Below are positions 1-64,000 of a stretch of DNA of 64,000 nucleotides, piece by piece; the stretch's first letter is position 1, and each line of letters starts with the position of its first letter. The stretch lies in the NCBI RefSeq assembly GCF_963678225.1, contig NZ_OY782764.1:526001-590000 (forward strand). Direction: 5' to 3'. A program made the position numbers and the translations under genes. The notes under the pieces were generated by a model. The model did not search any database. It was not told the origin of the DNA and saw only the letters and a list, made by a program, of their open reading frames with translations. This DNA comes from an uncultured Cohaesibacter sp. Lineage in GTDB: Bacteria; Pseudomonadota; Alphaproteobacteria; Rhizobiales; Cohaesibacteraceae.

Positions 1-441
1 CATGATGCCCTTGCGGCCCAGATCGAACGGGTCAAGGCCATTCATGGCTTTGCAATTCTCTATGATTGTCACTCGATCCGCTCCCATATTCCTTTCCTTT
101 TTGAAGGCAAGCTGCCCGATTTCAACATCGGTACCAATGAGGGCAAAACCTGCTGCAGATGCGTTGAGAAGACCGTCGCCACCCACGCCATGGGCGCTGA
201 GGGCTACACCGCCGTGCTCAATGGTCGCTTCAAGGGCGGCTGGACGACGCGCCATTATGGCGATCCGGACAACAAGATCCATGTGATCCAGATGGAACTG
301 GCACAGGATACCCATCTGGTCCGCGAAGAGCCCCCGTTTGATTATGATGACAAAAAGGCCGATGCGCTGCGTGTGCATTTGAAGGCGATCCTGACCGATC
401 TGGCCGCACTCGCACCCCACCTTTCCGGCAAAGAACAATAA
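1..441 (+). CDS. hutG: N-formylglutamate deformylase, 3' part (partial)
   Basis: The reading frame is already open at base 1, so only the last 146 residues are present. HutG hydrolyses N-formyl-L-glutamate to glutamate and formate, the last step of one branch of histidine degradation, in the cytoplasm. The visible part has YDCHSIRS followed by [17 protein letters not shown], the hallmark of the N-formylglutamate amidohydrolase family, whose His residues bind the catalytic metal. It ends 17 bases before hutU and is surely co-transcribed with it. Its presence implies the route through formiminoglutamate deiminase (HutF) rather than direct hydrolysis; the other hut genes would lie upstream of the window. 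The identification is firm. Confidence 0.93.
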
Positions 442-458
442 GACTTGAGGAGACAGCA

Positions 459-2135
459 ATGGTTGACAGCCGCCACAATGAACGTGATGTTTTCCCGCCG
501 ACCGGCCCGGAATTGAACGCCAAATCCTGGCTCACCGAAGCGCCCCTGCGCATGCTCATGAACAATCTGCATCCGGATGTGGCAGAACGCCCGCACGAAC
601 TGGTTGTCTATGGTGGCATCGGTCGCGCCGCCCGCACCTGGCAGGATTTCGACAAGATCACACAAACCCTCAAGACGTTGGAAGACAACGAGACCCTGCT
701 GGTCCAGTCTGGCAAGCCGGTTGGTGTGTTCCGTACCCACAAGGATGCGCCGCGCGTTCTCATCGCCAACTCCAACATTGTGCCCCACTGGGCCAACTGG
801 GACCATTTCAACGAGCTCGATAAAAAGGGCCTGATGATGTATGGCCAGATGACCGCTGGCTCGTGGATCTATATCGGCGCACAGGGCATCGTGCAGGGCA
901 CCTATGAAACCTTCGCCGAAGCAGGCCGTCAGCATTATGAAGGCGATCTCAAGGGCAAATGGATCCTGACCGGGGGCCTTGGCGGCATGGGTGGCGCCCA
1001 GCCACTGGCAGCCGTCATGGCAGGCGCCTGCTGCCTTGCCGTTGAATGCGACGAGAGCCGCATCGATTTCCGCATGCGCACCCGCTATGTGGACGAAAAG
1101 GCCCACACCCTCGACGAAGCTCTGGAGATGATCGAGAAATGGACCGCTGCAGGCGAAGCCAAATCGGTCGGCCTCGTAGGCAACGCCGCGGACATCTTCC
1201 CCGAGTTGGTCGCACGCGGCGTCAAACCGGACATCGTCACCGACCAGACCTCTGCCCATGACCCCGTTCATGGCTATCTGCCCAAGGGCTGGAGCGTTGC
1301 CGAATGGCGCGCCAAGCAGGAAACCGAGCCTAAAGTGGTCGAAAAAGCGGCCCGCGCTTCCATGCGAGATCATGTCGAAGCCATGGTTGCCTTTTCCGAC
1401 ATGGGCATCCCGACGCTGGACTACGGCAACAATATCCGTCAGATGGCACTGGAAGAAGGTTTGGAAAATGCCTTTGCCTTCCCCGGCTTCGTGCCAGCCT
1501 ATATCCGCCCCCTCTTCTGCCGTGGCGTAGGCCCCTTCCGTTGGGCGGCCCTCTCCGGCGATCCGGAAGACATCTACAAGACCGACGCCAAGGTGAAGGA
1601 ACTCATCCCCGATGATCCGCATCTGCATAACTGGCTCGACATGGCCCGTGAGCGAATCGCCTTCCAGGGCCTTCCTTCCCGCATTTGCTGGGTCGGCCTT
1701 GGCCAGCGTCATCGTCTCGGTCTTGCCTTTAACGAAATGGTGCGCAATGGCGAGCTCAAAGCTCCGATCGTCATCGGGCGCGACCATCTGGATAGTGGAT
1801 CGGTTGCTTCGCCAAACCGCGAAACCGAAGCCATGAAAGATGGTTCGGATGCCGTTTCCGACTGGCCGCTGCTCAACGCTCTGCTCAACACAGCCTCGGG
1901 CGCTACATGGGTGTCGCTGCATCATGGCGGCGGCGTCGGCATGGGCTTCTCCCAGCATGCGGGCATGGTCATTTGTTGCGATGGCACAAAAGATGCTGAC
2001 GAGCGTCTGGAACGCGTGCTATGGAACGATCCTGCAACCGGTGTGATGCGTCATGCGGATGCAGGCTATGAAATCGCTGTGGAATGCGCTAAGGAACACA
2101 AGTTGAATCTTCCGGGCATCCTTACAGACGAATAA
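459..2135 (+). CDS. hutU: Urocanate hydratase
   Basis: The 558-residue protein has the family's usual length. Urocanase converts urocanate to 4-imidazolone-5-propionate, the second step of histidine degradation, using tightly bound NAD+ as an electrophile. The sequence shows the NAD-binding glycine-rich stretch [11 protein letters not shown] near residue 170 and the conserved C-terminal block with [19 protein letters not shown], which contains the cysteine of the active-site region. The start ATG follows a GAGGAGA ribosome binding site. It sits directly after hutG and 56 bases before an amino acid ABC importer, which suggests that the importer takes up histidine or urocanate. The enzyme appears complete and unremarkable. 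Confidence 0.97.
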
Positions 2136-2191
2136 TATAATAACGAAAACAATACCCTCCAACCTTCCAGAAATTTAGGAGTACAGCTACA

Positions 2192-3010
2192 ATGAAAAAG
2201 ACAATCCTCAGCCTTGTTGCTGCTGCAACCCTCGGCTTGGGCTTTGCCAGCGCGGCACAAGCCGACCTTCTGTCCGACATCAAGGCAAAGGGCAAAATCG
2301 TAGCCGCCACCGAAATGCATTTCGCTCCATTCGATATTCTTAAAGATGGCGAATATGTAGGCATCGACCGCGATCTGTTTGATGAAATTGCCAAGGAACT
2401 GGGCGTTGAAGCAGAATTCATCGACCTGCCATGGCAGTCCATCCTGCCGGGTCTGGAAGCCGAGAAATTCGACTTCGTTCTGGCCCCGGTTACCATGACC
2501 GCCGAACGCCTTGATCGCTACAGCTTCACGCTGCCAATCGGCAACGCCACTGTTGCTCTGGCCAAGAAGGCCGGTGACGATTCCATCACCAAACCTGAAG
2601 ACATTGCTGGCAAGGCTGTTGGCTCCCAGAAGGGCTCTGCACAGCTGGCACAGCTGAAGGCTTTCTCCGAAACCCTGCCCGAGCCTGTTGATGCACGCGA
2701 ATATGTCAATATCGACGAAGCGCTGGCGGACATGGCTGCAGGCCGCATCTCCGGCGTTGCCAACTCCCTGCCGCTGATGGGCTATGCTTCCGTTCAGCGT
2801 CCGGGTCTTTTCGAACTGGTTCTGCCTCCGTTCGGCGAGCCGAAATATTTCGGCTGGGTTGCTCGCAAAGGCGAAGACAGCGCTTCCTTTATCGAAGCTG
2901 TCAACAAGGTGCTGATCAACATGCATGAAGACGGCCGCCTGAAAGCCATCAACGAAAAATGGCTTGGCAGCAATCCGGATCTGCCAACCACCATGCCGGA
3001 AGTGAAATAA
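2192..3010 (+). CDS. Amino acid ABC transporter, periplasmic binding protein
   Basis: This 272-residue protein begins with a clear Sec signal peptide (MKKTILSLVAAATLGLGFASAAQA, cleavage near residue 24). It continues as a family-3 extracellular solute-binding protein, with the typical opening KIVAATEMHFAPFDILKDGEYVGID and a D-hinge region KAVGSQKGSA. It should capture a polar amino acid or related compound in the periplasm and deliver it to the permease pair encoded downstream. Placement directly after hutU makes histidine or urocanate a reasonable substrate guess, but that is inference from context. A hairpin at 3019-3046 follows the stop codon, a common device for making binding protein in excess over the membrane parts. 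Confidence 0.92.
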   Translation: MKKTILSLVAAATLGLGFASAAQADLLSDIKAKGKIVAATEMHFAPFDILKDGEYVGIDRDLFDEIAKELGVEAEFIDLPWQSILPGLEAEKFDFVLAPVTMTAERLDRYSFTLPIGNATVALAKKAGDDSITKPEDIAGKAVGSQKGSAQLAQLKAFSETLPEPVDAREYVNIDEALADMAAGRISGVANSLPLMGYASVQRPGLFELVLPPFGEPKYFGWVARKGEDSASFIEAVNKVLINMHEDGRLKAINEKWLGSNPDLPTTMPEVK

Positions 3011-3018
3011 CAACGGCG

Positions 3019-3055
3019 GCGCCCGGTGAGCTTACTTGCCGGGCGCTTCTCTTTT
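3019..3055 (+). terminator. Intercistronic hairpin / partial terminator after the binding protein gene
   Basis: An 8-bp GC-only stem (GCGCCCGG at 3019-3026 with CCGGGCGC at 3039-3046, loop of 12) is followed by TTCTCTTTT. It lies between the binding protein and permease genes. It probably attenuates readthrough or protects the upstream mRNA, raising binding protein over permease levels. Confidence 0.7.
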
Positions 3056-3203
3056 CGAATGCGGCCACTTTGCAGAAATGGCACAGGAGCATTTCGCCTC
3101 GCCCTTTTTCGTTTGGCCACGATGTAAGACTTCTCTACGACTGATCAGCCTGCCTCATGACACTTGACCGGGGAAGTGGCTTTTCGAGCGGAGATTGCGA
3201 GAG

Positions 3204-3857
3204 ATGAACTTTTCGTTCGAGACGATCTGGCACAATCTACCCTACCTGTTGGCTGCGGCCCGCTGGACCATTATCATTTCGGTCAGCGGCATGGCCATCA
3301 GTCTGGTCTGGGGTACCATCCTGTGTACAACGCGGTTGTCAAAAAATCCATTTTTGCGTGGCATTGCCGCGCTCTATATCAGTTTTTTCCGTGGCGTTCC
3401 GCTACTCGTCCAGTTGCTACTCTTCTATTATGCGCTGCCCTTTATCGGGCTGGATCTGCTCGCTGTTCAGGCCGCCATTCTGGCAACCGGCCTGTGCTCG
3501 GCGGCCTATACGGCTGAAATCCTGCGTGGTGCCTTGCAGAGCATCCCGAGCGGACAAACGGAAGCAGCCTATGCGCTGGGTATTCCGTCTTTCTCGCTCT
3601 GGCGTCGCATTCTGGTGCCGCAGGCGGTGCGCATCGGCATGCCTTCCCTCGTTAACGAGCTGATCCTTCTGGTCAAGGTTTCCTCTCTGGCATCCGTTGT
3701 AGGCATAGGAGAACTCACACGCATCTCGCAGAATATCACCGGCGAGACCTATCGCCCGCTGGAAATCTACATCACCGCTGCTGTCATTTACTTCGTGATC
3801 AACTGGGTTCTGTCGATCAGTGGCCGACTGATCGAAAAGAAACTGCAGATCGGATAG
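3204..3857 (+). CDS. Amino acid ABC transporter permease (HisQ/GlnP type)
   Basis: A 217-residue integral membrane protein with about five membrane segments. It belongs to the HisM/HisQ family (binding-protein-dependent transport inner-membrane component). The cytoplasmic EAA loop that contacts the ATPase is visible in the middle as EAAYALGIPSFSLWRRILVPQA. An upstream TTG at 3195 is possible, but the ATG at 3204 sits 10 bases after GGAG and is preferred. It is followed 9 bases later by a second permease gene, so the two probably form a heterodimeric channel for the binding protein encoded at 2192-3010. Confidence 0.92.
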   Translation: MNFSFETIWHNLPYLLAAARWTIIISVSGMAISLVWGTILCTTRLSKNPFLRGIAALYISFFRGVPLLVQLLLFYYALPFIGLDLLAVQAAILATGLCSAAYTAEILRGALQSIPSGQTEAAYALGIPSFSLWRRILVPQAVRIGMPSLVNELILLVKVSSLASVVGIGELTRISQNITGETYRPLEIYITAAVIYFVINWVLSISGRLIEKKLQIG

Positions 3858-3866
3858 GAGCGCGTC

Positions 3867-4526
3867 ATGGAAACAGAACTTTTTGTCCGTTACGGACCCG
3901 CCTTGCTCTACGGTTTCGGCATCACCATCCTGTGCTGGTTGGCAGGCTCCATCGGCGGAGTGATCGTCGGCTTCATTCTGGCTTGTCTCAACCGCTGGGG
4001 CCCGCGCGCGCTCAGTTGGGTGATCTATGTCTATGTGGAGATCATTCGCGGCACGCCCTTCATGATCCAGCTTTTCATCCTCTATTATGGCGGCCCCTAT
4101 ATCGGTCTGGTGCTCTCGCCGGTGCAAGCAGGTATCCTGAGCTTTGTGGTCTATGGCAGCCCTTATTTTGCCGAAATCTTCCGCTCTGGCTTCAACGCCA
4201 TTCCCAAGGGTCAGATCGAGGCGGCCCGCTGCGTCGGCATGCCTGAAACCCGCATCCTGTGGCGGATCATCCTGCCGCAAATGCTGGTGCCGATCACCGC
4301 GCCACTCACCAACTTCTTCATCATCCTGACCAAGGAAACCGCCATTCTTTCCGTCGTAACCGTGCCGGAACTGCTGTTCCAGACCCAGACGATGGCTGCG
4401 GAAACCTTCACCTTTGTCGAGCCGTTCCTCGTGTTGTCCCTGTTCTACTGGCTGATGGTGCTGGTAACCGGCTGGATTGGCAACAAGGTGGAACAACGCG
4501 TCACCCGCCACTTGAAACGGGCCTGA
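3867..4526 (+). CDS. Amino acid ABC transporter permease (HisM type)
   Basis: This 219-residue membrane protein is the second permease of the importer. Its EAA loop reads [21 protein letters not shown]. It opens with the segment [24 protein letters not shown], typical of HisM/GltK homologues. It begins 9 bases after the first permease and ends 4 bases before the ATPase gene, so the three are translated from one transcript. The substrate cannot be read from the sequence; the hut context favours histidine or a related amino acid. Confidence 0.92.
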
Positions 4527-4530
4527 CAAG

Positions 4531-5370
4531 ATGAACGCACAAGCAAGTGAGACCAAGATGTCGAAAGAACAGATGACCACCACCGCTGACGATGCGATCA
4601 TCACAGTCCGCAATCTCAGCAAATATTTTGATGATTTCGAAGCCCTGCGCGACATCACGCTGGATGTCAAGCGCTCCGAAGTGCTCTGCCTCATTGGCCC
4701 GTCCGGCTCGGGCAAAAGCACGCTGCTGCGCTGCCTCAACTTTCTTGAGCAATATGACGGCGGCGAAGTGCATCTGGATGGCGAACTGATCGGTTGGCAG
4801 GATATCAGCCACAATCCACGCAAACCACTTTCCGGTGAAGCCCTGCGCAAACAGCGCCAGCATATCGGCATGGTGTTCCAGCATTTCCATCTCTGGCCGC
4901 ATATGAGCGCGCTGGACAATGTCGCCGAAGCCCTGACAAGCGTAAAGAAGCTATCTAAAAAGAAAGCCAAGGAAGCTGCCATGGCAGCGCTCACCAAGGT
5001 GCATCTGGAAGACAAGGCAGAGAATTACCCGGCGAACCTCTCGGGCGGTCAACAGCAGCGTGTCGCCATCGCCCGTGCCATTGCCATGGAACCGCAGGTG
5101 ATGCTGTTTGATGAGCCCACTTCGGCGCTCGACCCGGAACTGGTGGGCGAAGTGCTCTCGGTGATGAAGGATCTGGCGGCCGAAGGCATGACCATGGTGG
5201 TGGTTACCCACGAAATGGGCTTTGCCGCCCATGTGGCCGACCGCGTCGCCTTCCTTGATAGCGGGCGACTGGTTACCTGCGTTCCGCCTGAAGAAATGTT
5301 CGGGCGCGATCCGGACGACGCCCGCGTTCGCTCATTCCTGCAGACCTATCGCGAGCGCAACGTGGTTTAG
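4531..5370 (+). CDS. Amino acid ABC transporter ATP-binding protein (HisP/GlnQ type)
   Basis: The 279-residue ATPase carries a full set of ABC motifs: Walker [10 protein letters not shown], signature [14 protein letters not shown], Walker [15 protein letters not shown] and the switch His in VVTHEMGFA. It would energise the importer formed with the two preceding permeases. An alternative start at 4558 would remove nine residues; the upstream ATG was kept because it gives the shorter gap to the previous stop. A terminator immediately downstream closes the hutG-hutU-transporter transcript. Confidence 0.94.
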
Positions 5371-5398
5371 GCTTTGCGCTTAATCTTGCTTGAAAAAT

Positions 5399-5434
5399 GG
5401 CCGCTTTCTCTTCAGGAAGGCGGCCTTTGTCTTT
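5399..5434 (+). terminator. Rho-independent terminator of the hut/ABC operon
   Basis: GGCCGCTTTC (5399-5408) pairs with GAAGGCGGCC (5416-5425), allowing one G-U pair, around a 7-base loop. TTTGTCTTTT follows. It sits 29 bases after the ATPase stop codon. Confidence 0.85.
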
Positions 5435-5619
5435 TAAAGAGAGCACCCAATCCATCCCACCGGTGGAAAGACGCATGCCTGAAGCGGAAAGACCCTAAAG
5501 GGGGCTGGAAATGGCGTGCATGCCCTTTATGATGAATGCATAAAGCGAACAAATCATTGCCCATTCCCTTGCCCTTTCATACCAGCAAGGCCCCCATTTC
5601 AAACCTTGAAGAGAGAACC

Positions 5620-7299
5620 ATGGCAACCTCGTCTGCCCCATCCAGAGCCCACACGCCCATCGCTTCCCATACGACGCCTATTGCCGATATCATTCTGCAT
5701 AATGGCCCCATCTGGCGTGGTTTTGAAGAAGGCACAACGCAAGCGCTGGCTCTTTGGCAAGGGCGGGTTCTGGCAACAGGCACACTGGATGAACTCTCCC
5801 CTTACAAAGGGGACCACACCCGCATGATCGATCTTGAGGGCAGGCTGGCCACACCGGGCTTTACCGATGCCCATCTGCATCCCACCTACTTGGGCGTTGT
5901 CATGGATTGGGTCGATATCACGCCGCAAAAGGCCTCAACCCTTGAAGCGCTGCTTTCAGCCGTCAAGGCGCGGGTAGAGCAGAGTGCGCCGGGCGACTGG
6001 GTCTTTGCCAGCGGCTATGACCAAACCAAGCTCGACGTCAAACGACACCCGACGCTTGCAGAACTGGATGCCATTGCGCCGAATAATCCGGTAATGCTGA
6101 TCCGTACCTGCACGCATGTGCAGATTGCCAACAGTCTGGCCATGAAGGCAGGCGGAATTGATGACAGCACACCTGACCCGGATGGCGGACAGATTGGCAA
6201 GGAAAATGGCAAACTGACCGGCTTTCTGGCCGAGAATGCCTCGGCACCGGTCTTTGATGCCGTGCCGCCACTCAGCAGAGACGCTGCCATCGATGCCATC
6301 GAGCGGGCCGGGAATTACTGTCTCTCGGTCGGCATCACATCCGTGATGGATGCAGCCATCGGCATGAAGGCAGGCTTTGAGGAAATCGCGGCCTATAACG
6401 AGGCCAAGCGGACTGGTCGCCTGCCGGTGCGCACATGGATGGCGCTCAGAGCCACCCCCGCGCATGATAATATCGTGCCCCAATGCGAGGCCGTCGGACT
6501 TGTCTCCGGCGTTGGCGACGACATGCTGATGGTCGGCTCTGTGAAGCTGTTTCTGGACGGCTCGATCGGCGGTGCGACAGCCTGGATGACCGAAGGATAT
6601 CTAGCCGACAAGGACAACCACGGCCTACAGATGATCCCCACCCAGGAGCTGGAAGCGATGGTGCTGGAGTATCATGAGAAGGGCTACCAGATTTGCGCCC
6701 ATGCCATTGGCGATGGCGCCATTGAACAGCTCATCACCGCCTATGAAAAGGCACTTGCCGCCTACCCCGATCCGGACCGGCGTCACCGCGTGGAGCATAG
6801 CGGCTTTCTGGCCCCTGACCACAATGAGCGCATGCAGAAGGCAGGCATCATCCCCTCGCCGCAACAGGTGTTTCTCTATGATTTCGGCGATGCCTACATC
6901 ACCATGATCGGCAAGGAACGGGTCTATAGTTCCTACCCACAGAAAACATGGACAGACATGGGCCTCAAGCCACCTGCGGGCAGTGATAGCCCCGTCTGCG
7001 ACCCTGCCCCGTGGACCAACCTTTATGCCATGATGACCCGTAAGACGGGCGCAGGCACCCAGCTAGACCCGTCCGAATGCCTCTCGATTGAAGAAGCCCT
7101 GCAATCCTACACAGAATATGGGGCCTATTCGCAAAAGCAGGAACATGTGCGTGGCAAGCTGATGCCGGGTTATTTGGCCGACGTCGCCGTCTTCTCACGC
7201 AATCTCCTGGAAGCAACGCCGGAAGAAATTCTCAATGACACGCTCTGCGACCTCACTATTCTGGATGGCAAGGTCGTCTATGAGCGCAAAGAGGGCTGA
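5620..7299 (+). CDS. YtcJ-like metal-dependent amidohydrolase
   Basis: The 559-residue protein belongs to the amidohydrolase family 3 (YtcJ-like). Visible features are the metal-binding DAHLHP after GFT, the long insert with LDGSIGGATAWM typical of the family, HAIGDGAIEQLI, HRVEHSGFL, and the C-terminal GSDSPVCDPAPW with the catalytic Asp region. Such enzymes hydrolyse amide or cyclic C-N bonds, but members of this family are diverse and the substrate cannot be assigned. The ATG at 5620 is preferred over one 28 codons upstream because GAAGAGAG lies just before it and because homologues begin close to this point. It is monocistronic, with a terminator over its stop codon, and it converges on the TRAP operon. 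Confidence 0.85.
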   Translation: MATSSAPSRAHTPIASHTTPIADIILHNGPIWRGFEEGTTQALALWQGRVLATGTLDELSPYKGDHTRMIDLEGRLATPGFTDAHLHPTYLGVVMDWVDITPQKASTLEALLSAVKARVEQSAPGDWVFASGYDQTKLDVKRHPTLAELDAIAPNNPVMLIRTCTHVQIANSLAMKAGGIDDSTPDPDGGQIGKENGKLTGFLAENASAPVFDAVPPLSRDAAIDAIERAGNYCLSVGITSVMDAAIGMKAGFEEIAAYNEAKRTGRLPVRTWMALRATPAHDNIVPQCEAVGLVSGVGDDMLMVGSVKLFLDGSIGGATAWMTEGYLADKDNHGLQMIPTQELEAMVLEYHEKGYQICAHAIGDGAIEQLITAYEKALAAYPDPDRRHRVEHSGFLAPDHNERMQKAGIIPSPQQVFLYDFGDAYITMIGKERVYSSYPQKTWTDMGLKPPAGSDSPVCDPAPWTNLYAMMTRKTGAGTQLDPSECLSIEEALQSYTEYGAYSQKQEHVRGKLMPGYLADVAVFSRNLLEATPEEILNDTLCDLTILDGKVVYERKEG

Positions 7300-7314
7300 T
7301 TGCAGCCCTCTTTT
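7288..7314. terminator. Bidirectional terminator between convergent operons
   Basis: AAAGAGGGCTG (7288-7298) pairs perfectly with CAGCCCTCTTT (7303-7313) around the loop ATTG, followed by T on the plus strand. The stem overlaps the amidohydrolase stop codon and lies 52 bases beyond the universal stress gene on the other strand. Confidence 0.8.
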
Positions 7315-7365
7315 CACTCTTTCCTGCGACTTATCAAATCCTCTTCAAGTGAAGGAGCCCTGCTC

Positions 7366-7791
7366 CTAGCGCACGATCAACAGACTACAAGGCGCAAGAT
7401 GGGCGAGCTGGGCTGTCACCGGCCCGGCAATCCCCGTCATCGCATCCGGCTGGCTGGCATTGACGATGAGATAGGATGGGGCCAACGTCTCGGCGAGCAG
7501 CAGGATCTGCTGATGAACGCCGCCCTTCAGAACATGCCGATAGACCAGCTCATCGGAGAGGCCAGCCTCCTTTACAAGCGCCACAAGCTCCATCTTGACG
7601 TGAGCAATGCTGTCCTTGACCACCTCTTCCACCAGAAAGGGCTTCACATAGTCATAAAAGCCATAGGCCAGCACATAGCAGACATGGATTTCGCCATTGA
7701 CGCATTGCGCAAGCTTTGCAGCTTCCTTGAGGGCCTTGACCGCATTGGCCTGATGTTCAATGTCAATCGCAACGAGAATCTTGGGGTCCAT
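7366..7791 (-). CDS. Universal stress protein, TRAP-associated (TeaD-like)
   Basis: The 141-residue protein is a single UspA domain: an opening KILVAIDIEHQ strand, a central EAAKLAQCVNGEIHV, and a C-terminal segment ending GPVTAQLAHLAPCSLLIVR. The C-terminal GxxG-x9-GS nucleotide-binding signature is incomplete, so ATP binding is uncertain. It is the last gene of a TRAP importer operon. In Halomonas the ectoine TRAP system TeaABC is accompanied by the regulator TeaD of the same family, and a role in tuning transporter activity is inferred by analogy. The start MDPKI at 7791 is preferred to a codon nine residues earlier because GGAGAG lies before it. Confidence 0.82.
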   Translation of the reverse strand: MDPKILVAIDIEHQANAVKALKEAAKLAQCVNGEIHVCYVLAYGFYDYVKPFLVEEVVKDSIAHVKMELVALVKEAGLSDELVYRHVLKGGVHQQILLLAETLAPSYLIVNASQPDAMTGIAGPVTAQLAHLAPCSLLIVR

Positions 7792-7837
7792 GGGTCTCTC
7801 CGCAGGGTTCATCGCCACCTATCCAGAGGCCGATTGT

Positions 7838-9133
7838 CTATTTCAATACACTCGGCAACCAGAGCGCCAGATCCGGGAAGATAACCAGCAGCACCACAAA
7901 CAGGCACATGACGAGGAAGCTCGGAACCGCGGCCCGCGCAATGACCCCGATATCGTGCCCCGTCATCCCTTGCAGCACAAACAGGTTGAATCCGATTGGC
8001 GGCGTAATCTGTGCCATCTCGACCACGATCATCAGATAGACTCCGAACCAGAGCATATCAAATCCGGCAGCCCGGACCATCGGCTCGATGACGGCCATTG
8101 TCAGAACAATGGACGAAATGCCGTCCAGAAAACAACCCAGCAAGATGTAGAAGACCGTTAGTGTCATGATCAGAACCAACGGCGAAGGATCCCATGCGGA
8201 AATCACCTCGGCCAGCGCCTTTGGAATGCCGGTAAAGCCCATAGCCAGCGACAGGAAACCTGATCCCATCAGAATGAACATGACCATCGTGGTGGTGCGC
8301 ACCGCACCCAAAACGGACTCAACGAAAGTGTCCCGCGTCAATGTCTTTTGCAGGAAGGCGAGTATAAAAGACCCAAGCACCCCGAGCGCCGCCGCTTCCG
8401 TCGCCGTAGCAATACCGCCATAGATGGAGCCGATCACCGCAACAATGAGCGCCACGACGGGCAGCAGCCCCAGAAAGGCTGAAAGCTTTTCGCTCCAGTT
8501 GGTCGATGGATCCATCTGCATCTCGCTGCCATGGCGCAGCCCCCACAGGGCGATATAGCCCATGAAAAGCAGCGCCAGACACACACCGGGGATCATCGCC
8601 GCCATAAAGAGCTTGGCGATGCTCTCGTTGACCGTCACCCCATAGATGATCATCGAAATACTGGGCGGAATGAGCAGACCGAGTGTGCCTGCCCCCGCAA
8701 GCGACCCGACGATCTGCCTTTCCGGATAGCCACGTTTGCGCAACTCCGGAATGGCCATTTTACCGACTGTGGCCACCGTGGCAGCCGAAGAGCCGGAAAT
8801 GGCGGCAAAAATGGCAGAAGCCCCCACATTTACATGCAGCAATCCGCCAGGCATGCGCCGCATGAAGGGAGCGATGCCGCGAAACAGGGTCTCGGACAGG
8901 TTTGTGCGATAGAGAATTTCACCCATCCAGATGAAAAGAGGCAGAGCCGTCAGAGTCCAGGAAGATTGGCTGCCCCAGACGGTCAGCGCCAGCGCGTCCC
9001 CGATGGGCGCAGAGGTAAACAGATACATGCCCAGCATCGCCGTGAGCAGCAGCGACGCCCCCACCCAGACACTGGTGCCAAGCAGGAAGAACAGGGCAAA
9101 CAGGAATATCGAAATGGAAAGCGCTTCATTCAT
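7838..9133 (-). CDS. TRAP transporter large permease (DctM family)
   Basis: The 431-residue protein has about 12 hydrophobic segments and the DctM signatures: GGLLHVNVGASAIFAAISGSSAA, then IPPSISMIIYGV and the C-terminal ITPPIGFNLFVLQG. It is the ion-coupled channel subunit of a tripartite ATP-independent periplasmic transporter, which uses a sodium or proton gradient. It overlaps the small permease gene by four bases (ATGA), indicating translational coupling. Substrates of TRAP systems are mostly carboxylates; nothing in the sequence narrows this further. Confidence 0.95.
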   Translation of the reverse strand: MNEALSISIFLFALFFLLGTSVWVGASLLLTAMLGMYLFTSAPIGDALALTVWGSQSSWTLTALPLFIWMGEILYRTNLSETLFRGIAPFMRRMPGGLLHVNVGASAIFAAISGSSAATVATVGKMAIPELRKRGYPERQIVGSLAGAGTLGLLIPPSISMIIYGVTVNESIAKLFMAAMIPGVCLALLFMGYIALWGLRHGSEMQMDPSTNWSEKLSAFLGLLPVVALIVAVIGSIYGGIATATEAAALGVLGSFILAFLQKTLTRDTFVESVLGAVRTTTMVMFILMGSGFLSLAMGFTGIPKALAEVISAWDPSPLVLIMTLTVFYILLGCFLDGISSIVLTMAVIEPMVRAAGFDMLWFGVYLMIVVEMAQITPPIGFNLFVLQGMTGHDIGVIARAAVPSFLVMCLFVVLLVIFPDLALWLPSVLK

Positions 9134-9657
9134 ACTTCTTGCGGCCCCCCGGCCTCGCCCTGTTCAGGATCTATCGACTTGTAATCGAACAGAACGATCA
9201 GCAAGACATGAATGGTCGACAGCGCAAACAATATGGAACCCAGCGCCACCGGCGTCTGCGGTATCCACAAAAGGATCGCATCGGCGCCTTCGCTACGCTC
9301 ACCATAGTCATAGGAATCAATCACCAGTCGCATCATGTAGAAGGCCAGAAAGCTGGCAACTCCGGAGATAACCAGATGCGCCCAGATTTCCAGAGCCCGC
9401 CGCTTGGCCCCTTCCAGCCTCTGGGAGAGGATCGACACGCGAATATGCCCCTGTGAGCGGAAGGTATAGGCAAGCGCCATGAAGCTGCTGGTTGCCATGG
9501 CATAGCCAGCCACATCGGACGCCCCTCCGGCGAACCATCCAACAAGACGCGCCAGAATGCTGTAAAGCACCAACAGACACAGCAACACCAGGAGCGCCCC
9601 CGCAAGCCAGGCTCCCAAAAGATAGATGCGGTCCATAAACCGACTGATAGTAGTCAT
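9130..9657 (-). CDS. TRAP transporter small permease (DctQ family)
   Basis: This 175-residue membrane protein has four predicted membrane helices and the DctQ-type segment ALAYTFRSQGHIRVSILSQRL in the middle. It pairs with the large permease in the inner membrane and is thought to support docking of the binding protein. It lies 93 bases downstream of dctP, with a strong hairpin between them, and overlaps dctM by four bases. The assignment rests on size, topology and neighbours as well as motif. Confidence 0.9.
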   Translation of the reverse strand: MTTISRFMDRIYLLGAWLAGALLVLLCLLVLYSILARLVGWFAGGASDVAGYAMATSSFMALAYTFRSQGHIRVSILSQRLEGAKRRALEIWAHLVISGVASFLAFYMMRLVIDSYDYGERSEGADAILLWIPQTPVALGSILFALSTIHVLLIVLFDYKSIDPEQGEAGGPQEV

Positions 9658-9718
9658 TCATTCGTCCCGAGGCTTACGCCTCTCATTAAGACCGGCTTCC
9701 CTGCGAACAGATAAGCAT

Positions 9719-9741
9719 CGGGGAGGCACGAGGCCTCCCCG
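9719..9741 (-). other. Intercistronic hairpin between dctP and dctQ
   Basis: CGGGGAGGC (9719-9727) and GCCTCCCCG (9733-9741) form a perfect 9-bp GC-rich stem with a 5-base loop. No T-run follows on the minus strand, so it is more likely to protect the dctP mRNA from 3' decay than to terminate, giving excess binding protein. Confidence 0.65.
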
Positions 9742-9750
9742 AATTTTCGG

Positions 9751-10722
9751 TTACATTTCTTCGTAGGCTTTCAGAGCGGCAGCGCCGGCTTCTCCGGCAC
9801 GTTCAAGCCATTCTGCTTTCAGCTTTGCCCCAGCATCTTCAAAGGCTTTCATCATTTCAGGAGAAGCAGGAGCAACGGTCATGCCCTTTTCCTTGAACTG
9901 CTCAACATACCAGCTGTCCAGCTCTTCCGATTTTGCCCAGCATTTGGCTTCCGCATTGGCAGCAGCATCCTTGACAACAGCCTTGACGCCATCATCCAGA
10001 CGGTCCCATGCGCGGGTGTTGACGATCACCATGTTGCGCGGCAACCAGGCCTTCACATCATAATAATAGCCCACATGTTCCCAAAGCTTGCGGTCATAGC
10101 CGGTCGCACCGGAGGAAACCATGGCTTCAGCCACACCGGTAGCAAAGGCCTGAGACAGTTCGGCGGCCTCAATCTTGGTTGGCGCCATGCCCAGATATTC
10201 AGCGATTTTAGATGTTGTCGGGTTGTAAGCACGGAATTTCAGGCCTTCGACATCAGCAGGCACCTTGGCTTCCTTGATAGAATAGAAGCCCTGCGGCGGC
10301 CATGGGCAGGAATAAAGCAGCGTGACGCGCGACTTTGCCAGAGTTTCTTCTAGAGTTGGCTTGGTTGCCTTGTAAAGCTTCATGGCGTCATCAAAAGAGG
10401 TTGCCAGAAACGGAATGGAATCCATTTCATAGATCGGGCTTTCGTTGCCAAGCGCAGAAATCAATCGCTCACCAATCGGCACCAGCCCCTTGCGCACGGC
10501 GCCGAAAATTTCAGCCCCGCCAAACAGCGAACCGGACGGATGAGTGGTAATTTCAAGCGCGCCATCACTCTTCTCGGCCACTTCCTTGGCAAATTCAGCA
10601 GCCATTTCGGAATGGAAGTTGGTGGCCGAATAAGCCAGAGCCATATCCCACTTTTCAGCATGGGAGAGCGATGTCGAGGCCGCAAGCGCTGCGACCGAGG
10701 CAAGGAGAAATTTGAGTTTCAT
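9751..10722 (-). CDS. TRAP transporter substrate-binding protein (DctP family)
   Basis: The 323-residue protein has a signal peptide (MKLKFLLASVAALAASTSLSHA) and the DctP-type architecture. It includes the conserved block KVPADVEGLKFRAYNPTTSKIAEYLGMAPTKI, containing the arginine that in this family usually contacts a substrate carboxylate. It is the first gene of the dctP-dctQ-dctM-usp operon. The ligand is not predictable from the sequence. Together with the nearby amidohydrolase and racemase-family genes it may serve an organic acid, N-acyl or hydantoin-like compound; this is only a contextual suggestion. Confidence 0.92.
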   Translation of the reverse strand: MKLKFLLASVAALAASTSLSHAEKWDMALAYSATNFHSEMAAEFAKEVAEKSDGALEITTHPSGSLFGGAEIFGAVRKGLVPIGERLISALGNESPIYEMDSIPFLATSFDDAMKLYKATKPTLEETLAKSRVTLLYSCPWPPQGFYSIKEAKVPADVEGLKFRAYNPTTSKIAEYLGMAPTKIEAAELSQAFATGVAEAMVSSGATGYDRKLWEHVGYYYDVKAWLPRNMVIVNTRAWDRLDDGVKAVVKDAAANAEAKCWAKSEELDSWYVEQFKEKGMTVAPASPEMMKAFEDAGAKLKAEWLERAGEAGAAALKAYEEM

Positions 10723-11283
10723 TTGGTCTTCCTCTGGATGGTGGTGTTTCTTGAAAATGGAAAAATGAACCGCACAAATAAGAACGGCTCGGCAATCCTG
10801 TTATTGGTCCGACCTGTTATCCGGTCAGTGAATAGCTCGCTATATCAGGGCTTTCCCCCGATTGGCGCAAGTGTTTGCTGGCATAAGGTGTTGGAAAATG
10901 TGCGGAGCGTCAAGATCTATGAGGCCGATCCTGTTGGGCAGAAGCGCCGGCGCGATCAGCACGCCCCCTGTTCGCGCTCTGCAATCCAGACCTTTCTTGA
11001 CCATAGGGCTTACTCCACTTGACGCTTGCCGGACTGGCTGCCTGTTCTCCTATATCGGCGAATGCGGAGAGGAAAGGACCAAGGCAAAGGCGGGGAAAAG
11101 CCCCAACTTACCCTTTGCCTTCGGATGAAGCGATGTCCGGCGTTCTTTTGCCTATCTTCACGTGCAAAAACCATGCCCCATTGACAAATTTGGAAATATC
11201 GCCGTTATTTCGCACATGCAACGCGATTTCCGGCCATAAAATCAACAGCTTTGACCGACATTGGCAATCGCCACCAACAAGGA
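10723..11283. other. Intergenic region between dctP and the racemase-family gene
   Basis: A 561-base stretch without a convincing gene separates divergent transcripts. Short open frames here lack ribosome binding sites and family resemblance. It should hold the promoter of the TRAP operon (right side) and of the racemase gene. A structured inverted repeat at 11081-11121 is the only conspicuous element. Confidence 0.6.
11081..11121. repeat. Nested inverted repeat upstream of the racemase gene
   Basis: AAGGCAAAGG (11081-11090) is the exact reverse complement of CCTTTGCCTT (11112-11121). Inside it a second small stem GGGG/CCCC (11092-11095 with 11101-11104) can form. The element is 163 bases before the ATG at 11284. 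It may be a transcribed leader structure, a terminator relic without a T-run, or chance; no known RNA family was recognised. Confidence 0.45.
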
Positions 11284-12000
11284 ATGGCAAATATTTTGGC
11301 ACCAACTGTTCAAAATGACCCTTTTCTAGGCATCCTTATGCTGGACACACGTTTCAAGCGCCCAATCGGAGATGCGGGCAACGCCGCCAGTTATGCCATA
11401 CCGGCCCGTATCGAAGTGATTGCCGGAGCGGGTAGCCCCGACATTGTCAGGAATGGCCGCCCTCTGCCGGATCTGGTAGAAGCTTTCAAGGAAAAGGCGC
11501 GCAAACTGGAACGGGAAGGCGCCTGTGCTTTGACCTCGACATGCGGTTTTCTAGCCACCATTCAGAAGGAAATGGAAGACGCGGTTTCGATCCCCGTGAT
11601 GCTGTCTGCGCTTTGTCTCTACACGGATATTCGCACCAAACACCCCGAGGGGCCAGTCGGCATTCTCACGGCATCTGCGAGAAGTCTGGGCGCAGACGTG
11701 CTCAAGGCCGTAAATATCAAGCCTGAGGATGTGATCATCCGCGGCATGGAAGATTGTCCCGCTTTTGCCACCGCCATTTTGGGCGCAAAGCAAGAGCAAT
11801 CATTGACACTGGATCAGCCCGCAATTGAAGCTGACATCATTCGCAAGGCGCAAGAGATGCTCGTTCAGCATCCCGATCTTGCAGCGTTTCTGCTCGAATG
11901 CGGCAATTTGCCTCCCTATCAGCAGGCCATAGCCAAGGACACCGGCAGGCCGGTCTATTCCATTCTTGATGGGGTCAACGCCCTGATCAAGAAGCAATAG
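11284..12000 (+). CDS. Aspartate/glutamate racemase superfamily protein
   Basis: The 238-residue protein starts with the family-typical LGILMLDTRFKRPIGDAGN. It keeps the two cysteines expected of cofactor-independent racemases, one in TSTCGFL and one in LLECGNLPPY. Members racemise Asp, Glu or hydantoins, or act as maleate isomerases or decarboxylases, so the exact reaction is open. ATG 11284 is chosen; an earlier TTG at 11251 would add 11 residues, and AGGA lies unusually close to the ATG. It stands next to a GntR regulator and an operon rich in D-amino acid enzymes, which makes an amino acid racemase role attractive but unproven. Confidence 0.78.
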   Translation: MANILAPTVQNDPFLGILMLDTRFKRPIGDAGNAASYAIPARIEVIAGAGSPDIVRNGRPLPDLVEAFKEKARKLEREGACALTSTCGFLATIQKEMEDAVSIPVMLSALCLYTDIRTKHPEGPVGILTASARSLGADVLKAVNIKPEDVIIRGMEDCPAFATAILGAKQEQSLTLDQPAIEADIIRKAQEMLVQHPDLAAFLLECGNLPPYQQAIAKDTGRPVYSILDGVNALIKKQ

Positions 12001-12036
12001 CACACCGCTTTTCGCCTGAGCCTGACGACCAGTCTG

Positions 12037-12714
12037 TTATAGGCTCATGATATCGGCAGGCACTTCTTCAAGCGCAGCCAGATACTGATCATAGGTGTTA
12101 CCAAGCGTGTAGATATGTTTGCGCATCAGTTCGGCAGCTTTTTCCTCATCGCCTTCATCCATGGCAGCCAGAATATCATCATGCTCTTTCATGGACTGCT
12201 CAAGGCGTCCGCTCACATCGAGCTGCTTGCGCCGGAAGGGTCTGAGCCGCCGGTGCATGCGCAACGTCTCTTCTTCCAGCACTGCATTGCCCGATGCCTG
12301 ATAGATCATGCCATGAAGTCTGTTGTTTGCTTCATAATAGTCATCATTCTTGCCTTCCTTCAGCGCCCGCGCGCAATCGCTCGCGGCACGCTTGAGATAA
12401 AGCTGCTGAGCTGAAGTGAGACGGCGGGTTGCCAGCTTGACACACCAGGCTTCCAACTCGGCCATGAATTCAAACATCTCCACAAGGCGGGTCATTGAAG
12501 GCCTGCGAACGAAGGCACCACGATTGGGTATAAGTTCCACAAGACCGATGCCATCCAGAATCTGGAAGGCCTCTCTCAGCGGTGTGCGCGAAACATTGAA
12601 CTGCTCGGAAAGCGCAGCTTCGTTGAGCTTTTCGCCATCTTTGTAGGCACCGGTGGCTATTTTCTGCTCAATTTCCGAGCAAATCAGGGCTGATGCTTTG
12701 TATTTATTAGTCAT
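12037..12714 (-). CDS. GntR family regulator with FCD domain
   Basis: The 225-residue protein has an N-terminal winged helix (EIEQKIATGAYKDGEKLNEAALSEQFNVSRTPLREAFQ, about residues 15-55, ending in a basic wing NRGAFVRR). An all-helical FCD ligand domain follows, as in FadR and LldR relatives. Such proteins usually repress a divergent catabolic operon until a carboxylate or amino acid metabolite binds. It is transcribed away from the peptide ABC operon, and two GTATAC-like operator candidates lie between them. The open frame extends 42 codons upstream through the operator region, but the start MTNKY at 12714 matches the family. Confidence 0.92.
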   Translation of the reverse strand: MTNKYKASALICSEIEQKIATGAYKDGEKLNEAALSEQFNVSRTPLREAFQILDGIGLVELIPNRGAFVRRPSMTRLVEMFEFMAELEAWCVKLATRRLTSAQQLYLKRAASDCARALKEGKNDDYYEANNRLHGMIYQASGNAVLEEETLRMHRRLRPFRRKQLDVSGRLEQSMKEHDDILAAMDEGDEEKAAELMRKHIYTLGNTYDQYLAALEEVPADIMSL

Positions 12715-12728
12715 GGTAACATTATCGC

Positions 12729-12763
12729 TTGACAGTATACATTTCACACAGATTATATACAAT
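12729..12763 (+). promoter_or_regulatory. Candidate promoter and twin GntR operators for the peptide/D-amino acid operon
   Basis: TTGACA at 12729-12734 is a good -35 element, with a TATATA-like -10 about 18-19 bases on. Two similar pseudo-palindromes overlap it: 12732-12743 (core GTATAC) and 12752-12763 (ATTATATACAAT, one base from a perfect palindrome). Their centres are exactly 20 bp apart, about two helical turns. FCD-type GntR proteins bind short palindromes of this sort, so repression of the gene at 12827 by the divergent regulator is inferred. Confidence 0.6.
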
Positions 12764-12826
12764 CTCATAAAAATCAATACAAATAACCTTCCAAGCATAA
12801 ACCCGAGCTTCAACAGGGGAACGAAT

Positions 12827-14338
12827 ATGAAGATATCCAAACTGGTAGTGAGTACTGCGGTCTACTTGGCGCTTTCGGCGACGTCCTACGCCGACAAAGC
12901 GAGCGACACCGTCAATATGGCATTTCTGAAAGAACTCGAATCTGCCGACGTCTTTTTCAACACGGCACGCGAAGGTCTTCTCCTGAACCATTCGGTTTGG
13001 GATGGTCTGCTTTATCGCGACCCCGACACGGGCGAATATAAGGGCAACCTTGCTGAATCATGGAAATGGATCAACGACACCACAATCGAATTCAAGCTGC
13101 GTGAGGGCATCAAATTCCACAATGGCGAAGCATTCAACGCAGATGATGTTGTCTACACCGTCAACTTTGTTGCCGACAAAGCCAATGGCGTAAAAAGCCA
13201 GACCAACGTGAGCTGGATGGACCATGCAGAGAAGGTGGATGACTATACGGTCCGCATCATTGCCGACGCCCCATTCCCAGCCGCTGAAGAATTCCTCGCC
13301 GGCCCTGTCGCCATGTATCCCAATGAGTATTACGCAGAAGTCGGCCCCAAGGGCATGGCTGCCCATCCTGTCGGCACCGGCCCGTTCAAGGTCACCGAGC
13401 TGGAGCCAGGCAAGCATTTTGTGCTTGAGAAAAACGAAGACTATTTCAATGGCCCCAAAGGCATGGCCAAGGTGTCGAAAATCGACATCCGCACCATCCC
13501 TGACATGAACACCCAGATCGCCGAATTCTTCAACGGCACGCTGGACTTCCTCTGGAACATCCCTGCTGACCAGGCCGAAAAGCTCGACGCCATGGGCAAG
13601 TTCGACGTGGTCAACGCACCGGCAATCCGCGTTGGTTATATCACAATCGACGCTGCAGGCCGCTACGATCCGGACGGCCCGATGACCAAGAAGAAGGTTC
13701 GTCAGGCTATCTATCACGCCATTGACCGTGAAGCCATTGTCCAAGCTTTGGTCAAAGGCTCTTCTCAGGTCATCGACAGCGCCTGCTCTCCGGTTCAGTT
13801 CGCCTGTGCCCAGGACCTGCCGACCTATGACTATGATCCGGAAAAAGCCAAGGCACTTCTCGCCGAAGCCGGTTATCCGGATGGCTTCACCACCGATTTC
13901 TATGCATACCGCAACCGTCCGTATGCAGAAGCCATGATGGGCTTCCTCAACGAAGTCGGCATCAAGACCAACTTCAGTTACCTGAAATATGCTGCCCTGC
14001 GTGAGAAACGCGCCAAGGGTGAAGTGCCGATTTCCTTCCAGACCTGGGGCTCCTACTCCATCGCGGACGCTTCGGCCATCACTTCGGAATTCTTCACCGG
14101 CGGCGACTGGGATGATGCCCGTGATCCGGAAATCATCGACTGGCTGACCGAGGCCGACAAGACCACCGACAAGGAAGCACGCAAGGCCCTTTACAAAAAG
14201 GCTCTGACCAAGATTGTCGAGGAAGCCTACTGGGTTCCGATGTTCACCTACAATGTGAACTACGCCATGAGCAAGGAACTTGACTACAAGGCAACCCCTG
14301 ACGAACTGGTGCGCTTCTTCACCTTCGGCTGGAAATAA
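12827..14338 (+). CDS. Peptide/opine ABC transporter binding protein (family 5, DppA-like)
   Basis: The 503-residue precursor has a signal peptide ending near TSYA and the family-5 solute-binding fold. LAESWKWINDTTIEFKLREGIKFHNGEAFNADDVVYT is a classical stretch of this family. Members bind di- or oligopeptides, nickel, opines or glutathione. ATG 12827 follows AGGGGAACG and begins at the signal peptide; the open frame upstream crosses the promoter and is not coding. It is the first gene of a long operon, and a hairpin follows it. The downstream genes suggest that the ligand is a small peptide or gamma-glutamyl compound, possibly with D-residues. Confidence 0.93.
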   Translation: MKISKLVVSTAVYLALSATSYADKASDTVNMAFLKELESADVFFNTAREGLLLNHSVWDGLLYRDPDTGEYKGNLAESWKWINDTTIEFKLREGIKFHNGEAFNADDVVYTVNFVADKANGVKSQTNVSWMDHAEKVDDYTVRIIADAPFPAAEEFLAGPVAMYPNEYYAEVGPKGMAAHPVGTGPFKVTELEPGKHFVLEKNEDYFNGPKGMAKVSKIDIRTIPDMNTQIAEFFNGTLDFLWNIPADQAEKLDAMGKFDVVNAPAIRVGYITIDAAGRYDPDGPMTKKKVRQAIYHAIDREAIVQALVKGSSQVIDSACSPVQFACAQDLPTYDYDPEKAKALLAEAGYPDGFTTDFYAYRNRPYAEAMMGFLNEVGIKTNFSYLKYAALREKRAKGEVPISFQTWGSYSIADASAITSEFFTGGDWDDARDPEIIDWLTEADKTTDKEARKALYKKALTKIVEEAYWVPMFTYNVNYAMSKELDYKATPDELVRFFTFGWK

Positions 14339-14347
14339 CGAGCAATC

Positions 14348-14370
14348 GGGGCCGGATACCGTCCGGCCCC
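14348..14370 (+). other. Intercistronic hairpin after the binding protein gene
   Basis: GGGGCCGGA (14348-14356) pairs perfectly with TCCGGCCCC (14362-14370) around TACCG. There is no T-run. This is the same arrangement as after the other two binding protein genes in this window and probably stabilises the upstream message. Confidence 0.65.
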
Positions 14371-14404
14371 AACCCCTCCCCAATAATGAGAATTCGAGGT
14401 CGGA

Positions 14405-15322
14405 ATGTATATCTATATTCTGAAACGGCTTGGTCTTGCCTTACTGGTGGCTTTCACCGTATCCGCAATCAGCTTCAGCCTGCTTTTCATGGCCGGTGAT
14501 CCCGCCATTGCAATTGCAGGGGAAAACGCGTCCATGGAAGACATCCAGATGGTCAATGACCGCTATGGATTTGATCGCCCCATCGTCGTGCAATATTTTG
14601 AATGGCTGGGCAAGGCTGTTTCCGGCGATCTGGGCAACAGCTGGTATTTTGATCTGCCTGTTTCCGATCTCATTGTTGACCGCCTGAGCGTCACCATGCT
14701 TCTGGGTTTGCTCAGTATCAGTTTCGCGCTTCTGCTGGCCATCCCCATGGGCGTTGCCGCAGCGATGAAACCAAACTCCCTCATCGACCGCGCAGCTCTC
14801 TTCATCTCGGTTGTCGGACAGGCCATCCCGTCCTTCTGGTTCGGCCTGATCCTGATTGTGGTCTTCTCCATCAAGCTGGGGCTTGTACCCGCTTCCGGCT
14901 CGACAAGCTGGGCCCACTTTATCCTGCCTACGGTCGTTCTGGGCTATTACGCCACCCCGGCCATCATGCGCCTTACCCGTGCAGGCATGCTCGAGGTGCT
15001 GAGCGCAGATTATATCCGCACCGCGCGCGCCAAAGGGTTGGATAGCCGCAAGATCATGTTCAAGCATGCCTTGCGCAATGCCATCATTCCGGTGATCAGC
15101 CTTGCTGCCGTGCAGATGGGCTTCATGCTGGGCGGATCCATCGTGGTGGAAAGCATTTTCGCGCTGCATGGCGCGGGCTTCCTCGCCTGGGAATCCATTT
15201 CCCGAAATGACCTGCCAACCATGCAGGCTCTCATCCTCATCTTCTCGATGTTCTACATCTTCTTCACCTTCCTGGCAGATATCCTCAACGCCTGGATGGA
15301 TCCACGCCTGCGCATCGCCTGA
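14405..15322 (+). CDS. Peptide ABC transporter permease (DppB-like)
   Basis: The 305-residue membrane protein starts MYIYILKRLGLALLVAFTVSAISFSLLFMAGDPA, typical of DppB/GsiC. It has the DppB-type EAA loop DYIRTARAKGLDSRKIMFKHALRNAIIPV. It forms half of the inner-membrane channel. It lies 66 bases after the binding protein gene and 18 before the second permease in the same operon. Substrate specificity is set by the binding protein, so only the transporter class can be stated. Confidence 0.94.
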   Translation: MYIYILKRLGLALLVAFTVSAISFSLLFMAGDPAIAIAGENASMEDIQMVNDRYGFDRPIVVQYFEWLGKAVSGDLGNSWYFDLPVSDLIVDRLSVTMLLGLLSISFALLLAIPMGVAAAMKPNSLIDRAALFISVVGQAIPSFWFGLILIVVFSIKLGLVPASGSTSWAHFILPTVVLGYYATPAIMRLTRAGMLEVLSADYIRTARAKGLDSRKIMFKHALRNAIIPVISLAAVQMGFMLGGSIVVESIFALHGAGFLAWESISRNDLPTMQALILIFSMFYIFFTFLADILNAWMDPRLRIA

Positions 15323-15340
15323 TAGGGAACGGAGAAAATC

Positions 15341-16276
15341 ATGTCAGAGACATCCATCACCTCGACTTCGACCAAAAAACAGGCACCTGCCCCCAAAAAG
15401 CAGAAAACGCCGGTTCATCAGCTTTCACCGCGCGCCAAGATGCTGCATCGGGCGCTGCGCCACAAAGGCTTGCTGTTTGGCCTGTTCGTCATGGCGATCA
15501 TCGTGATTGTCGCCCTGTTCGCGCCGCTGCTTGCCGGTCATGACCCCTATAGCCAAAGCTTGCTCGCCCGCATGAAGCCGCCAGTCTTTCTTGGTGGCAC
15601 ATGGGAGCACCCACTCGGCACGGACGCCCTTGGCCGCGACTATCTCGCCCGCCTTGTCTATGGCGCCCGCATTTCGCTGCTGATCGGCCTCATCGCAGCC
15701 ACCATCTCGGCCTGCATCGGCACCTTCATGGGCGTTCTGGCTGGCTATTTCGGCGGCCGTATCGACCTGATCGTGACCTTCTTCATCAATGTGCGCCTCG
15801 CCATGCCGGTGGTTCTGGTGGCGCTTGCTGTCGTGGCCCTGTTCGGCGGATCTCTGCTCGTTGTCGTCTCCGTGCTTGGCCTACTGCTCTGGGACCGCTT
15901 TGCGGTGGTCATGCGCGCTGCCACCATGCAGGTGCGCAAGCTGGAATATGTTGCCGCAGCTCAGGTGCTCGGAGCCTCTCTGCCGCGCGTGCTGTTCAAG
16001 GATATCCTGCCGAATGTGATGAACCATCTGATCGTCATTTTCACGCTGGAAATGGCCCATGCCATCATCCTTGAAGCCGCCCTCAGCTTCCTTGGCCTTG
16101 GCGTTCAGCCACCAACCCCGTCCTGGGGCCTGATGATCTCTGAAGGCAAGGAAATGCTGCTGTTTGAAAGCTGGCTGATCACCATCCCGGGTGTCGCCCT
16201 GTTCTTCCTCGTCCTGTCCATCAACATGCTTGGCGACGGCATCCGCGACGTCACCGCACCGGAGGGCCGCAACTGA
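15341..16276 (+). CDS. Peptide ABC transporter permease (DppC-like)
   Basis: The 311-residue protein has a roughly 45-residue cytoplasmic leader rich in Ser, Thr, Lys and Pro, then about six membrane helices. Class markers are HPLGTDALGRDYLARLVYGARISL and the C-terminal LSFLGLGVQPPTPSWGLMI of DppC/OppC proteins. It pairs with the DppB-like permease. Its stop overlaps the ATPase start by one base (TGATG), indicating translational coupling. Confidence 0.94.
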   Translation: MSETSITSTSTKKQAPAPKKQKTPVHQLSPRAKMLHRALRHKGLLFGLFVMAIIVIVALFAPLLAGHDPYSQSLLARMKPPVFLGGTWEHPLGTDALGRDYLARLVYGARISLLIGLIAATISACIGTFMGVLAGYFGGRIDLIVTFFINVRLAMPVVLVALAVVALFGGSLLVVVSVLGLLLWDRFAVVMRAATMQVRKLEYVAAAQVLGASLPRVLFKDILPNVMNHLIVIFTLEMAHAIILEAALSFLGLGVQPPTPSWGLMISEGKEMLLFESWLITIPGVALFFLVLSINMLGDGIRDVTAPEGRN

Positions 16277-17961
16277 TGACCGATCCTATTCTCACCATCA
16301 AGAATCTGACCGTCGATCTGCCAGAAGGCGGCGACCGCCCCCATGCGGTCGAAAAGCTCTCGGTTGACATTGCCCCGAAGGAAATCGTCTGCATCGTCGG
16401 CGAATCCGGCTCGGGCAAGTCCATCACCTCCTTCACCACCATGGGCCTCTTGCCGAAGGCTCTGAAGCCTTCAACCGGTGAAGTGATCTTTGAAGGGCAG
16501 GATGTGCTCAAGCTCTCCCCTAGGGAACATGCCAAGCTGCGCGGTAGCCGCATGGCCATGATCTTTCAGGAGCCCATGAGCGCGCTCAATCCCTGCTACA
16601 CGGTCGGAGATCAGATCGAGGAAGTGTTCGAGCAGCATACCAGCCTGTCCAAAGCCGAACGCAAGGCCAAGACCATCAAGCTGCTGGACGAAGTACAGCT
16701 TCCGGAACCCGAACGGATCTATTCCTCCTATCCCCATCAGCTCTCCGGTGGTCAGCGCCAGCGCATCGTCATCGCCATTGCTCTTGCGCTTGATCCGTCC
16801 CTGCTGATCGCAGACGAACCGACCACCGCACTCGACCTGTCCACGCAGGCCCAGATCCTTCATCTGTTCAAGGAACTGCGCGAGAAACACTCCGCCGGCA
16901 TCATGTTCGTGACCCACGACTTCGACGTGGTAGCCGAGATTGCCGACAAGGTTGTCGTCATGAAAGAGGGCAAGATTGTCGAGCAGGGCACAGCCGAAGA
17001 AGTGCTCAACCGCCCCAAACATCCCTACACCCGCAAATTGATTGATGCAGTGCCGCGCCGCACCGGAACGGTGAATGCCCACATGGCGGAAAAGCACAAG
17101 GTGATGGAAGTGCTTGGCCTCAACAAGACCTTCCACACAAAGGGCACCATGTTCAAACCGTCTCGCACGGTGCATGCCTGCAAGGATATCAACTTCATCG
17201 TCCATCGCGGCGAGACTCTGGGCATCGTGGGCGAATCCGGCTCGGGTAAATCAACGCTCGTCAAATGCCTCATTCGCCTTGAAGATCCGGATAGCGGGTC
17301 TGTCATCATCGATGGCAGCGACATCGCGCAATTCACGCCAAAGCTACTGCATCCCTATCGCAAGAGCATCCAGATCGTCTTTCAGGACCCCTACGGCTCG
17401 CTCAACCCGCGCCGCACCATCGGCGACCAGTTGGTAGAGGGACCGGTCAATTTCGGAGAAGACCGCGCCCATGCCATGGAACGGGCCAAGAAGCTGATGG
17501 AAATCGTCCGGTTGGAGCAGGATGCGCTCTATCGCTATCCCGCCCAGTTCTCCGGTGGTCAGCGCCAGCGCATCTGCATCGCCCGCGCACTGATGGTCGA
17601 GCCCGAAGTGCTCATTGCCGACGAAGCCGTCTCGGCGCTGGACGTATCCGTGCAGAAGGAAGTGCTCAAGCTGCTCAACGAGATCCGGGATGAAATGGGC
17701 CTGACGGTTCTCTTCATCACCCATGACTTGCGCGTTGCCGCCCAGATCTGTGACAATCTTGTGGTCATGCAGAATGGTGAGATCGTGGAACGGGGCAATG
17801 TCGACGAAGTCTTCGGACACCCCAAACACGACTATACCAAGAAATTGCTCTCGGCCCAGCCCGGTCAGAATTGGAAGGTCCCTGACATCTCCAAACTGCC
17901 CCCCGTTGATCCGGCCCTGCTGGAGCAAGCGCTGAACCAGCCCATGGGAGCGGTCAGATGA
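16276..17961 (+). CDS. Fused dipeptide ABC transporter ATPase (DppD-DppF)
   Basis: The 561-residue protein holds two complete ABC domains in one chain. The first has Walker A GESGSGKS near residue 40, signature LSGGQRQR and Walker B LLIADEPTTALD. The second has GESGSGKST near residue 320, FSGGQRQRICIARAL and VLIADEAVSALD. In the second, the residue after the catalytic Glu is Ala rather than Pro, a common variant in DppF-like domains. A linker around residues 250-280 joins the halves. Such fusions are frequent in alphaproteobacterial peptide importers. It overlaps the gamma-glutamyltransferase gene by four bases. Confidence 0.95.
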   Translation: MTDPILTIKNLTVDLPEGGDRPHAVEKLSVDIAPKEIVCIVGESGSGKSITSFTTMGLLPKALKPSTGEVIFEGQDVLKLSPREHAKLRGSRMAMIFQEPMSALNPCYTVGDQIEEVFEQHTSLSKAERKAKTIKLLDEVQLPEPERIYSSYPHQLSGGQRQRIVIAIALALDPSLLIADEPTTALDLSTQAQILHLFKELREKHSAGIMFVTHDFDVVAEIADKVVVMKEGKIVEQGTAEEVLNRPKHPYTRKLIDAVPRRTGTVNAHMAEKHKVMEVLGLNKTFHTKGTMFKPSRTVHACKDINFIVHRGETLGIVGESGSGKSTLVKCLIRLEDPDSGSVIIDGSDIAQFTPKLLHPYRKSIQIVFQDPYGSLNPRRTIGDQLVEGPVNFGEDRAHAMERAKKLMEIVRLEQDALYRYPAQFSGGQRQRICIARALMVEPEVLIADEAVSALDVSVQKEVLKLLNEIRDEMGLTVLFITHDLRVAAQICDNLVVMQNGEIVERGNVDEVFGHPKHDYTKKLLSAQPGQNWKVPDISKLPPVDPALLEQALNQPMGAVR

Positions 17962-19535
17962 GTGGCAATTTCTCTCGCTCCCAATCCACCCGCAAACCGG
18001 GTGTAACAGCAACAAGCGGCGGCGTTGTTGCCGCCCAACATGCTCTGGCGGCGGAAGCCGGAGCCCAAGTTCTGGCCGCCGGTGGCGACGCGGTGGACGC
18101 AGCCGTAGCCGTTAGTTTCGCCATCGGCGTGCTGGAGCCATGGATGTCTGGCCCCATGGGCGGCGGCGCCATGATGCTCTGGCGAGCAAACGAGAAAAAG
18201 CCTTATGCCCTACACTATGGCATGCGGTCCTCAACCAGCCTTGATGTGTCCCACTATCCCCTCTCTGGAGCAGGCAAGGCATCGGATCTCTTTCCCTGGG
18301 AAGCCGTGGTTGAGGATCGCAATGTCACAGGCGCATCCTCTATCGCCGTGCCCGGCACGGTGGCCGGTGCCGCAGAAGCCCATCGACGCTTCGGAAAGCT
18401 GCCATGGTGTCATCTCTTGCAGCCGGCCATTGCCCATGCCAAAGCTGGCATGCATGTGGACTGGTACGCGGCCCTCATCATCGCCTCCTCGGCCAGAGAG
18501 CTGGCAAAGGACAAAGACGCCGCAGCATTGTTCCTTGAAGATGGTCAATGGCCCAAGATCTTTGGCTGGACGGCTCTTTCCGATATCCGCCTTGACCAGT
18601 CCGGACATGCTGCAACCCTTGAGCGCCTTGCCGAAGCGGGAGCCGAGGATTTCTATACCGGCGAGATTGGCGCAGCCCTTATCAAGGATGTAACCGACAA
18701 GGGCGGGTTCCTCACTGCCGAGGATATGGCCAGCTACCGCGCCGAGTGGCAGGATCCGCTGCATATCCCTTACAATGGCGCCAACATCTGGGCCGTTCCG
18801 ACCCTCACCGCAGGCCCCACCCTTGCGCACGCCATGAGCCACTGGCAGAGCGCCTACACACCATCAACTGCGCCGGACGGAACCAGCTTTGCCGCCATGG
18901 CCGAAGCCATGCGTGCCGCCTATGAGGATCGCCTCACCAATATGGGCGATCATGAAAGCGCCAAGGCCCCGGGCTGCACCACCCATTTCTCCATTGTCGA
19001 CAAAGACGGCAACATGGTCGCCATGACGCAGACCCTGCTCTCCATCTTCGGCTCGCGCACCCTGTCGCCCTCCACCGGCCTGATGATGAATAATGGCATC
19101 ATGTGGTTCGATCCCGAGCAGGGAAAACCCAATTCCCTCGCTCCGGGCAAACGCTGCCTGATGAATGTCTGCCCCGTGATTGGCGAAAAAGGCGAACGCC
19201 GTTTTGCACTGGGCGCTTCAGGCGGGCGCAAGATCATGCCCGCAGTGGGGCAAATCTCGTCATTCCTGCTTGACTATGGCATGTCAATGCAGGATGCCAT
19301 AGAGGCCCCTCGTATCGACGTTTCAGGCGGCGACACAATCGTCGCCGACGAGCGCCTTTCAGATGATGTCACCGACGCCCTGTCGGCCCGCTGGTCTCTG
19401 GCAACAGCAAAGCGCATGCCCTTCCCCTATGCCTTCGCCTGCCCAGCCGGCGTTTTGCGTGACGGAAGCACCAATTCCGGCACTACAGAAACCTTTTCCC
19501 CATGGGGCGATGGCATTGCAGAAATCAGGGACTGA
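17958..19535 (+). CDS. Gamma-glutamyltransferase family protein without a signal peptide
   Basis: The 525-residue protein is a GGT-type Ntn hydrolase. It has the N-terminal AAEAGAQVLAAGGDAVDAAVA, and the autoprocessing site CTTHFSIVDKDGNMVAMTQT places the nucleophile at Thr341. FGSRTLSPSTGLMMNNGIMWF and LGASGGRKI follow. GGTs cleave gamma-glutamyl amide bonds, as in glutathione or gamma-glutamyl amino acids, or transfer the glutamyl group. Most bacterial GGTs are exported, but this one has no leader. It should act in the cytoplasm on what the coupled importer delivers, a point supported by its four-base overlap with the ATPase gene. Related enzymes include cephalosporin or oxamate acylase-like members, so the amide cleaved may not be gamma-glutamyl. 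Confidence 0.88.
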   Translation: MSGNFSRSQSTRKPGVTATSGGVVAAQHALAAEAGAQVLAAGGDAVDAAVAVSFAIGVLEPWMSGPMGGGAMMLWRANEKKPYALHYGMRSSTSLDVSHYPLSGAGKASDLFPWEAVVEDRNVTGASSIAVPGTVAGAAEAHRRFGKLPWCHLLQPAIAHAKAGMHVDWYAALIIASSARELAKDKDAAALFLEDGQWPKIFGWTALSDIRLDQSGHAATLERLAEAGAEDFYTGEIGAALIKDVTDKGGFLTAEDMASYRAEWQDPLHIPYNGANIWAVPTLTAGPTLAHAMSHWQSAYTPSTAPDGTSFAAMAEAMRAAYEDRLTNMGDHESAKAPGCTTHFSIVDKDGNMVAMTQTLLSIFGSRTLSPSTGLMMNNGIMWFDPEQGKPNSLAPGKRCLMNVCPVIGEKGERRFALGASGGRKIMPAVGQISSFLLDYGMSMQDAIEAPRIDVSGGDTIVADERLSDDVTDALSARWSLATAKRMPFPYAFACPAGVLRDGSTNSGTTETFSPWGDGIAEIRD

Positions 19536-19627
19536 CCTGACCGCTGCCCCCGCCATTGCCCATAGCCCGCCCGGACGGTCGCCGCCCGAAACCGTTTAAA
19601 ATTTGACAAGAATAGAGAAGCAGACAG

Positions 19628-21028
19628 ATGAGTGATCGCAATAAGGCTCTGGCCATCAGCGCCAGCTATTTTGATGAGGGCGCTTTCCTCTCGGACATCA
19701 AGCGCCTTGTCTCCCACCCGACCGAAAGTCAGGATCCGCGCGGCAAACCTTATCTTCTGGCCTATCTCACAGATGAAATGCAGCCCCTGCTGGAAGGTCT
19801 CGGCTTCAGTTGCAAGATCTTCGACAACCCTCAGGAAGATGCGCCTCCCATCATGGTGGCCGAGCGCATGGAAGATCCGGCCCTGCCAACGGTGCTGAGC
19901 TATGGTCATGGCGATGTGATCCGTGCGCAGGAAACCCAGTGGCGCGAAGGGCTCTCCCCCTTTGACATGGTGGAGGAAGGCGACAAGGTCTATGGCCGTG
20001 GCGCTGCCGACAACAAGGGCCAGCATCTCATCAACATCAAATCCATGGCGGCCGTCATCGAGGCAGAAGGCAAGCTGGGCTTCAACGCCAAGATCCTGTT
20101 GGAAATGGCAGAAGAGTGCGGCTCTCCCGGGCTGAAGACCTTCTGCGAACAGCATAAGGAGCTGCTCGCCGCCGATGTACTCATCGCATCCGATGGCCCG
20201 CGCCTTTCCCCCGCCGCCCCAACCATCTTCACCGGCTCGCGCGGTGGCGAACTGTTCGACATGGTGGTGGACCTGCGTGAAAGTGCCAATCATTCGGGCA
20301 ACTTTGGTGGCCTGATTGCCGATCCCGCCATCATTCTGGCCCACGCGATTGCTTCCATCACCGATGAACGGGGCCAGATCCAGATCCCAGAATGGCGCCC
20401 GACCAGCCTCACCCCGCGCATTCGCGAAGTGATCGCGGCGCTGCCTCCCGTCGATACAGGCTCCATCGAGATTGACGAAAATTGGGGTGAAGAAAACCTC
20501 ACGCCGCAGGAGCGGGTGCTCGGCTGGAACAGCTTTGCCGTGCTCGCCATGAAATCCGGCGTGCCGGAGGCCCCTGTCAACGCCATTTCCGGCTATGCCA
20601 AAGCCACCTGTCAATTGCGCTTCGTTGTTGGCACAGACCCCGACGACATTATTCCGGCGCTGCGTAGTCATCTGGCCGCCAAGGGCTTTGACAAGGTCGA
20701 GGTCGTCAAGGCTGAGCGCCATGCCTTCCCGGCCACGCGCCTTGATCCGGACCATCCATGGGTCCGCTTTGCGGCCAAATCCCTCGAAGCATCCACCGGC
20801 ACTAAGCCGCACATCCTGCCAAACCTTGGCGGCTCCCTGCCCAATGACTGCTTTGCCGATGTGCTCGGCCTACCAACCATCTGGATTCCGCACAGCTATG
20901 CGGCCTGCAGCCAGCATGCCCCCAACGAGCACATCCTCAAATCCCTTTCCCGACAGGCCCTGCAAGGCATGACGGGGCTGTTCTGGGACATCGCCGCCAA
21001 AGGGGCGGTGCCTTCCGAAGGAGAATAA
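19628..21028 (+). CDS. M20 family metallopeptidase
   Basis: The 466-residue protein is an M20 (ArgE/DapE/carnosinase-like) zinc hydrolase. Metal-site blocks are visible: YGHGDV (His and Asp), YGRGAADNKGQ (bridging Asp), EMAEECGSPG (general base Glu pair) and a late NLGGSLPNDCFAD with PHSYAACSQHAPNEH. The first motif is HGD where many relatives have HYD or HLD. Such enzymes remove or split short peptides and N-acyl amino acids. In this operon it would follow peptide import alongside the GGT-like enzyme. It begins 93 bases after that gene and is followed within 4 bases by the exporter gene. Confidence 0.9.
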   Translation: MSDRNKALAISASYFDEGAFLSDIKRLVSHPTESQDPRGKPYLLAYLTDEMQPLLEGLGFSCKIFDNPQEDAPPIMVAERMEDPALPTVLSYGHGDVIRAQETQWREGLSPFDMVEEGDKVYGRGAADNKGQHLINIKSMAAVIEAEGKLGFNAKILLEMAEECGSPGLKTFCEQHKELLAADVLIASDGPRLSPAAPTIFTGSRGGELFDMVVDLRESANHSGNFGGLIADPAIILAHAIASITDERGQIQIPEWRPTSLTPRIREVIAALPPVDTGSIEIDENWGEENLTPQERVLGWNSFAVLAMKSGVPEAPVNAISGYAKATCQLRFVVGTDPDDIIPALRSHLAAKGFDKVEVVKAERHAFPATRLDPDHPWVRFAAKSLEASTGTKPHILPNLGGSLPNDCFADVLGLPTIWIPHSYAACSQHAPNEHILKSLSRQALQGMTGLFWDIAAKGAVPSEGE

Positions 21029-21031
21029 AAC

Positions 21032-21847
21032 ATGGCAGCAACCCTCACGCTTTTTGCAGTCATTGCTGGCGCTGGTGCCATTGCGGGCATCATCTCAGGC
21101 CTTCTGGGCGTGGGAGGCGGCATCATCCTTGTGCCCGCCTTCTTCTATGCCTTCTCCTCTTTGGGTTACCAGCCCGAACAGCTCATGCAAATTTGCGTGG
21201 CGACCTCCACGGGCACCATCATATTCACCTCGATCCGCTCGGTACTGGCACATAACAAACGGGGCGCGGTGAGCGTCGAGTTGATCAAGACATGGGGCCC
21301 GTTCATTGCCTTTGGGTCGGTGGTCGGGGTTTTCGCTGCTGCCTCCCTGCGCTCCCATGAGCTGCAACTTGTCTTTGGCTGCATCGGCATCATGCTGGGC
21401 CTTTACATGCTGCTCGGCAAGAAGGACTGGCGCCTTTCAACCGAATTACCCGGTCGCATCCTCAGCAAGATCTACCCCATCATCATCGGCTTCTTCTCGG
21501 CCCTCATGGGCATTGGCGGCGGCTCATTCACAGTGCCGCTGCTGACCGCCTATAACGTGCCCCCGCACAAGGCCGTCGGCACGTCCCCCGGTTTCGGGCT
21601 GATGATTTCCATCCCCGGCTTCATCACCTTTCTCACGCAAGGCTGGGATATCACCGGAAAGCCTCCTTTCACCGTCGGCTATGTCAACCTGCCCGCTGTT
21701 GTCGTCATCGTCATGACCACCATGCTCACCGTACCGCTTGGGGTGCGTCTGGCCCATTCCCTCTCCCCCAAGCAACTGCGCATCGTCTTTGCCTTCACAA
21801 TCCTTATCCTGACGGGCAACATGCTCCGAAAGGCGCTGATGGCATGA
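21032..21847 (+). CDS. TauE/SafE family membrane transporter
   Basis: The 271-residue membrane protein has about eight helices. The two family repeats are recognisable from GIISGLLGVGGGIILVPAFF near the N terminus and FFSALMGIGGGSFTVPLLTAYNVPPHKAVGTS in the second half. TauE/SafE proteins move sulfite, sulfoacetate or other organic anions, usually outward. Its place inside a peptide/D-amino acid operon suggests removal of an acidic or sulfur-containing end product, but direction and substrate are not evident. It overlaps the next gene by four bases (ATGA). Confidence 0.88.
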   Translation: MAATLTLFAVIAGAGAIAGIISGLLGVGGGIILVPAFFYAFSSLGYQPEQLMQICVATSTGTIIFTSIRSVLAHNKRGAVSVELIKTWGPFIAFGSVVGVFAAASLRSHELQLVFGCIGIMLGLYMLLGKKDWRLSTELPGRILSKIYPIIIGFFSALMGIGGGSFTVPLLTAYNVPPHKAVGTSPGFGLMISIPGFITFLTQGWDITGKPPFTVGYVNLPAVVVIVMTTMLTVPLGVRLAHSLSPKQLRIVFAFTILILTGNMLRKALMA

Positions 21848-23184
21848 CGCATTCTTCTCCTTTCCTCAGCAATGACGCCCTGCTAGAGCAGATCAGGGCC
21901 GCAGAACCAACCCTCTGGTGCAACCCTGATTATGCGCCCCAACGTGACGATGAGGCGCAAGCTGGCTTGCAGCAGGCCGTCGAGAATTGGCGGATGCTGG
22001 CGCCACTCCTCCAGCTTATTTTCCCCGAGTTGGAAGATACAGCTGGCACCATTACCTCCGATCTCATCGAAGTGGATGCTCTTCGCGCCCCTCTTGGCTA
22101 TCTGGATCGCACCTTCGGGCGCCTGTTTGTCAAGGCTGACCATGCCTTGCCGGTTGCCGGATCAGTCAAGGCCCGCGGTGGCATCTATGAGGTCCTCATG
22201 ACCGCCGTGAATGAAGCCCGGTCCTCTGGCTTCATCGCCCCCACGGATCCTGTCTCCGCCCTCACAGGCGCGGCCGCACACAGTTTCTTTGCCGAACGCA
22301 CCATTGCTGTCGGCTCGACCGGCAATCTTGGTCTCAGCGTGGGCATTGCCGCCAGAACCCTTGGCTATAATGCCGTTGTGCATATGTCCGCCGACGCCAA
22401 GCCCTGGAAGATCGAGCGCCTGCGCCGCTTCGGTGTCAAGGTCAAGCAGCATCGTGGAGACTATAACCTCGCCGTTGCCGCAGCCCGTGATGCTGCCAGC
22501 AAAGACCCTATGGTCTATTTTGTCGATGACGAGGATTCAGAGCTGCTCTTTTCCGGCTACAGCGCCGCAGCGCTGGAACTGGCGAGCCAGTTGATCGAAG
22601 CTGGCATCAATATCGGCCCTGATTGTCCGCTCATTCTCTATCTTCCTTGCGGCATCGGCGGCGCACCGGGCGGCATCGCCTATGGCGCGCGCGGTGTGTT
22701 TGGGTCCAATGTGCATTGCTTCTTTGCCGAGCCGGTGCAATCGCCTTCCGCTCTGGTGCAGATGATGCATGGTCTGGAAAAGCCAATGTCTGTTTATGAT
22801 ATCGGCCTGACCAACAAGACGGAAGCCGATGGCATGGCGGTTGCCACCATGTCCCATATCGTTGCCCAGAAAATGCAGCAACGCCTTGCTGGCGTTTACA
22901 CCGTTGGCGATGATGATTTGATGCGCCTGCTCTCCATTGCCTATGGTGCGGCCAATCTCAAGCTGGAGCCCTCAGCCACCATCGGCTTTGCTGGCCCGCA
23001 TTTCATGCTTGAAACCGCGCAGGGTCAGGCTTTCAGCAGTCAGCATCTCACTCCCAAAGCGATGGAAAACGCAATTCATGTCGTTTGGACGACCGGCGGT
23101 TCTTTCGTTCCCGAGTTGCAATTCCAGTCTTTCGTGGACAAGGGCAATGCGCTTGCACCCCAATTCGATTTGAAAAAAGGATAA
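21844..23184 (+). CDS. dsdA: D-serine dehydratase (DsdA type)
   Basis: The 446-residue protein matches the PLP-dependent fold-type II D-serine ammonia-lyase DsdA, which turns D-serine into pyruvate and ammonia through 2-aminoacrylate. The PLP lysine is Lys109 in PVAGSVKARGGIYEVL. The phosphate loop is STGNLGLS, and LPCGIGGAPGGIAYG is a typical DsdA block. Length and N-terminal region agree with the E. coli enzyme. It is translationally coupled to the exporter gene. The RidA gene downstream fits well, since RidA removes the reactive aminoacrylate. Activity on D-threonine or D-cysteine analogues is possible. Confidence 0.9.
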   Translation: MTHSSPFLSNDALLEQIRAAEPTLWCNPDYAPQRDDEAQAGLQQAVENWRMLAPLLQLIFPELEDTAGTITSDLIEVDALRAPLGYLDRTFGRLFVKADHALPVAGSVKARGGIYEVLMTAVNEARSSGFIAPTDPVSALTGAAAHSFFAERTIAVGSTGNLGLSVGIAARTLGYNAVVHMSADAKPWKIERLRRFGVKVKQHRGDYNLAVAAARDAASKDPMVYFVDDEDSELLFSGYSAAALELASQLIEAGINIGPDCPLILYLPCGIGGAPGGIAYGARGVFGSNVHCFFAEPVQSPSALVQMMHGLEKPMSVYDIGLTNKTEADGMAVATMSHIVAQKMQQRLAGVYTVGDDDLMRLLSIAYGAANLKLEPSATIGFAGPHFMLETAQGQAFSSQHLTPKAMENAIHVVWTTGGSFVPELQFQSFVDKGNALAPQFDLKKG

Positions 23185-23189
23185 ATAAA

Positions 23190-24698
23190 ATGGTCAAGCA
23201 AACCGCGACGAACCCCGCAGATCTGGGCGCAATCGAGGCGCGTCAGCTGATCGCTCGCAAGGCCCTTTCTCCGGTTGAACTCGCCAATGCCTGCATCGAG
23301 CGGGTCGAAGCTGTAGACCATGCCGTCAACGCGCTGGTCGCACGCCGCTTCGAAGCCCTCTCAGATGAAGCCAAGGCCGCCGAGCAGGCCGTCATGGATG
23401 GTGAACCGCTTGGAGCCCTGCACGGCCTGCCTTTCGGCGTCAAGGACATGATCGATGTGAAGGGCCTGCCGACCACCTTCGGCTCTGAAGCTTTCAAGGA
23501 CAATATCGCAACGCGGGATGACCCAATCGTTGCCGCCATGCGCAAGGCCGGCGCCATGCCCATGGGCAAGACCAACAATCCCGAATGGAGCGCAGGCGGC
23601 AACACCCGCAACCGGGTTTATGGCGTCACCGCCAACCCCCATGACCTCACCCGCACCTGCGCTGGCTCTTCAGGCGGGTCTGCCGTCAGCCTTGCCTGCG
23701 GCTATGCGCCCTTGGCAACCGGCTCGGACACGGGCGGCTCCCTGCGCAATCCGGCGGCTTTCTGCGGCATTGTCGGCTACCGCCCCAGCCCAGGCGTTGT
23801 CCCCGGCGATAGCCGCGCCGCAGCCCTCATTCCGATGCCAACCTCTGGCCCCATGGGCCGCACGGTTGCCGATACGGCCCTGATGCTCTCGGTTCTGGCA
23901 CGTCCCGATCGCAAAGATCCCTACACCATCATCACCGATGGCAAGACCCCGTGGGATCCGGAAAGCTTTGCGAATTTGCCGCGCGCAGATCTCTCTTCGC
24001 TCAAGATTGCCGTGACCGAAGACTACGATTTCGCCCCGACGGAAAGCATCGTCCGCGATCATTTCCGAACGATAATGCCACAGCTGGCCCCCTTCTTTGG
24101 CACGGTCGAACAGACGAGTCCCAAATGCACGGACGCAGATCGCATATTTTCTGTGCTGCGCGGTGTTCAATTCTTGGGCATTCATGCAACTTTAGTAGAC
24201 ACCAAACCCGAATTGGTCGGCCCGAATGTCACCGAGAATGTGAAAGAGGGCCGCAGCTATTCCGCCGAAGATGTGGCGCAAGCCATGTTCGCCCAGAGCC
24301 GTTACTATCGCGACTGGCAGAAATTCTTTGAAAGTCACGACTATCTGATCTCACCGGCCGTAACCATCAGCCCTCGCCCGTGGCGGGAGCTATATCCGGC
24401 TGAAATCGACGGAAAGCCCACAAAGAGCTATTATCATTGGCTGGCCATGGCCTATGCCTCGACCATCCCCGGCCACCCATCCATCACAATTCCCTGCGGC
24501 TTTGACGCCAACAACATGCCCTTCGGCCTACAGATTGTCGGGCGTCGCCACGATGATCTGGGTGTCCTGGCGGTCGCCAACGAGCTGGAAGCGATCATCG
24601 CGTCCATTTCGGATCTCGCACCAAAAGGCCCGGATCTTGCATTGCTCAAATCGGCAGCGCCAATCAGCCAAGCCGAGGGGTTTCTGAGTTTCGAATAA
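23190..24698 (+). CDS. Amidase signature family amidohydrolase
   Basis: The 502-residue protein is an amidase signature (AS) enzyme. The Ser-cisSer-Lys triad can be placed at Lys85 (GVKDMID), Ser160 (AGSSGGSA) and Ser184 (GSDTGGSLRNPAAFCG). AS enzymes hydrolyse many carboxamides, including amino acid amides and N-acyl compounds; GatA is a relative but would be linked to gatB and gatC. It starts 5 bases after dsdA. ATG 23190, preceded by AAAAAAGGA, is chosen over an in-frame upstream codon inside dsdA. In context it would open an amide bond in an imported substrate. Confidence 0.9.
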   Translation: MVKQTATNPADLGAIEARQLIARKALSPVELANACIERVEAVDHAVNALVARRFEALSDEAKAAEQAVMDGEPLGALHGLPFGVKDMIDVKGLPTTFGSEAFKDNIATRDDPIVAAMRKAGAMPMGKTNNPEWSAGGNTRNRVYGVTANPHDLTRTCAGSSGGSAVSLACGYAPLATGSDTGGSLRNPAAFCGIVGYRPSPGVVPGDSRAAALIPMPTSGPMGRTVADTALMLSVLARPDRKDPYTIITDGKTPWDPESFANLPRADLSSLKIAVTEDYDFAPTESIVRDHFRTIMPQLAPFFGTVEQTSPKCTDADRIFSVLRGVQFLGIHATLVDTKPELVGPNVTENVKEGRSYSAEDVAQAMFAQSRYYRDWQKFFESHDYLISPAVTISPRPWRELYPAEIDGKPTKSYYHWLAMAYASTIPGHPSITIPCGFDANNMPFGLQIVGRRHDDLGVLAVANELEAIIASISDLAPKGPDLALLKSAAPISQAEGFLSFE

Positions 24699-24751
24699 CA
24701 CCGTCTGAATCCTCCCGACTGAAGACCAAATAACCTCCCAAGGACTACACT

Positions 24752-25087
24752 ATGGCCAATCTCCCCTTCTCCAAAGTCCGCCGCTCCGGCTCCACCGTCT
24801 ATCTGTCCGGTGAAATCGGCTTCAATGCGGATGGCTCCCTGCCCGAGGGCATCGAAGCGCAGACCAAAAACTGCCTCGAAGGCATCAAGAAGACACTGGA
24901 AGGCGAAGGCCTTTCCCTCTCCAACGTGATCTCCTGCACATGCTACCTGACCGACCGCGCTGATTTTGCTGCCTTCAACGCTGTTTATGCGACCTTCTTC
25001 TCCGATCCTCTCCCTGTTCGCACCACAATTGGCTGCGAACTTATGGTGGACGCGAAAGTAGAAATCACAGTCATTGCCGAAGCCTGA
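24752..25087 (+). CDS. RidA family enamine/imine deaminase
   Basis: The 111-residue protein is a RidA (YjgF/YER057c/UK114) member with the conserved late segment LPVRTTIGCELMVDAKVEITVIA. Its Arg is the residue that binds the substrate carboxylate. RidA proteins hydrolyse enamines and imines such as 2-aminoacrylate. Its neighbours are a PLP-dependent D-serine dehydratase, which releases 2-aminoacrylate, and a FAD-dependent D-amino acid dehydrogenase, which releases 2-imino acids, so a protective or catalytic role for both is well supported by context. The N terminus is slightly shorter than in E. coli RidA. Confidence 0.92.
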   Translation: MANLPFSKVRRSGSTVYLSGEIGFNADGSLPEGIEAQTKNCLEGIKKTLEGEGLSLSNVISCTCYLTDRADFAAFNAVYATFFSDPLPVRTTIGCELMVDAKVEITVIAEA

Positions 25088-25114
25088 GGCTTCACCCTTT
25101 GAAAGAACAAGAAA

Positions 25115-26362
25115 ATGTCAGAGATAATCGTTCTAGGCGCAGGTATGGTTGGCGTCAGTACGGCCCTCGCCCTGCAAGAGCGCGGACACGCAGTCACCCT
25201 TCTGGATCGCTCCAACCCGGGCCTTGAAACAAGTTACGGCAACGCCGGTCTGATCCAGCGCGAAGCCGCAGAACCATACCACATCCCGCATAATCTGGTG
25301 ACCCTGTTTCTTTATGGTATCGGTCGCACCAACGACATTGTCTATCACTGGAAAGACATGCCGAACATCATGCCGTCGCTGTGGACCTATTTCGTCCATT
25401 CTGGCGAAACCCAACATCGACGCATTTCCAAGATCTTCGAACAGATGACCGTCAAATGCACCGACGATCACCAGCCGCTCATCGAGGCATCCGGAACCGA
25501 ACGTCTGATCGAACGCAAGGGCTTTTTCAAGCTGTGCCGCAACAAGCGCGCCTATGACGACCAGTCCATCGATGCCGAGCGCATTGCTTCCATGTATGAT
25601 GTGCCTCTGCGCATGGTCGATGGGCAGGAACTACGTCAACTCGAACCGGCCCTCAAGATCGATGTCGCCGGCGCTGTGCACTGGACCGACACATGGGCCT
25701 GTTCCGATCCGGGCGCTCTCACCTCGGCCTATGCAGATCTGTTCATCAAGCGTGGCGGGTCCTTCGTCAAGGGCGACGCCATGTCGTTGAAACAGACGGA
25801 AAATGGCTGGCAGGTGCAAAGCGATGACGGCCCAGTTACCGGCAGTGATGTCGTGGTGGCACTCGGCCCTTGGGCGCCGGATCTGCTTGGCCCGTTCGGC
25901 TACAAGATCAAGATGGTCTACAAGCGCGGCTATCACGCCCATTTCAAAATGGACAATCCGCTGAGCCGCCCGATTCAGGATTACGCCAACGGCTGCGTCT
26001 TCTCCCCCATGGACAAGGGCATGCGCATCGCAACCGGCGCCGAGCTGGTCAATCGCAAAGACCCGGCCAACCCCAAGCAGCTCATGCATGGCCTCAAGAG
26101 CGCGCGCGAGCTGATGGATGTGGGTGAAATGGTGGAAGACGAACCATGGTTCGGCAACCGTCCCTGTATGCCTGACATGCTGCCCATTGTCGGTCCGGCC
26201 CAGAAACACAAGGGGCTCTGGTTCCATTTCGGCCACGGCCATCAGGGCTTCACCCAAGGCCCGACGACAGCAAAGCTTCTCGTCGATGTCATGGAAGGAA
26301 AGACAAGCACCCTTTCGGATGCTCTGTCTCCTGAAAACCGTCCGGTCATCTCGGCACGGTGA
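25115..26362 (+). CDS. FAD-dependent D-amino acid dehydrogenase (DadA-like)
   Basis: The 415-residue flavoprotein begins with a dinucleotide-binding fold, IIVLGAGMVGVSTALALQERGHAVTLLDR. It ends with the DAO-type block FHFGHGHQGFTQGPTTAKLLVDVMEG; RPCMPDMLPIVGP is also family-typical. DadA-like enzymes oxidise D-amino acids to 2-oxo acids and ammonia through imino acids and pass electrons to the respiratory chain. It is the last gene of the operon, 27 bases after the RidA gene, and a hairpin follows. The precise substrate (D-amino acid, or a secondary amine such as proline derivatives) is not fixed by motif. Confidence 0.88.
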   Translation: MSEIIVLGAGMVGVSTALALQERGHAVTLLDRSNPGLETSYGNAGLIQREAAEPYHIPHNLVTLFLYGIGRTNDIVYHWKDMPNIMPSLWTYFVHSGETQHRRISKIFEQMTVKCTDDHQPLIEASGTERLIERKGFFKLCRNKRAYDDQSIDAERIASMYDVPLRMVDGQELRQLEPALKIDVAGAVHWTDTWACSDPGALTSAYADLFIKRGGSFVKGDAMSLKQTENGWQVQSDDGPVTGSDVVVALGPWAPDLLGPFGYKIKMVYKRGYHAHFKMDNPLSRPIQDYANGCVFSPMDKGMRIATGAELVNRKDPANPKQLMHGLKSARELMDVGEMVEDEPWFGNRPCMPDMLPIVGPAQKHKGLWFHFGHGHQGFTQGPTTAKLLVDVMEGKTSTLSDALSPENRPVISAR

Positions 26363-26372
26363 TACAAATACA

Positions 26373-26393
26373 GCGGCCCACATTGTGGGCCGC
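26373..26393 (+). other. Hairpin at the end of the peptide/D-amino acid operon
   Basis: GCGGCCCAC (26373-26381) and GTGGGCCGC (26385-26393) form a perfect 9-bp stem with a 3-base loop, 10 bases past the stop codon. There is no T-run, so it may mark a Rho-dependent or processed 3' end. Confidence 0.6.
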
Positions 26394-26602
26394 ACCACTC
26401 CAACGCAGGACCAAGATAGCACGGAAGGGCAATTCGCGGGGGACAAGACCACGATAAAGTCACGAGCCTTTCAATTAGCTCCAGACGCGCCATTGCCCAT
26501 CCTCAAGAATGACGATAAATAAAAAGCAGACCAGATGCTGCTTGGATTTGATGCAGTCGACCTCTGCGCGGCACCCCAGCTTTCATATTTGAAGGACAGA
26601 CA

Positions 26603-27598
26603 GTGCTATCAACCCTGCTTGACAGTATTTTCCGCTCCGCGGTACGCAAAGAAGTCACCTACGCCTCTCCGTCCCTCGACATTTGTGAAGAGCCGGCCGT
26701 TGCCAGTATTCTGGGCGAGCCCCCCGCCTTCTGCCTGCCTTTCCAGCCCATGAATGCCAAGACCTATGTCGGTTGGGGGCAAAAGTCCGGACGTCACGCA
26801 AGGCGCATGGCCCAGAAGCGCAACGCGAAGATGCTGCTGCTCGAAGACGGTTTCCTGCGCTCTCATGATCGCAACGATCCACCACTGGCGATCGCCCTTG
26901 ATGATCTGGGCATCTATTATGATGCCTATGCTCCATCCAGACTTGAAAAGCTGATTCCCACCGAGCTGACGCCGGATGAAGAGCGCCGTATTGCCTCCAT
27001 CCTGTCGCGCTGGAGAGAGCTTCGCCTTTCCAAATATAATGCCGGTGCGGAATATGAAGGCAAGCTGCCGGAAGATTATGTTCTCGTGATCGATCAGGTG
27101 CGCAATGACGCATCGATCCATTTCGGCATGGCTGATGCAAAGGCATTCCAGACCATGCTGGAGACCGCATGCACGGAGAATCCGGGCCGCGAGATTGTTG
27201 TAAAAATGCATCCGGATATCTTTACCAGGTCAAAATCTGGCCATTTTGATGCTAGTGAACTAGACAGGCAGAAGAATATAACGGTAGTTGCAGAAGGGTG
27301 CCTTCCTTCCCGGCTGATCGAAAATGCCGCAAAGATATATACCGTAACGTCACAAATGGGCTTTGAAGCCCTGATATGGGAGAAACCGGTAAGATGCTTT
27401 GGCATGCCCTTCTATGCCGGATGGGGGCTAACAGAAGATTTTTTGGCGGCTCCGAAACGTCGCCAGACCGCAACTTTGGCTCAATTAGCAATGGCAGCAT
27501 TGGTCTTTTATCCACGCTACGTAGATTTGCGCGCCGGGCAGACGTGCGAGATTGAAAGAGCTATTGACTATCTGGCGGAACTCAAGCAAAAAGCTTGA
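26603..27598 (+). CDS. Capsule Kdo transferase, KpsC N-terminal-half homologue
   Basis: The 331-residue protein starts at GTG (GAAGGACAG upstream). It corresponds to the N-terminal half of the two-domain capsule protein KpsC (capsule polysaccharide biosynthesis family; in E. coli the N-half is a GT99 beta-Kdo transferase). The match is read from LLEDGFLRSHD, PPLAIALDDLGIYYDA, LSKYNAG, VLVIDQVRNDASI, VKMHPDIF and CFGMPFYAGWGLTED. The DQ-x2-ND-x-S block is the N-half version; the C-half has GQVxDDASI. The C-half homologue is encoded separately at 37771. Kdo transferases build the oligo-Kdo linker between lipid and capsule chain. It stands 116 bases before rkpA. Confidence 0.85.
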   Translation: MLSTLLDSIFRSAVRKEVTYASPSLDICEEPAVASILGEPPAFCLPFQPMNAKTYVGWGQKSGRHARRMAQKRNAKMLLLEDGFLRSHDRNDPPLAIALDDLGIYYDAYAPSRLEKLIPTELTPDEERRIASILSRWRELRLSKYNAGAEYEGKLPEDYVLVIDQVRNDASIHFGMADAKAFQTMLETACTENPGREIVVKMHPDIFTRSKSGHFDASELDRQKNITVVAEGCLPSRLIENAAKIYTVTSQMGFEALIWEKPVRCFGMPFYAGWGLTEDFLAAPKRRQTATLAQLAMAALVFYPRYVDLRAGQTCEIERAIDYLAELKQKA

Positions 27599-27714
27599 AT
27601 TCGGTTTTATTTCGCGGAATTTGTTTTTTGTAAAAAGCGTTTATGTTGCGGGGTTTGTTCTTCGTTTTCCTAGGCTACGAGCTGTAAAGACAGTGAAAGA
27701 CAATTGTAATAACG

Positions 27715-30700
27715 ATGAGTGACAACTGGGTTGAAGTAATTGGGCGGTCTTGCCGCCTTCCTGGAGCCAATAGTGTATCTGAGTTCTGGGATTTACTGGT
27801 TTCGAATAAATGCAGCGTAGGGGAAATCGGACAGGACCGATTTTCGACCTTTCGTTATTTGCATCCCAAATCGGGCCAGGCAGGCAAAACCTATACATTT
27901 CGCGCTGGCGTTCTGGACGATGTCTGGGGCTTTGACCCTTCCGTCTTTTCCCTGTCTCCTCGTGAAGCTACGCAAATGGACCCGCAGCAGCGTTTGCTGC
28001 TGATGCTCGTTTGGGAAGCCCTCGAAGAAGCCGGTCTGCCCATCTCCGAAGTTGCCGGTTCCAATATCGGCGTGTTTGTCGGCAACTCAGGCAGCGATCA
28101 CTCAAACCGTTTCTTCTTCGACCCTGCCAGCTCCGACAGCTTCATGATGACGGGCAATACCCTGTCACTGGTTTCCAACCGCATTTCCTATGTCTACGAT
28201 TTGCATGGCCCCAGCTTTACTGTCGATACCGCCTGCTCATCATCACTGGTCGCCCTTGATCTGGCACTAAAGCGCCTGCAGTCGGGCGAAATTGACACCG
28301 CCATCGTTGCGGGGGTCAACCTGCTGCTCTCGCCCTTCCCCTTTGTCGGCTTTGCCGCCGCATCCATGCTGTCGCCGCAGGGGCTTTGCCGCCCCTTTGA
28401 TGAAGATGCCAATGGTTATGTGCGCGCCGAAGGGGCCGTTGCCCTCGTATTGCAGCGCAAGGAAGCCTTTGATCCGAAACAGCAAAAGAGCTTTGGCCGC
28501 ATCGTCGCCTCGGGCATCAATTCCGATGGCCGCACCTCGGGCGTTGCCCTGCCGTCCATGGATTTCCAGTCAGCGCTGCTCAAGCAACTCTATTCCGACA
28601 TCAATCTGGACCCCAATGCGCTCGCCTTCATCGAAGCCCACGGCACCGGCACCCGCGTCGGCGACCCGGCAGAAGCCTTTGCGCTGGGCCAAGTTCTGGG
28701 CCAGAAGCGCGACAAGCCGCTGCCGATTGGTTCGGTCAAGTCCAATCTGGGCCACCTGGAGCCCGCCTCAGGCCTCGTCAGCGTTCTGAAATCGCTGCTG
28801 TCACTTGAAAACAACCTGCTGCCTGCCAGCCTGCATATCGAAAATCCCAATCCGGATATCCCGTTCGAAGACCTCAATCTGGCCTTGAACAGCGAAGCCA
28901 CGGTTCTGAAAAAGGGCAAGGACATTCGCTATGCCGGCATCAACAATTTCGGCTTTGGTGGCACCAACGCGCATGTTCTGGTCTCCGATACCAAGCCACC
29001 ACGTCCGGCAAAAGCCAAGCCTCTCGCAGCCTCGACCAAGTCAGGCGGCGAAACGAGCACCGAGCAAAACACACCGACGCTCCTGGTTCTCTCAGCCAGA
29101 ACCGAAGACGCCCTCAAGGCCTTGGCAGTCAAGAGCGCGGACGCGATTGCCGCGGATGATACCGCGAGCCTTGCAGACTGGAGCAATGGCTTTGGCTGGC
29201 ACCGCTCCCTTCTGGACGAACGCCTCAGCATTGTTGCCAAAAGCAAATTGGAGCTGACCGAAGCGCTTGAAGCCTTCGCGCAGGAAGAAAAGCATCCGGC
29301 GCTGATCCACGCCACCGCATCCCGCGCAACCAATGCACCGGTCTTTGTCTATTCGGGCAATGGCGCCCAGTTTGCTGGCATGGGGCTTGTAGCCTATGAG
29401 CAGAATGCCGCCTTTGCTGCGGCCTTTGACAAGGTCGACGCCTTCTTCCAGCCGCTTTCGGGCTGGTCCCTCAAAGACAAGCTGTTTGAAGACACTCTGA
29501 AAGAAGATCTCAAGCAGACCTCGGTCGCGCAGCCGTTGCTCTTTGCCGTGCAGGTCGCCTTGACCGAAGCTCTGAAAACCTCCGGCATGACCGCCAGTGG
29601 CGTCATGGGCCATTCAGTTGGCGAGGTCGCTGCGGCCTGGGCCTGCGGTGCCCTTGATCTCAAGCAGTCCGTCGAGGTCATCTATTGGCGTTCACACCAT
29701 CAGGAAGCTGTAGCAGGCACAGGCCGCATGGCCGTGATCAAGCTGTCTGTTGCAGAAACTCAGGCCCTGTTGACCGCAGAGGGCTTTGACAAGGTCGAAA
29801 TTTCCGCGATCAACACCGATAAGTCCCTGACACTTTCCGGCGAAACCGAAGAGCTGGAAGCCTTTCTCAAGATCGCCCGCAAGAAGCGCCTTGCCGCCAA
29901 GATGCTGGATATCAACTATCCCTTCCACTCCAACGTGGTGGAGCCCATCAAGGATGGCCTGCTCAAGGATCTGGCCAGCATCAAGCCAACCAAGGCGAAA
30001 TTGCCGTTCTATTCCGCGGTTACAGGCACCTGCCTCAAAGGCAAGGAAATGGATGGCCAATATTGGTGGCAGAATGTGCGCCAACCGGTACGCTTCCTAA
30101 GCGCCGTTGAAGCTGCCTTCGCAGATGACCAGACCCAGTTTATCGAAATCGGTCCGCGCGCCATTCTCAAAGGCTACATCGCGGAAACAGCGCGGGATCG
30201 CGCCCAGACCATTGTTGCGACAGAAAGCCTGACGCAGAAAACAGCAAAAGACCTCGACCCTGTGCAACTGGCCATCGGCCGGGCCATTGCCAACGGCATG
30301 CTGTTTGACAAGAAAACCGTTTTTGGTGCCAACAAGCCTTGTTCCGTTGCGCTTCCCAGCTATCCATGGCAGCTCAAACCGTTCAAGCTGCGCCCGAGCA
30401 GCGAAGCCTTTGACATTTTCAACGACAAAGTCGTTCCCCACGCTCTGCTCGGTCAGCAGATCCGAGATGAAGAGCATGTCTGGTCCACCGAGCTGGACAC
30501 GGCACAGATTCCGTATCTTGAGCATCACAAGGTGGATGGCAAGGTCATCCTGCCAGGTGCCGCCTTCGCAGAAATGGCGCTGGCTGCCGCGCAGATTGCC
30601 TTCAAAACCGACCGCGTCGAAATTCGCGATATGGATCTGTTGCAAGCCTTGCCGCTCGGAGAAGATCAGGTTTCTTCCGTTTTGACCCGTCTCGACACCA

Positions 30701-33700
30701 CTTCGGGCGTGGTTGAAATTTCCAGCCGCGCGCGACTGGTTGATGACGAATGGCAGCTACATGCGAAATGTCGCGTCGCCAAAATTCCGGGCGAGGTTGG
30801 CGAAGACTGTTCAGACTATGAGCTCAAGGCACCCGATCCGACGCTCACATCATCGCCTGAAAAGATCGAAGCGCTCTACGCCATCTCGCGTGAATTCGGG
30901 CTGGATTTTGGCCCGGCCTTCCAGCGCATGACCCACTGCGAGCGCCATGGCGACGAGTATATCGAACTCGTCATCGCAGACCGCGACGCCTTCACCTCCA
31001 AGCGTGAAGAGCTGGCCGCCCCTTATGCGCTGCATCCGCTTGATTTCGACGCCTGCTTCCATGGCCTAAACACGCTTTATGAAAGTCTTGAAGAAGACGC
31101 CGAGAAAATGGCCTTTATTCCGGTTCGCTTCGGGCGTCTGCGCATTCTGCAATCCGGCGAGGCCGTACGGTCGGCCCGCGTGCATGTGATCCGCTCCAAC
31201 GCGCGCGGCATCAAGGCCGATATCGACATGTTCGGCGACGACGGATCTCTGGTGGCAACCTTAAGGGATGGCCGCTTCCGTGCATCCGCTCTTGTGCAGC
31301 GCCAAGGGCTGGACCGCCTTACCTATTTCTACGATTCCCTGAAGCTGTCATCTCCCGGTATGGAAGCGCAAGGCGCTCCTATCGATGCGGCAGCGCTTGC
31401 CAAAGCCCTCAAGGCCCTTGCCTTGCCAGATCGCGCCCCGATCGACGACGGCCAAATGCTGCTGCAGGCAGCCAGTCGACGTGGTGCCTATGACATTCTT
31501 CATCAGTTCGCGAAAGACGATCTGACACTGTCCGAAGCCACCCTACCACGCCTCATCGCACGGGACGATCTGGATGGTGAACATGCGGATGAAGATCTCA
31601 GAAGCCGGTCCATCCACCGCAAGCAGATTTTCGGTGCTCTGGTTTCCATCTGTGAGCAGTCCGGCCTGATCAGCGCAACTGAAGACGGTTTAACGTTGGC
31701 AGCCGACAGTGGTCTGCCCGAATTCAGCCAGATCTTGCAAATGCTGGTGAGCGAAAATCCGCTTTGGTCGGCAGATTGCGTCATGCTCAATCATGCACTG
31801 ATGCGCATGCCCGAGATGCTGCGCACCATGCAGCAGGACGCAGAAGACCACGCCCAGCCGCAGGATCTCTATTCGCACGATCTGTTCGAACAGCATTTGA
31901 GCTCCTCGCCTCTGTCTGAAGCCCATGTGGCGCAGGTTACCGCGGCCTTCAAAGCCGCACTTGACCTGTGGCCGGAAGGGCGTCCGCTGCGTGTTCTGGA
32001 ATTCGGCGTAGGCGGCGCCAAGCTGACCAAGGCCATTCTCCCGCTGCTGGAAGAGAAAAAGGGCATTCTGGTTTCAGCCGACACCAACAAGCTGATCATT
32101 GACCGCCTGCGCATCCTGTTTGCCAACTCGATCCATTTCGAAGCCGTAGCGCTGCGCTCGGATCTTGAAGCACTTGAGCCGTTCGGTCCGTTTGATCTCG
32201 TCGTTTCGGCCAATGGCCTGCAGATGATGGATCAGGCCTCCTCCATGCTGAACCCGCTGTCGGCTCTGCTCGCCAAGGATGGCATGATGCTGATGAGCCT
32301 GTCGGATGCCAACGTCTATCAGGATCTTGTCTTCGGACCAGCCACAAGCTGGTTCGACCATTCCGTTGATCCGTCGTTCCCTGTTTCGCGCTTTGGCGCT
32401 GCCGAAGATTGGTGCGGCTGGCTGAGCGAAGCCGGGTTTGGTTCGATTGAAATGGCACCTTTTGCAAACGCGCAAGGAGAACCGGATCTCTCCGGAGCCT
32501 ATCTTCTGACCGCAGCAAGCAAACCAGCTGCGAAGGCAGAAGACACAACCGATATTCCGCTGCTAGACGCAGAGCACAGAACCGTCGTGCTTCTGACAGA
32601 TGGCAAAGATGCCGGGGCAACAGCCATTGCTGAAGCGCTCACTACGCAAGCACCGACTCCGAATCTTGCCTGCTTTGACGTCACAAACGCGAAAGAGTGG
32701 GAAAAGGTGACCGATCTCATTTGCGCCAGCCAGCCTGATGACAAACTGGATGTCATCTATACCGCTGGTAGTGACAGCACTGAGAAAGCATCCATGGATC
32801 GCCTCGCCGGTCGCCTGCATAAGCTGGCCGATCTCGTGCGCACCACGTCAAGCATCCCGATGCGCCTCTGGATCATCGCTCCGGGTGGCTATCCGGGAGC
32901 AGAGAATCAGAAAAGCGATCCGGTTCAAAGTTCTGTCTGGGCCTTTGGCCGCACGGTCAGCAACGAATATGACAACCATGACGTACGGTTGGTCGATTTC
33001 GCTGATACGCTGACCGCCTCTGATCAGGCTGCTAGGCTTGCAAGCCTCATCCAAGAGCCGGGTGGAGAACGCGAGATCCTGCTTGAAGATAAAGCACAGA
33101 GTGTCATTCGTGTAAGACGCGGCTGGCCGCAGCCTGCAAAGCAGGAAAGTACATTCGGCGAGGACGATGGCTGTCAGCTTTATCATCCGCGCACAGGTTC
33201 GTTCGACCGCCTGAAGTGGATTCCAGCTAAACGCCGCAAACCGGCAGAAGGCGAAGTGGAAATCGAAGTCGTGGCCGCTGGCCTCAATTTCCGCGATGTG
33301 ATGTGGGCGCAAGGACTACTGCCTGAGGAAGCGCTGGAAGACGGTTTTGCCGGCCCGACCCTCGGCTTTGAATGCTCCGGCCGCGTCGTGGCAACGGGCA
33401 AGGGGGTCTCCGATCTCAAGATTGGCGATCCGGTGATGACGTTGGCCCCTGCCAGCTTTGCCTCTCACGTAACGGTCTCTGACAGTGCGGTTTCCAAATT
33501 GCCGGAAACGGTGGATCTGGTTGCGGCTGCAACAATGCCGGTGGCGTTCCTGACCAGCTATTATGCCCTGCATTATCTGGCCCGCCTTGAAGAAGGCGAA
33601 TGGGTTCTCATTCACGGCGCAGCAGGGGCGGTTGGCCTTGCTGCATTGCAGATTGCCAAATGGCGCGGCGCCCGCATTATCGCCACCGCTGGCAATGATG

Positions 33701-35418
33701 AAAAGCGCGACTTCCTGAGGATGCTTGGCGCAGATCATGTGCTTGACACCCGCTCGCTTGATTTTGTCGATCAGGTGCGCGCCATCACGCGCAAAGCCGA
33801 TGGTCCGGATCAGGAAGGCGTCGATGTCGTACTCAACTCGCTGTTTGGCGAAGCGATGGAACGCAGCATTGAGCTGGTGCGTCCATTCGGTCGCTTCCTT
33901 GAGCTGGGCAAGCGCGATTTCTATGGCAACACACAGATTGGCCTGCGCCCGTTCCGCCGCAACATCAGCTATTTCGGCATTGATGCAGACCAGCTGCTCA
34001 ACAAGCAACCGGCGCGCGCCAAACGGCTCTTCAACGAACTGGCTGACCTGATCGCTGAGGAACAGTTCACACAGCTGCCATATCGCCTGTTTGACAGCGC
34101 TGATATCGTTGATGCTTTCCGCCTGATGCAGCGCTCTGGCCATATCGGCAAGATCGTCGTCAAGGCCCCGAAACCAATGGCCGACCCGGCTGATAAAGCG
34201 CCATTCAAAGTCAACTCCGAAGGCCATCATATTCTTGTTGGCGGTCTCGGTGGCTTCGGCATCGAGGTGGCCCGCTGGCTGGCTGATCAGGGCGCAAAAT
34301 CTATCGTCCTCACCAGTCGCTCGGGCAAACTTTCCGATGCGGCATTGGCGCTGCAGACCAAATTGGCCGCAAGCGATTGCGCGCTGGTGGTCAAGCCATG
34401 CGATGTATCCGATCCAACGGCACTGGAGAACCTGTTTGCCGAATTGCGCAAGGAGCGTCCGATCAGCGGTGTCATGCATATGGCCGCTGTTCTCGATGAC
34501 GTGCTGCTTGCCAATATGAGCGACGAACAGATCGACAAGGTACTCGGACCGAAGGTGCTCGGCGGCGACAATCTCGATATGGTCACGCGCAAGGATGATC
34601 TGGATTATTTCTGGCTCTTCTCCTCCGTCTCCGTCCTGATGGGCAACCCGGGTCAGGCAAACTATGTGGCAGCCAACAGCTACATGGATGGTCTGGCACG
34701 CAAACGTCAGCAGCAAGGCCAGCCCGCCCTTGCCATCGGCTGGGGTGCGATCACCGACGTAGGCATTCTGGAACGCGACAAACAAACCGCAGAGATTCTG
34801 GCAAGAACCACGGGCGGCATCGAATTCAAGGCGCGGCAAGCCTTGGATCACCTCGCCAAACTGCTCGCACAGGTACCTTCAGAAAGCCATTTGGCAACCA
34901 TCACGCTGGCTCCGATGAACTGGGCCTATGCGCATGATAATCTGCCAATTCTGAAAACACCGGCCTATGAATTGCTCAAGAAGGAAGCAGCTCAATCGTC
35001 CAGAAGCGGCCAGCAGTCCCTTGATGTAAGCAGCTTGATCGACGGTCTTGATGACGTAGCGGCACGTGGTGAAATTGCGAAGATTCTGGCGCAGGAAGTG
35101 GCGGATATCTTCCGCATGCCAGTTGAGGAAATCAACCTCAAGCGTTCACTGACGGATCTGGGCATGGACAGTCTGATGGGCATGGAACTGCGCACCGCGG
35201 CACAGCAGAAGCTCGACATTGAAATCCCCATGGGGGCCATTGCCGATGGCACGACCATTGAGGATATCGCGGCAAAGGTGCTTGAGCGTATTCGCGGCGA
35301 CGCCGACAGTGGTCTGTCCTTCACCGAAGAAACTCCGCTTCATCAGCATGTAAGCAACGAAAGCGAAGCCACGATCGTTGCAACCAAGCTCAACGAAATG
35401 CGCAAGAGCGACATGTAA
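27715..35418 (+). CDS. rkpA: RkpA-like type I fatty acid / polyketide synthase
   Basis: This 2,567-residue multienzyme has the order KS-AT-DH-methyltransferase-like-ER-KR-ACP, without a thioesterase. KS: Cys174 in DTACSSS, His309 in EAHGTGT, His347 in NLGHLEPASG. AT: Ser634 in GHSVGE, His738. DH: His938 in HHKVDGKVILPG, Asp1112. A methyltransferase-like fold lies around 1390-1610 (VLEFGVGGAKLTKA). ER nucleotide loop: IHGAAGAVGLAALQ near 1965. KR: GGLGGFGIEVARWLAD near 2172 with NPGQANYVAANSY. ACP: Ser2486 in LGMDSLMGMELR. All reductive sites are present, so a saturated, perhaps branched, acyl chain is expected. The layout equals Sinorhizobium RkpA, needed for K-antigen capsule. The next two genes are rkpG and rkpH; without a thioesterase, RkpG probably takes the chain from the ACP. 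Confidence 0.92.
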   Translation: MSDNWVEVIGRSCRLPGANSVSEFWDLLVSNKCSVGEIGQDRFSTFRYLHPKSGQAGKTYTFRAGVLDDVWGFDPSVFSLSPREATQMDPQQRLLLMLVWEALEEAGLPISEVAGSNIGVFVGNSGSDHSNRFFFDPASSDSFMMTGNTLSLVSNRISYVYDLHGPSFTVDTACSSSLVALDLALKRLQSGEIDTAIVAGVNLLLSPFPFVGFAAASMLSPQGLCRPFDEDANGYVRAEGAVALVLQRKEAFDPKQQKSFGRIVASGINSDGRTSGVALPSMDFQSALLKQLYSDINLDPNALAFIEAHGTGTRVGDPAEAFALGQVLGQKRDKPLPIGSVKSNLGHLEPASGLVSVLKSLLSLENNLLPASLHIENPNPDIPFEDLNLALNSEATVLKKGKDIRYAGINNFGFGGTNAHVLVSDTKPPRPAKAKPLAASTKSGGETSTEQNTPTLLVLSARTEDALKALAVKSADAIAADDTASLADWSNGFGWHRSLLDERLSIVAKSKLELTEALEAFAQEEKHPALIHATASRATNAPVFVYSGNGAQFAGMGLVAYEQNAAFAAAFDKVDAFFQPLSGWSLKDKLFEDTLKEDLKQTSVAQPLLFAVQVALTEALKTSGMTASGVMGHSVGEVAAAWACGALDLKQSVEVIYWRSHHQEAVAGTGRMAVIKLSVAETQALLTAEGFDKVEISAINTDKSLTLSGETEELEAFLKIARKKRLAAKMLDINYPFHSNVVEPIKDGLLKDLASIKPTKAKLPFYSAVTGTCLKGKEMDGQYWWQNVRQPVRFLSAVEAAFADDQTQFIEIGPRAILKGYIAETARDRAQTIVATESLTQKTAKDLDPVQLAIGRAIANGMLFDKKTVFGANKPCSVALPSYPWQLKPFKLRPSSEAFDIFNDKVVPHALLGQQIRDEEHVWSTELDTAQIPYLEHHKVDGKVILPGAAFAEMALAAAQIAFKTDRVEIRDMDLLQALPLGEDQVSSVLTRLDTTSGVVEISSRARLVDDEWQLHAKCRVAKIPGEVGEDCSDYELKAPDPTLTSSPEKIEALYAISREFGLDFGPAFQRMTHCERHGDEYIELVIADRDAFTSKREELAAPYALHPLDFDACFHGLNTLYESLEEDAEKMAFIPVRFGRLRILQSGEAVRSARVHVIRSNARGIKADIDMFGDDGSLVATLRDGRFRASALVQRQGLDRLTYFYDSLKLSSPGMEAQGAPIDAAALAKALKALALPDRAPIDDGQMLLQAASRRGAYDILHQFAKDDLTLSEATLPRLIARDDLDGEHADEDLRSRSIHRKQIFGALVSICEQSGLISATEDGLTLAADSGLPEFSQILQMLVSENPLWSADCVMLNHALMRMPEMLRTMQQDAEDHAQPQDLYSHDLFEQHLSSSPLSEAHVAQVTAAFKAALDLWPEGRPLRVLEFGVGGAKLTKAILPLLEEKKGILVSADTNKLIIDRLRILFANSIHFEAVALRSDLEALEPFGPFDLVVSANGLQMMDQASSMLNPLSALLAKDGMMLMSLSDANVYQDLVFGPATSWFDHSVDPSFPVSRFGAAEDWCGWLSEAGFGSIEMAPFANAQGEPDLSGAYLLTAASKPAAKAEDTTDIPLLDAEHRTVVLLTDGKDAGATAIAEALTTQAPTPNLACFDVTNAKEWEKVTDLICASQPDDKLDVIYTAGSDSTEKASMDRLAGRLHKLADLVRTTSSIPMRLWIIAPGGYPGAENQKSDPVQSSVWAFGRTVSNEYDNHDVRLVDFADTLTASDQAARLASLIQEPGGEREILLEDKAQSVIRVRRGWPQPAKQESTFGEDDGCQLYHPRTGSFDRLKWIPAKRRKPAEGEVEIEVVAAGLNFRDVMWAQGLLPEEALEDGFAGPTLGFECSGRVVATGKGVSDLKIGDPVMTLAPASFASHVTVSDSAVSKLPETVDLVAAATMPVAFLTSYYALHYLARLEEGEWVLIHGAAGAVGLAALQIAKWRGARIIATAGNDEKRDFLRMLGADHVLDTRSLDFVDQVRAITRKADGPDQEGVDVVLNSLFGEAMERSIELVRPFGRFLELGKRDFYGNTQIGLRPFRRNISYFGIDADQLLNKQPARAKRLFNELADLIAEEQFTQLPYRLFDSADIVDAFRLMQRSGHIGKIVVKAPKPMADPADKAPFKVNSEGHHILVGGLGGFGIEVARWLADQGAKSIVLTSRSGKLSDAALALQTKLAASDCALVVKPCDVSDPTALENLFAELRKERPISGVMHMAAVLDDVLLANMSDEQIDKVLGPKVLGGDNLDMVTRKDDLDYFWLFSSVSVLMGNPGQANYVAANSYMDGLARKRQQQGQPALAIGWGAITDVGILERDKQTAEILARTTGGIEFKARQALDHLAKLLAQVPSESHLATITLAPMNWAYAHDNLPILKTPAYELLKKEAAQSSRSGQQSLDVSSLIDGLDDVAARGEIAKILAQEVADIFRMPVEEINLKRSLTDLGMDSLMGMELRTAAQQKLDIEIPMGAIADGTTIEDIAAKVLERIRGDADSGLSFTEETPLHQHVSNESEATIVATKLNEMRKSDM

Positions 35419-35599
35419 TGTCGGCTCTTGCCTTTTCTTCTGGTAAACCGCTACCGTTATTCGTAGATTGATTTTTACAGGCCGATCATGCGAATGATCC
35501 GGAGAACGAGGGGCATGCTTCCGCGCACCAGAAGATCCCATGATCTTTTGACGCTGCGTACTGAAGGCCCACTCGGCAGAAGAATGAATGGAGCAATGA

Positions 35600-36967
35600 A
35601 TGTCAAAGCAGCAATTTGATCGGGACGCGATTTTGAATTTGTCTCGGTCAATGGCCAAAGGTGCCGCGCCCAAAACTGCGCCGACCCGCGAATCCCGAAC
35701 AAAGGCCGACCGCTCGAAGACTGACTTTGCGACCCTGGATCTTTATCAGCAGATCGCCATCCAACGGCAGATGGCCGAAAAACTGCAAACGAAGGATCCC
35801 TATTTCGTCCTGCACGAAACACGCGCTGGCGCAACGACCATCGTGGATGGCAAGGAGTTGATCAACTTCGCCTCCTATGATTATCTTGGCCTTAATGGTC
35901 TTGATGAGGTCCATGACGCTGCCAAAGCCGCTATCGATGAATTTGGCACTTCCGTATCTGGTTCACGCCCCACATCAGGCGAACGCCCTTTCCATTCCGC
36001 ACTTGAGCGGCAATTAGCCGAGCTTTATGAAAGCGAAGCTGCGCTCGTGTTCGTCTCAGGGCACGCAACCAACGTCTCCACCATCGGTGAGTTGCTCGGC
36101 CCCACCGATTTGGTGGTGTTCGATGCCTATAGCCACAATTCAGTGACCACCGGCTGCAAGCTTTCCGGCGCCACAAGACGCTCCTTCAAGCATAATGACC
36201 TTGATGATCTGGAACGCATTCTGGAAGAAACCCGCAATGCCCATGACCGCGTCATGATTATTGCTGAGGGCCTCTACTCCATGGATGGTGACATGCCGGA
36301 TCTCGCCCGCCTCGTAGAGATCAAGGAACGCTTCGCAGCATGGCTTCTGGTCGATGAAGCCCACTCACTGGGTGTTTTAGGAGCAACGGGCAAGGGTCTG
36401 TTCGAGCAGCAGGGCGTTGATCCCAGCAAGATCGACATCTGGATGGGCACCATGAGCAAGACCATGAGTGGCTGCGGGGGCTATATCTGCGGCAATCAGG
36501 TGCTGATCGATATCCTGAAATTCTTCGCGTCCGGCTTCATGTATAGTGTTGGCCTGTCTGCGCCACTTGCTGTAGCCGGGGCAAAGTCGCTTGAGATCAT
36601 GCAGCGCGAACCATGGCGCGTTGAAAAACTGCAATCCAATGGCCGCTTTTTCAAGAAGGCTGCGCAAGACGCCGGATTGGACACAGGCCTTAGCGCAGGA
36701 TTCTGCGTCGTCCCGGTTATTGTTGGCGACAGCTTGCGCGCAGTCAAATTGAGCAACAACCTGATGGACCGAGGCATCTATGCCTTCCCCATCACTTATC
36801 CGGCCGTGCCCATGAACAGCGCCCGTCTGCGCTTTTTCATCAGCGCCACCCATAGCGAAGAGCAGCTGCAACAGGCCGTCGACATTACAGCCGAGGAATT
36901 ACGCAAGCTGGAAGAGGCAAACTTCTCCATAGCCACCTCCCTGAGCACTCTCAATACGGAAGAATGA
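35600..36967 (+). CDS. rkpG: RkpG-like alpha-oxoamine synthase
   Basis: The 455-residue protein is a PLP-dependent alpha-oxoamine synthase (relatives: BioF, KBL, serine palmitoyltransferase). It has an N-terminal extension of about 70 residues before the core DPYFVLHETRAG. Key sites are NFASYDYLGLNG, GTSVSGSRPTSGE, DEAHSLGVLG and the PLP lysine Lys287 in GTMSKTMSGCGGY. Such enzymes condense an acyl thioester with an amino acid, losing CO2, to give an amino ketone. Following RkpA and overlapping rkpH, it probably joins the RkpA-made acyl chain to an amino acid as the start of the capsule lipid. The gene begins at ATG after GGAG. Sinorhizobium RkpG is the closest known analogue. Confidence 0.88.
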   Translation: MSKQQFDRDAILNLSRSMAKGAAPKTAPTRESRTKADRSKTDFATLDLYQQIAIQRQMAEKLQTKDPYFVLHETRAGATTIVDGKELINFASYDYLGLNGLDEVHDAAKAAIDEFGTSVSGSRPTSGERPFHSALERQLAELYESEAALVFVSGHATNVSTIGELLGPTDLVVFDAYSHNSVTTGCKLSGATRRSFKHNDLDDLERILEETRNAHDRVMIIAEGLYSMDGDMPDLARLVEIKERFAAWLLVDEAHSLGVLGATGKGLFEQQGVDPSKIDIWMGTMSKTMSGCGGYICGNQVLIDILKFFASGFMYSVGLSAPLAVAGAKSLEIMQREPWRVEKLQSNGRFFKKAAQDAGLDTGLSAGFCVVPVIVGDSLRAVKLSNNLMDRGIYAFPITYPAVPMNSARLRFFISATHSEEQLQQAVDITAEELRKLEEANFSIATSLSTLNTEE

Positions 36968-37755
36968 GCATGCGCCCGCGCTCCATATTGATCACTGGAG
37001 CCAGTCGCGGACTGGGTGCGGCACTGGCGCACGCCTACGCCGATGCGGGTGTTGATCTCATTTTGACCGCCCGTTCGGTGCGCACTCTGGAAAAGATCTG
37101 TGCAGAGTGCCAAGCATCTGGCGCCAAAGTCCACTGCCTGCCGCTGGATCTTACCAGCGAAGCCAGCATTGATGACGCATTGGCAGAAGTCGATCTCATC
37201 GGCCTGCCGGATCTGCTGATCGCCAATGCAGGGGTTTATTCCGGGCGGCAGGAAAACGGCTTGCTTGAGTCAAGAGATACGCAGAACCAACAACTTAGTG
37301 TCAACCTGACGGGCACCATCCAGTTTCTCGATCAGTGCGCACAAGGCATGAAGGACAGAGGCTCTGGCCATCTGGCCCTTATCAGTTCTCTTGCTGCCAT
37401 CCAGCCGCAACCCGATAGCCCTGTCTATAGCGCAAGCAAAGCAGGCCTTGCCTTTTGGGGCCGATCGATGGCTGAAGATCTCGCCGACCATGGCGTGCAA
37501 ATCAGCATCGTTTATCCCGGCCATATCGAAAGCCAGCAAACAGAGATGCAGGTTGGCGCCTTGCCTGGTTTGATGCCAGCCCCTCGCGCCGCAGAGATCA
37601 TCCGCAAAAGCATCGATAAGAAGCGTGCTCGGATTATTTTCCCACGACATCTTTACTGGCTCATTCTGGTGAGCAATCTCCTTCCCGGTTGGCTACGGCG
37701 CCGGGTCAACAGACCTTTCCGCTATCACGTCGCGCGTGATGACCGGCCTGAATAG
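36964..37755 (+). CDS. rkpH: RkpH-like short-chain dehydrogenase/reductase
   Basis: The 263-residue SDR enzyme has the cofactor motif TGASRGLG, the structural NAGVYSG, and the catalytic Ser (ISSLAAIQ) and YSASK (Tyr-x3-Lys) pair. The C terminus contains a hydrophobic stretch YWLILVSNLLPGWL followed by basic residues, suggesting membrane attachment as in 3-ketosphinganine reductases. It overlaps rkpG by four bases. The expected role is reduction of the keto group left by RkpG, giving an amino alcohol lipid. This stepwise similarity to sphingoid base synthesis is inference from family chemistry; the rkpH assignment rests on gene order and family. Confidence 0.87.
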   Translation: MSMRPRSILITGASRGLGAALAHAYADAGVDLILTARSVRTLEKICAECQASGAKVHCLPLDLTSEASIDDALAEVDLIGLPDLLIANAGVYSGRQENGLLESRDTQNQQLSVNLTGTIQFLDQCAQGMKDRGSGHLALISSLAAIQPQPDSPVYSASKAGLAFWGRSMAEDLADHGVQISIVYPGHIESQQTEMQVGALPGLMPAPRAAEIIRKSIDKKRARIIFPRHLYWLILVSNLLPGWLRRRVNRPFRYHVARDDRPE

Positions 37756-37770
37756 GGAGGCCCTTTCATC

Positions 37771-38886
37771 GTGGCAAATCAGACCAGTGACTGGATGCAG
37801 CGACCGGCCGTGATTTACGGTGTTGGATTCTGGAACAGAAAATCCATGGCGGGCATGCTCGCTCCTCTGCCCGGAAAGCCACGCTTTATCCGTTCCTTCA
37901 AACGCGCGCTCAAAGCGGCCAAAAACAGCAATGCCAGCCTGTTTGCATGGGCGACCCGCCTCAGCCCGGAGCAGCGCGCAGCCTGTGACGCCGAGGGCGT
38001 CCCCATCGTGAATGTAGAAGACGGCTTTATCCGTTCCGTTGGGTTGGGAGCCGCCTTCACTCCGGCAGCATCGCTGATCATGGATGCAAGCGGTATCTAT
38101 TACGATCCGTCCCACCCCAGCGATCTGGAAACCATGCTGCAACAGGATACTGTCAGCGGTGAAGAACGCTTACGGGGGCAGGCCTTCCGCCAAAAGGTCG
38201 TTGATTTGGGCGTCTCAAAATACAATCTCGGCAACAAGGCTTCCTCCAAAGGCTGCAGAACTGAGCACACCCCAACAGAAGCCTTGCGCATTCTCGTCCC
38301 CGGTCAGGTCAGCGATGATGCCTCCATCCAGAAAAGCCGTAGCGATAGTCTGGCGCTCGCCTCGGGCGAAAATCCCAATCTGCTATTGCTGAAATGGGTG
38401 CGCACCCATCACCCCGATGCCCATATCACCTTCAAACCACACCCGGACGTGACCAATGGCCTGCGCGATGGCAATCTATCGGACGCGCAAATGCTGGCAT
38501 ATGCAGACGCGATAGAGCTTGATACCGACATTATCCAATTGATCGAACAGTGCGATTCTCTACACACGATCAGCTCTCTATCTGGTTTTGAGGCCTTGTT
38601 GCGCAACAAGCATGTGGTCGTGCATGGCCTGCCTTTTTATGCCGGCTGGGGTGTCAGCGAGGATAAAACCAGCTGCCCGCGCCGCACCACAAAGCGCGAC
38701 TTGGATGAACTCGTCTATCTGGCTATGATCAAGTATCCGCACTATGTTTCCCCCCTCACTTTCCAATATTGTGAGGCAGAAGAGACCGTAGATCAGCTTT
38801 CAAGGTTAAGGAATAATAAAGCCGGATCAGCTAAGGATGTAATAATGCTGCAAATTGCCAGAATTGCCTTCAGACTTGGGCTCTGA
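37771..38886 (+). CDS. Capsule Kdo transferase, KpsC C-terminal-half homologue
   Basis: The 371-residue protein begins at GTG after AGGGAGG. It matches the C-terminal half of KpsC (GT107 in the E. coli protein): VEDGFIRSVGLG, GIYYDPSHPSDLE, VSKYNLG, LVPGQVSDDASI, KPHPDV, SSLSGFEALLRNKHVVVHGLPFYAGWG. The VPGQV-x-DDASI block separates it from the N-half homologue at 26603. It lies 15 bases after rkpH, so it is in the rkpA-G-H transcript. Together the two genes would replace a single KpsC of about 675 residues. Rhizobial RkpJ occupies this gene position, so that symbol may apply. Confidence 0.86.
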   Translation: MANQTSDWMQRPAVIYGVGFWNRKSMAGMLAPLPGKPRFIRSFKRALKAAKNSNASLFAWATRLSPEQRAACDAEGVPIVNVEDGFIRSVGLGAAFTPAASLIMDASGIYYDPSHPSDLETMLQQDTVSGEERLRGQAFRQKVVDLGVSKYNLGNKASSKGCRTEHTPTEALRILVPGQVSDDASIQKSRSDSLALASGENPNLLLLKWVRTHHPDAHITFKPHPDVTNGLRDGNLSDAQMLAYADAIELDTDIIQLIEQCDSLHTISSLSGFEALLRNKHVVVHGLPFYAGWGVSEDKTSCPRRTTKRDLDELVYLAMIKYPHYVSPLTFQYCEAEETVDQLSRLRNNKAGSAKDVIMLQIARIAFRLGL

Positions 38887-39154
38887 GAAAGACTGGGAGT
38901 TAATGCAGCAAAAGGCTTAATACCGTTGAAATTAGGCGTTATCAGTGATATCCAGATTGGCATTGATGAATATATGTTTGAAATCAAACGTGGTGTTTGT
39001 GCAACTGTCTGCTCAAAAATGTTGCTAAACAGGATTAACTGATTGATTTAATTTATGCTATTTTTGTATCGTGACTGAAGCATGATGCAAAAGCTGACGC
39101 GCAGATCTCATACGGGGGTGTTATTCCCGTTTGTTACCAACGAGTTATATACCC

Positions 39155-40291
39155 ATGCTTAGAATTCTTCTTGCTCTGATAGTTTCCGCTTCTTTGGCTG
39201 GTTGCGTTTTTACGCCACGAGAAGGGCCTCTATCTGCTGAAATTGAAAAGCAAAGCACCCAGAATGACTATCTTGTGGTTGACGTCGATTCGAAAGTTGT
39301 CGATGGCTTAGCCCGTTTCAACCCCGTTGGTCTGCATAGCAAGTTTAAATCCACGAGCCACCGCCTGCCTATATCCACAGTTGGTACCGGTGATATCTTG
39401 GCTATCACCGTCTTCGAAGCCGATCAGGGCGGCCTCTTCACTGGCAGCTCAGGCAACCGGGCCGAATTTCCCAAAGTCGTCGTGGACAACAAGGGCGAGA
39501 TCTCTCTGCCCTATTCCGGCACCATCAAGGTCAAGGGCAAGACCCCTCTGCAAATTCAGGATCTCGTAGTTGAGCGCCTGCAGGGCAAGGCTATTCAGCC
39601 TCAAGCCATGGTGAATGTCGTTCAGAACGAGAACAACGTTGTAACCCTCAGTGGTGACGTGACCAAGCCCGGCCTTTATCCTTTGTCATCCAAAGGCGTT
39701 CGTCTGCTCGACGTCGTTGCTCAGGCTGGAGGCACCAAATTCCCGGCTCGTGAAACCTATATCACGCTCATGCGCGGCTCCCGTCAGGGTGTCCAGCTGC
39801 TGGAAACCGTGATTGATCAGCCGGACGAGAATATCTATGTGTCGCGCGGCGACCGGATCTATCTTTCCCATGATCCGCAACGCTACACCGTGCTCGGCGC
39901 AGTCCAGAAGCCATCTGTCTATACATTCGATTCATCAACGATCTCTGTATTGGAAGCGATCGCCGCAGCTGGCGGGCTGAACGATAGCAGAGCCGATGCG
40001 ACAGGTGTCTTTGTCTTCCGCTACGAAGACCCGAAAGTTCTTGATACTTTGAACATTGGCTACACTCATCAGGTCCGTGGCAAAGTTCCGACTATTTATC
40101 GTATTAACATGAAGCACGCACAGTCGTATTTTTATGCGCAATCCTTCCATCTGCAGGATAAGGATTCTGTATTCGTTTCAAATGCGCGTGCTGTCGAAAT
40201 CGGCAAGATCCTGCAACTTATGAATCTTGCAACTTCATCTGTAAGAAATATAGCAACGACCGGAAATAAGGTTGAAATTTTCAGTGATTGA
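39155..40291 (+). CDS. Outer-membrane polysaccharide export lipoprotein (OPX, BexD/CtrA/Wza-like)
   Basis: The 378-residue precursor begins MLRILLALIVSASLAGC, a lipoprotein signal with the lipobox LAGC (lipidated Cys at residue 17). The polysaccharide export domain follows (TGDILAITVFEADQGG, KGEISLPYSGTIKVKGKTPLQIQDLV) with SLBB-type repeats (VTLSGDVTKPGLYPL, YTVLGAVQKPSVYTF). It should form the periplasmic/outer-membrane channel for capsule. The size fits BexD/CtrA or Wza rather than the longer E. coli KpsD. A TTG 24 bases upstream is a weaker start. It opens a second transcript of the locus, together with kpsS. Confidence 0.9.
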   Translation: MLRILLALIVSASLAGCVFTPREGPLSAEIEKQSTQNDYLVVDVDSKVVDGLARFNPVGLHSKFKSTSHRLPISTVGTGDILAITVFEADQGGLFTGSSGNRAEFPKVVVDNKGEISLPYSGTIKVKGKTPLQIQDLVVERLQGKAIQPQAMVNVVQNENNVVTLSGDVTKPGLYPLSSKGVRLLDVVAQAGGTKFPARETYITLMRGSRQGVQLLETVIDQPDENIYVSRGDRIYLSHDPQRYTVLGAVQKPSVYTFDSSTISVLEAIAAAGGLNDSRADATGVFVFRYEDPKVLDTLNIGYTHQVRGKVPTIYRINMKHAQSYFYAQSFHLQDKDSVFVSNARAVEIGKILQLMNLATSSVRNIATTGNKVEIFSD

Positions 40292-40348
40292 GCTCACTGA
40301 AAGCAATCAGAGAACCTATAGTTAAATTTTTGACCTCATGGTGTTCGC

Positions 40349-41764
40349 GTGACCCAGGCATTGGAAAATCCTACTCAACAGGATGGGAAGAGAGTTTTTC
40401 TCTTTCTTCAGGGTCACCCCTCGTTCTTTGCCAGGAATGTAGCCAATCACCTTGAGGATCAAGGACACACAGTGCTTCGCATCAATTTCTGCCTTGGCGA
40501 TGCCATTTTATGGTGGGGAAGAAAGTCTCACAATTTCCGCAAGCCTTTCTCGTCATGGGAACAGTATTTGCGGGACTTCATCCAGACCCACCGCGTTACC
40601 GACATCATTTATTACGCGGACCGGAAGCCTTATCACCAGATCGCTGCAAAGGTAGCTGCAGATCTTGATATTCCAACCTATGCCTTCGAATTCGGTTATC
40701 TGCGGCCCGACTGGATCACTCTGGAAAGAGGCGGCATGTCGGCCTTTTCCCATTTCCCAATCGCCCCTGAAAAGATCAGTGCAATTGCCAATCAGGCCGA
40801 TGAGCCTGACTTTGAGCCGAAATATCCCTATACCAAACCACGAGAGATCTTCTACGAGGTTACCTACAATCTGCTCAGTTACTTCCTGTGGTTCTTCTAT
40901 CCATTTTACAAAGCAGACCGGTATTACAACCCGCTGGTCGAGTATATTTCGGGCATTCCCGGCCTCTTCCTTGAAAAGCGCCGGCACATAGCCGCACGCA
41001 AACTGGTCACGCAGCTCGGGCGCAAAAGACGGTCATTTTTCATCTTTTCTCTTCAGTTGCAAAGCGATTATCAGCTTCGTTCAAATGCGCCATTTTCTCA
41101 TCAAAAACGCGCAATCGAACAGGTCATTCGCTCCTTTGCCAGAACCTCTGATAAAAGCACGGACCTGATCTTGAAGGCACACCCTCTGGACAATGGACTG
41201 GAGCGCTGGGGCCCCTTCATCAAGAAAATTTCCAAGCAGCTTGGTGTATCCGAACGCGTCCATTTCATTGTTGGCGGCAACCTGACATTCATGCTGAAGC
41301 ACGCCAAGGGATGCGTCATGATCAACAGCACTGTTGGTTTGCATTCGGTCCGCTCCGGATGTCCAGTCAAGGTTCTGGGCCACGCCATTTTCGACATCGA
41401 GGGCCTTACCCATCAGGGTAGTCTGGACAGTTTTTGGACGCATCCGCAGTTGCCGGACGACAATTTTGTCAGAGACTTCGTGAAGGCGGTTGCGGCTAGC
41501 ATTCAGGTCAAAGGCAATTTCTTCACAACCAAGGGAAACAAGGCCGCAGTGCCTGCGTTTGCCAACAACCTCATCGAACGTAAAGTAAACGGCTATGACG
41601 CCTTTGAGGAAATGCCGCCAAGACTGACGACATTGGTTGCAAACGAACCACCCCTTTATGCCCCCAAGCCTGTTACAGTTGAAATCGACCCTGTCGAGCC
41701 AAAAGAGGCGACGCCAGATCGAATGCCGGTATTCGTAAACCCGCCGGCAGCAAAGGCAACCTGA
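40349..41764 (+). CDS. kpsS: Capsule biosynthesis protein KpsS-like (Kdo transferase)
   Basis: The 471-residue protein (GTG start) resembles KpsS, the cytoplasmic transferase that adds the first beta-Kdo to the lipid anchor of group 2 capsules. Typical segments are FLFLQGHPSFFARNVANHLEDQGHTVLRINFCLGD, YYADRKPYHQIAAKVA, AFEFGYLRPDWITLERGGMSAFSHFP, LKAHPLDNG and MINSTVGLHSVRSGCPVKVLG. The last roughly 70 residues are Pro-rich and variable. The partner KpsC function is supplied by the two half-genes at 26603 and 37771. It converges on the kpsM-T-E operon. Confidence 0.88.
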   Translation: MTQALENPTQQDGKRVFLFLQGHPSFFARNVANHLEDQGHTVLRINFCLGDAILWWGRKSHNFRKPFSSWEQYLRDFIQTHRVTDIIYYADRKPYHQIAAKVAADLDIPTYAFEFGYLRPDWITLERGGMSAFSHFPIAPEKISAIANQADEPDFEPKYPYTKPREIFYEVTYNLLSYFLWFFYPFYKADRYYNPLVEYISGIPGLFLEKRRHIAARKLVTQLGRKRRSFFIFSLQLQSDYQLRSNAPFSHQKRAIEQVIRSFARTSDKSTDLILKAHPLDNGLERWGPFIKKISKQLGVSERVHFIVGGNLTFMLKHAKGCVMINSTVGLHSVRSGCPVKVLGHAIFDIEGLTHQGSLDSFWTHPQLPDDNFVRDFVKAVAASIQVKGNFFTTKGNKAAVPAFANNLIERKVNGYDAFEEMPPRLTTLVANEPPLYAPKPVTVEIDPVEPKEATPDRMPVFVNPPAAKAT

Positions 41765-42135
41765 GACTCAGGTTCATTGATTCTCGCAGTCTTCCCCTTA
41801 CCTTCTCATGGCTTTTTTCCGCTTGTCTTGCATCTGTCTGCCCTATCGGTAAATGTGACATAGACATTGGCTTAAGATGAAACACACCATAGGCAGTCCT
41901 GCACCCGAGAAGCATCAAGCGACCACTCACCCTCCGAGATATCCTTGACCATGGTATGCCAAAGACTCGTCGAGCATCTCATTCGAGAATGATGGTCTCT
42001 TCAAAAGCACCACGCCAGACCAATCATCGTCCGGTCACGAAAAACGCCCCACCTCCAACGAGGAAGCAGAGCGCTGTTTTCTTTACGCAGCAAGTCTTGG
42101 CGTCACACCAAAAAGCCTACACTAGGCGAGCTCAT
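41765..42135. other. Intergenic region between convergent kpsS and kpsE
   Basis: A 371-base stretch without a convincing gene. A small inverted repeat CCTGAG-A-CTCAGG straddles the kpsS stop (41760-41772), and GCGAGC/GCTCGC (42126-42131 with 42144-42149) lies over the kpsE stop. Neither has a T-run. An 85- and a 153-codon open frame here show no protein-like features. Confidence 0.5.
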
Positions 42136-43248
42136 CTAGGCATGCTCGCGCATCACCGCAAGCGATACCGACACCATGAAATAGACCATCAGCGCGATAA
42201 TCGCACCGGTCAGAATATTATAGCCCCTTCGCGGAAACAGAGATGCTTCCGGCATGGTTGGGGCGGACACAATGGTCAAAAAACGCATGCGGCGTGCGGT
42301 CTCCAGTTGTGCAGCTTCAAGCGCCTCCAGGTGCGACTTGTAACGCAGGGTCTTATATTCAATCCTAAGATTGATATCCCTGAATTCGGAGTCAATCTCA
42401 CTAAGAGTGCGCCCTGAGCCACCAGCAAGACGCTCGTTTTCCTTCTCGATTTGCTGCTTGAGCGCTTCGCTCTCCGCCCGGAGCCTGATCAGAGTGGGGG
42501 AATTCTCGCCGAGCGTCCCCTGGCGAGAGGTAATTTGCGCCTGCTTGGCAGCCAGTTGCTGCTCAAGGCTAGAGATGGTTCCTGCAATGGTTTGCGAAGC
42601 AATTTCAGTTGAGAAAATCTTGTTCTTCTGCTGGAAGTCCTGCAGAACCTTTTTCTCCTGCATCAACTCTTCTTCTGATTGCTGCACCACGCCTTCAAAG
42701 AAAAGCAACTGCGAACGGGAAACCTTCTCGTTCAGATTATCGATGAATTTCTGGGAATGATACAGGATGCGGTCCAGCACCTTCTGAGAATAGGCCGGAT
42801 CAAAGGTTTGAACAGAAATCTCCAGCAACTTGGCTTCTTCATCCAGAGTAGCCGTCACCATGTCATTATAATATTCAAGCGCATATTCCCTTTCCGTGTC
42901 GGCCGATAATCGTGAAAAATAGTCGGCATCCGAAGAGGCAAAATGGTCTAACAGCCCCACATCGTCATTCAATTTATCAAGCAGCGTCGGGCTTTCAATA
43001 AAGGACTTCAAAACCATAATATCGCGGTCAGACGCAGTTGACGACGTGAGCCCTAGCATCGAGAGATCCAGCGGGCTGCTCTCAGATTTCGCTTCGGTAA
43101 TATAGACAGATGCAAGACTCTCATACCGGTCGGTTGCAATCAGCCCCTGATAAATAGCAACAATGGCTATAGGCAATATGAGAACGAAAAGAAACAGATA
43201 TAGCGACAGATTCAGAGCGGGCAATTTGCTCTTAATATCATTGATCAT
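42136..43248 (-). CDS. kpsE: Capsule export inner-membrane protein KpsE (PCP-3)
   Basis: The 370-residue protein has one membrane helix near the N terminus (SLYLFLFVLILPIAIVAIYQGLI) and one near the C terminus (ILTGAIIALMVYFMVSVSLAVM). Between them is a long periplasmic region with coiled coils (about residues 200-285, rich in Glu, Gln and Lys). This is the KpsE/BexC/CtrB polysaccharide co-polymerase layout; the PR-rich block before the last helix (APTMPEASLFPRRGYN) is typical. It bridges the KpsM-KpsT transporter and the outer-membrane lipoprotein. It overlaps kpsT by 11 bases. Rhizobial counterparts are called RkpR. Confidence 0.92.
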   Translation of the reverse strand: MINDIKSKLPALNLSLYLFLFVLILPIAIVAIYQGLIATDRYESLASVYITEAKSESSPLDLSMLGLTSSTASDRDIMVLKSFIESPTLLDKLNDDVGLLDHFASSDADYFSRLSADTEREYALEYYNDMVTATLDEEAKLLEISVQTFDPAYSQKVLDRILYHSQKFIDNLNEKVSRSQLLFFEGVVQQSEEELMQEKKVLQDFQQKNKIFSTEIASQTIAGTISSLEQQLAAKQAQITSRQGTLGENSPTLIRLRAESEALKQQIEKENERLAGGSGRTLSEIDSEFRDINLRIEYKTLRYKSHLEALEAAQLETARRMRFLTIVSAPTMPEASLFPRRGYNILTGAIIALMVYFMVSVSLAVMREHA

Positions 43249-44605
43249 CTTTGGCTCCGATATGTGGCTTTAGGCGCTCTGGAGTTCCGGCCTGGTCTGG
43301 GCCCGACGCATTCGGCCCTTCTGCATTTTTTATATTGGCATTGGGACGATTCTGCCCCCGCAGCAAGCCTGCTTGAGGGCCTTGCTCTGCGGTTTCATGC
43401 GCGAGAGGCCCGCTACGCGGCTTCATTCCGGCGTTAGGGCCTTGCTTCCTATTCGCAGCAGGCCCTTTGCCCTGCCCCATTGCAGCATTTGAGCCAGCTC
43501 CCTGATTCTTACCGGCGTTAGGCCCATTGCCTCTGCTCCCACCAGCATGCGGCCCCGCGCCGGGTTTCTGATTCAAACGAGGCCCGTTATCTTGTGCCAT
43601 TCTAGCCTTCTGCCCACCAGCTTGCTGTCTGTTCGCATGCGGCCCATTGCCTCTCGCCTCAGCGACATGCGGCCCCGCACCGGGCTTCTGATTGAAGCGA
43701 GGTCCGCCGCCTTGTTCGATGCTGGCGTTCGGACCACCAGTTTGCAGCCTGTTTGCATGAGGTCCATTGCCTTGCTTCACCGCCCCATTCGGGCCTGCTC
43801 CCTGATTCTTAGTGGCGTTGGGCCCAACGCCTCTCTTAACACCTGCATTCGGCCCGTTTCCGGCTTGTTTCTTGCGCGCAAGAGGCCCTTTCTTGGGGTG
43901 CATTCTCTTCTGGTTGGGCCGCTTTTTCCGCGCTGAAGGCTCCGACCCGATGTTTCGTTCGTAGACCTCGATAGCCTCTTCTATAGAGTCATACATGACC
44001 GCACTGCCCTTGTTCAGCACGAGCCCCATATTGCATTCATTACGTAATTCTCTGAGGCTATGAGATACCTTGATAAAGGAAGCCACTGCACGCTTATCCT
44101 TGAAGACCTTGGCACTTTTCTCCTTGAAATTCTTATCGCCAACAGCGGTCAGCTCGTCAATGATATAGCAATCAAAGGTAAAGGCCATCGCGATGGCAAA
44201 ATTAAGCCTTGCGCGCATCCCCGAAGAATAGGTTCGCACAGGCATTTCGTAATAATCACCAATTTCCGCGAACTCTTTCACTTCATCGATAATAACATCC
44301 ATTTCCTTGCGCGGAACGCCCTGCAAACGACAGGCAAAACGAGCATTCTCTCGGCCTGTCAAAGACCCCTGCATCGAGTTGGCCAAGCCCATCGGCCAAG
44401 ATATGGAACCTGTCCGTCGGATTGTGCCGGTATTGGGCATGTCAACACCGGCCAGAAGCCGCATCAACGTGGACTTACCGGTACCGTTTGGCCCCAACAC
44501 GCCCACCTGCGCACCGTCAGGTATGACCAAGGAGACATCCTTGAGAACATAGTGCCGCCCATTGGGCGTCGGGTAATATTTTGAGACCTCGAAGAGCTCG
44601 ATCAT
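43238..44605 (-). CDS. kpsT: Capsule ABC exporter ATPase KpsT with a long decapeptide-repeat tail
   Basis: Residues 1-220 form an ordinary KpsT ATPase: Walker A GPNGTGKST (38-46), signature TYSSGMRARLNFA (125-137), Walker B CYIIDELTAVGD (146-157) and switch His182. KpsT normally ends here at about 220 residues. This protein continues to 455. After a basic linker (221-250) come 14 in-register decapeptides (251-390) of pattern GP(N/H)A-x5-G, where the sixth to eighth residues are often basic or polar, then a degenerate region to 455. The tail is rich in Gly, Pro, Asn, Ala, Gln, Lys and Arg and should be disordered and basic in the cytoplasm. Start at ATG 44605 overlaps the kpsM stop by four bases; an earlier in-frame start would lie inside kpsM. 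The tail function is unknown. Confidence 0.93.
   Translation of the reverse strand: MIELFEVSKYYPTPNGRHYVLKDVSLVIPDGAQVGVLGPNGTGKSTLMRLLAGVDMPNTGTIRRTGSISWPMGLANSMQGSLTGRENARFACRLQGVPRKEMDVIIDEVKEFAEIGDYYEMPVRTYSSGMRARLNFAIAMAFTFDCYIIDELTAVGDKNFKEKSAKVFKDKRAVASFIKVSHSLRELRNECNMGLVLNKGSAVMYDSIEEAIEVYERNIGSEPSARKKRPNQKRMHPKKGPLARKKQAGNGPNAGVKRGVGPNATKNQGAGPNGAVKQGNGPHANRLQTGGPNASIEQGGGPRFNQKPGAGPHVAEARGNGPHANRQQAGGQKARMAQDNGPRLNQKPGAGPHAGGSRGNGPNAGKNQGAGSNAAMGQGKGPAANRKQGPNAGMKPRSGPLAHETAEQGPQAGLLRGQNRPNANIKNAEGPNASGPDQAGTPERLKPHIGAKDDQ
43436..43855 (-). repeat. In-frame 30-bp tandem repeats coding the KpsT tail
   Basis: Fourteen 30-bp units encode decapeptides beginning Gly-Pro (two variants Gly-Gln and Gly-Ser). 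There is a higher-order period of 120 bp: units beginning GPRFNQKPGA (residue 301) and GPRLNQKPGA (residue 341) are each followed by GPH and GP(H/N) units in the same order. Bases differ at many third positions, so the array is old enough to have diverged while keeping the peptide pattern. Confidence 0.88.
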
Positions 44606-45435
44606 GATTGCAGCAACTTGAAACGATACTTGAAGTAAAGAGCATAACCGATCCCGAGACCGATCACAGCCCATTCGAGCGGATAAGACAGATCAGAATC
44701 CGCAAACAAAGGCACTCCCAGAGCCCCTGCCCGGAAACCGTTTGTCAGATGGATTATGGGATTATAAGCAAGAACTGTCTGGATGTTTGCCGGCAGATCA
44801 AGAATCGAGAAAATGACGCCAGAAATAATCATGAGCGGACTCGTTACAATCCCAACAACCTTGAATAAATTCTCATTAAGCGTCCCAAGAACCGCTAGCG
44901 GTGTTGCGATCCCCATGGCAAACAACATCGAAATCAGGATAACTTCAACACACAATAGTGGGTCGGGGAAATCCGGCACGGCACCAAACAGCCACCAGAC
45001 CAACAAAATCAAGAGGACACTTGCCCATGCATGCATGAACATCGCGGTGATGAAACGGGCCAGAATTGTATCAAGAGGTTTCACCTGAGGATAATTGAGT
45101 AGGGCCATATTGGCCTGAATGGCATGTGCCAGATAGCCGAACCCATTTCTGACCGTATTGAAAACAATAAAACCACAGCCAACAAAGAGGGTCACGTGAA
45201 CACCTCGAATACTGGTTCGTCCGGAAGCCCACCAGACGGCGGTAATAATGCTCATCCCGACAATCGGTTCAAAAAGCGACCAGAACAGACCAATCCGGCT
45301 CTTTCCCAGACGGATTTTATATTCCTTGAAGACAAGCGCCCAGATAGCGGAAACCTGCTTTTGAAAACCGCGCTTATACAGATAGAATTCGCTTTTATTG
45401 TCTAAGCCTTTGGATTTCAACTTAACATTCTTCAA
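44602..45435 (-). CDS. kpsM: Capsule ABC exporter permease KpsM
   Basis: The 277-residue ABC-2 type permease has about six membrane helices. The N-terminal cytoplasmic part carries FKEYKIRLGKSRIGLFWSLFEPIVGM, typical of KpsM/BexB/RkpT polysaccharide exporters, and the C-terminal part NPIIHLTNGFRAG is also family-typical. With KpsT it moves the lipid-linked capsule chain across the inner membrane. It is the first gene of a minus-strand operon kpsM-kpsT-kpsE linked by overlaps of 4 and 11 bases. An N-terminal leader of about 30 residues before the core is slightly longer than in E. coli. Confidence 0.94.
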   Translation of the reverse strand: MKNVKLKSKGLDNKSEFYLYKRGFQKQVSAIWALVFKEYKIRLGKSRIGLFWSLFEPIVGMSIITAVWWASGRTSIRGVHVTLFVGCGFIVFNTVRNGFGYLAHAIQANMALLNYPQVKPLDTILARFITAMFMHAWASVLLILLVWWLFGAVPDFPDPLLCVEVILISMLFAMGIATPLAVLGTLNENLFKVVGIVTSPLMIISGVIFSILDLPANIQTVLAYNPIIHLTNGFRAGALGVPLFADSDLSYPLEWAVIGLGIGYALYFKYRFKLLQS

Positions 45436-45871
45436 ACCCGCTCTCCATGATCACGCATGCCGATAAGCAAATTAAGAGACTATCGAAAAGGTGGCTTCAG
45501 GGACGTGATTGCATAAAGTCCCGGATATAGATGAGATTATACTCTATTTGGGGTGAAAGTTTGTCTCACCCGAAGCAATGATTCCTAATAGTTAAAGTGT
45601 CGTCTCACACGGCTAACGTAACGTCAAGAGGTTCGTCGCGGGATGCCACATAGAGATATGTGATAGCCATAGATCGACATGACAGTGAGCCCCTATAGAC
45701 TCAGCAACAACCAGAAAATCCAAAACCAATCTTGCCGAATTTTTAGTGGCTATTGGTAGACAAACACCAAAGCACAACGATATAAAGGCTCCAATGTTTA
45801 CGTTCTGATTACATAATCATGTATGACAGTAAACTCTGTCACTTAATCCCAGAAGTTAGTTGAGTTCGCCA
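45436..45871. other. Intergenic region between divergent kpsM and cysD copy 1
   Basis: A 436-base, relatively A/T-rich region that must hold promoters for the kpsM-T-E operon (minus) and the cysD-cysNC pair (plus). The last 33 bases (45839-45871) belong to the long inverted repeat; sequence further upstream is unrelated to that before cysD copy 2. A small palindrome TACAT-AATC-ATGTA lies near 45810-45825. No convincing gene was found. Confidence 0.55.
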
Positions 45872-48569
45872 ATGCATTTTACTCACTTAAAGGCCCTCGA
45901 ATATGAGAGCATCCATATTATTCGCGAGGTTGCGTCGGAATTCAAGAACCCGGTGATGCTCTACTCGATCGGCAAGGATAGTGCCGTGATGTTGCATCTG
46001 GCGCGCAAGGCGTTTTATCCGTCTCGCTTGCCGTTTCCGTTGATGCATGTTGATACGACGTGGAAGTTCCGGGAAATGATCGAGTTTCGCGACCGGATTA
46101 CCAAGGAATATGACCTTGATCTGATCGTGCATACGAATGAAGAAGGCCGGGCGAACAATGTGAACCCGTTCACCCATGGTTCTTCGCTTTATACGCAGAT
46201 CATGAAGACGGATGCGCTAAAGCAGGCGCTGACCGCACACAAGTTTGATGCAGCCTTTGGTGGCGCACGACGCGATGAAGAGAAATCCCGCGCCAAGGAG
46301 CGCATCTTCTCCTTCCGGACAGAAAATCACAGCTGGGATCCGAAGAACCAGCGTCCGGAGCTTTGGAACATTTTCAACACCCGCACCAAGCCGGGCGAAA
46401 GCATCCGGGTCTTCCCTCTGTCCAACTGGACCGAGCAGGATATCTGGCAATATATCATGCTTGAGAATATCCCGATTGTTCCGCTCTATTATGCCAAGGA
46501 GCGCCCTGTCGTGCAGCGCGATGGCACCTTGATCATGGTGGACGACGACCGCATGCCGCTCAATGAAGGCGAAGTGCCGGAAATGAAGATGGTGCGCTTC
46601 CGCACCCTTGGCTGCTACCCGCTGACGGGCGCGGTTGAAAGCTCGGCCTCGACGCTGGAAGAGATCTTTGAAGAAATGCTGATTGCCCGGACCTCGGAGC
46701 GCGAAGGACGCATGATTGATCATGACGACACCGCATCGATGGAGAAGAAGAAAAGGGAGGGCTATTTCTGATGAGCGACGTGGAAACAACCTCGAAATCA
46801 TCGCTGGAAGGCGGCCAATTTGCCCGTCAGGAAAGCCGGGACATTCTGCGCTTTCTTACCTGTGGCAGTGTTGATGATGGCAAGTCCACCCTGATCGGGC
46901 GGCTGCTTTACGATAGCAAGACGATCTTTGAAGATCAGCTCTCTGCGCTGGAAGTGGTCAGCCGCAAGCATGGCACAACCGGGGACGATATGGACCTTGC
47001 GCTGCTGCTTGACGGGCTTCAGGCCGAGCAGGAGCAAGGCATCACGATTGACGTGGCCTATCGCTTCTTTGCGTCCGACAAGCGCAAATTCGTTGTCGCC
47101 GATACGCCGGGGCATGAGCAATATACCCGCAACATGGCGACCGGTGCGTCCAACTGCGATCTGGCGGTCATTCTGATTGACGCGCGCAAGGGCGTGCTGA
47201 CCCAGACCCGTCGTCACAGCTTCATCACCTCACTGATCGGTGTGCGCCATGTGGTGCTGGCGGTTAACAAGATGGACCTGATGGACTTCAGTCAGGAAGT
47301 GTTCGACAAGATCGTTGCGGATTATAACGCTTTTGCGCAAGGGTTCGAGTTCGAGACCATCATGGCGGTGCCGATGTCTGCCCGCTATGGCGACAATGTC
47401 GTGGTCAAGAGCGACAAGACCCCATGGTATGAAGGCCCGAGCCTTCTGTCCTATCTGGAAGAGATTGATGTTGAGAGCGCGGACCGGTCTCTGCCTTTCC
47501 GCTTCCCGGTTCAGTGGGTCAACCGTCCGAACCTCAACTTCCGTGGCTATTCGGGCACGGTGGCCTCTGGTGTGGCGCATGTGGGGGACGAACTCGTTGT
47601 CGCCAAATCCGGCAAGGTCTCCAAGATCAAGTCCATCGTGACGATGGATGGGGATTTGCAGGAAGTGGAAGCCGGACAGGCTGTCACGATCACGCTGGAA
47701 GACGAAATCGACATCTCGCGTGGCGATCTCTTGGCCCCGCCACAGCATCGCCCGCAGGTGACCGATCAGATCTCGGCCCATCTCATCTGGATGGATAGCA
47801 GCCGACTGATGGTTGGCCGGGCCTATATCATCAAGATGGGCAACCAGCAGGTTCAGGCGACGGTTACCGAGCTCAAGCACAAGATTGACGTGAACAACGC
47901 CTCCCACAAGGATGCGGGCAAGGCGCTGGATCTCAACGAGATCGGCTTCTGCAACATGTCCTTTGCGGAGCCTCTGGCGATGGATACCTATGAAGAGAAC
48001 CCGCATACGGGCTCCTTCATCCTGATCGACCGTTATTCCAACCAGACGGTTGCGGCTGGTCTTGTCTGGTTTGGCCTGCGCCGTGCCGAGAATGTGCATT
48101 GGCAGGCGGTTGATGTGGACAAGGCAGCGCGCGCCGAGCAGAAGGGGCAGAAGCCACGGGTTCTGTGGTTCACCGGTCTGTCGGGGTCGGGCAAATCCAC
48201 CATTGCCAATCTGGTCGAGAAGAAGCTGCATGGGGAAGGCCGTCACACCTATCTGCTGGATGGGGACAATGTGCGTCATGGCCTCAACCGTGACCTTGGC
48301 TTTACCGATGTGGATCGGGTCGAGAATATCCGCCGGATCGGCGAGGTCTCCAAGCTGATGGCTGATGCGGGTCTAATCGTTCTGACCGCCTTCATCTCCC
48401 CTTATGCCGCCGAGCGGCGCATGGTGCGCGAGATGCTTGAAGAGGGCGAGTTCATCGAGGTCTATGTGGATACGCCGATGGAGGTGTGTGAAGCACGCGA
48501 TGTGAAGGGTCTTTACGCCAAAGCTCGCGCGGGCAAGATCCAGAACTTCACTGGCATCGATGCGCCATA
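45839..48569 (+). repeat. Left arm of a 2,731-bp inverted repeat (cysD-cysNC copy 1)
   Basis: This segment is the reverse complement of 55169-57899; positions pair as x with 103738 minus x, without gaps. Identity starts 33 bases before the cysD ATG and ends inside the last 34 codons of cysNC. The encoded proteins are identical over the whole arm, the frames on the other strand are also identical, and every stretch compared base by base matched, so the arms appear to be perfect copies. No transposase or terminal repeats accompany them. Confidence 0.95.
45872..46771 (+). CDS. cysD: Sulfate adenylyltransferase subunit 2 (copy 1)
   Basis: The 299-residue protein is CysD/NodP, the catalytic subunit of ATP sulfurylase that forms APS from ATP and sulfate. 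Visible are the PP-loop of the N-type ATP pyrophosphatase family [18 protein letters not shown], then [16 protein letters not shown] and the C-terminal [24 protein letters not shown] 45872 starts [16 protein letters not shown]; a TTG 12 bases earlier is possible. The stop overlaps cysNC by one base (TGATG). The protein is identical to that of 56967-57866. It probably feeds polysaccharide sulfation rather than, or besides, cysteine synthesis, since sulfotransferases and cysQ are near and no sulfite-forming reductases are. Confidence 0.96.
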
Positions 48570-48669
48570 TGAAGAGCCGGTCAATCCGGAGATCTATGTC
48601 AACACTGCTAAAATGTCTGCAGAACAGGCCTCCGATCTCATCGTCAAGGCGCTGCAAGAGCGAGATTGA
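46771..48669 (+). CDS. cysNC: Bifunctional sulfate adenylyltransferase subunit 1 / APS kinase (copy 1)
   Basis: The 632-residue protein fuses a GTPase (CysN, about 1-440) to APS kinase (CysC, about 460-632), as in NodQ. Cys[35 protein letters not shown]. CysC: P-loop [11 protein letters not shown] with Lys475, [15 protein letters not shown], and [17 protein letters not shown] hydrolysis drives APS formation and the kinase makes PAPS, the universal sulfate donor. The last residues (from [19 protein letters not shown]) differ from copy 2, because the repeat stops before them. A terminator follows. Confidence 0.96.
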
Positions 48670-48676
48670 TAAAAAT

Positions 48677-48707
48677 ATGCCCGGAGCTACTCGGTTTCGG
48701 GCATTTT
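48677..48707 (+). terminator. Rho-independent terminator after cysNC copy 1
   Basis: ATGCCCG (48677-48683) pairs with CGGGCAT (48698-48704), with extra pairing possible in the loop (GAG/CTC), and TTTT overlaps the 3' end. It is 8 bases past the stop codon. Confidence 0.75.
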
Positions 48708-48858
48708 AAGCTCTGCTGGTGGCGCCCATAGGCTAAAGGTAGAGAAAGTTATTTCCTACTATAATCTCTCGTGAAATTACTTATTATGCGAGGACAAGTC
48801 AGTATTCGCGCAGGATTCGGCTGAACTGTTGCAAAGCCAAGAAACGTCAAGGACACAA

Positions 48859-49422
48859 ATGATGCAAACTTCAATTCTTGCCAAACTTATTTCTGAGCTG
48901 GAAGAAGCCGCAGCCCCTTTTGCTGATCTCAATCAGTTAACACAAATGGCACTGTCAGCAAAACCTGCTGAACAGCTATCTTCGACTGTAGAGCTTGCGC
49001 GAGGCATTCGCGTTGATGTGCAGCCTGACAGCAAGATTGAATTCAAGCTGGAGCAAGCTCAAGAAGAAGCGGGACTTCGTTTGTGTGTTGAAGACCGGGC
49101 CGATTCCAAATGGGTTTCCATCAATTTTCAAGTGCCGATCGCTCAGGCCAAAGACGCTCGCTATATTGTCAGCTTGATCGATGCTAACAGCAAAGGCATG
49201 ACGGCTTTCCGCCCCTGTGTGCGCTATCATCTTGAAGAGCGCTTTATCGACCGGTTCAACAGCCCGCTAGCGGTCTTTACCGATGGACGCACGGAGCAGT
49301 TTGTGATTCACAAAATGGAAGAAGAGCTGCTTCAGGAAGCCCGGAATATTGAGATCATCTGGTTCTTTGATGGTACAAAATTTGATTTGAGCCTCTTCGC
49401 AATCGAACATATCAAGGTTTGA
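48859..49422 (+). CDS. Protein of unknown function in the sulfation island
   Basis: The 187-residue protein is not recognised. It has an N-terminal amphipathic, Ala/Glu/Leu-rich stretch (about 1-45), then a mainly beta-like region with alternating hydrophobic residues: VSINFQVPIAQAKDARYIVSLI, FRPCVRYHLEERFIDRF, and a C-terminal IIWFFDGTKFDLSLFAIEHIKV. No signal peptide or membrane helix is seen. The late part recalls small beta-sandwich domains found next to glycosyltransferases, but that is only an impression. ATG 48859 (or the next codon, 48862) follows CAAGGA; the frame is open from 48829. It is the first of a run of plus-strand genes with two glycosyltransferases, so a role in making or modifying the glycan is inferred. 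Confidence 0.7.
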   Translation: MMQTSILAKLISELEEAAAPFADLNQLTQMALSAKPAEQLSSTVELARGIRVDVQPDSKIEFKLEQAQEEAGLRLCVEDRADSKWVSINFQVPIAQAKDARYIVSLIDANSKGMTAFRPCVRYHLEERFIDRFNSPLAVFTDGRTEQFVIHKMEEELLQEARNIEIIWFFDGTKFDLSLFAIEHIKV

Positions 49423-49466
49423 TCGCTGGTTTCTCGAATGTTTATATTTTGTAGGTAGTTATTAGA

Positions 49467-50411
49467 ATGGTCCACGCTGAATACTCTTTTGTGATTCCCG
49501 CCTATAATGATGAGAAGGGAATTGCACGCCATCTGGAGTTCTTTTCCAGGCGGCAGGAGAATCTTGAGGTGATTATTGTTGACGATTGTTCAACCGATGA
49601 CACCGAGGGCGTTATTGCTCGCTTTGAAATGCCCAATAATATCAAGCTAATCTATCACAAGCAGGATCAGAATAGCGGACCAGGCGCTGCCAGAAATCTC
49701 GGAGCATCGCTCGCGAGTGGAGAGTATCTGACCTTCATCGACGCAGATGACGTGATCTGCGATAGCTTCTTTTTCTATATCAAGTCATCGGTTCTCAAGA
49801 ATGGCGCAGACTTTGTGATCTATAAGTATCATCTGGCCGCGCATGAAGATGATCCTCTGACCTATGAAATGCACGAAGTAGATCGTTCCTTCTTTTCTTC
49901 GATCGGAAGTTCCAGATATCCTGCGGGTATGTTTTCGTTGCGCGAGGTTCCCGGCGTTCTCAAAACCGTAAATTTCCCATGGAACAAGACCTATAACCGC
50001 GACTTCTATGTCAAAAGCGGCATCTGTTTCCCCGAAGCGCGGTATCATGAAGACATTCAGCCTCACTGGATGAGCTTTCTCAAATCCTCCTATTTCGGAA
50101 TTCTAGGTTGGGCTCCTCCTCTTGTGGTCCACTTTGAATCGCCTGAAGGGGAGCGTGCGACCAACTATATTGGCGAAATGCGTTTGCAGCTGTTTCCGAT
50201 GCTGGAAGATATTTCAAAAGAGATTCAGCATCACGAGACCAATGAGGAGCTCTATGCTGCCTATGATGGTTTCACCGAAGATGTTTTCAGTTGGCTCATC
50301 AATGGGTTGTGCCGTGATGAAAGCGAAACCAGCCTGTTCTGGAAAGAGCGGTATCAAGCGGAAATAGAAGTTTTTAAAGCCAAAAGCCAGGAGTGGCGTC
50401 GTGAAAATTAG
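49467..50411 (+). CDS. Family 2 glycosyltransferase
   Basis: The 314-residue protein has a GT-A fold N-terminus: YSFVIPAYNDEKGIARHLEFF, VIIVDDCSTDDTEGVI, NSGPGAARNLGASLASGEYLTFIDADD. The last is the metal/nucleotide-sugar site. YHEDIQPHW around residue 190 is in the place of the catalytic base (ED). The C-terminal part is helical and without membrane helices, so it acts in the cytoplasm or at the membrane surface. The sugar donor cannot be predicted. It overlaps the next glycosyltransferase gene by 11 bases; the pair could form a disaccharide-repeat polymerising system. Confidence 0.88.
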   Translation: MVHAEYSFVIPAYNDEKGIARHLEFFSRRQENLEVIIVDDCSTDDTEGVIARFEMPNNIKLIYHKQDQNSGPGAARNLGASLASGEYLTFIDADDVICDSFFFYIKSSVLKNGADFVIYKYHLAAHEDDPLTYEMHEVDRSFFSSIGSSRYPAGMFSLREVPGVLKTVNFPWNKTYNRDFYVKSGICFPEARYHEDIQPHWMSFLKSSYFGILGWAPPLVVHFESPEGERATNYIGEMRLQLFPMLEDISKEIQHHETNEELYAAYDGFTEDVFSWLINGLCRDESETSLFWKERYQAEIEVFKAKSQEWRREN

Positions 50412-51387
50412 TGCTATTGTCACTTGCTATAATGTTGAAGAATATGTGGCCATCACGCTCCAGTCTGTGCTTGATTGCGGGTTTGATGACCTTGAATTGA
50501 TTGTGGTTGATGACTGCTCCTCCGACGGCACGCAAGCCATTATAAAGGCGATTGCCGATGATCGACGGGACGTGACGATCAAGCCTGTATTCTTCTCCAA
50601 AAACACCATTGGCGGCGTGGCCACGGCAGCCAATGCAGGTCTCGATCTGGCTACGGGCGACATTGTCCTGTTTGTGGATGGCGACGATTGGGTTATTCCG
50701 AAATATACCAAGCAGGCCGTTGAGAGGCTTTGGAAGAGCAAAGCCGATTTCATCGTTTGCAACTGTAGCGAATATTGGAACCATGACGGCAAATATAGCC
50801 AATATCCCGAGCATCATCTCTGGGGGCAGGTTGCAGCTGAGTGGCGCACTGACAAGCTAAGAAATACCCTTCTGGAAATGGCTCCCTTTCCATGGCGCAA
50901 AATCTATCGGCGCTCTTTCCTTGAAGAGAAGGCCATCCGCTTCCCCGTTGGAGATTTTTTCTTTGAGGATAATCCGTTCCATTGGGAAACGACCACCAAG
51001 GCCGACAAATTCCTTTTCCTCAATGAGATTACCCATGTCCATCGTATGAACCGGAGCGGTCAGACGATTGGAGCGAGCGGTACGCGTTTTATCAAGATTT
51101 TTGATCATGCACAGATCATGCTGGATAAGCTCAAGAAGGATGATCTGTTTGATAGCTATAAGAAGGATTATGCCAAGTGGCTGTATAAGCACATTCTCTG
51201 GTGCAGCCGCTATGTGCCTGCGGGCTTTTTGAACGAAGTGTTCGAACGAGCCAATCCCCTGCTGAAAGAACTACCTGCACATATATTCTGGGAGGTACTT
51301 TCTTCTTCGGGATACAATGCCAAGGATGTACGAAAAATTGCCGCGATATTTTTGAACAAGAGATTTGAGTTCCTGCAAGAATTCTGA
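50401..51387 (+). CDS. Family 2 glycosyltransferase
   Basis: The 328-residue protein begins at GTG, with ISAIVTCYNVEEYVAITLQSVL, LIVVDDCSSDGTQAII and GGVATAANAGLDLATGDIVLFVDGDDW. These are the standard GT2 nucleotide-sugar site, and FFEDNPFHWETT supplies the likely catalytic Asp/Glu. It is similar in plan to the preceding gene, which it overlaps by 11 bases, and may be an old duplicate. No membrane segment is seen. Its product would be a sugar link in the polysaccharide that the neighbouring sulfotransferases act on; this is inference from location. Confidence 0.88.
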   Translation: MKISAIVTCYNVEEYVAITLQSVLDCGFDDLELIVVDDCSSDGTQAIIKAIADDRRDVTIKPVFFSKNTIGGVATAANAGLDLATGDIVLFVDGDDWVIPKYTKQAVERLWKSKADFIVCNCSEYWNHDGKYSQYPEHHLWGQVAAEWRTDKLRNTLLEMAPFPWRKIYRRSFLEEKAIRFPVGDFFFEDNPFHWETTTKADKFLFLNEITHVHRMNRSGQTIGASGTRFIKIFDHAQIMLDKLKKDDLFDSYKKDYAKWLYKHILWCSRYVPAGFLNEVFERANPLLKELPAHIFWEVLSSSGYNAKDVRKIAAIFLNKRFEFLQEF

Positions 51388-51438
51388 TTTTTATATAGGA
51401 ATACTTTAAGTCTTGATTTTTTCAGGAGTGGTCTCTGA

Positions 51439-52200
51439 ATGGCTAAATACATAAATGTGGAGGTGGATAAAACCACTTCTGATTTGCTTGCTGAAATGTC
51501 TATCGAGTTTTTCGGTGGTAAAAGGAAAATCAAGCCAGGAGACGTTTTCCGCAGCCGCATCGGATCGGTTGTTGAAGAATATTCCCGTCATCCAACCAAG
51601 CTTCTGATGCATTCAGGCTCTTTTTCTTATGCATCAGATAATGGCCGTTCACTTCTGGGGATGGCAACAGGACGCTACTGCAGCGTCGCGGTTGGTGTTC
51701 GGGTCATGAACGGCCATCACCCCATGGAAGCGTTGACTACCAATCCTTGGCACTATGGAGATTTTTACAAGGAAGGTAACATTCCTGCCGATTTTGTTTA
51801 TCGAGGCGAGCGCCCTGCCTTTCCGCAAGAATATGGCCCGGTCAAGGTTGGCCATGATGTATGGGTAGGTTCGCATTGCACCTTGATGTCGGGAAAGCAG
51901 ATTTCTACAGGGGCGGTTATCGCAGGTGGAGCCAATGTTACCAGCGATGTGCCTCCCTATGCGATTGTTGGCGGAAATCCTGCGAGAATCATCCGTTACC
52001 GTTTCCCCGATGAAATCATTCAGCGTTTGCTGGAATCAAAATGGTGGGAAATATCGCCGAAGCTTCTTCGGGATTTCAATGTTTTTGAGGTGGAGGCAAC
52101 CCTTGATGCAATAGACCGCTTGCGTGAATCGGGGGAGGCCATCGAATTTACTCCGAGGAAACTCCGAGTGACAGCCAACGGGTTAGAAGAAGTCTCCTGA
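51439..52200 (+). CDS. Hexapeptide-repeat acyltransferase (CatB/XAT-like)
   Basis: The 253-residue protein has a left-handed beta-helix core, about residues 60-185: GRYCSVAVGVRVMNGHHP, VKVGHDVWVGSHCTLMSG, GAVIAGGANVTSDVPPYAIVGGNPARIIRYRFPDE. The His in NGHHP is the likely catalytic residue. The end of the core is typical of CatB-type xenobiotic acetyltransferases, which in polysaccharide loci usually O-acetylate sugars. A 60-residue N-terminal region and a 60-residue helical tail flank the core. CAGGAG precedes the ATG. It probably acetylates the same glycan or its precursor. Confidence 0.86.
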   Translation: MAKYINVEVDKTTSDLLAEMSIEFFGGKRKIKPGDVFRSRIGSVVEEYSRHPTKLLMHSGSFSYASDNGRSLLGMATGRYCSVAVGVRVMNGHHPMEALTTNPWHYGDFYKEGNIPADFVYRGERPAFPQEYGPVKVGHDVWVGSHCTLMSGKQISTGAVIAGGANVTSDVPPYAIVGGNPARIIRYRFPDEIIQRLLESKWWEISPKLLRDFNVFEVEATLDAIDRLRESGEAIEFTPRKLRVTANGLEEVS

Positions 52201-52420
52201 TTGCGTAACTGGTTCAACGGACCTACATCGTCAGGCAGTTCGGTTGAGCCTTCATTGAGATTGCGAGATATTATTAAGTCTATCGTGACTTTCGGTTAGG
52301 GAAAACAGCGTGGAGACATTTAGAAACTTCTATTTTCCGGTAAATATGTTTTATAAATTGCTATGCTGTTTGTAGCTGCTGTAGTCGCACTGAAGCCGAA
52401 GAACAAGGAATTGAATATAT

Positions 52421-53245
52421 ATGACCTCTGCGCGAGAAATCACCATTATCGCTGCGCCCAGAACGGGAACAAACTATTTCTGTGATAGTCTTGGTGAGTT
52501 TGATAATTTTGCTAATATGTTCGAGATTTTCAATCCACGGGGTGCTTTTGGGCTGGCGCGCTTTCCGGAAATTCTGGCAAGTCTTCGCGAAAAGGCCGGT
52601 ATAGACTTTCAAGATCAGACAGATCCTGCTCTTACCCAATATGTTGCAGAAAATCGGTTGGTGTTTCTTGAAATTCTCAGAGATGCTATGACCAATGCAG
52701 GCAAATTGGCCTATTCATATAAGGTGTTTCCGCACCAAATGACCGGAGATGAACTTGATCAAATGATCGGCAAGCCAGATAGCCTGATCTTGTTTATTGT
52801 TCGCAGTCGTATTGATACCTTTATTTCCTACAAAAAAGCGATGCTCTCCGATGTCTGGGTGAATGCAGACACGAAGGATACCAAGCCGGAAATTGAGTTT
52901 GATGAATTCATGCAGTGGGCCGAGGTCGAAGATCGCTGGTATAGAGCCTCTGAGGAGCGCGTGCGTAAGGCCGGCAAGTCATACATGACCTTCTCTTATG
53001 AAGCAGATATCAACGTAACCAAACCAGTTCTTCTGGAACAGCAATATCTTTATCTTCGTGGGCAGGGTATTCCGGTTGACTTTCCGTCTGACATTACGCC
53101 TCCGACATTCAAGCGGCAGGACGGTGTTGTCGGCCCATTCAAAAAAATTAAGAATGGCGAAGAGCTCAAACAGACATTTTTGGACAAGGGTTTGTTGGGT
53201 AAATATGCCCTTAGAAACCCATTGGTTGATCTAAGAACAAGTTAA
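52421..53245 (+). CDS. Sulfotransferase (Stf0/NodH/LpsS-like)
   Basis: The 274-residue protein has the 5'-phosphosulfate loop IIAAPRTGTNYF (residues 9-20; P-loop R14-T-G-T). The 3'-phosphate site is LFIVRSRIDTFISYKKA (Arg128 and Ser136), and YKVFPHQM lies before it. It is closest in style to Stf0 and the rhizobial NodH/LpsS carbohydrate sulfotransferases, which move sulfate from PAPS to sugar hydroxyls. Flanking PAPS synthesis genes and cysQ strongly support this role. No leader is seen, so it acts in the cytoplasm before export. The upstream 220-base gap is A/T-rich and probably holds its promoter. Confidence 0.88.
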   Translation: MTSAREITIIAAPRTGTNYFCDSLGEFDNFANMFEIFNPRGAFGLARFPEILASLREKAGIDFQDQTDPALTQYVAENRLVFLEILRDAMTNAGKLAYSYKVFPHQMTGDELDQMIGKPDSLILFIVRSRIDTFISYKKAMLSDVWVNADTKDTKPEIEFDEFMQWAEVEDRWYRASEERVRKAGKSYMTFSYEADINVTKPVLLEQQYLYLRGQGIPVDFPSDITPPTFKRQDGVVGPFKKIKNGEELKQTFLDKGLLGKYALRNPLVDLRTS

Positions 53246-53454
53246 GCGCAAATATAGGTCCTCCTAGTTAATATCTGGAATACTTAAGTTTTGAGCCACG
53301 TTATTACGCTGTCCAATGAGATTCGACATTGGCAACCGAATATGAGTAATCGCAGCCGATGGGCTTTTGAGAGAGTCTCTGGTGTTGTCGAGGTAATTAT
53401 TCGCCGTGATGATCTGTTTTAGCGGTGCACTAAAATCAATAAGGTAGAACTCCA

Positions 53455-54195
53455 ATGCAAATCGCAAGTGAATTAGGGAAGAATGGGTACTATATCCAAG
53501 TCGGTGAAAAAGTTCCCAGTAACTTCACAGTATTGGGTGAACGCAGTTCTGGAACAAACTTTCTGAAGGCGCAGCTCGACACTATCCCGGATATGCAGTT
53601 TAAGAATTGGGGATGGAAGCATGCTTTCATTACAGCTTGGAATGTTTCGCCAAACTTGATGATTTTCGGTATCGTCAGAAACTGGAATGACTGGTTACTT
53701 AGCATGCATAAAAAACCCTGGCATGCATCCAAACAACTCCACGAGATGGCGTTTTCTGATTTCATTCGGACAAAATGGGAGTCTCATCCTATTCCAAGGC
53801 CACGGCAGGATCAGAATATGATCATCGAAAAGACAATTCCCGGTGACAGAAATCCGATTGATGGGTCTCAGATCGAGAATGTCTTGGCGCTTCGTGCTCT
53901 TAAATTGAAGAATCTTCTATCTTTGCCTTTAAGAGCGGAAAATGTGGTTTTGATGAAATATGAATGGTTCAATCAGAATCCCGGCGCGCTATCTGATCTT
54001 TTAAAGAGTAAATTTCCGTCTCTCGATTGCCCGAATTTCGAGAAGATAAAAGGTAAAAGCTTTGCATCCTTCGAAAACTACAAACGGTTTGAGGATTTTC
54101 GTCCTGAATTTTCCAAAACCATACCTGAGGAAGATCTGTCTTTCATTAAATCCAATCTGGACAGCGAACTGGAAGCAAGTCTTGGGTATATGTAA
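53455..54195 (+). CDS. P-loop sulfotransferase-like protein
   Basis: The 246-residue protein carries a sulfotransferase-type P-loop VLGERSSGTNFLKAQL (Glu29-Arg-Ser-Ser-Gly-Thr) and a 3'-phosphate-type segment FGIVRNWNDWLLSMHKKPW (Arg75, Ser83). Spacing between the two is short compared with most carbohydrate sulfotransferases. It ends with LESSLGY-like SELEASLGYM, as several bacterial sulfotransferases do. It is more divergent than the preceding gene, and the acceptor is unknown. A 209-base gap separates it from the first sulfotransferase gene. Its transcript ends at the perfect hairpin at 54225. Confidence 0.78.
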   Translation: MQIASELGKNGYYIQVGEKVPSNFTVLGERSSGTNFLKAQLDTIPDMQFKNWGWKHAFITAWNVSPNLMIFGIVRNWNDWLLSMHKKPWHASKQLHEMAFSDFIRTKWESHPIPRPRQDQNMIIEKTIPGDRNPIDGSQIENVLALRALKLKNLLSLPLRAENVVLMKYEWFNQNPGALSDLLKSKFPSLDCPNFEKIKGKSFASFENYKRFEDFRPEFSKTIPEEDLSFIKSNLDSELEASLGYM

Positions 54196-54224
54196 GTGAG
54201 GCTTTGCCGCGCAACTGTTAAAAC

Positions 54225-54260
54225 AAAAAGGCCGCTGCGATGAGACGCAGCGGCCTTTTT
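54225..54260. terminator. Perfect bidirectional terminator between sulfotransferase gene and cysQ
   Basis: AAAAAGGCCGCTGCG (54225-54239) is the exact reverse complement of CGCAGCGGCCTTTTT (54246-54260), loop ATGAGA. A-run and T-run on opposite sides serve both converging transcripts. Confidence 0.95.
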
Positions 54261-54279
54261 ACTACGCGGTACAACCGCT

Positions 54280-55068
54280 TCAGAACGTCTTTGCAATGAA
54301 GAACGGGTTTGCAAATGGCGCGTCATCCTGCACGACCTTGCCATATTGCAGGCGTTCGCCATCAGGTGTGATTACCGTGCCGCCAGCCGCTGAGAGAATT
54401 GCGTCGCCAGCGGCGGTATCCCATTCCATCGTGCGTCCGAAGCGTGGATACAGATCAGCTTCGCCGGCTGCCAGAAGGCAGAATTTGAGCGAAGAGCCGA
54501 TGGATTTCTGCTCGCCCACGGTGAAGTCCTTGAGGTAGGCTTCTGCTTCCGGCGTATGATGCGACCTGGAGCCGACCACATCGACCTTATTCGTTGTTGG
54601 ACGCGTCTTTATTTCGTGCCAGTTTTCAATCGTATGAGAACTGCGAGGATCTGCTACATCCCCCTTCCAGCAACCTGTTTCCACATCGCCAGCATAGAGC
54701 CAGCCTTTGGCAGGTGTGAAGATCACACCCATTACTGGAACATTGTCGCGAATAAGGGCGATGTTGACCGTGAATTCACCATTCTTCTTGATGAATTCCT
54801 TCGTTCCATCCAGCGGGTCGACGAGAAAAAAGTCTCCGTCCACATCAGGAATATTTCCTTCCGCAGCGGATTCTTCCGCTACAACAGGAATATCAGGTGC
54901 CAACGCGGCCAGATGCTTCAGAATGACGGCCTCTGCGGCCTTGTCGGCCTGCGTGACCGGTGAATCATCACCTTTGATTTCGACATCAAAATCTGTTTCG
55001 TAGATATCGAGAATTGTCTCGGAAGCACAAAGGGCCGCTTCGATCAAGCTCTTGAGAAAAGGCGTCAT
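54280..55068 (-). CDS. cysQ: 3'(2'),5'-bisphosphate nucleotidase (PAP phosphatase)
   Basis: The 262-residue protein is a CysQ member of the FIG superfamily: VVAEES (metal-binding Glu), VDPLDGTKEFIKKNGEFTVNIALI (metal-binding Asp residues and lithium-sensitive phosphatase signature) and WDTAAGDAILSAAGG. It hydrolyses PAP, the by-product of sulfotransferases, to AMP, preventing product inhibition; it can also act on PAPS. It lies 3 bases after cysNC copy 2, giving a minus-strand cysD-cysNC-cysQ operon. It completes a sulfate activation, transfer and recycling set with the two sulfotransferases next to it. Confidence 0.95.
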   Translation of the reverse strand: MTPFLKSLIEAALCASETILDIYETDFDVEIKGDDSPVTQADKAAEAVILKHLAALAPDIPVVAEESAAEGNIPDVDGDFFLVDPLDGTKEFIKKNGEFTVNIALIRDNVPVMGVIFTPAKGWLYAGDVETGCWKGDVADPRSSHTIENWHEIKTRPTTNKVDVVGSRSHHTPEAEAYLKDFTVGEQKSIGSSLKFCLLAAGEADLYPRFGRTMEWDTAAGDAILSAAGGTVITPDGERLQYGKVVQDDAPFANPFFIAKTF

Positions 55069-55071
55069 GAG

Positions 55072-56967
55072 TTAGTCCTTTGTTAAATACGCAACAATGG
55101 CATCTGCAGCATCTTCGGCAGACATCTCGTCTGTATTTACATAAATTTCAGGATGACGAGGTGCTTGGTATGGCGCATCGATGCCAGTGAAGTTCTGGAT
55201 CTTGCCCGCGCGAGCTTTGGCGTAAAGACCCTTCACATCGCGTGCTTCACACACCTCCATCGGCGTATCCACATAGACCTCGATGAACTCGCCCTCTTCA
55301 AGCATCTCGCGCACCATGCGCCGCTCGGCGGCATAAGGGGAGATGAAGGCGGTCAGAACGATTAGACCCGCATCAGCCATCAGCTTGGAGACCTCGCCGA
55401 TCCGGCGGATATTCTCGACCCGATCCACATCGGTAAAGCCAAGGTCACGGTTGAGGCCATGACGCACATTGTCCCCATCCAGCAGATAGGTGTGACGGCC
55501 TTCCCCATGCAGCTTCTTCTCGACCAGATTGGCAATGGTGGATTTGCCCGACCCCGACAGACCGGTGAACCACAGAACCCGTGGCTTCTGCCCCTTCTGC
55601 TCGGCGCGCGCTGCCTTGTCCACATCAACCGCCTGCCAATGCACATTCTCGGCACGGCGCAGGCCAAACCAGACAAGACCAGCCGCAACCGTCTGGTTGG
55701 AATAACGGTCGATCAGGATGAAGGAGCCCGTATGCGGGTTCTCTTCATAGGTATCCATCGCCAGAGGCTCCGCAAAGGACATGTTGCAGAAGCCGATCTC
55801 GTTGAGATCCAGCGCCTTGCCCGCATCCTTGTGGGAGGCGTTGTTCACGTCAATCTTGTGCTTGAGCTCGGTAACCGTCGCCTGAACCTGCTGGTTGCCC
55901 ATCTTGATGATATAGGCCCGGCCAACCATCAGTCGGCTGCTATCCATCCAGATGAGATGGGCCGAGATCTGATCGGTCACCTGCGGGCGATGCTGTGGCG
56001 GGGCCAAGAGATCGCCACGCGAGATGTCGATTTCGTCTTCCAGCGTGATCGTGACAGCCTGTCCGGCTTCCACTTCCTGCAAATCCCCATCCATCGTCAC
56101 GATGGACTTGATCTTGGAGACCTTGCCGGATTTGGCGACAACGAGTTCGTCCCCCACATGCGCCACACCAGAGGCCACCGTGCCCGAATAGCCACGGAAG
56201 TTGAGGTTCGGACGGTTGACCCACTGAACCGGGAAGCGGAAAGGCAGAGACCGGTCCGCGCTCTCAACATCAATCTCTTCCAGATAGGACAGAAGGCTCG
56301 GGCCTTCATACCATGGGGTCTTGTCGCTCTTGACCACGACATTGTCGCCATAGCGGGCAGACATCGGCACCGCCATGATGGTCTCGAACTCGAACCCTTG
56401 CGCAAAAGCGTTATAATCCGCAACGATCTTGTCGAACACTTCCTGACTGAAGTCCATCAGGTCCATCTTGTTAACCGCCAGCACCACATGGCGCACACCG
56501 ATCAGTGAGGTGATGAAGCTGTGACGACGGGTCTGGGTCAGCACGCCCTTGCGCGCGTCAATCAGAATGACCGCCAGATCGCAGTTGGACGCACCGGTCG
56601 CCATGTTGCGGGTATATTGCTCATGCCCCGGCGTATCGGCGACAACGAATTTGCGCTTGTCGGACGCAAAGAAGCGATAGGCCACGTCAATCGTGATGCC
56701 TTGCTCCTGCTCGGCCTGAAGCCCGTCAAGCAGCAGCGCAAGGTCCATATCGTCCCCGGTTGTGCCATGCTTGCGGCTGACCACTTCCAGCGCAGAGAGC
56801 TGATCTTCAAAGATCGTCTTGCTATCGTAAAGCAGCCGCCCGATCAGGGTGGACTTGCCATCATCAACACTGCCACAGGTAAGAAAGCGCAGAATGTCCC
56901 GGCTTTCCTGACGGGCAAATTGGCCGCCTTCCAGCGATGATTTCGAGGTTGTTTCCACGTCGCTCAT
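55072..56967 (-). CDS. cysNC: Bifunctional sulfate adenylyltransferase subunit 1 / APS kinase (copy 2)
   Basis: The 631-residue protein is identical to the copy at 46771-48669 except for its C-terminal end. From residue 600 it reads [31 protein letters not shown] instead of the copy-1 ending, and it is one residue shorter. The GTPase motifs ([21 protein letters not shown]) and APS kinase motifs ([21 protein letters not shown]) are intact. The PEIYVNT segment and the final helix are normal APS kinase features in both copies, so both should be active. It is followed closely by cysQ, which copy 1 lacks. Confidence 0.96.
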
Positions 56968-57899
56968 CAGAAATAGCCCTCCCTTTTCTTCTTCTCCATC
57001 GATGCGGTGTCGTCATGATCAATCATGCGTCCTTCGCGCTCCGAGGTCCGGGCAATCAGCATTTCTTCAAAGATCTCTTCCAGCGTCGAGGCCGAGCTTT
57101 CAACCGCGCCCGTCAGCGGGTAGCAGCCAAGGGTGCGGAAGCGCACCATCTTCATTTCCGGCACTTCGCCTTCATTGAGCGGCATGCGGTCGTCGTCCAC
57201 CATGATCAAGGTGCCATCGCGCTGCACGACAGGGCGCTCCTTGGCATAATAGAGCGGAACAATCGGGATATTCTCAAGCATGATATATTGCCAGATATCC
57301 TGCTCGGTCCAGTTGGACAGAGGGAAGACCCGGATGCTTTCGCCCGGCTTGGTGCGGGTGTTGAAAATGTTCCAAAGCTCCGGACGCTGGTTCTTCGGAT
57401 CCCAGCTGTGATTTTCTGTCCGGAAGGAGAAGATGCGCTCCTTGGCGCGGGATTTCTCTTCATCGCGTCGTGCGCCACCAAAGGCTGCATCAAACTTGTG
57501 TGCGGTCAGCGCCTGCTTTAGCGCATCCGTCTTCATGATCTGCGTATAAAGCGAAGAACCATGGGTGAACGGGTTCACATTGTTCGCCCGGCCTTCTTCA
57601 TTCGTATGCACGATCAGATCAAGGTCATATTCCTTGGTAATCCGGTCGCGAAACTCGATCATTTCCCGGAACTTCCACGTCGTATCAACATGCATCAACG
57701 GAAACGGCAAGCGAGACGGATAAAACGCCTTGCGCGCCAGATGCAACATCACGGCACTATCCTTGCCGATCGAGTAGAGCATCACCGGGTTCTTGAATTC
57801 CGACGCAACCTCGCGAATAATATGGATGCTCTCATATTCGAGGGCCTTTAAGTGAGTAAAATGCATTGGCGAACTCAACTAACTTCTGGGATTAAGTGA
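55169..57899 (-). repeat. Right arm of the 2,731-bp inverted repeat (cysD-cysNC copy 2)
   Basis: This is the mirror of 45839-48569. The arm starts 33 bases before the cysD ATG (minus strand) and stops at the same codon of cysNC. The arms enclose 6,599 bp (48570-55168). Recombination between them would invert that interior and exchange the two cysNC ends. Confidence 0.95.
56967..57866 (-). CDS. cysD: Sulfate adenylyltransferase subunit 2 (copy 2)
   Basis: The 299-residue protein is identical to copy 1 (45872-46771), including the PP-loop YSIGKDSAV and C-terminal GRMIDHDD. It overlaps the cysNC start by one base. Upstream, only 33 bases are shared with copy 1, so the promoter is different. Here the gene lies 160 bases downstream of ugd on the same strand and could be read from it or from a promoter in the 57900-58026 gap. 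Two identical sulfurylase pairs point to a high or separately controlled demand for PAPS. Confidence 0.96.
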
Positions 57900-57904
57900 T
57901 AATA

Positions 57905-57956
57905 ACAGCTTCACCTATTATCAAATTCAGCGCGTTTGTATACCCCTTGAAGCTGT
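57905..57956. repeat. Inverted repeat between ugd and cysD copy 2
   Basis: ACAGCTTCA (57905-57913) is the exact reverse complement of TGAAGCTGT (57948-57956), 34 bases apart, just outside the right arm of the long repeat. It could be a long-loop RNA hairpin or a protein-binding site; function is not evident. Confidence 0.4.
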
Positions 57957-58026
57957 AAAACTTGTCGACATTCGTCCGTGTTTTGAAGAAGGGGCATCTT
58001 TAAACACGCAAGACGATACAAGAGTA

Positions 58027-59193
58027 CTAATCCGAGCCGAACAGATCCCGTGTGAAGACCTTGTCCGTTACGTCCAGTATTTCCTTGGCCATTCGGTTTG
58101 CAACGATGATATCGGACTTAGACTTGAACTCAGCAAGATCTGTGATCACGGGTGAATTGAAGAAATGATCTTCATCCAGAGAGGGCTCATAAACGATCAC
58201 TTCAATCCCCTTGGACTTGATGCGCTTCATGATCCCCTGAATGGAGGAACTACGGAAATTGTCGGAGTTGGCCTTCATCACTAGGCGGTAGATACCAACC
58301 GTCTTGGGCTGCTTGGCGATAATCGTATCCGCAATAAAATCCTTACGCGTCGTATTGGCGTCAACGATCGCCCGGATGAGCACCTGAGGCACCTGAGAAT
58401 AATTGGCCAAAAGCTGTTTGGTATCCTTAGGCAGGCAATAGCCACCATAGCCGAACGAGGGATTGTTATAGTGATCACCGATGCGTGGATCGAGCCCGAC
58501 ACCATCAATCAACTGGCGCGTATTCATGCCAAAGGCCATGGCATAACTGTCCAGTTCATTAAAATAGGCAACGCGCATGGCAAGATAGGTGTTGGAAAAG
58601 AGCTTGATGGCTTCCGCTTCGCACGCATCGGTAAAAAGCACAGGCGCGTCTTTCTTGACCGCCCCCTCAATCAGCAAGTCGGCGAACTGCCTAGCACGCT
58701 CTGACTTCTCCCCCACGATGATACGCGAAGGGTAGAGATTGTCATAAAGCGCATGCCCCTCACGCAAAAATTCGGGCGAAAAAACAACCTGCCCGGTGTT
58801 CATCCGCTCGCGCACATCATCAACAAAGCCAACCGGAATGGTCGACTTGATCATGATCGTCGCGGTGCTATTGACCGCCATAACCGCCCGGATAACAGCT
58901 TCAACCGACTCGGTGTTGAAATAGTTAGTCTCAGGATCGTAATTGGTTGGCGTGGCAACCACGACAAAGTCAGCATCCAGATAGGCACTTGCTCCGTCAG
59001 TCGTTGCCGTCAGATTGAGAGCACGGGTTGCAAGAAAATCCTCGATTTCATCGTCAACAATCGGGCTTTTCTTGTTGTTCAGCATCTGAACCTTGTTCTC
59101 GCTGATATCGACCGCAACAACCTCGTGATTTTGTGCAAACAAGATAGCGTTCGACAACCCCACATAGCCAATACCTGCCACTGCAATTTTCAT
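58027..59193 (-). CDS. ugd: UDP-glucose 6-dehydrogenase
   Basis: The 388-residue protein has exactly the length of E. coli Ugd. It shows the NAD site [36 protein letters not shown] with the catalytic-site Glu, and the thiohemiacetal Cys in [11 protein letters not shown]. It oxidises UDP-glucose twice to UDP-glucuronate with 2 NAD+. ATG 59193 is used; the TTG at 59202 would add three residues. Rhizobial K-antigen loci have the same enzyme (RkpK). Next to the sulfation genes it suggests that glucuronic acid, or a sugar derived from it such as galacturonate or xylose, is part of the polysaccharide. Confidence 0.95.
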
Positions 59194-59562
59194 TTTATTC
59201 AACCCGTTAATAGACCATCTGCAAATATGCGCCCGCGAAATATCGAACCACTTCTACTTCATAAATCAGGCAGCGTCCAACATGGACGTCATATGCAGAA
59301 TAAATGAGCGCAAATTTTGTCAGCCCAGCACAATCGCGTGAGGAGAGAAAAAGAAGCACGGAAAAGCTCAACAAACAGAGCAGCAGGACAGAGCGTCGGA
59401 GCCTCTCCTGCTCTCAATTCCTGACATAGCACAAACCCTGTTACACTATTTTGACCATTTGGTTGGTGACAACAGGCGAAAGAGGAACCGGCAGCTCTCA
59501 CCATAAAACGCAAAAACCCGCCATCTCTGGCGGGTTCTAACATATCATCAAGGCCGTGCGCT
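59194..59562. other. Intergenic region between ugd and the DUF4167 gene
   Basis: A 369-base stretch without a gene. It holds the DUF4167 terminator at its right end (59512-59536) and presumably the ugd promoter near 59200-59300. No protein-like open frame or RNA gene was recognised. Confidence 0.55.
59512..59536 (-). terminator. Rho-independent terminator of the prfA-prmC-DUF4167 transcript
   Basis: On the minus strand AACCCGCC (59529-59536) pairs with GGCGGGTT (59515-59522) around a 6-base loop, then TTT follows. It lies 27 bases past the DUF4167 stop codon. Confidence 0.85.
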
Positions 59563-60192
59563 TTACTCTTCAGCAGCCACTGGCTGGGGGGCCTCAGGAG
59601 CAGATGGTGCTGCCTCGCCACCCTTCTCACCCGCCTCAGGTCTCTTGCGCGAGCGATAGGTGGTGCGGCGGCGGCGACGCGGAGCCCCGTCCTTGCCGTC
59701 TTCGTCCCCATCGGCTGCTGCTTTTGGTGTCCTTTTCCTTTTAGGCTTTTCCTCAGGCTGCGGCTCATCATCAGATTTCTCAATAACGGCAACTTCCATT
59801 TCAACAGCGGTATTCTCAAAACCACTGATCTCCGGCTGAGGTTCATCACCGGTAATTTCGGGCTGAGGGGCCGGTTTTGCACGGGCTGGACGCTCGGAAT
59901 TGGATGGCTGGTCATTATTGGAATTATTATTGCGCGCGTCATCGCGGGAAGAAGACTGCGCGGCAGCTATGATGCGCAAATAATGCTCGGCATGCTGATA
60001 GTAGTTTTCGGACATGACCATATCGCCAGACGCTAGGGCATCCCTTGCAAGAGACTGATATTTCTCTGCAATATGGCTCGCTGTACCACGAATCTTTACA
60101 TCAGGTCCATTGCTATCATAGGAGCGGGACAGCGGATTGGATGGCTTGCGCCCGCGACTGCGTGTCCGGCTGCTTTTCTGGCTCTGTCGCAT
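59563..60192 (-). CDS. DUF4167 domain-containing protein
   Basis: The 209-residue protein has the DUF4167 core at residues 1-75 (RSRGRKPSNPLSRSYDSNGPDVKIRGTASHIAEKYQ, then ALASGDMVMSENYYQHAEHYLRII). A long low-complexity tail follows, rich in Pro, Glu, Lys and Arg, with a basic block RRRRRTTYRSRKRPE, likely disordered and nucleic-acid binding. The function is unknown, but the gene is conserved in alphaproteobacteria downstream of prmC, suggesting a link to RNA or translation. MRQSQ at 60192 is the start; an earlier codon 39 residues upstream lacks support. Confidence 0.88.
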   Translation of the reverse strand: MRQSQKSSRTRSRGRKPSNPLSRSYDSNGPDVKIRGTASHIAEKYQSLARDALASGDMVMSENYYQHAEHYLRIIAAAQSSSRDDARNNNSNNDQPSNSERPARAKPAPQPEITGDEPQPEISGFENTAVEMEVAVIEKSDDEPQPEEKPKRKRTPKAAADGDEDGKDGAPRRRRRTTYRSRKRPEAGEKGGEAAPSAPEAPQPVAAEE

Positions 60193-60572
60193 TGTTTTTC
60201 TCTCGTAAATAGGCCGACCAAAAGGTTCAGCAAGGCAAACTGATTGCCAAATGTCCCCACGGACACGTGCCCTGACCTGATCTCGCAGACCATAACACCG
60301 CGTTGTCAACCTGTTTGAAAAGTCACGAGCTATATCGATTCAACGATCGAGTTGCTTCTTTGACTGAATAAAATCTGAAATCCGCTACGGGGATCCTAAA
60401 AATACAGATGAATCTGAGAGGAACCCCATCGCCAGCTGTCTTTTGCTACGCAAATCAGCCGGATTTTGCTCTTGGTGATTTCAATCTATCGAGTTACGTC
60501 ACAAATTCAAGCCCATTGGCGTTTTTTTGTCAGACCGCACGCGGTGCTTTCAACAGAAGTTTGGCAAAAAGG
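60193..60572. other. Intergenic region between prmC and the DUF4167 gene
   Basis: A 380-base, A/T-rich gap with no gene. On the minus strand TTGACA at 60304-60309 is a possible -35 element for a DUF4167 promoter, without an obvious -10. The short open frames here are not protein-like. Confidence 0.45.
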
Positions 60573-61439
60573 CTAATTTTGACGAATTTGCAGCAATAAA
60601 ATTCGGTTTTGCCCGCCAAGATCCTTCAAAATATGGCCTTCGTCATCAATCGCAGATGTCAAACCACTCTTCCGGGCGACAGCGCGCACGGCCTCAGCCT
60701 GACGATAACCGAACTCGAACGCCATGATGGATGGCTTCACGTCCCATCCCGCAATCGCAGAGAAGAGCGCTTCATAGGCTTCCAGCCCCGTCTCTCCAGA
60801 GACCAGAGCATTGGTCGGATCATAGTCGGCGACGTCTTTTTCTATGGCACCCATTTCATCAGCGGCCAGATAGGGCGGATTGGAGATGAGAATATCCATC
60901 CCCCCGCAAAAAGCTTCGGCATAGCTGGCTCGCAAAAACGCGCAACGCTCCGAAAAGCCCAGATCCAACGCATTCTGCCGCGCCACCGTAAGCGCAGCCG
61001 AGCTGATATCCGATCCGATGCCAAACGCATTGGGCAATTCAGACAGGAGCGAAAGCAACAGGCACCCCGTGCCGGTGCCGATATCGACAATAGAGAGCGG
61101 CGCCTGTTTGCTTTTCACCGCATCAAGCACCCCCGCCACGAGCGTTTCACTATCGGGGCGCGGCACAAGCGTATCAGCGGTCACCTTGAAAGGCAGCCCC
61201 CAAAATTCGCGATAGCCCAGAATATGCGCAATGGGTTCTCTCGTGAGCCGACGCTCGACCAGTTCATTCAACAGACTGATCTCTTCAGGCTGAAGAGCCC
61301 TGTCAAATTGCAGGATGATATCGGTTTCCGACAAATCCAATCCATGACAAGCCAGCAATCGCGCATCAAGACGCGCGGTTTCTATGCCCTCTTGCGTCAG
61401 AGCCCTCGACATTCCCGCGATCATCTGATCCAAACGCAT
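60573..61439 (-). CDS. prmC: Peptide chain release factor N5-glutamine methyltransferase
   Basis: The 288-residue protein methylates the Gln of the GGQ motif in release factors with S-adenosylmethionine. It has an N-terminal helical domain, REFWGLPFKVTADTLVPRPDSETLV, the SAM site VDIGTGTGCLLLSLLSELP and the catalytic NPPYL. It is encoded directly after prfA, one of its substrates, separated by 49 bases, as is usual. Complete and normal. Confidence 0.96.
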   Translation of the reverse strand: MRLDQMIAGMSRALTQEGIETARLDARLLACHGLDLSETDIILQFDRALQPEEISLLNELVERRLTREPIAHILGYREFWGLPFKVTADTLVPRPDSETLVAGVLDAVKSKQAPLSIVDIGTGTGCLLLSLLSELPNAFGIGSDISSAALTVARQNALDLGFSERCAFLRASYAEAFCGGMDILISNPPYLAADEMGAIEKDVADYDPTNALVSGETGLEAYEALFSAIAGWDVKPSIMAFEFGYRQAEAVRAVARKSGLTSAIDDEGHILKDLGGQNRILLLQIRQN

Positions 61440-61488
61440 GGCACGCCTTCCGGCTCCAGACAGCCCACCTCAGGCAGACAGCAACAAA

Positions 61489-62580
61489 CTAAACCGCATC
61501 TTCTTCGACAGCGGCCAACAATTGCGCCTGATTTTCTGCAATCAGGGCATCGATCAATTCACCCAGCGCTTCACCGGCTAGAACCTTATCCAGCTTGTAA
61601 AGTGTGAGGTTAATGCGATGATCCGTCACGCGCCCTTGCGGGAAGTTATAGGTACGGATGCGCTCGGAACGGTCACCCGATCCAACCTGCCCACGACGTG
61701 CTTCGGACCGCTCGCTGTCGGCGCGATCCCGTTCGGCTTCATAAAGACGGGCCTGCAACACCTTCATCGCGTTTGCACGGTTTTGGTGCTGGGATTTTTC
61801 CGAAGATGTTACCACGATGCCTGTTGGCAAATGCGTGATACGGACCGCGGAGTCCGTCGTGTTCACATGCTGCCCACCGGCACCGGAAGCACGCATGGTA
61901 TCAATGCGGATATCATCAGGGCGAATGTCGATATCCACCTCTTCAGCCTCCGGCAACACCGCCACCGTTGCCGCTGAGGTGTGAATACGCCCACCGGATT
62001 CTGTTTCCGGCACGCGCTGCACCCGATGAACACCGGATTCATATTTCATTTTGGCGAACACCCCGACGCCTGACACGCTGGCAATGATTTCCTTATAGCC
62101 GCCCATATCGCCTTCGCTGACTGACATGACCGAAACCTTCCAGCCATGCTCCTCAGCATAGCGCTGATACATGCGAAACAGATCACCAGCAAACAGGGCG
62201 GCCTCGTCGCCGCCCGTTCCGGCCCGCACCTCCAGAATGGCGCTCTTGTTATCGGCAGCATCTTTTGGCAAAAGCAGGATCTGCAGCTCGGCTGCCAGTT
62301 CCTCGATCTTTTCTTCCGTGGGTTTGACATCTTCATACGCCAGATCACGCATGTCGGCATCCATCTCGGGATCGTTCAGGATTTCCTGTAGATCCTCAAG
62401 CTCCTTGAGAGCTGCCAGATAATCACGGGATTTGATGGCCACCGGCTCCAACTCAGCATAATCCCGGCTCAGCTTGACATAAACATCAGGCTCAGGCCCC
62501 GCTGCCATTTCAGCCGACAGGGCATCAAACCGTTGTATCAGGGCCTCAACGCGCCCAAGCGGAATGGAAACACCAACCAT
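61489..62580 (-). CDS. prfA: Peptide chain release factor 1
   Basis: The 363-residue protein recognises UAA and UAG stop codons and triggers peptide release. It shows the GGQ motif in [26 protein letters not shown] and the domain-2 region with [16 protein letters not shown]. The stop-codon recognition tripeptide PxT lies in the region [29 protein letters not shown] at 62580 follows AGGACT; an in-frame codon 20 residues upstream is unlikely. It lies between ptsP and prmC in the order usual for alphaproteobacteria. Confidence 0.97.
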
Positions 62581-62679
62581 ATTATTCAGTCCTGTAGCAA
62601 GCGGCCAAAAGCATGACACGCGTCCATCGCACAATGCCACAACCCGAACCGCAGCAAAGTCGATTGGAACGATGTGTCG

Positions 62680-64000
62680 CTAAAGATTTCCGGCCGGAAT
62701 GTGAATGTCGTAACGCTCGGCAAAATCCTGAAGGAATTGCTTGATTTCATCGGCATGCACGGCTTTGGCAAGCGCTTCGGCGAATTCTGCCTCAAGCTGC
62801 TCAAGCGGCAATTCCAGCAACATGGCCTTGACCGGTCCAACCGAAGAGGGCGCCATGGACAAGCGACGATAGCCAATGGCCAACAGCGCCATAGCACCGG
62901 TTGCTCGCCCGGCCAGCTCACCGCAGACAGTCACCGGCACCCCTTTTTCCTGCCCCTTGTCGATAATGCTCTTCAAGGCACGCAGAAAAGAAGGCGTCAG
63001 GGAACTATACCGCCCCGAAAGACGCGTATTGCCCCGATCACACGCCATCATGAACTGGTGCAGATCGTTTGTACCAATCGAGATGAAATCAGCGCGATCC
63101 AGCAAGGCATCCAGCTGGAACAGCAAGGACGGCACTTCGAGCATGGCGCCAAGATGGATCTTCTTGGGCTTTTCATAGCCATGCCGCTCCAAGTGCGCCA
63201 CTTCGCGCATGAAGAGATCCTTGGCTTCTTCGAATTCGAAGACATCAGTGATCATGGGGAACATCAGACGCAGCGACCGACCAGCGGCCGCATGCAGCAG
63301 GGCGCGCATCTGGGTGCGCAACAGCCCCGGACGATCCAGCCCCAGCCGAATGGCGCGCCAGCCCATGGCCGGATTTTCTTCCGCCGCCATGCGCAAGAAG
63401 GCCAAAACCTTATCCCCGCCCACATCAAGAGAGCGGAATGTCACGGGCATTTCAGCCGCGCTGTCCAGCACCTGACGATACACCTTCTCCTGCTCACGCA
63501 TGCGCGGGAAGCTGGCCGCGACCATGAATTGCAGCTCGGTGCGGAACAGACCGATACCCTTGGCCCCTGCCCCTGTCATATTGGGCAAGTCCACCAGCAG
63601 GCCAGCATTCATGTAAAGATCGACAGGAACCCCGTCCTTGGTGACAGCGGGTTTGTCGCGCAGCTTACGATATTGCTCCTGCCTATGAGCACGGAACTTG
63701 ACCTGATCGACATAGGACGCCTCGACATCTGCCGGAGGGCGCATATGCACATGGCCGGTATCGCCGTCGACAATGATCGGATCGCCATCTTCGCACAGAT
63801 TAACCGCGGTCGAAACCTGCCCGACAGTGGGAATACCAAGCGCTCTGGCAACGATCACCACATGACTGGTGGGCGCCCCTTCTTCCAACACAAGGCCGCG
63901 CACCCGATCCCGCCCGTAATCAAGCAGCTCGGCAGCGCCCATATTGCGGGCAACGATGATGGAATCTGTAGGCTTCTCGCCGTTCTTTTCTGCCAGTTGA
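62680..64000 (-). CDS. ptsP: Phosphoenolpyruvate-protein phosphotransferase PtsP (EI-Ntr), C-terminal part (partial)
   Basis: The frame is open through the right edge of the window; 439 C-terminal residues are present. PtsP is enzyme I of the nitrogen phosphotransfer system, taking phosphate from phosphoenolpyruvate to NPr. The phosphorylated His lies in EEGAPTSHVVIVARALGIPTVGQ. GIGLFRTELQFM, MGWRAIRLGLDRPGLLRTQMRALLHA, LGAMLEVPSLLF, IGTNDLHQFMMACDR and VTVCGELAGR (with the active-site Cys) are the PEP-binding blocks. The N-terminal GAF domain would be outside the window. It precedes prfA by about 100 bases on the same strand. Confidence 0.95.
   Translation of the reverse strand, partial: QLAEKNGEKPTDSIIVARNMGAAELLDYGRDRVRGLVLEEGAPTSHVVIVARALGIPTVGQVSTAVNLCEDGDPIIVDGDTGHVHMRPPADVEASYVDQVKFRAHRQEQYRKLRDKPAVTKDGVPVDLYMNAGLLVDLPNMTGAGAKGIGLFRTELQFMVAASFPRMREQEKVYRQVLDSAAEMPVTFRSLDVGGDKVLAFLRMAAEENPAMGWRAIRLGLDRPGLLRTQMRALLHAAAGRSLRLMFPMITDVFEFEEAKDLFMREVAHLERHGYEKPKKIHLGAMLEVPSLLFQLDALLDRADFISIGTNDLHQFMMACDRGNTRLSGRYSSLTPSFLRALKSIIDKGQEKGVPVTVCGELAGRATGAMALLAIGYRRLSMAPSSVGPVKAMLLELPLEQLEAEFAEALAKAVHADEIKQFLQDFAERYDIHIPAGNL

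Follow-up and report, generated by a model that had tools for sequence, protein, structure and literature searches.

A KpsT variant with a basic, in-frame decapeptide-repeat tail in Cohaesibacter

The kps locus and the extended KpsT

In the window, by which we mean the whole 64,000-nucleotide stretch of uncultured Cohaesibacter sp. DNA that was analyzed, the reverse strand carries an operon of three capsule-export genes, namely kpsM (44602..45435; ABC2_membrane, 7.9e-15; NF050053 KpsM, 5e-30, below its curated cut-off), kpsT (43238..44605; an open reading frame of 455 amino acids with stop), and kpsE (42136..43248; TIGR01010, 2e-79, also below its curated cut-off). The kpsT start at 44605 (MIELF...) overlaps the kpsM stop, and its own stop codon lies at 43238-43240. 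Beyond kpsE, the forward strand encodes KpsS (40349..41764; Capsule_synth, 8.7e-72; NF050054, 3.3e-73, below its curated cut-off), a KpsD-like polysaccharide export protein (39131..40291; Poly_export and SLBB), and a KpsC-like protein (37771..38886; Capsule_synth, 1.6e-39; no NCBIfam match). Upstream of kpsC are genes for a 2567-residue polyketide/fatty-acid-type synthase and an aminotransferase-fold protein, which we take to resemble the wcb operon. The accessible text of a paper on the sulfated capsule of Cobetia names this operon for the capsule lipid (PMC11766843). KpsS itself has 471 residues, with the family-model match ending at residue 393 and the extra part being proline-rich toward its end.

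Adjoining kpsMTE, at 45.9-57.9 kb, are cysD, cysNC, an inositol-phosphatase-family gene (presumably CysQ-like), and a sulfotransferase-like gene. The sulfate-activation genes are present twice, as copy 1 (cysD and cysNC; 45860..48669, forward strand), recognized by its identity to copy 2 (cysNC and cysD; 55072..57878, reverse strand; Pfam APS_kinase, GTP_EFTU, and PAPS_reduct). The sulfotransferase-like match is weak (52421..53245, forward strand; PF13469, E of 0.0026, 18.5 bits against a cut-off of 27), and its product gave no NCBIfam match and no meaningful PDB match, nor did a second sulfotransferase candidate at 53455-54195 match any family. The original prediction had called the capsule probably sulfated, and this stands as plausible, since the mix of cysD, cysNC, the inositol-phosphatase-family gene, and the weakly matched sulfotransferase-like gene beside kpsMTE is one linked with sulfated capsules in the accessible text of PMC11766843 and PMC11641403. 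On gene content, we thus regard the polymer as probably sulfated.

The duplication of cysD-cysNC takes the form of a 2.8-kb inverted repeat, whose 2806-nt arms (45839-48644 and 55094-57899) show no differences in their first 2731 nt, with the arms in the same-genus relative G002 (L128; 154-2938 and 8766-11550) being 99.4% identical. Between the arms in the window is a 6.4-kb segment with glycosyltransferase and sulfotransferase-like genes, and the homologous segment in G002 is inverted relative to it; inter-arm recombination therefore probably flips the segment.

As for KpsT, its nucleotide-binding ABC domain (residues 1-220; 43946..44605, reverse strand) is delimited by Pfam, a PDB match, and an AlphaFold model. 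Pfam ABC_tran (4e-16) spans residues 21-154, with 60.3 bits against a cut-off of 25, and Gly43-Lys44, Ser127/Gly129, Asp150-Glu151, and His182, which we take to be the ABC ATPase motifs, are invariant in an alignment of 22 proteins. Among solved structures, the best relative is 8tsi chain A (E of 3.1e-66, aligned over residues 1-220), followed more distantly by TagH (8.1e-39) and 6amx (3.2e-38), the latter presumably a Wzt-type protein. Under its generic PDB label, 8tsi is the KpsT of the complex in PMC11041684. The best 25 of 168 NCBIfam models all score below their curated cut-offs, with teichoic-acid exporter models at the top (NF010065, 3e-44) and a VexC model at 6.4e-20, and no KpsT model is among these best 25. 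The name KpsT is given because of the solved relative and the operon, and export of capsule is the role predicted from sequence for the 455-residue protein. Ending shortly after the ABC domain is a common, if not universal, trait of KpsT; this protein does not. As originally predicted, the ABC domain finishes near residue 220, where the last helix in the AlphaFold model (208-220) and the 8tsi alignment both end, and the protein runs on to residue 455.

The tail thus comprises residues 221-455 (235 residues; 43238-43945 with the stop codon) and divides into three parts on the reverse strand. First is a strongly basic neck (residues 221-250; 43856..43945), defined by its charge and mostly conserved across three species. 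Next are 14 in-register decapeptides (residues 251-390; 43436..43855), recognized by TRF, lag identity, and unit count, and last is the tail end (residues 391-455; 43241..43435), which is set apart by alignment and composition and finishes with GAKDDQ. All 14 decapeptides begin with glycine and 12 of these with Gly-Pro, but the strict opening Gly-Pro-Asn/His-Ala is found in seven, so the predicted number and register of the units hold, and the predicted uniformity of their opening does not. The tandem-repeat analysis proposed with that prediction independently detected a 120-nt array of 2.2 copies at 43520-43776 (TRF). Moreover, identity within residues 236-430 is 0.303 at lag 10 and 0.381 at lag 40, compared with 0.11 (sd 0.02-0.03) in 1000 residue shuffles, whose maxima were 0.205 and 0.200, respectively. 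The 40-residue higher-order period that had been put forward is indeed the strongest in the window, but in the tails of both relatives it is lag 60 that is strongest.

The tail carries a net charge of +26, +28, and +33 in the three species, and the prediction of a basic and probably disordered chain is supported. Charge is densest in residues 221-260 (+7 in 221-240 and +5 in 241-260) and near zero after residue 400, at a modest overall density (NCPR 0.11-0.13). Aromatic residues number one or two, hydrophobics amount to about 8%, and Gly, Pro, Asn, Ala, and Gln make up a fraction of 0.64. In the AlphaFold2 model, block mean pLDDT is mostly at least 90 up to residue 220 (one block at 86 and two near 70), and is 34-53, mostly below 50, in the tail, which has no secondary structure. 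The low tail values arise partly because the input alignment of 22 proteins is shallow there, the same tail being present in one other row (L043), and we consider the tail, on this model, to be probably disordered. At E values of up to 1, no PDB sequence matched the tail, and at up to 0.001 no second copy was found in the same genome (4.94 Mb, two contigs).

Constraint on the tail and its distribution

Two same-genus relatives, G009 (the tail of which is that of Cohaesibacter marisflavi, L043) and G002, carry the tail in frame, with no frameshift or stop. KpsT lengths across the three species are 455, 465, and 474 residues, and the frame, the stop, and mostly the unit register are common to all three, with gaps of 20, 10, and 1 residues in the tail alignment. 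By the Nei-Gojobori method, the three pairs gave a tail dN/dS of 0.297, 0.264, and 0.273 (bootstrap limits of 0.17-0.45), against 0.85-1.61 in the two wrong coding-strand frames; the corresponding values for the ABC domain are 0.023, 0.057, and 0.062. Pooled comparison among the 14 units gave a pS of 0.70 and a pN of 0.42, and so the earlier claim of selection on the protein is supported both between species and between units. Neither a frameshift leaving the tail untranslated nor free decay of the repeat, the outcomes that had been named as contrary to the prediction, was found in the two tailed relatives. Antisense open reading frames over the tail (129, 348, and 236 residues in the three species) differ in length between species and were set aside; the frames covered by the dN/dS comparison, the two wrong ones of the coding strand, show no constraint.

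Which features of the protein are kept was then judged against 2000 neutral simulations at like divergence, started from one living sequence and not an ancestor. Here, Gly-Pro motifs fell to 8 (sd 2), with no run reaching 18, against an observed 18-19, and hydrophobics plus cysteine rose to 33 (sd 4), against an observed 19-21. Simulated net charge was 19 (sd 6), compared with 28 and 33 in the relatives, values that were attained or exceeded in 8.3% and 1.6% of runs, so the excess of charge over drift is weak. In directed pairwise comparisons, Lys/Arg is retained as Lys/Arg in 188 of 228, Ala in 160 of 196, and Gly in 226 of 266; as the Gly, Ala, Lys/Arg, and Asn classes are all kept alike (80-85%), the basic residues are not specially favored. 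Judged from these sequence comparisons, the tail is translated and under protein-level constraint, and the product of 43238-44605 is a real, selected, and unusual variant of KpsT.

In searches of samples from the order, class, and phylum, the decapeptide form was found in 3 of 397 order genomes, these being the same three that carry it among 18 genomes of the genus (the window, G009, and G002). The class sample gave three matches in 385 genomes (the window and two with internal stops), and the phylum sample two in 398 (the window and a low-complexity repeat of the GSDATGAAAT type). No tail was found in the plasmids or the viral contigs sampled. Among the 29 loci of our first search for relatives, L009 and L010 alone carry the decapeptide tail, and C-terminal parts of folded type occur in several ABC proteins that are more distant; L016, with a long match to query residues 1-312, was rejected as a tailed KpsT, its own KpsT ending at residue 222. 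As far as searched, the decapeptide form appears confined to three Cohaesibacter.

C-terminal extensions of other kinds also occur. KpsT-like proteins of at least 296 residues, found with the ABC domain, occur at 17 of 77 named loci (of which L105 is a fragment, L051 runs off its contig, and L049 is the same locus as L015), and belong to 13 Halomonas, two alphaproteobacterial MAGs, C. marisflavi, and an Anaerolineae protein of 435 residues. None of 18 other class-level matches (E up to 1e-45) exceeds 233 residues. In the 13 Halomonas loci (L050, L052-L058, L060-L062, L068, and L104), the extension has 79-135 residues, and in the one protein modeled (L062, the ABC domain of which is partly poor in that model) it consists of a linker and a hairpin of helices 251-277 and 282-309, with pLDDT of 81-91 there. 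The KpsT proteins of L049 and L114 bear basic tails of 117 and 128 residues, and at both loci the kpsM and kpsE homologs found are situated upstream of kpsT, at a distance of more than 1.3 kb, and not around it. A tree of 67 ABC domains (row L051 unlabeled) requires a minimum of three changes between the tailed and the plain form, with support of 100/99 for the Cohaesibacter trio and 100/100 for the MAG pair; from this and from the differing types of extension, we conclude that extensions of KpsT have multiple origins and are not of one form. In the same context, the KpsT of L047, on a 3.3-kb contig labeled as a Thiotrichaceae MAG, groups with Hyphomicrobiales/Cohaesibacter, possibly by binning error or transfer.

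The original prediction knew of no KpsT with such a tail, which holds for the decapeptide type, but not for extensions in general, given those of the 13 Halomonas and two MAGs. A literature search on KpsT and capsule export with tail, repeat, disorder, or Halomonas, which most subscription journals lay outside, found no KpsT described with a tail of this kind. In the accessible text of PMC4594306, the C-terminal extension belongs to PCP proteins and not to KpsT, and that of PMC7814019 names a Halomonas KpsT with no mention of a tail.

With regard to sulfation, cysD/cysNC lie within the fetched locus (about 5 kb on each side) at 4 of 14 loci with an extended KpsT versus none of 41 with a plain one (Fisher p of 0.003, uncorrected for kinship), a count over loci of at least 10 kb that leaves out L102 and L105 and by length drops L043, which has the genes, and other shorter loci. 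All four positives are Halomonas, and 10 of the 14 extended loci have no cysNC in the stretch read. In the tailless Zobellella maritima, a cysNC lies some 24 kb from kpsT, provided that contig C1 is that of L107, the one locus for which this distance was computed among 24 of the 77 loci (23 genomes). On these counts, an association of the tail with sulfation is no more than suggestive.

Possible roles of the tail

To our knowledge, how long charged chains are held in the cytosol before and during export is an open question. According to the accessible text of PMC11041684, the glycolipid enters an electropositive KpsM canyon in the solved KpsMT-KpsE complex, and export was lost on replacement of three arginines in that canyon. 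Our preferred reading, to which we give a probability of roughly 0.4, is that the tail serves as an electrostatic holding arm for the polyanionic capsule chain at the cytosolic mouth of KpsMT. Two tails, with about +52 charges in total, would extend beneath the ATPase-domain dimer, catch the cytosolic, lipid-linked, polyanionic chain (Kdo-linked and probably sulfated), and keep it near the canyon entrance, making loading and export more efficient. The Gly-Pro-containing units would keep the tail chain open and poor in hydrophobics, with Lys/Arg side chains forming weak, sliding contacts with the polymer. Polymer contact, holding role, and geometry are all what we infer. Charge-based holding would account for both the retained basic charge and the scarcity of hydrophobics, and with a probably sulfated polymer it would be the simplest reading; against it, the charge density is modest, Lys/Arg is retained no better than Ala or Gly, the charge excess over drift is weak, and most of the KpsTs examined have no such tail.

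The strongest rival, which we judge somewhat unlikely, is that the tail is a tolerated minisatellite, a harmless product of repeat expansion between kpsT and kpsE, whose frame is maintained through translational coupling of kpsE to the end of kpsT. Here, the junction itself is suggestive, as the kpsT end and kpsE start overlap by 11 nt (43238..43248, reverse strand) in the window, G009, and G002 alike, and in all three tailed species a GGAG (43255..43258, reverse strand, within the last kpsT codons) stands six bases 5' of the kpsE ATG, being likely, by position and sequence, its Shine-Dalgarno ribosome-binding site. The tail, moreover, sits where tailless congeners have a spacer: of the four read over 20 kb, L125, L126, and L127 have the three genes arranged as kpsM-kpsT-kpsE, and the distance from the kpsT stop to the first long ATG-initiated frame of kpsE is 135, 135, and 55 nt, respectively (the 20 kb read for L124 gave no kpsE match). 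Tail length differs in steps of 20 and 10 residues, the ABC domain has a dN/dS some 4- to 13-fold lower than the tail, and some units find their best match in a relative at a position other than the corresponding one, a pattern that gain, loss, or exchange of units would produce. However, coupling explains the frame and the length changes, and does not by itself constrain amino acids, and this sits poorly with a tail dN/dS near 0.27 beside wrong frames near 1, and with Gly-Pro motifs and a scarcity of hydrophobics kept far better than in the neutral simulations.

As a second alternative, the units could act as a scaffold or spacer that docks biosynthetic enzymes (glycosyltransferases, sulfotransferase, or KpsS/KpsC) and couples synthesis to export. 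Periodic and conserved units, a chain predicted to be disordered, and capsule enzymes encoded in the same locus would all suit such docking; yet one or two aromatics and about 8% hydrophobics leave little for specific contacts, and no partner was found, which makes this reading unlikely. The C-terminal region of KpsS was considered as a partner and rejected, since the alignment to KpsS from L125, which has no tail, extends as far as residue 465 and that region is not specific to tailed species. Binding to other polyanions, such as anionic lipids of the inner membrane, RNA, or condensates, would fit the basic neck at residues 221-260 directly after the last ABC-domain helix, but with no specific signature found and so few aromatic residues we hold it to be improbable. 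An artefact, whether an untranslated repeat past a mis-called stop or a sequencing error, is scarcely credible when three genomes agree in frame, the tail is constrained as protein, and kpsE starts within its end.

Among solved structures, the KpsT-type chains that we retrieved are short, at 234 residues. A removable tail in a marine bacterium, natural tailless relatives, and other tail types together make the cytosolic holding step testable. Should the tail prove passive, it would remain a clear example of a tandem repeat whose reading frame has been preserved between two export genes that overlap.

Comparison with known export systems

The solved KpsMT-KpsE complex (8tsi and others; PMC11041684) resembles the present system in that its ABC domain aligns over residues 1-220, and here too there are kpsM and kpsE, with kpsD-like, kpsS, and kpsC-like genes. 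In contrast, its KpsT chain of 234 residues lacks the 235-residue repeat tail. The sulfated-capsule clusters of Cobetia marina KMM 1449 and Vibrio sp. KMM 8419 likewise combine kps exporter genes with cysN/C, cysD, and sulfotransferases, though the accessible text of the two papers (PMC11766843 and PMC11641403), taken apart from the KpsT sequences themselves, mentions no KpsT tail.

The Halomonas KpsT proteins (296-352 residues; 13 loci) belong to the same wider group and have an extension after about residue 217. Unlike the Cohaesibacter tail, this is a linker and predicted helical hairpin, with a Gly, Pro, Asn, Ala, and Gln fraction of 0.26-0.43 versus 0.64, and no such hairpin, nor any helix, is seen in the AlphaFold model of the Cohaesibacter tail. 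Moreover, the Halomonas tails have a net charge of -5 to +10, so that a charge mechanism of this kind would not extend to them.

Wzt of the O-antigen exporters also has a C-terminal addition to its exporter ATPase, which according to the accessible text of PMC9445017 is known to recognize the polymer. There, the carbohydrate-binding domain is folded and solved, whereas the Cohaesibacter tail is repetitive and predicted to be disordered; a Wzt-type β-sandwich was sought in the tail, which has no modeled strands (pLDDT of 34-53) and no Wzt_C match in Pfam. By analogy, the Wzt domain is a possible functional parallel of the tail. More broadly, and here we are doubtful, the KpsT C-terminus might be a recurrent add-on site for lineage-specific polymer-handling modules, notably for sulfated capsules, with the Cohaesibacter module being a disordered polycation that holds polyelectrolyte cargo, as an unstructured analog of the carbohydrate-binding domain of Wzt.
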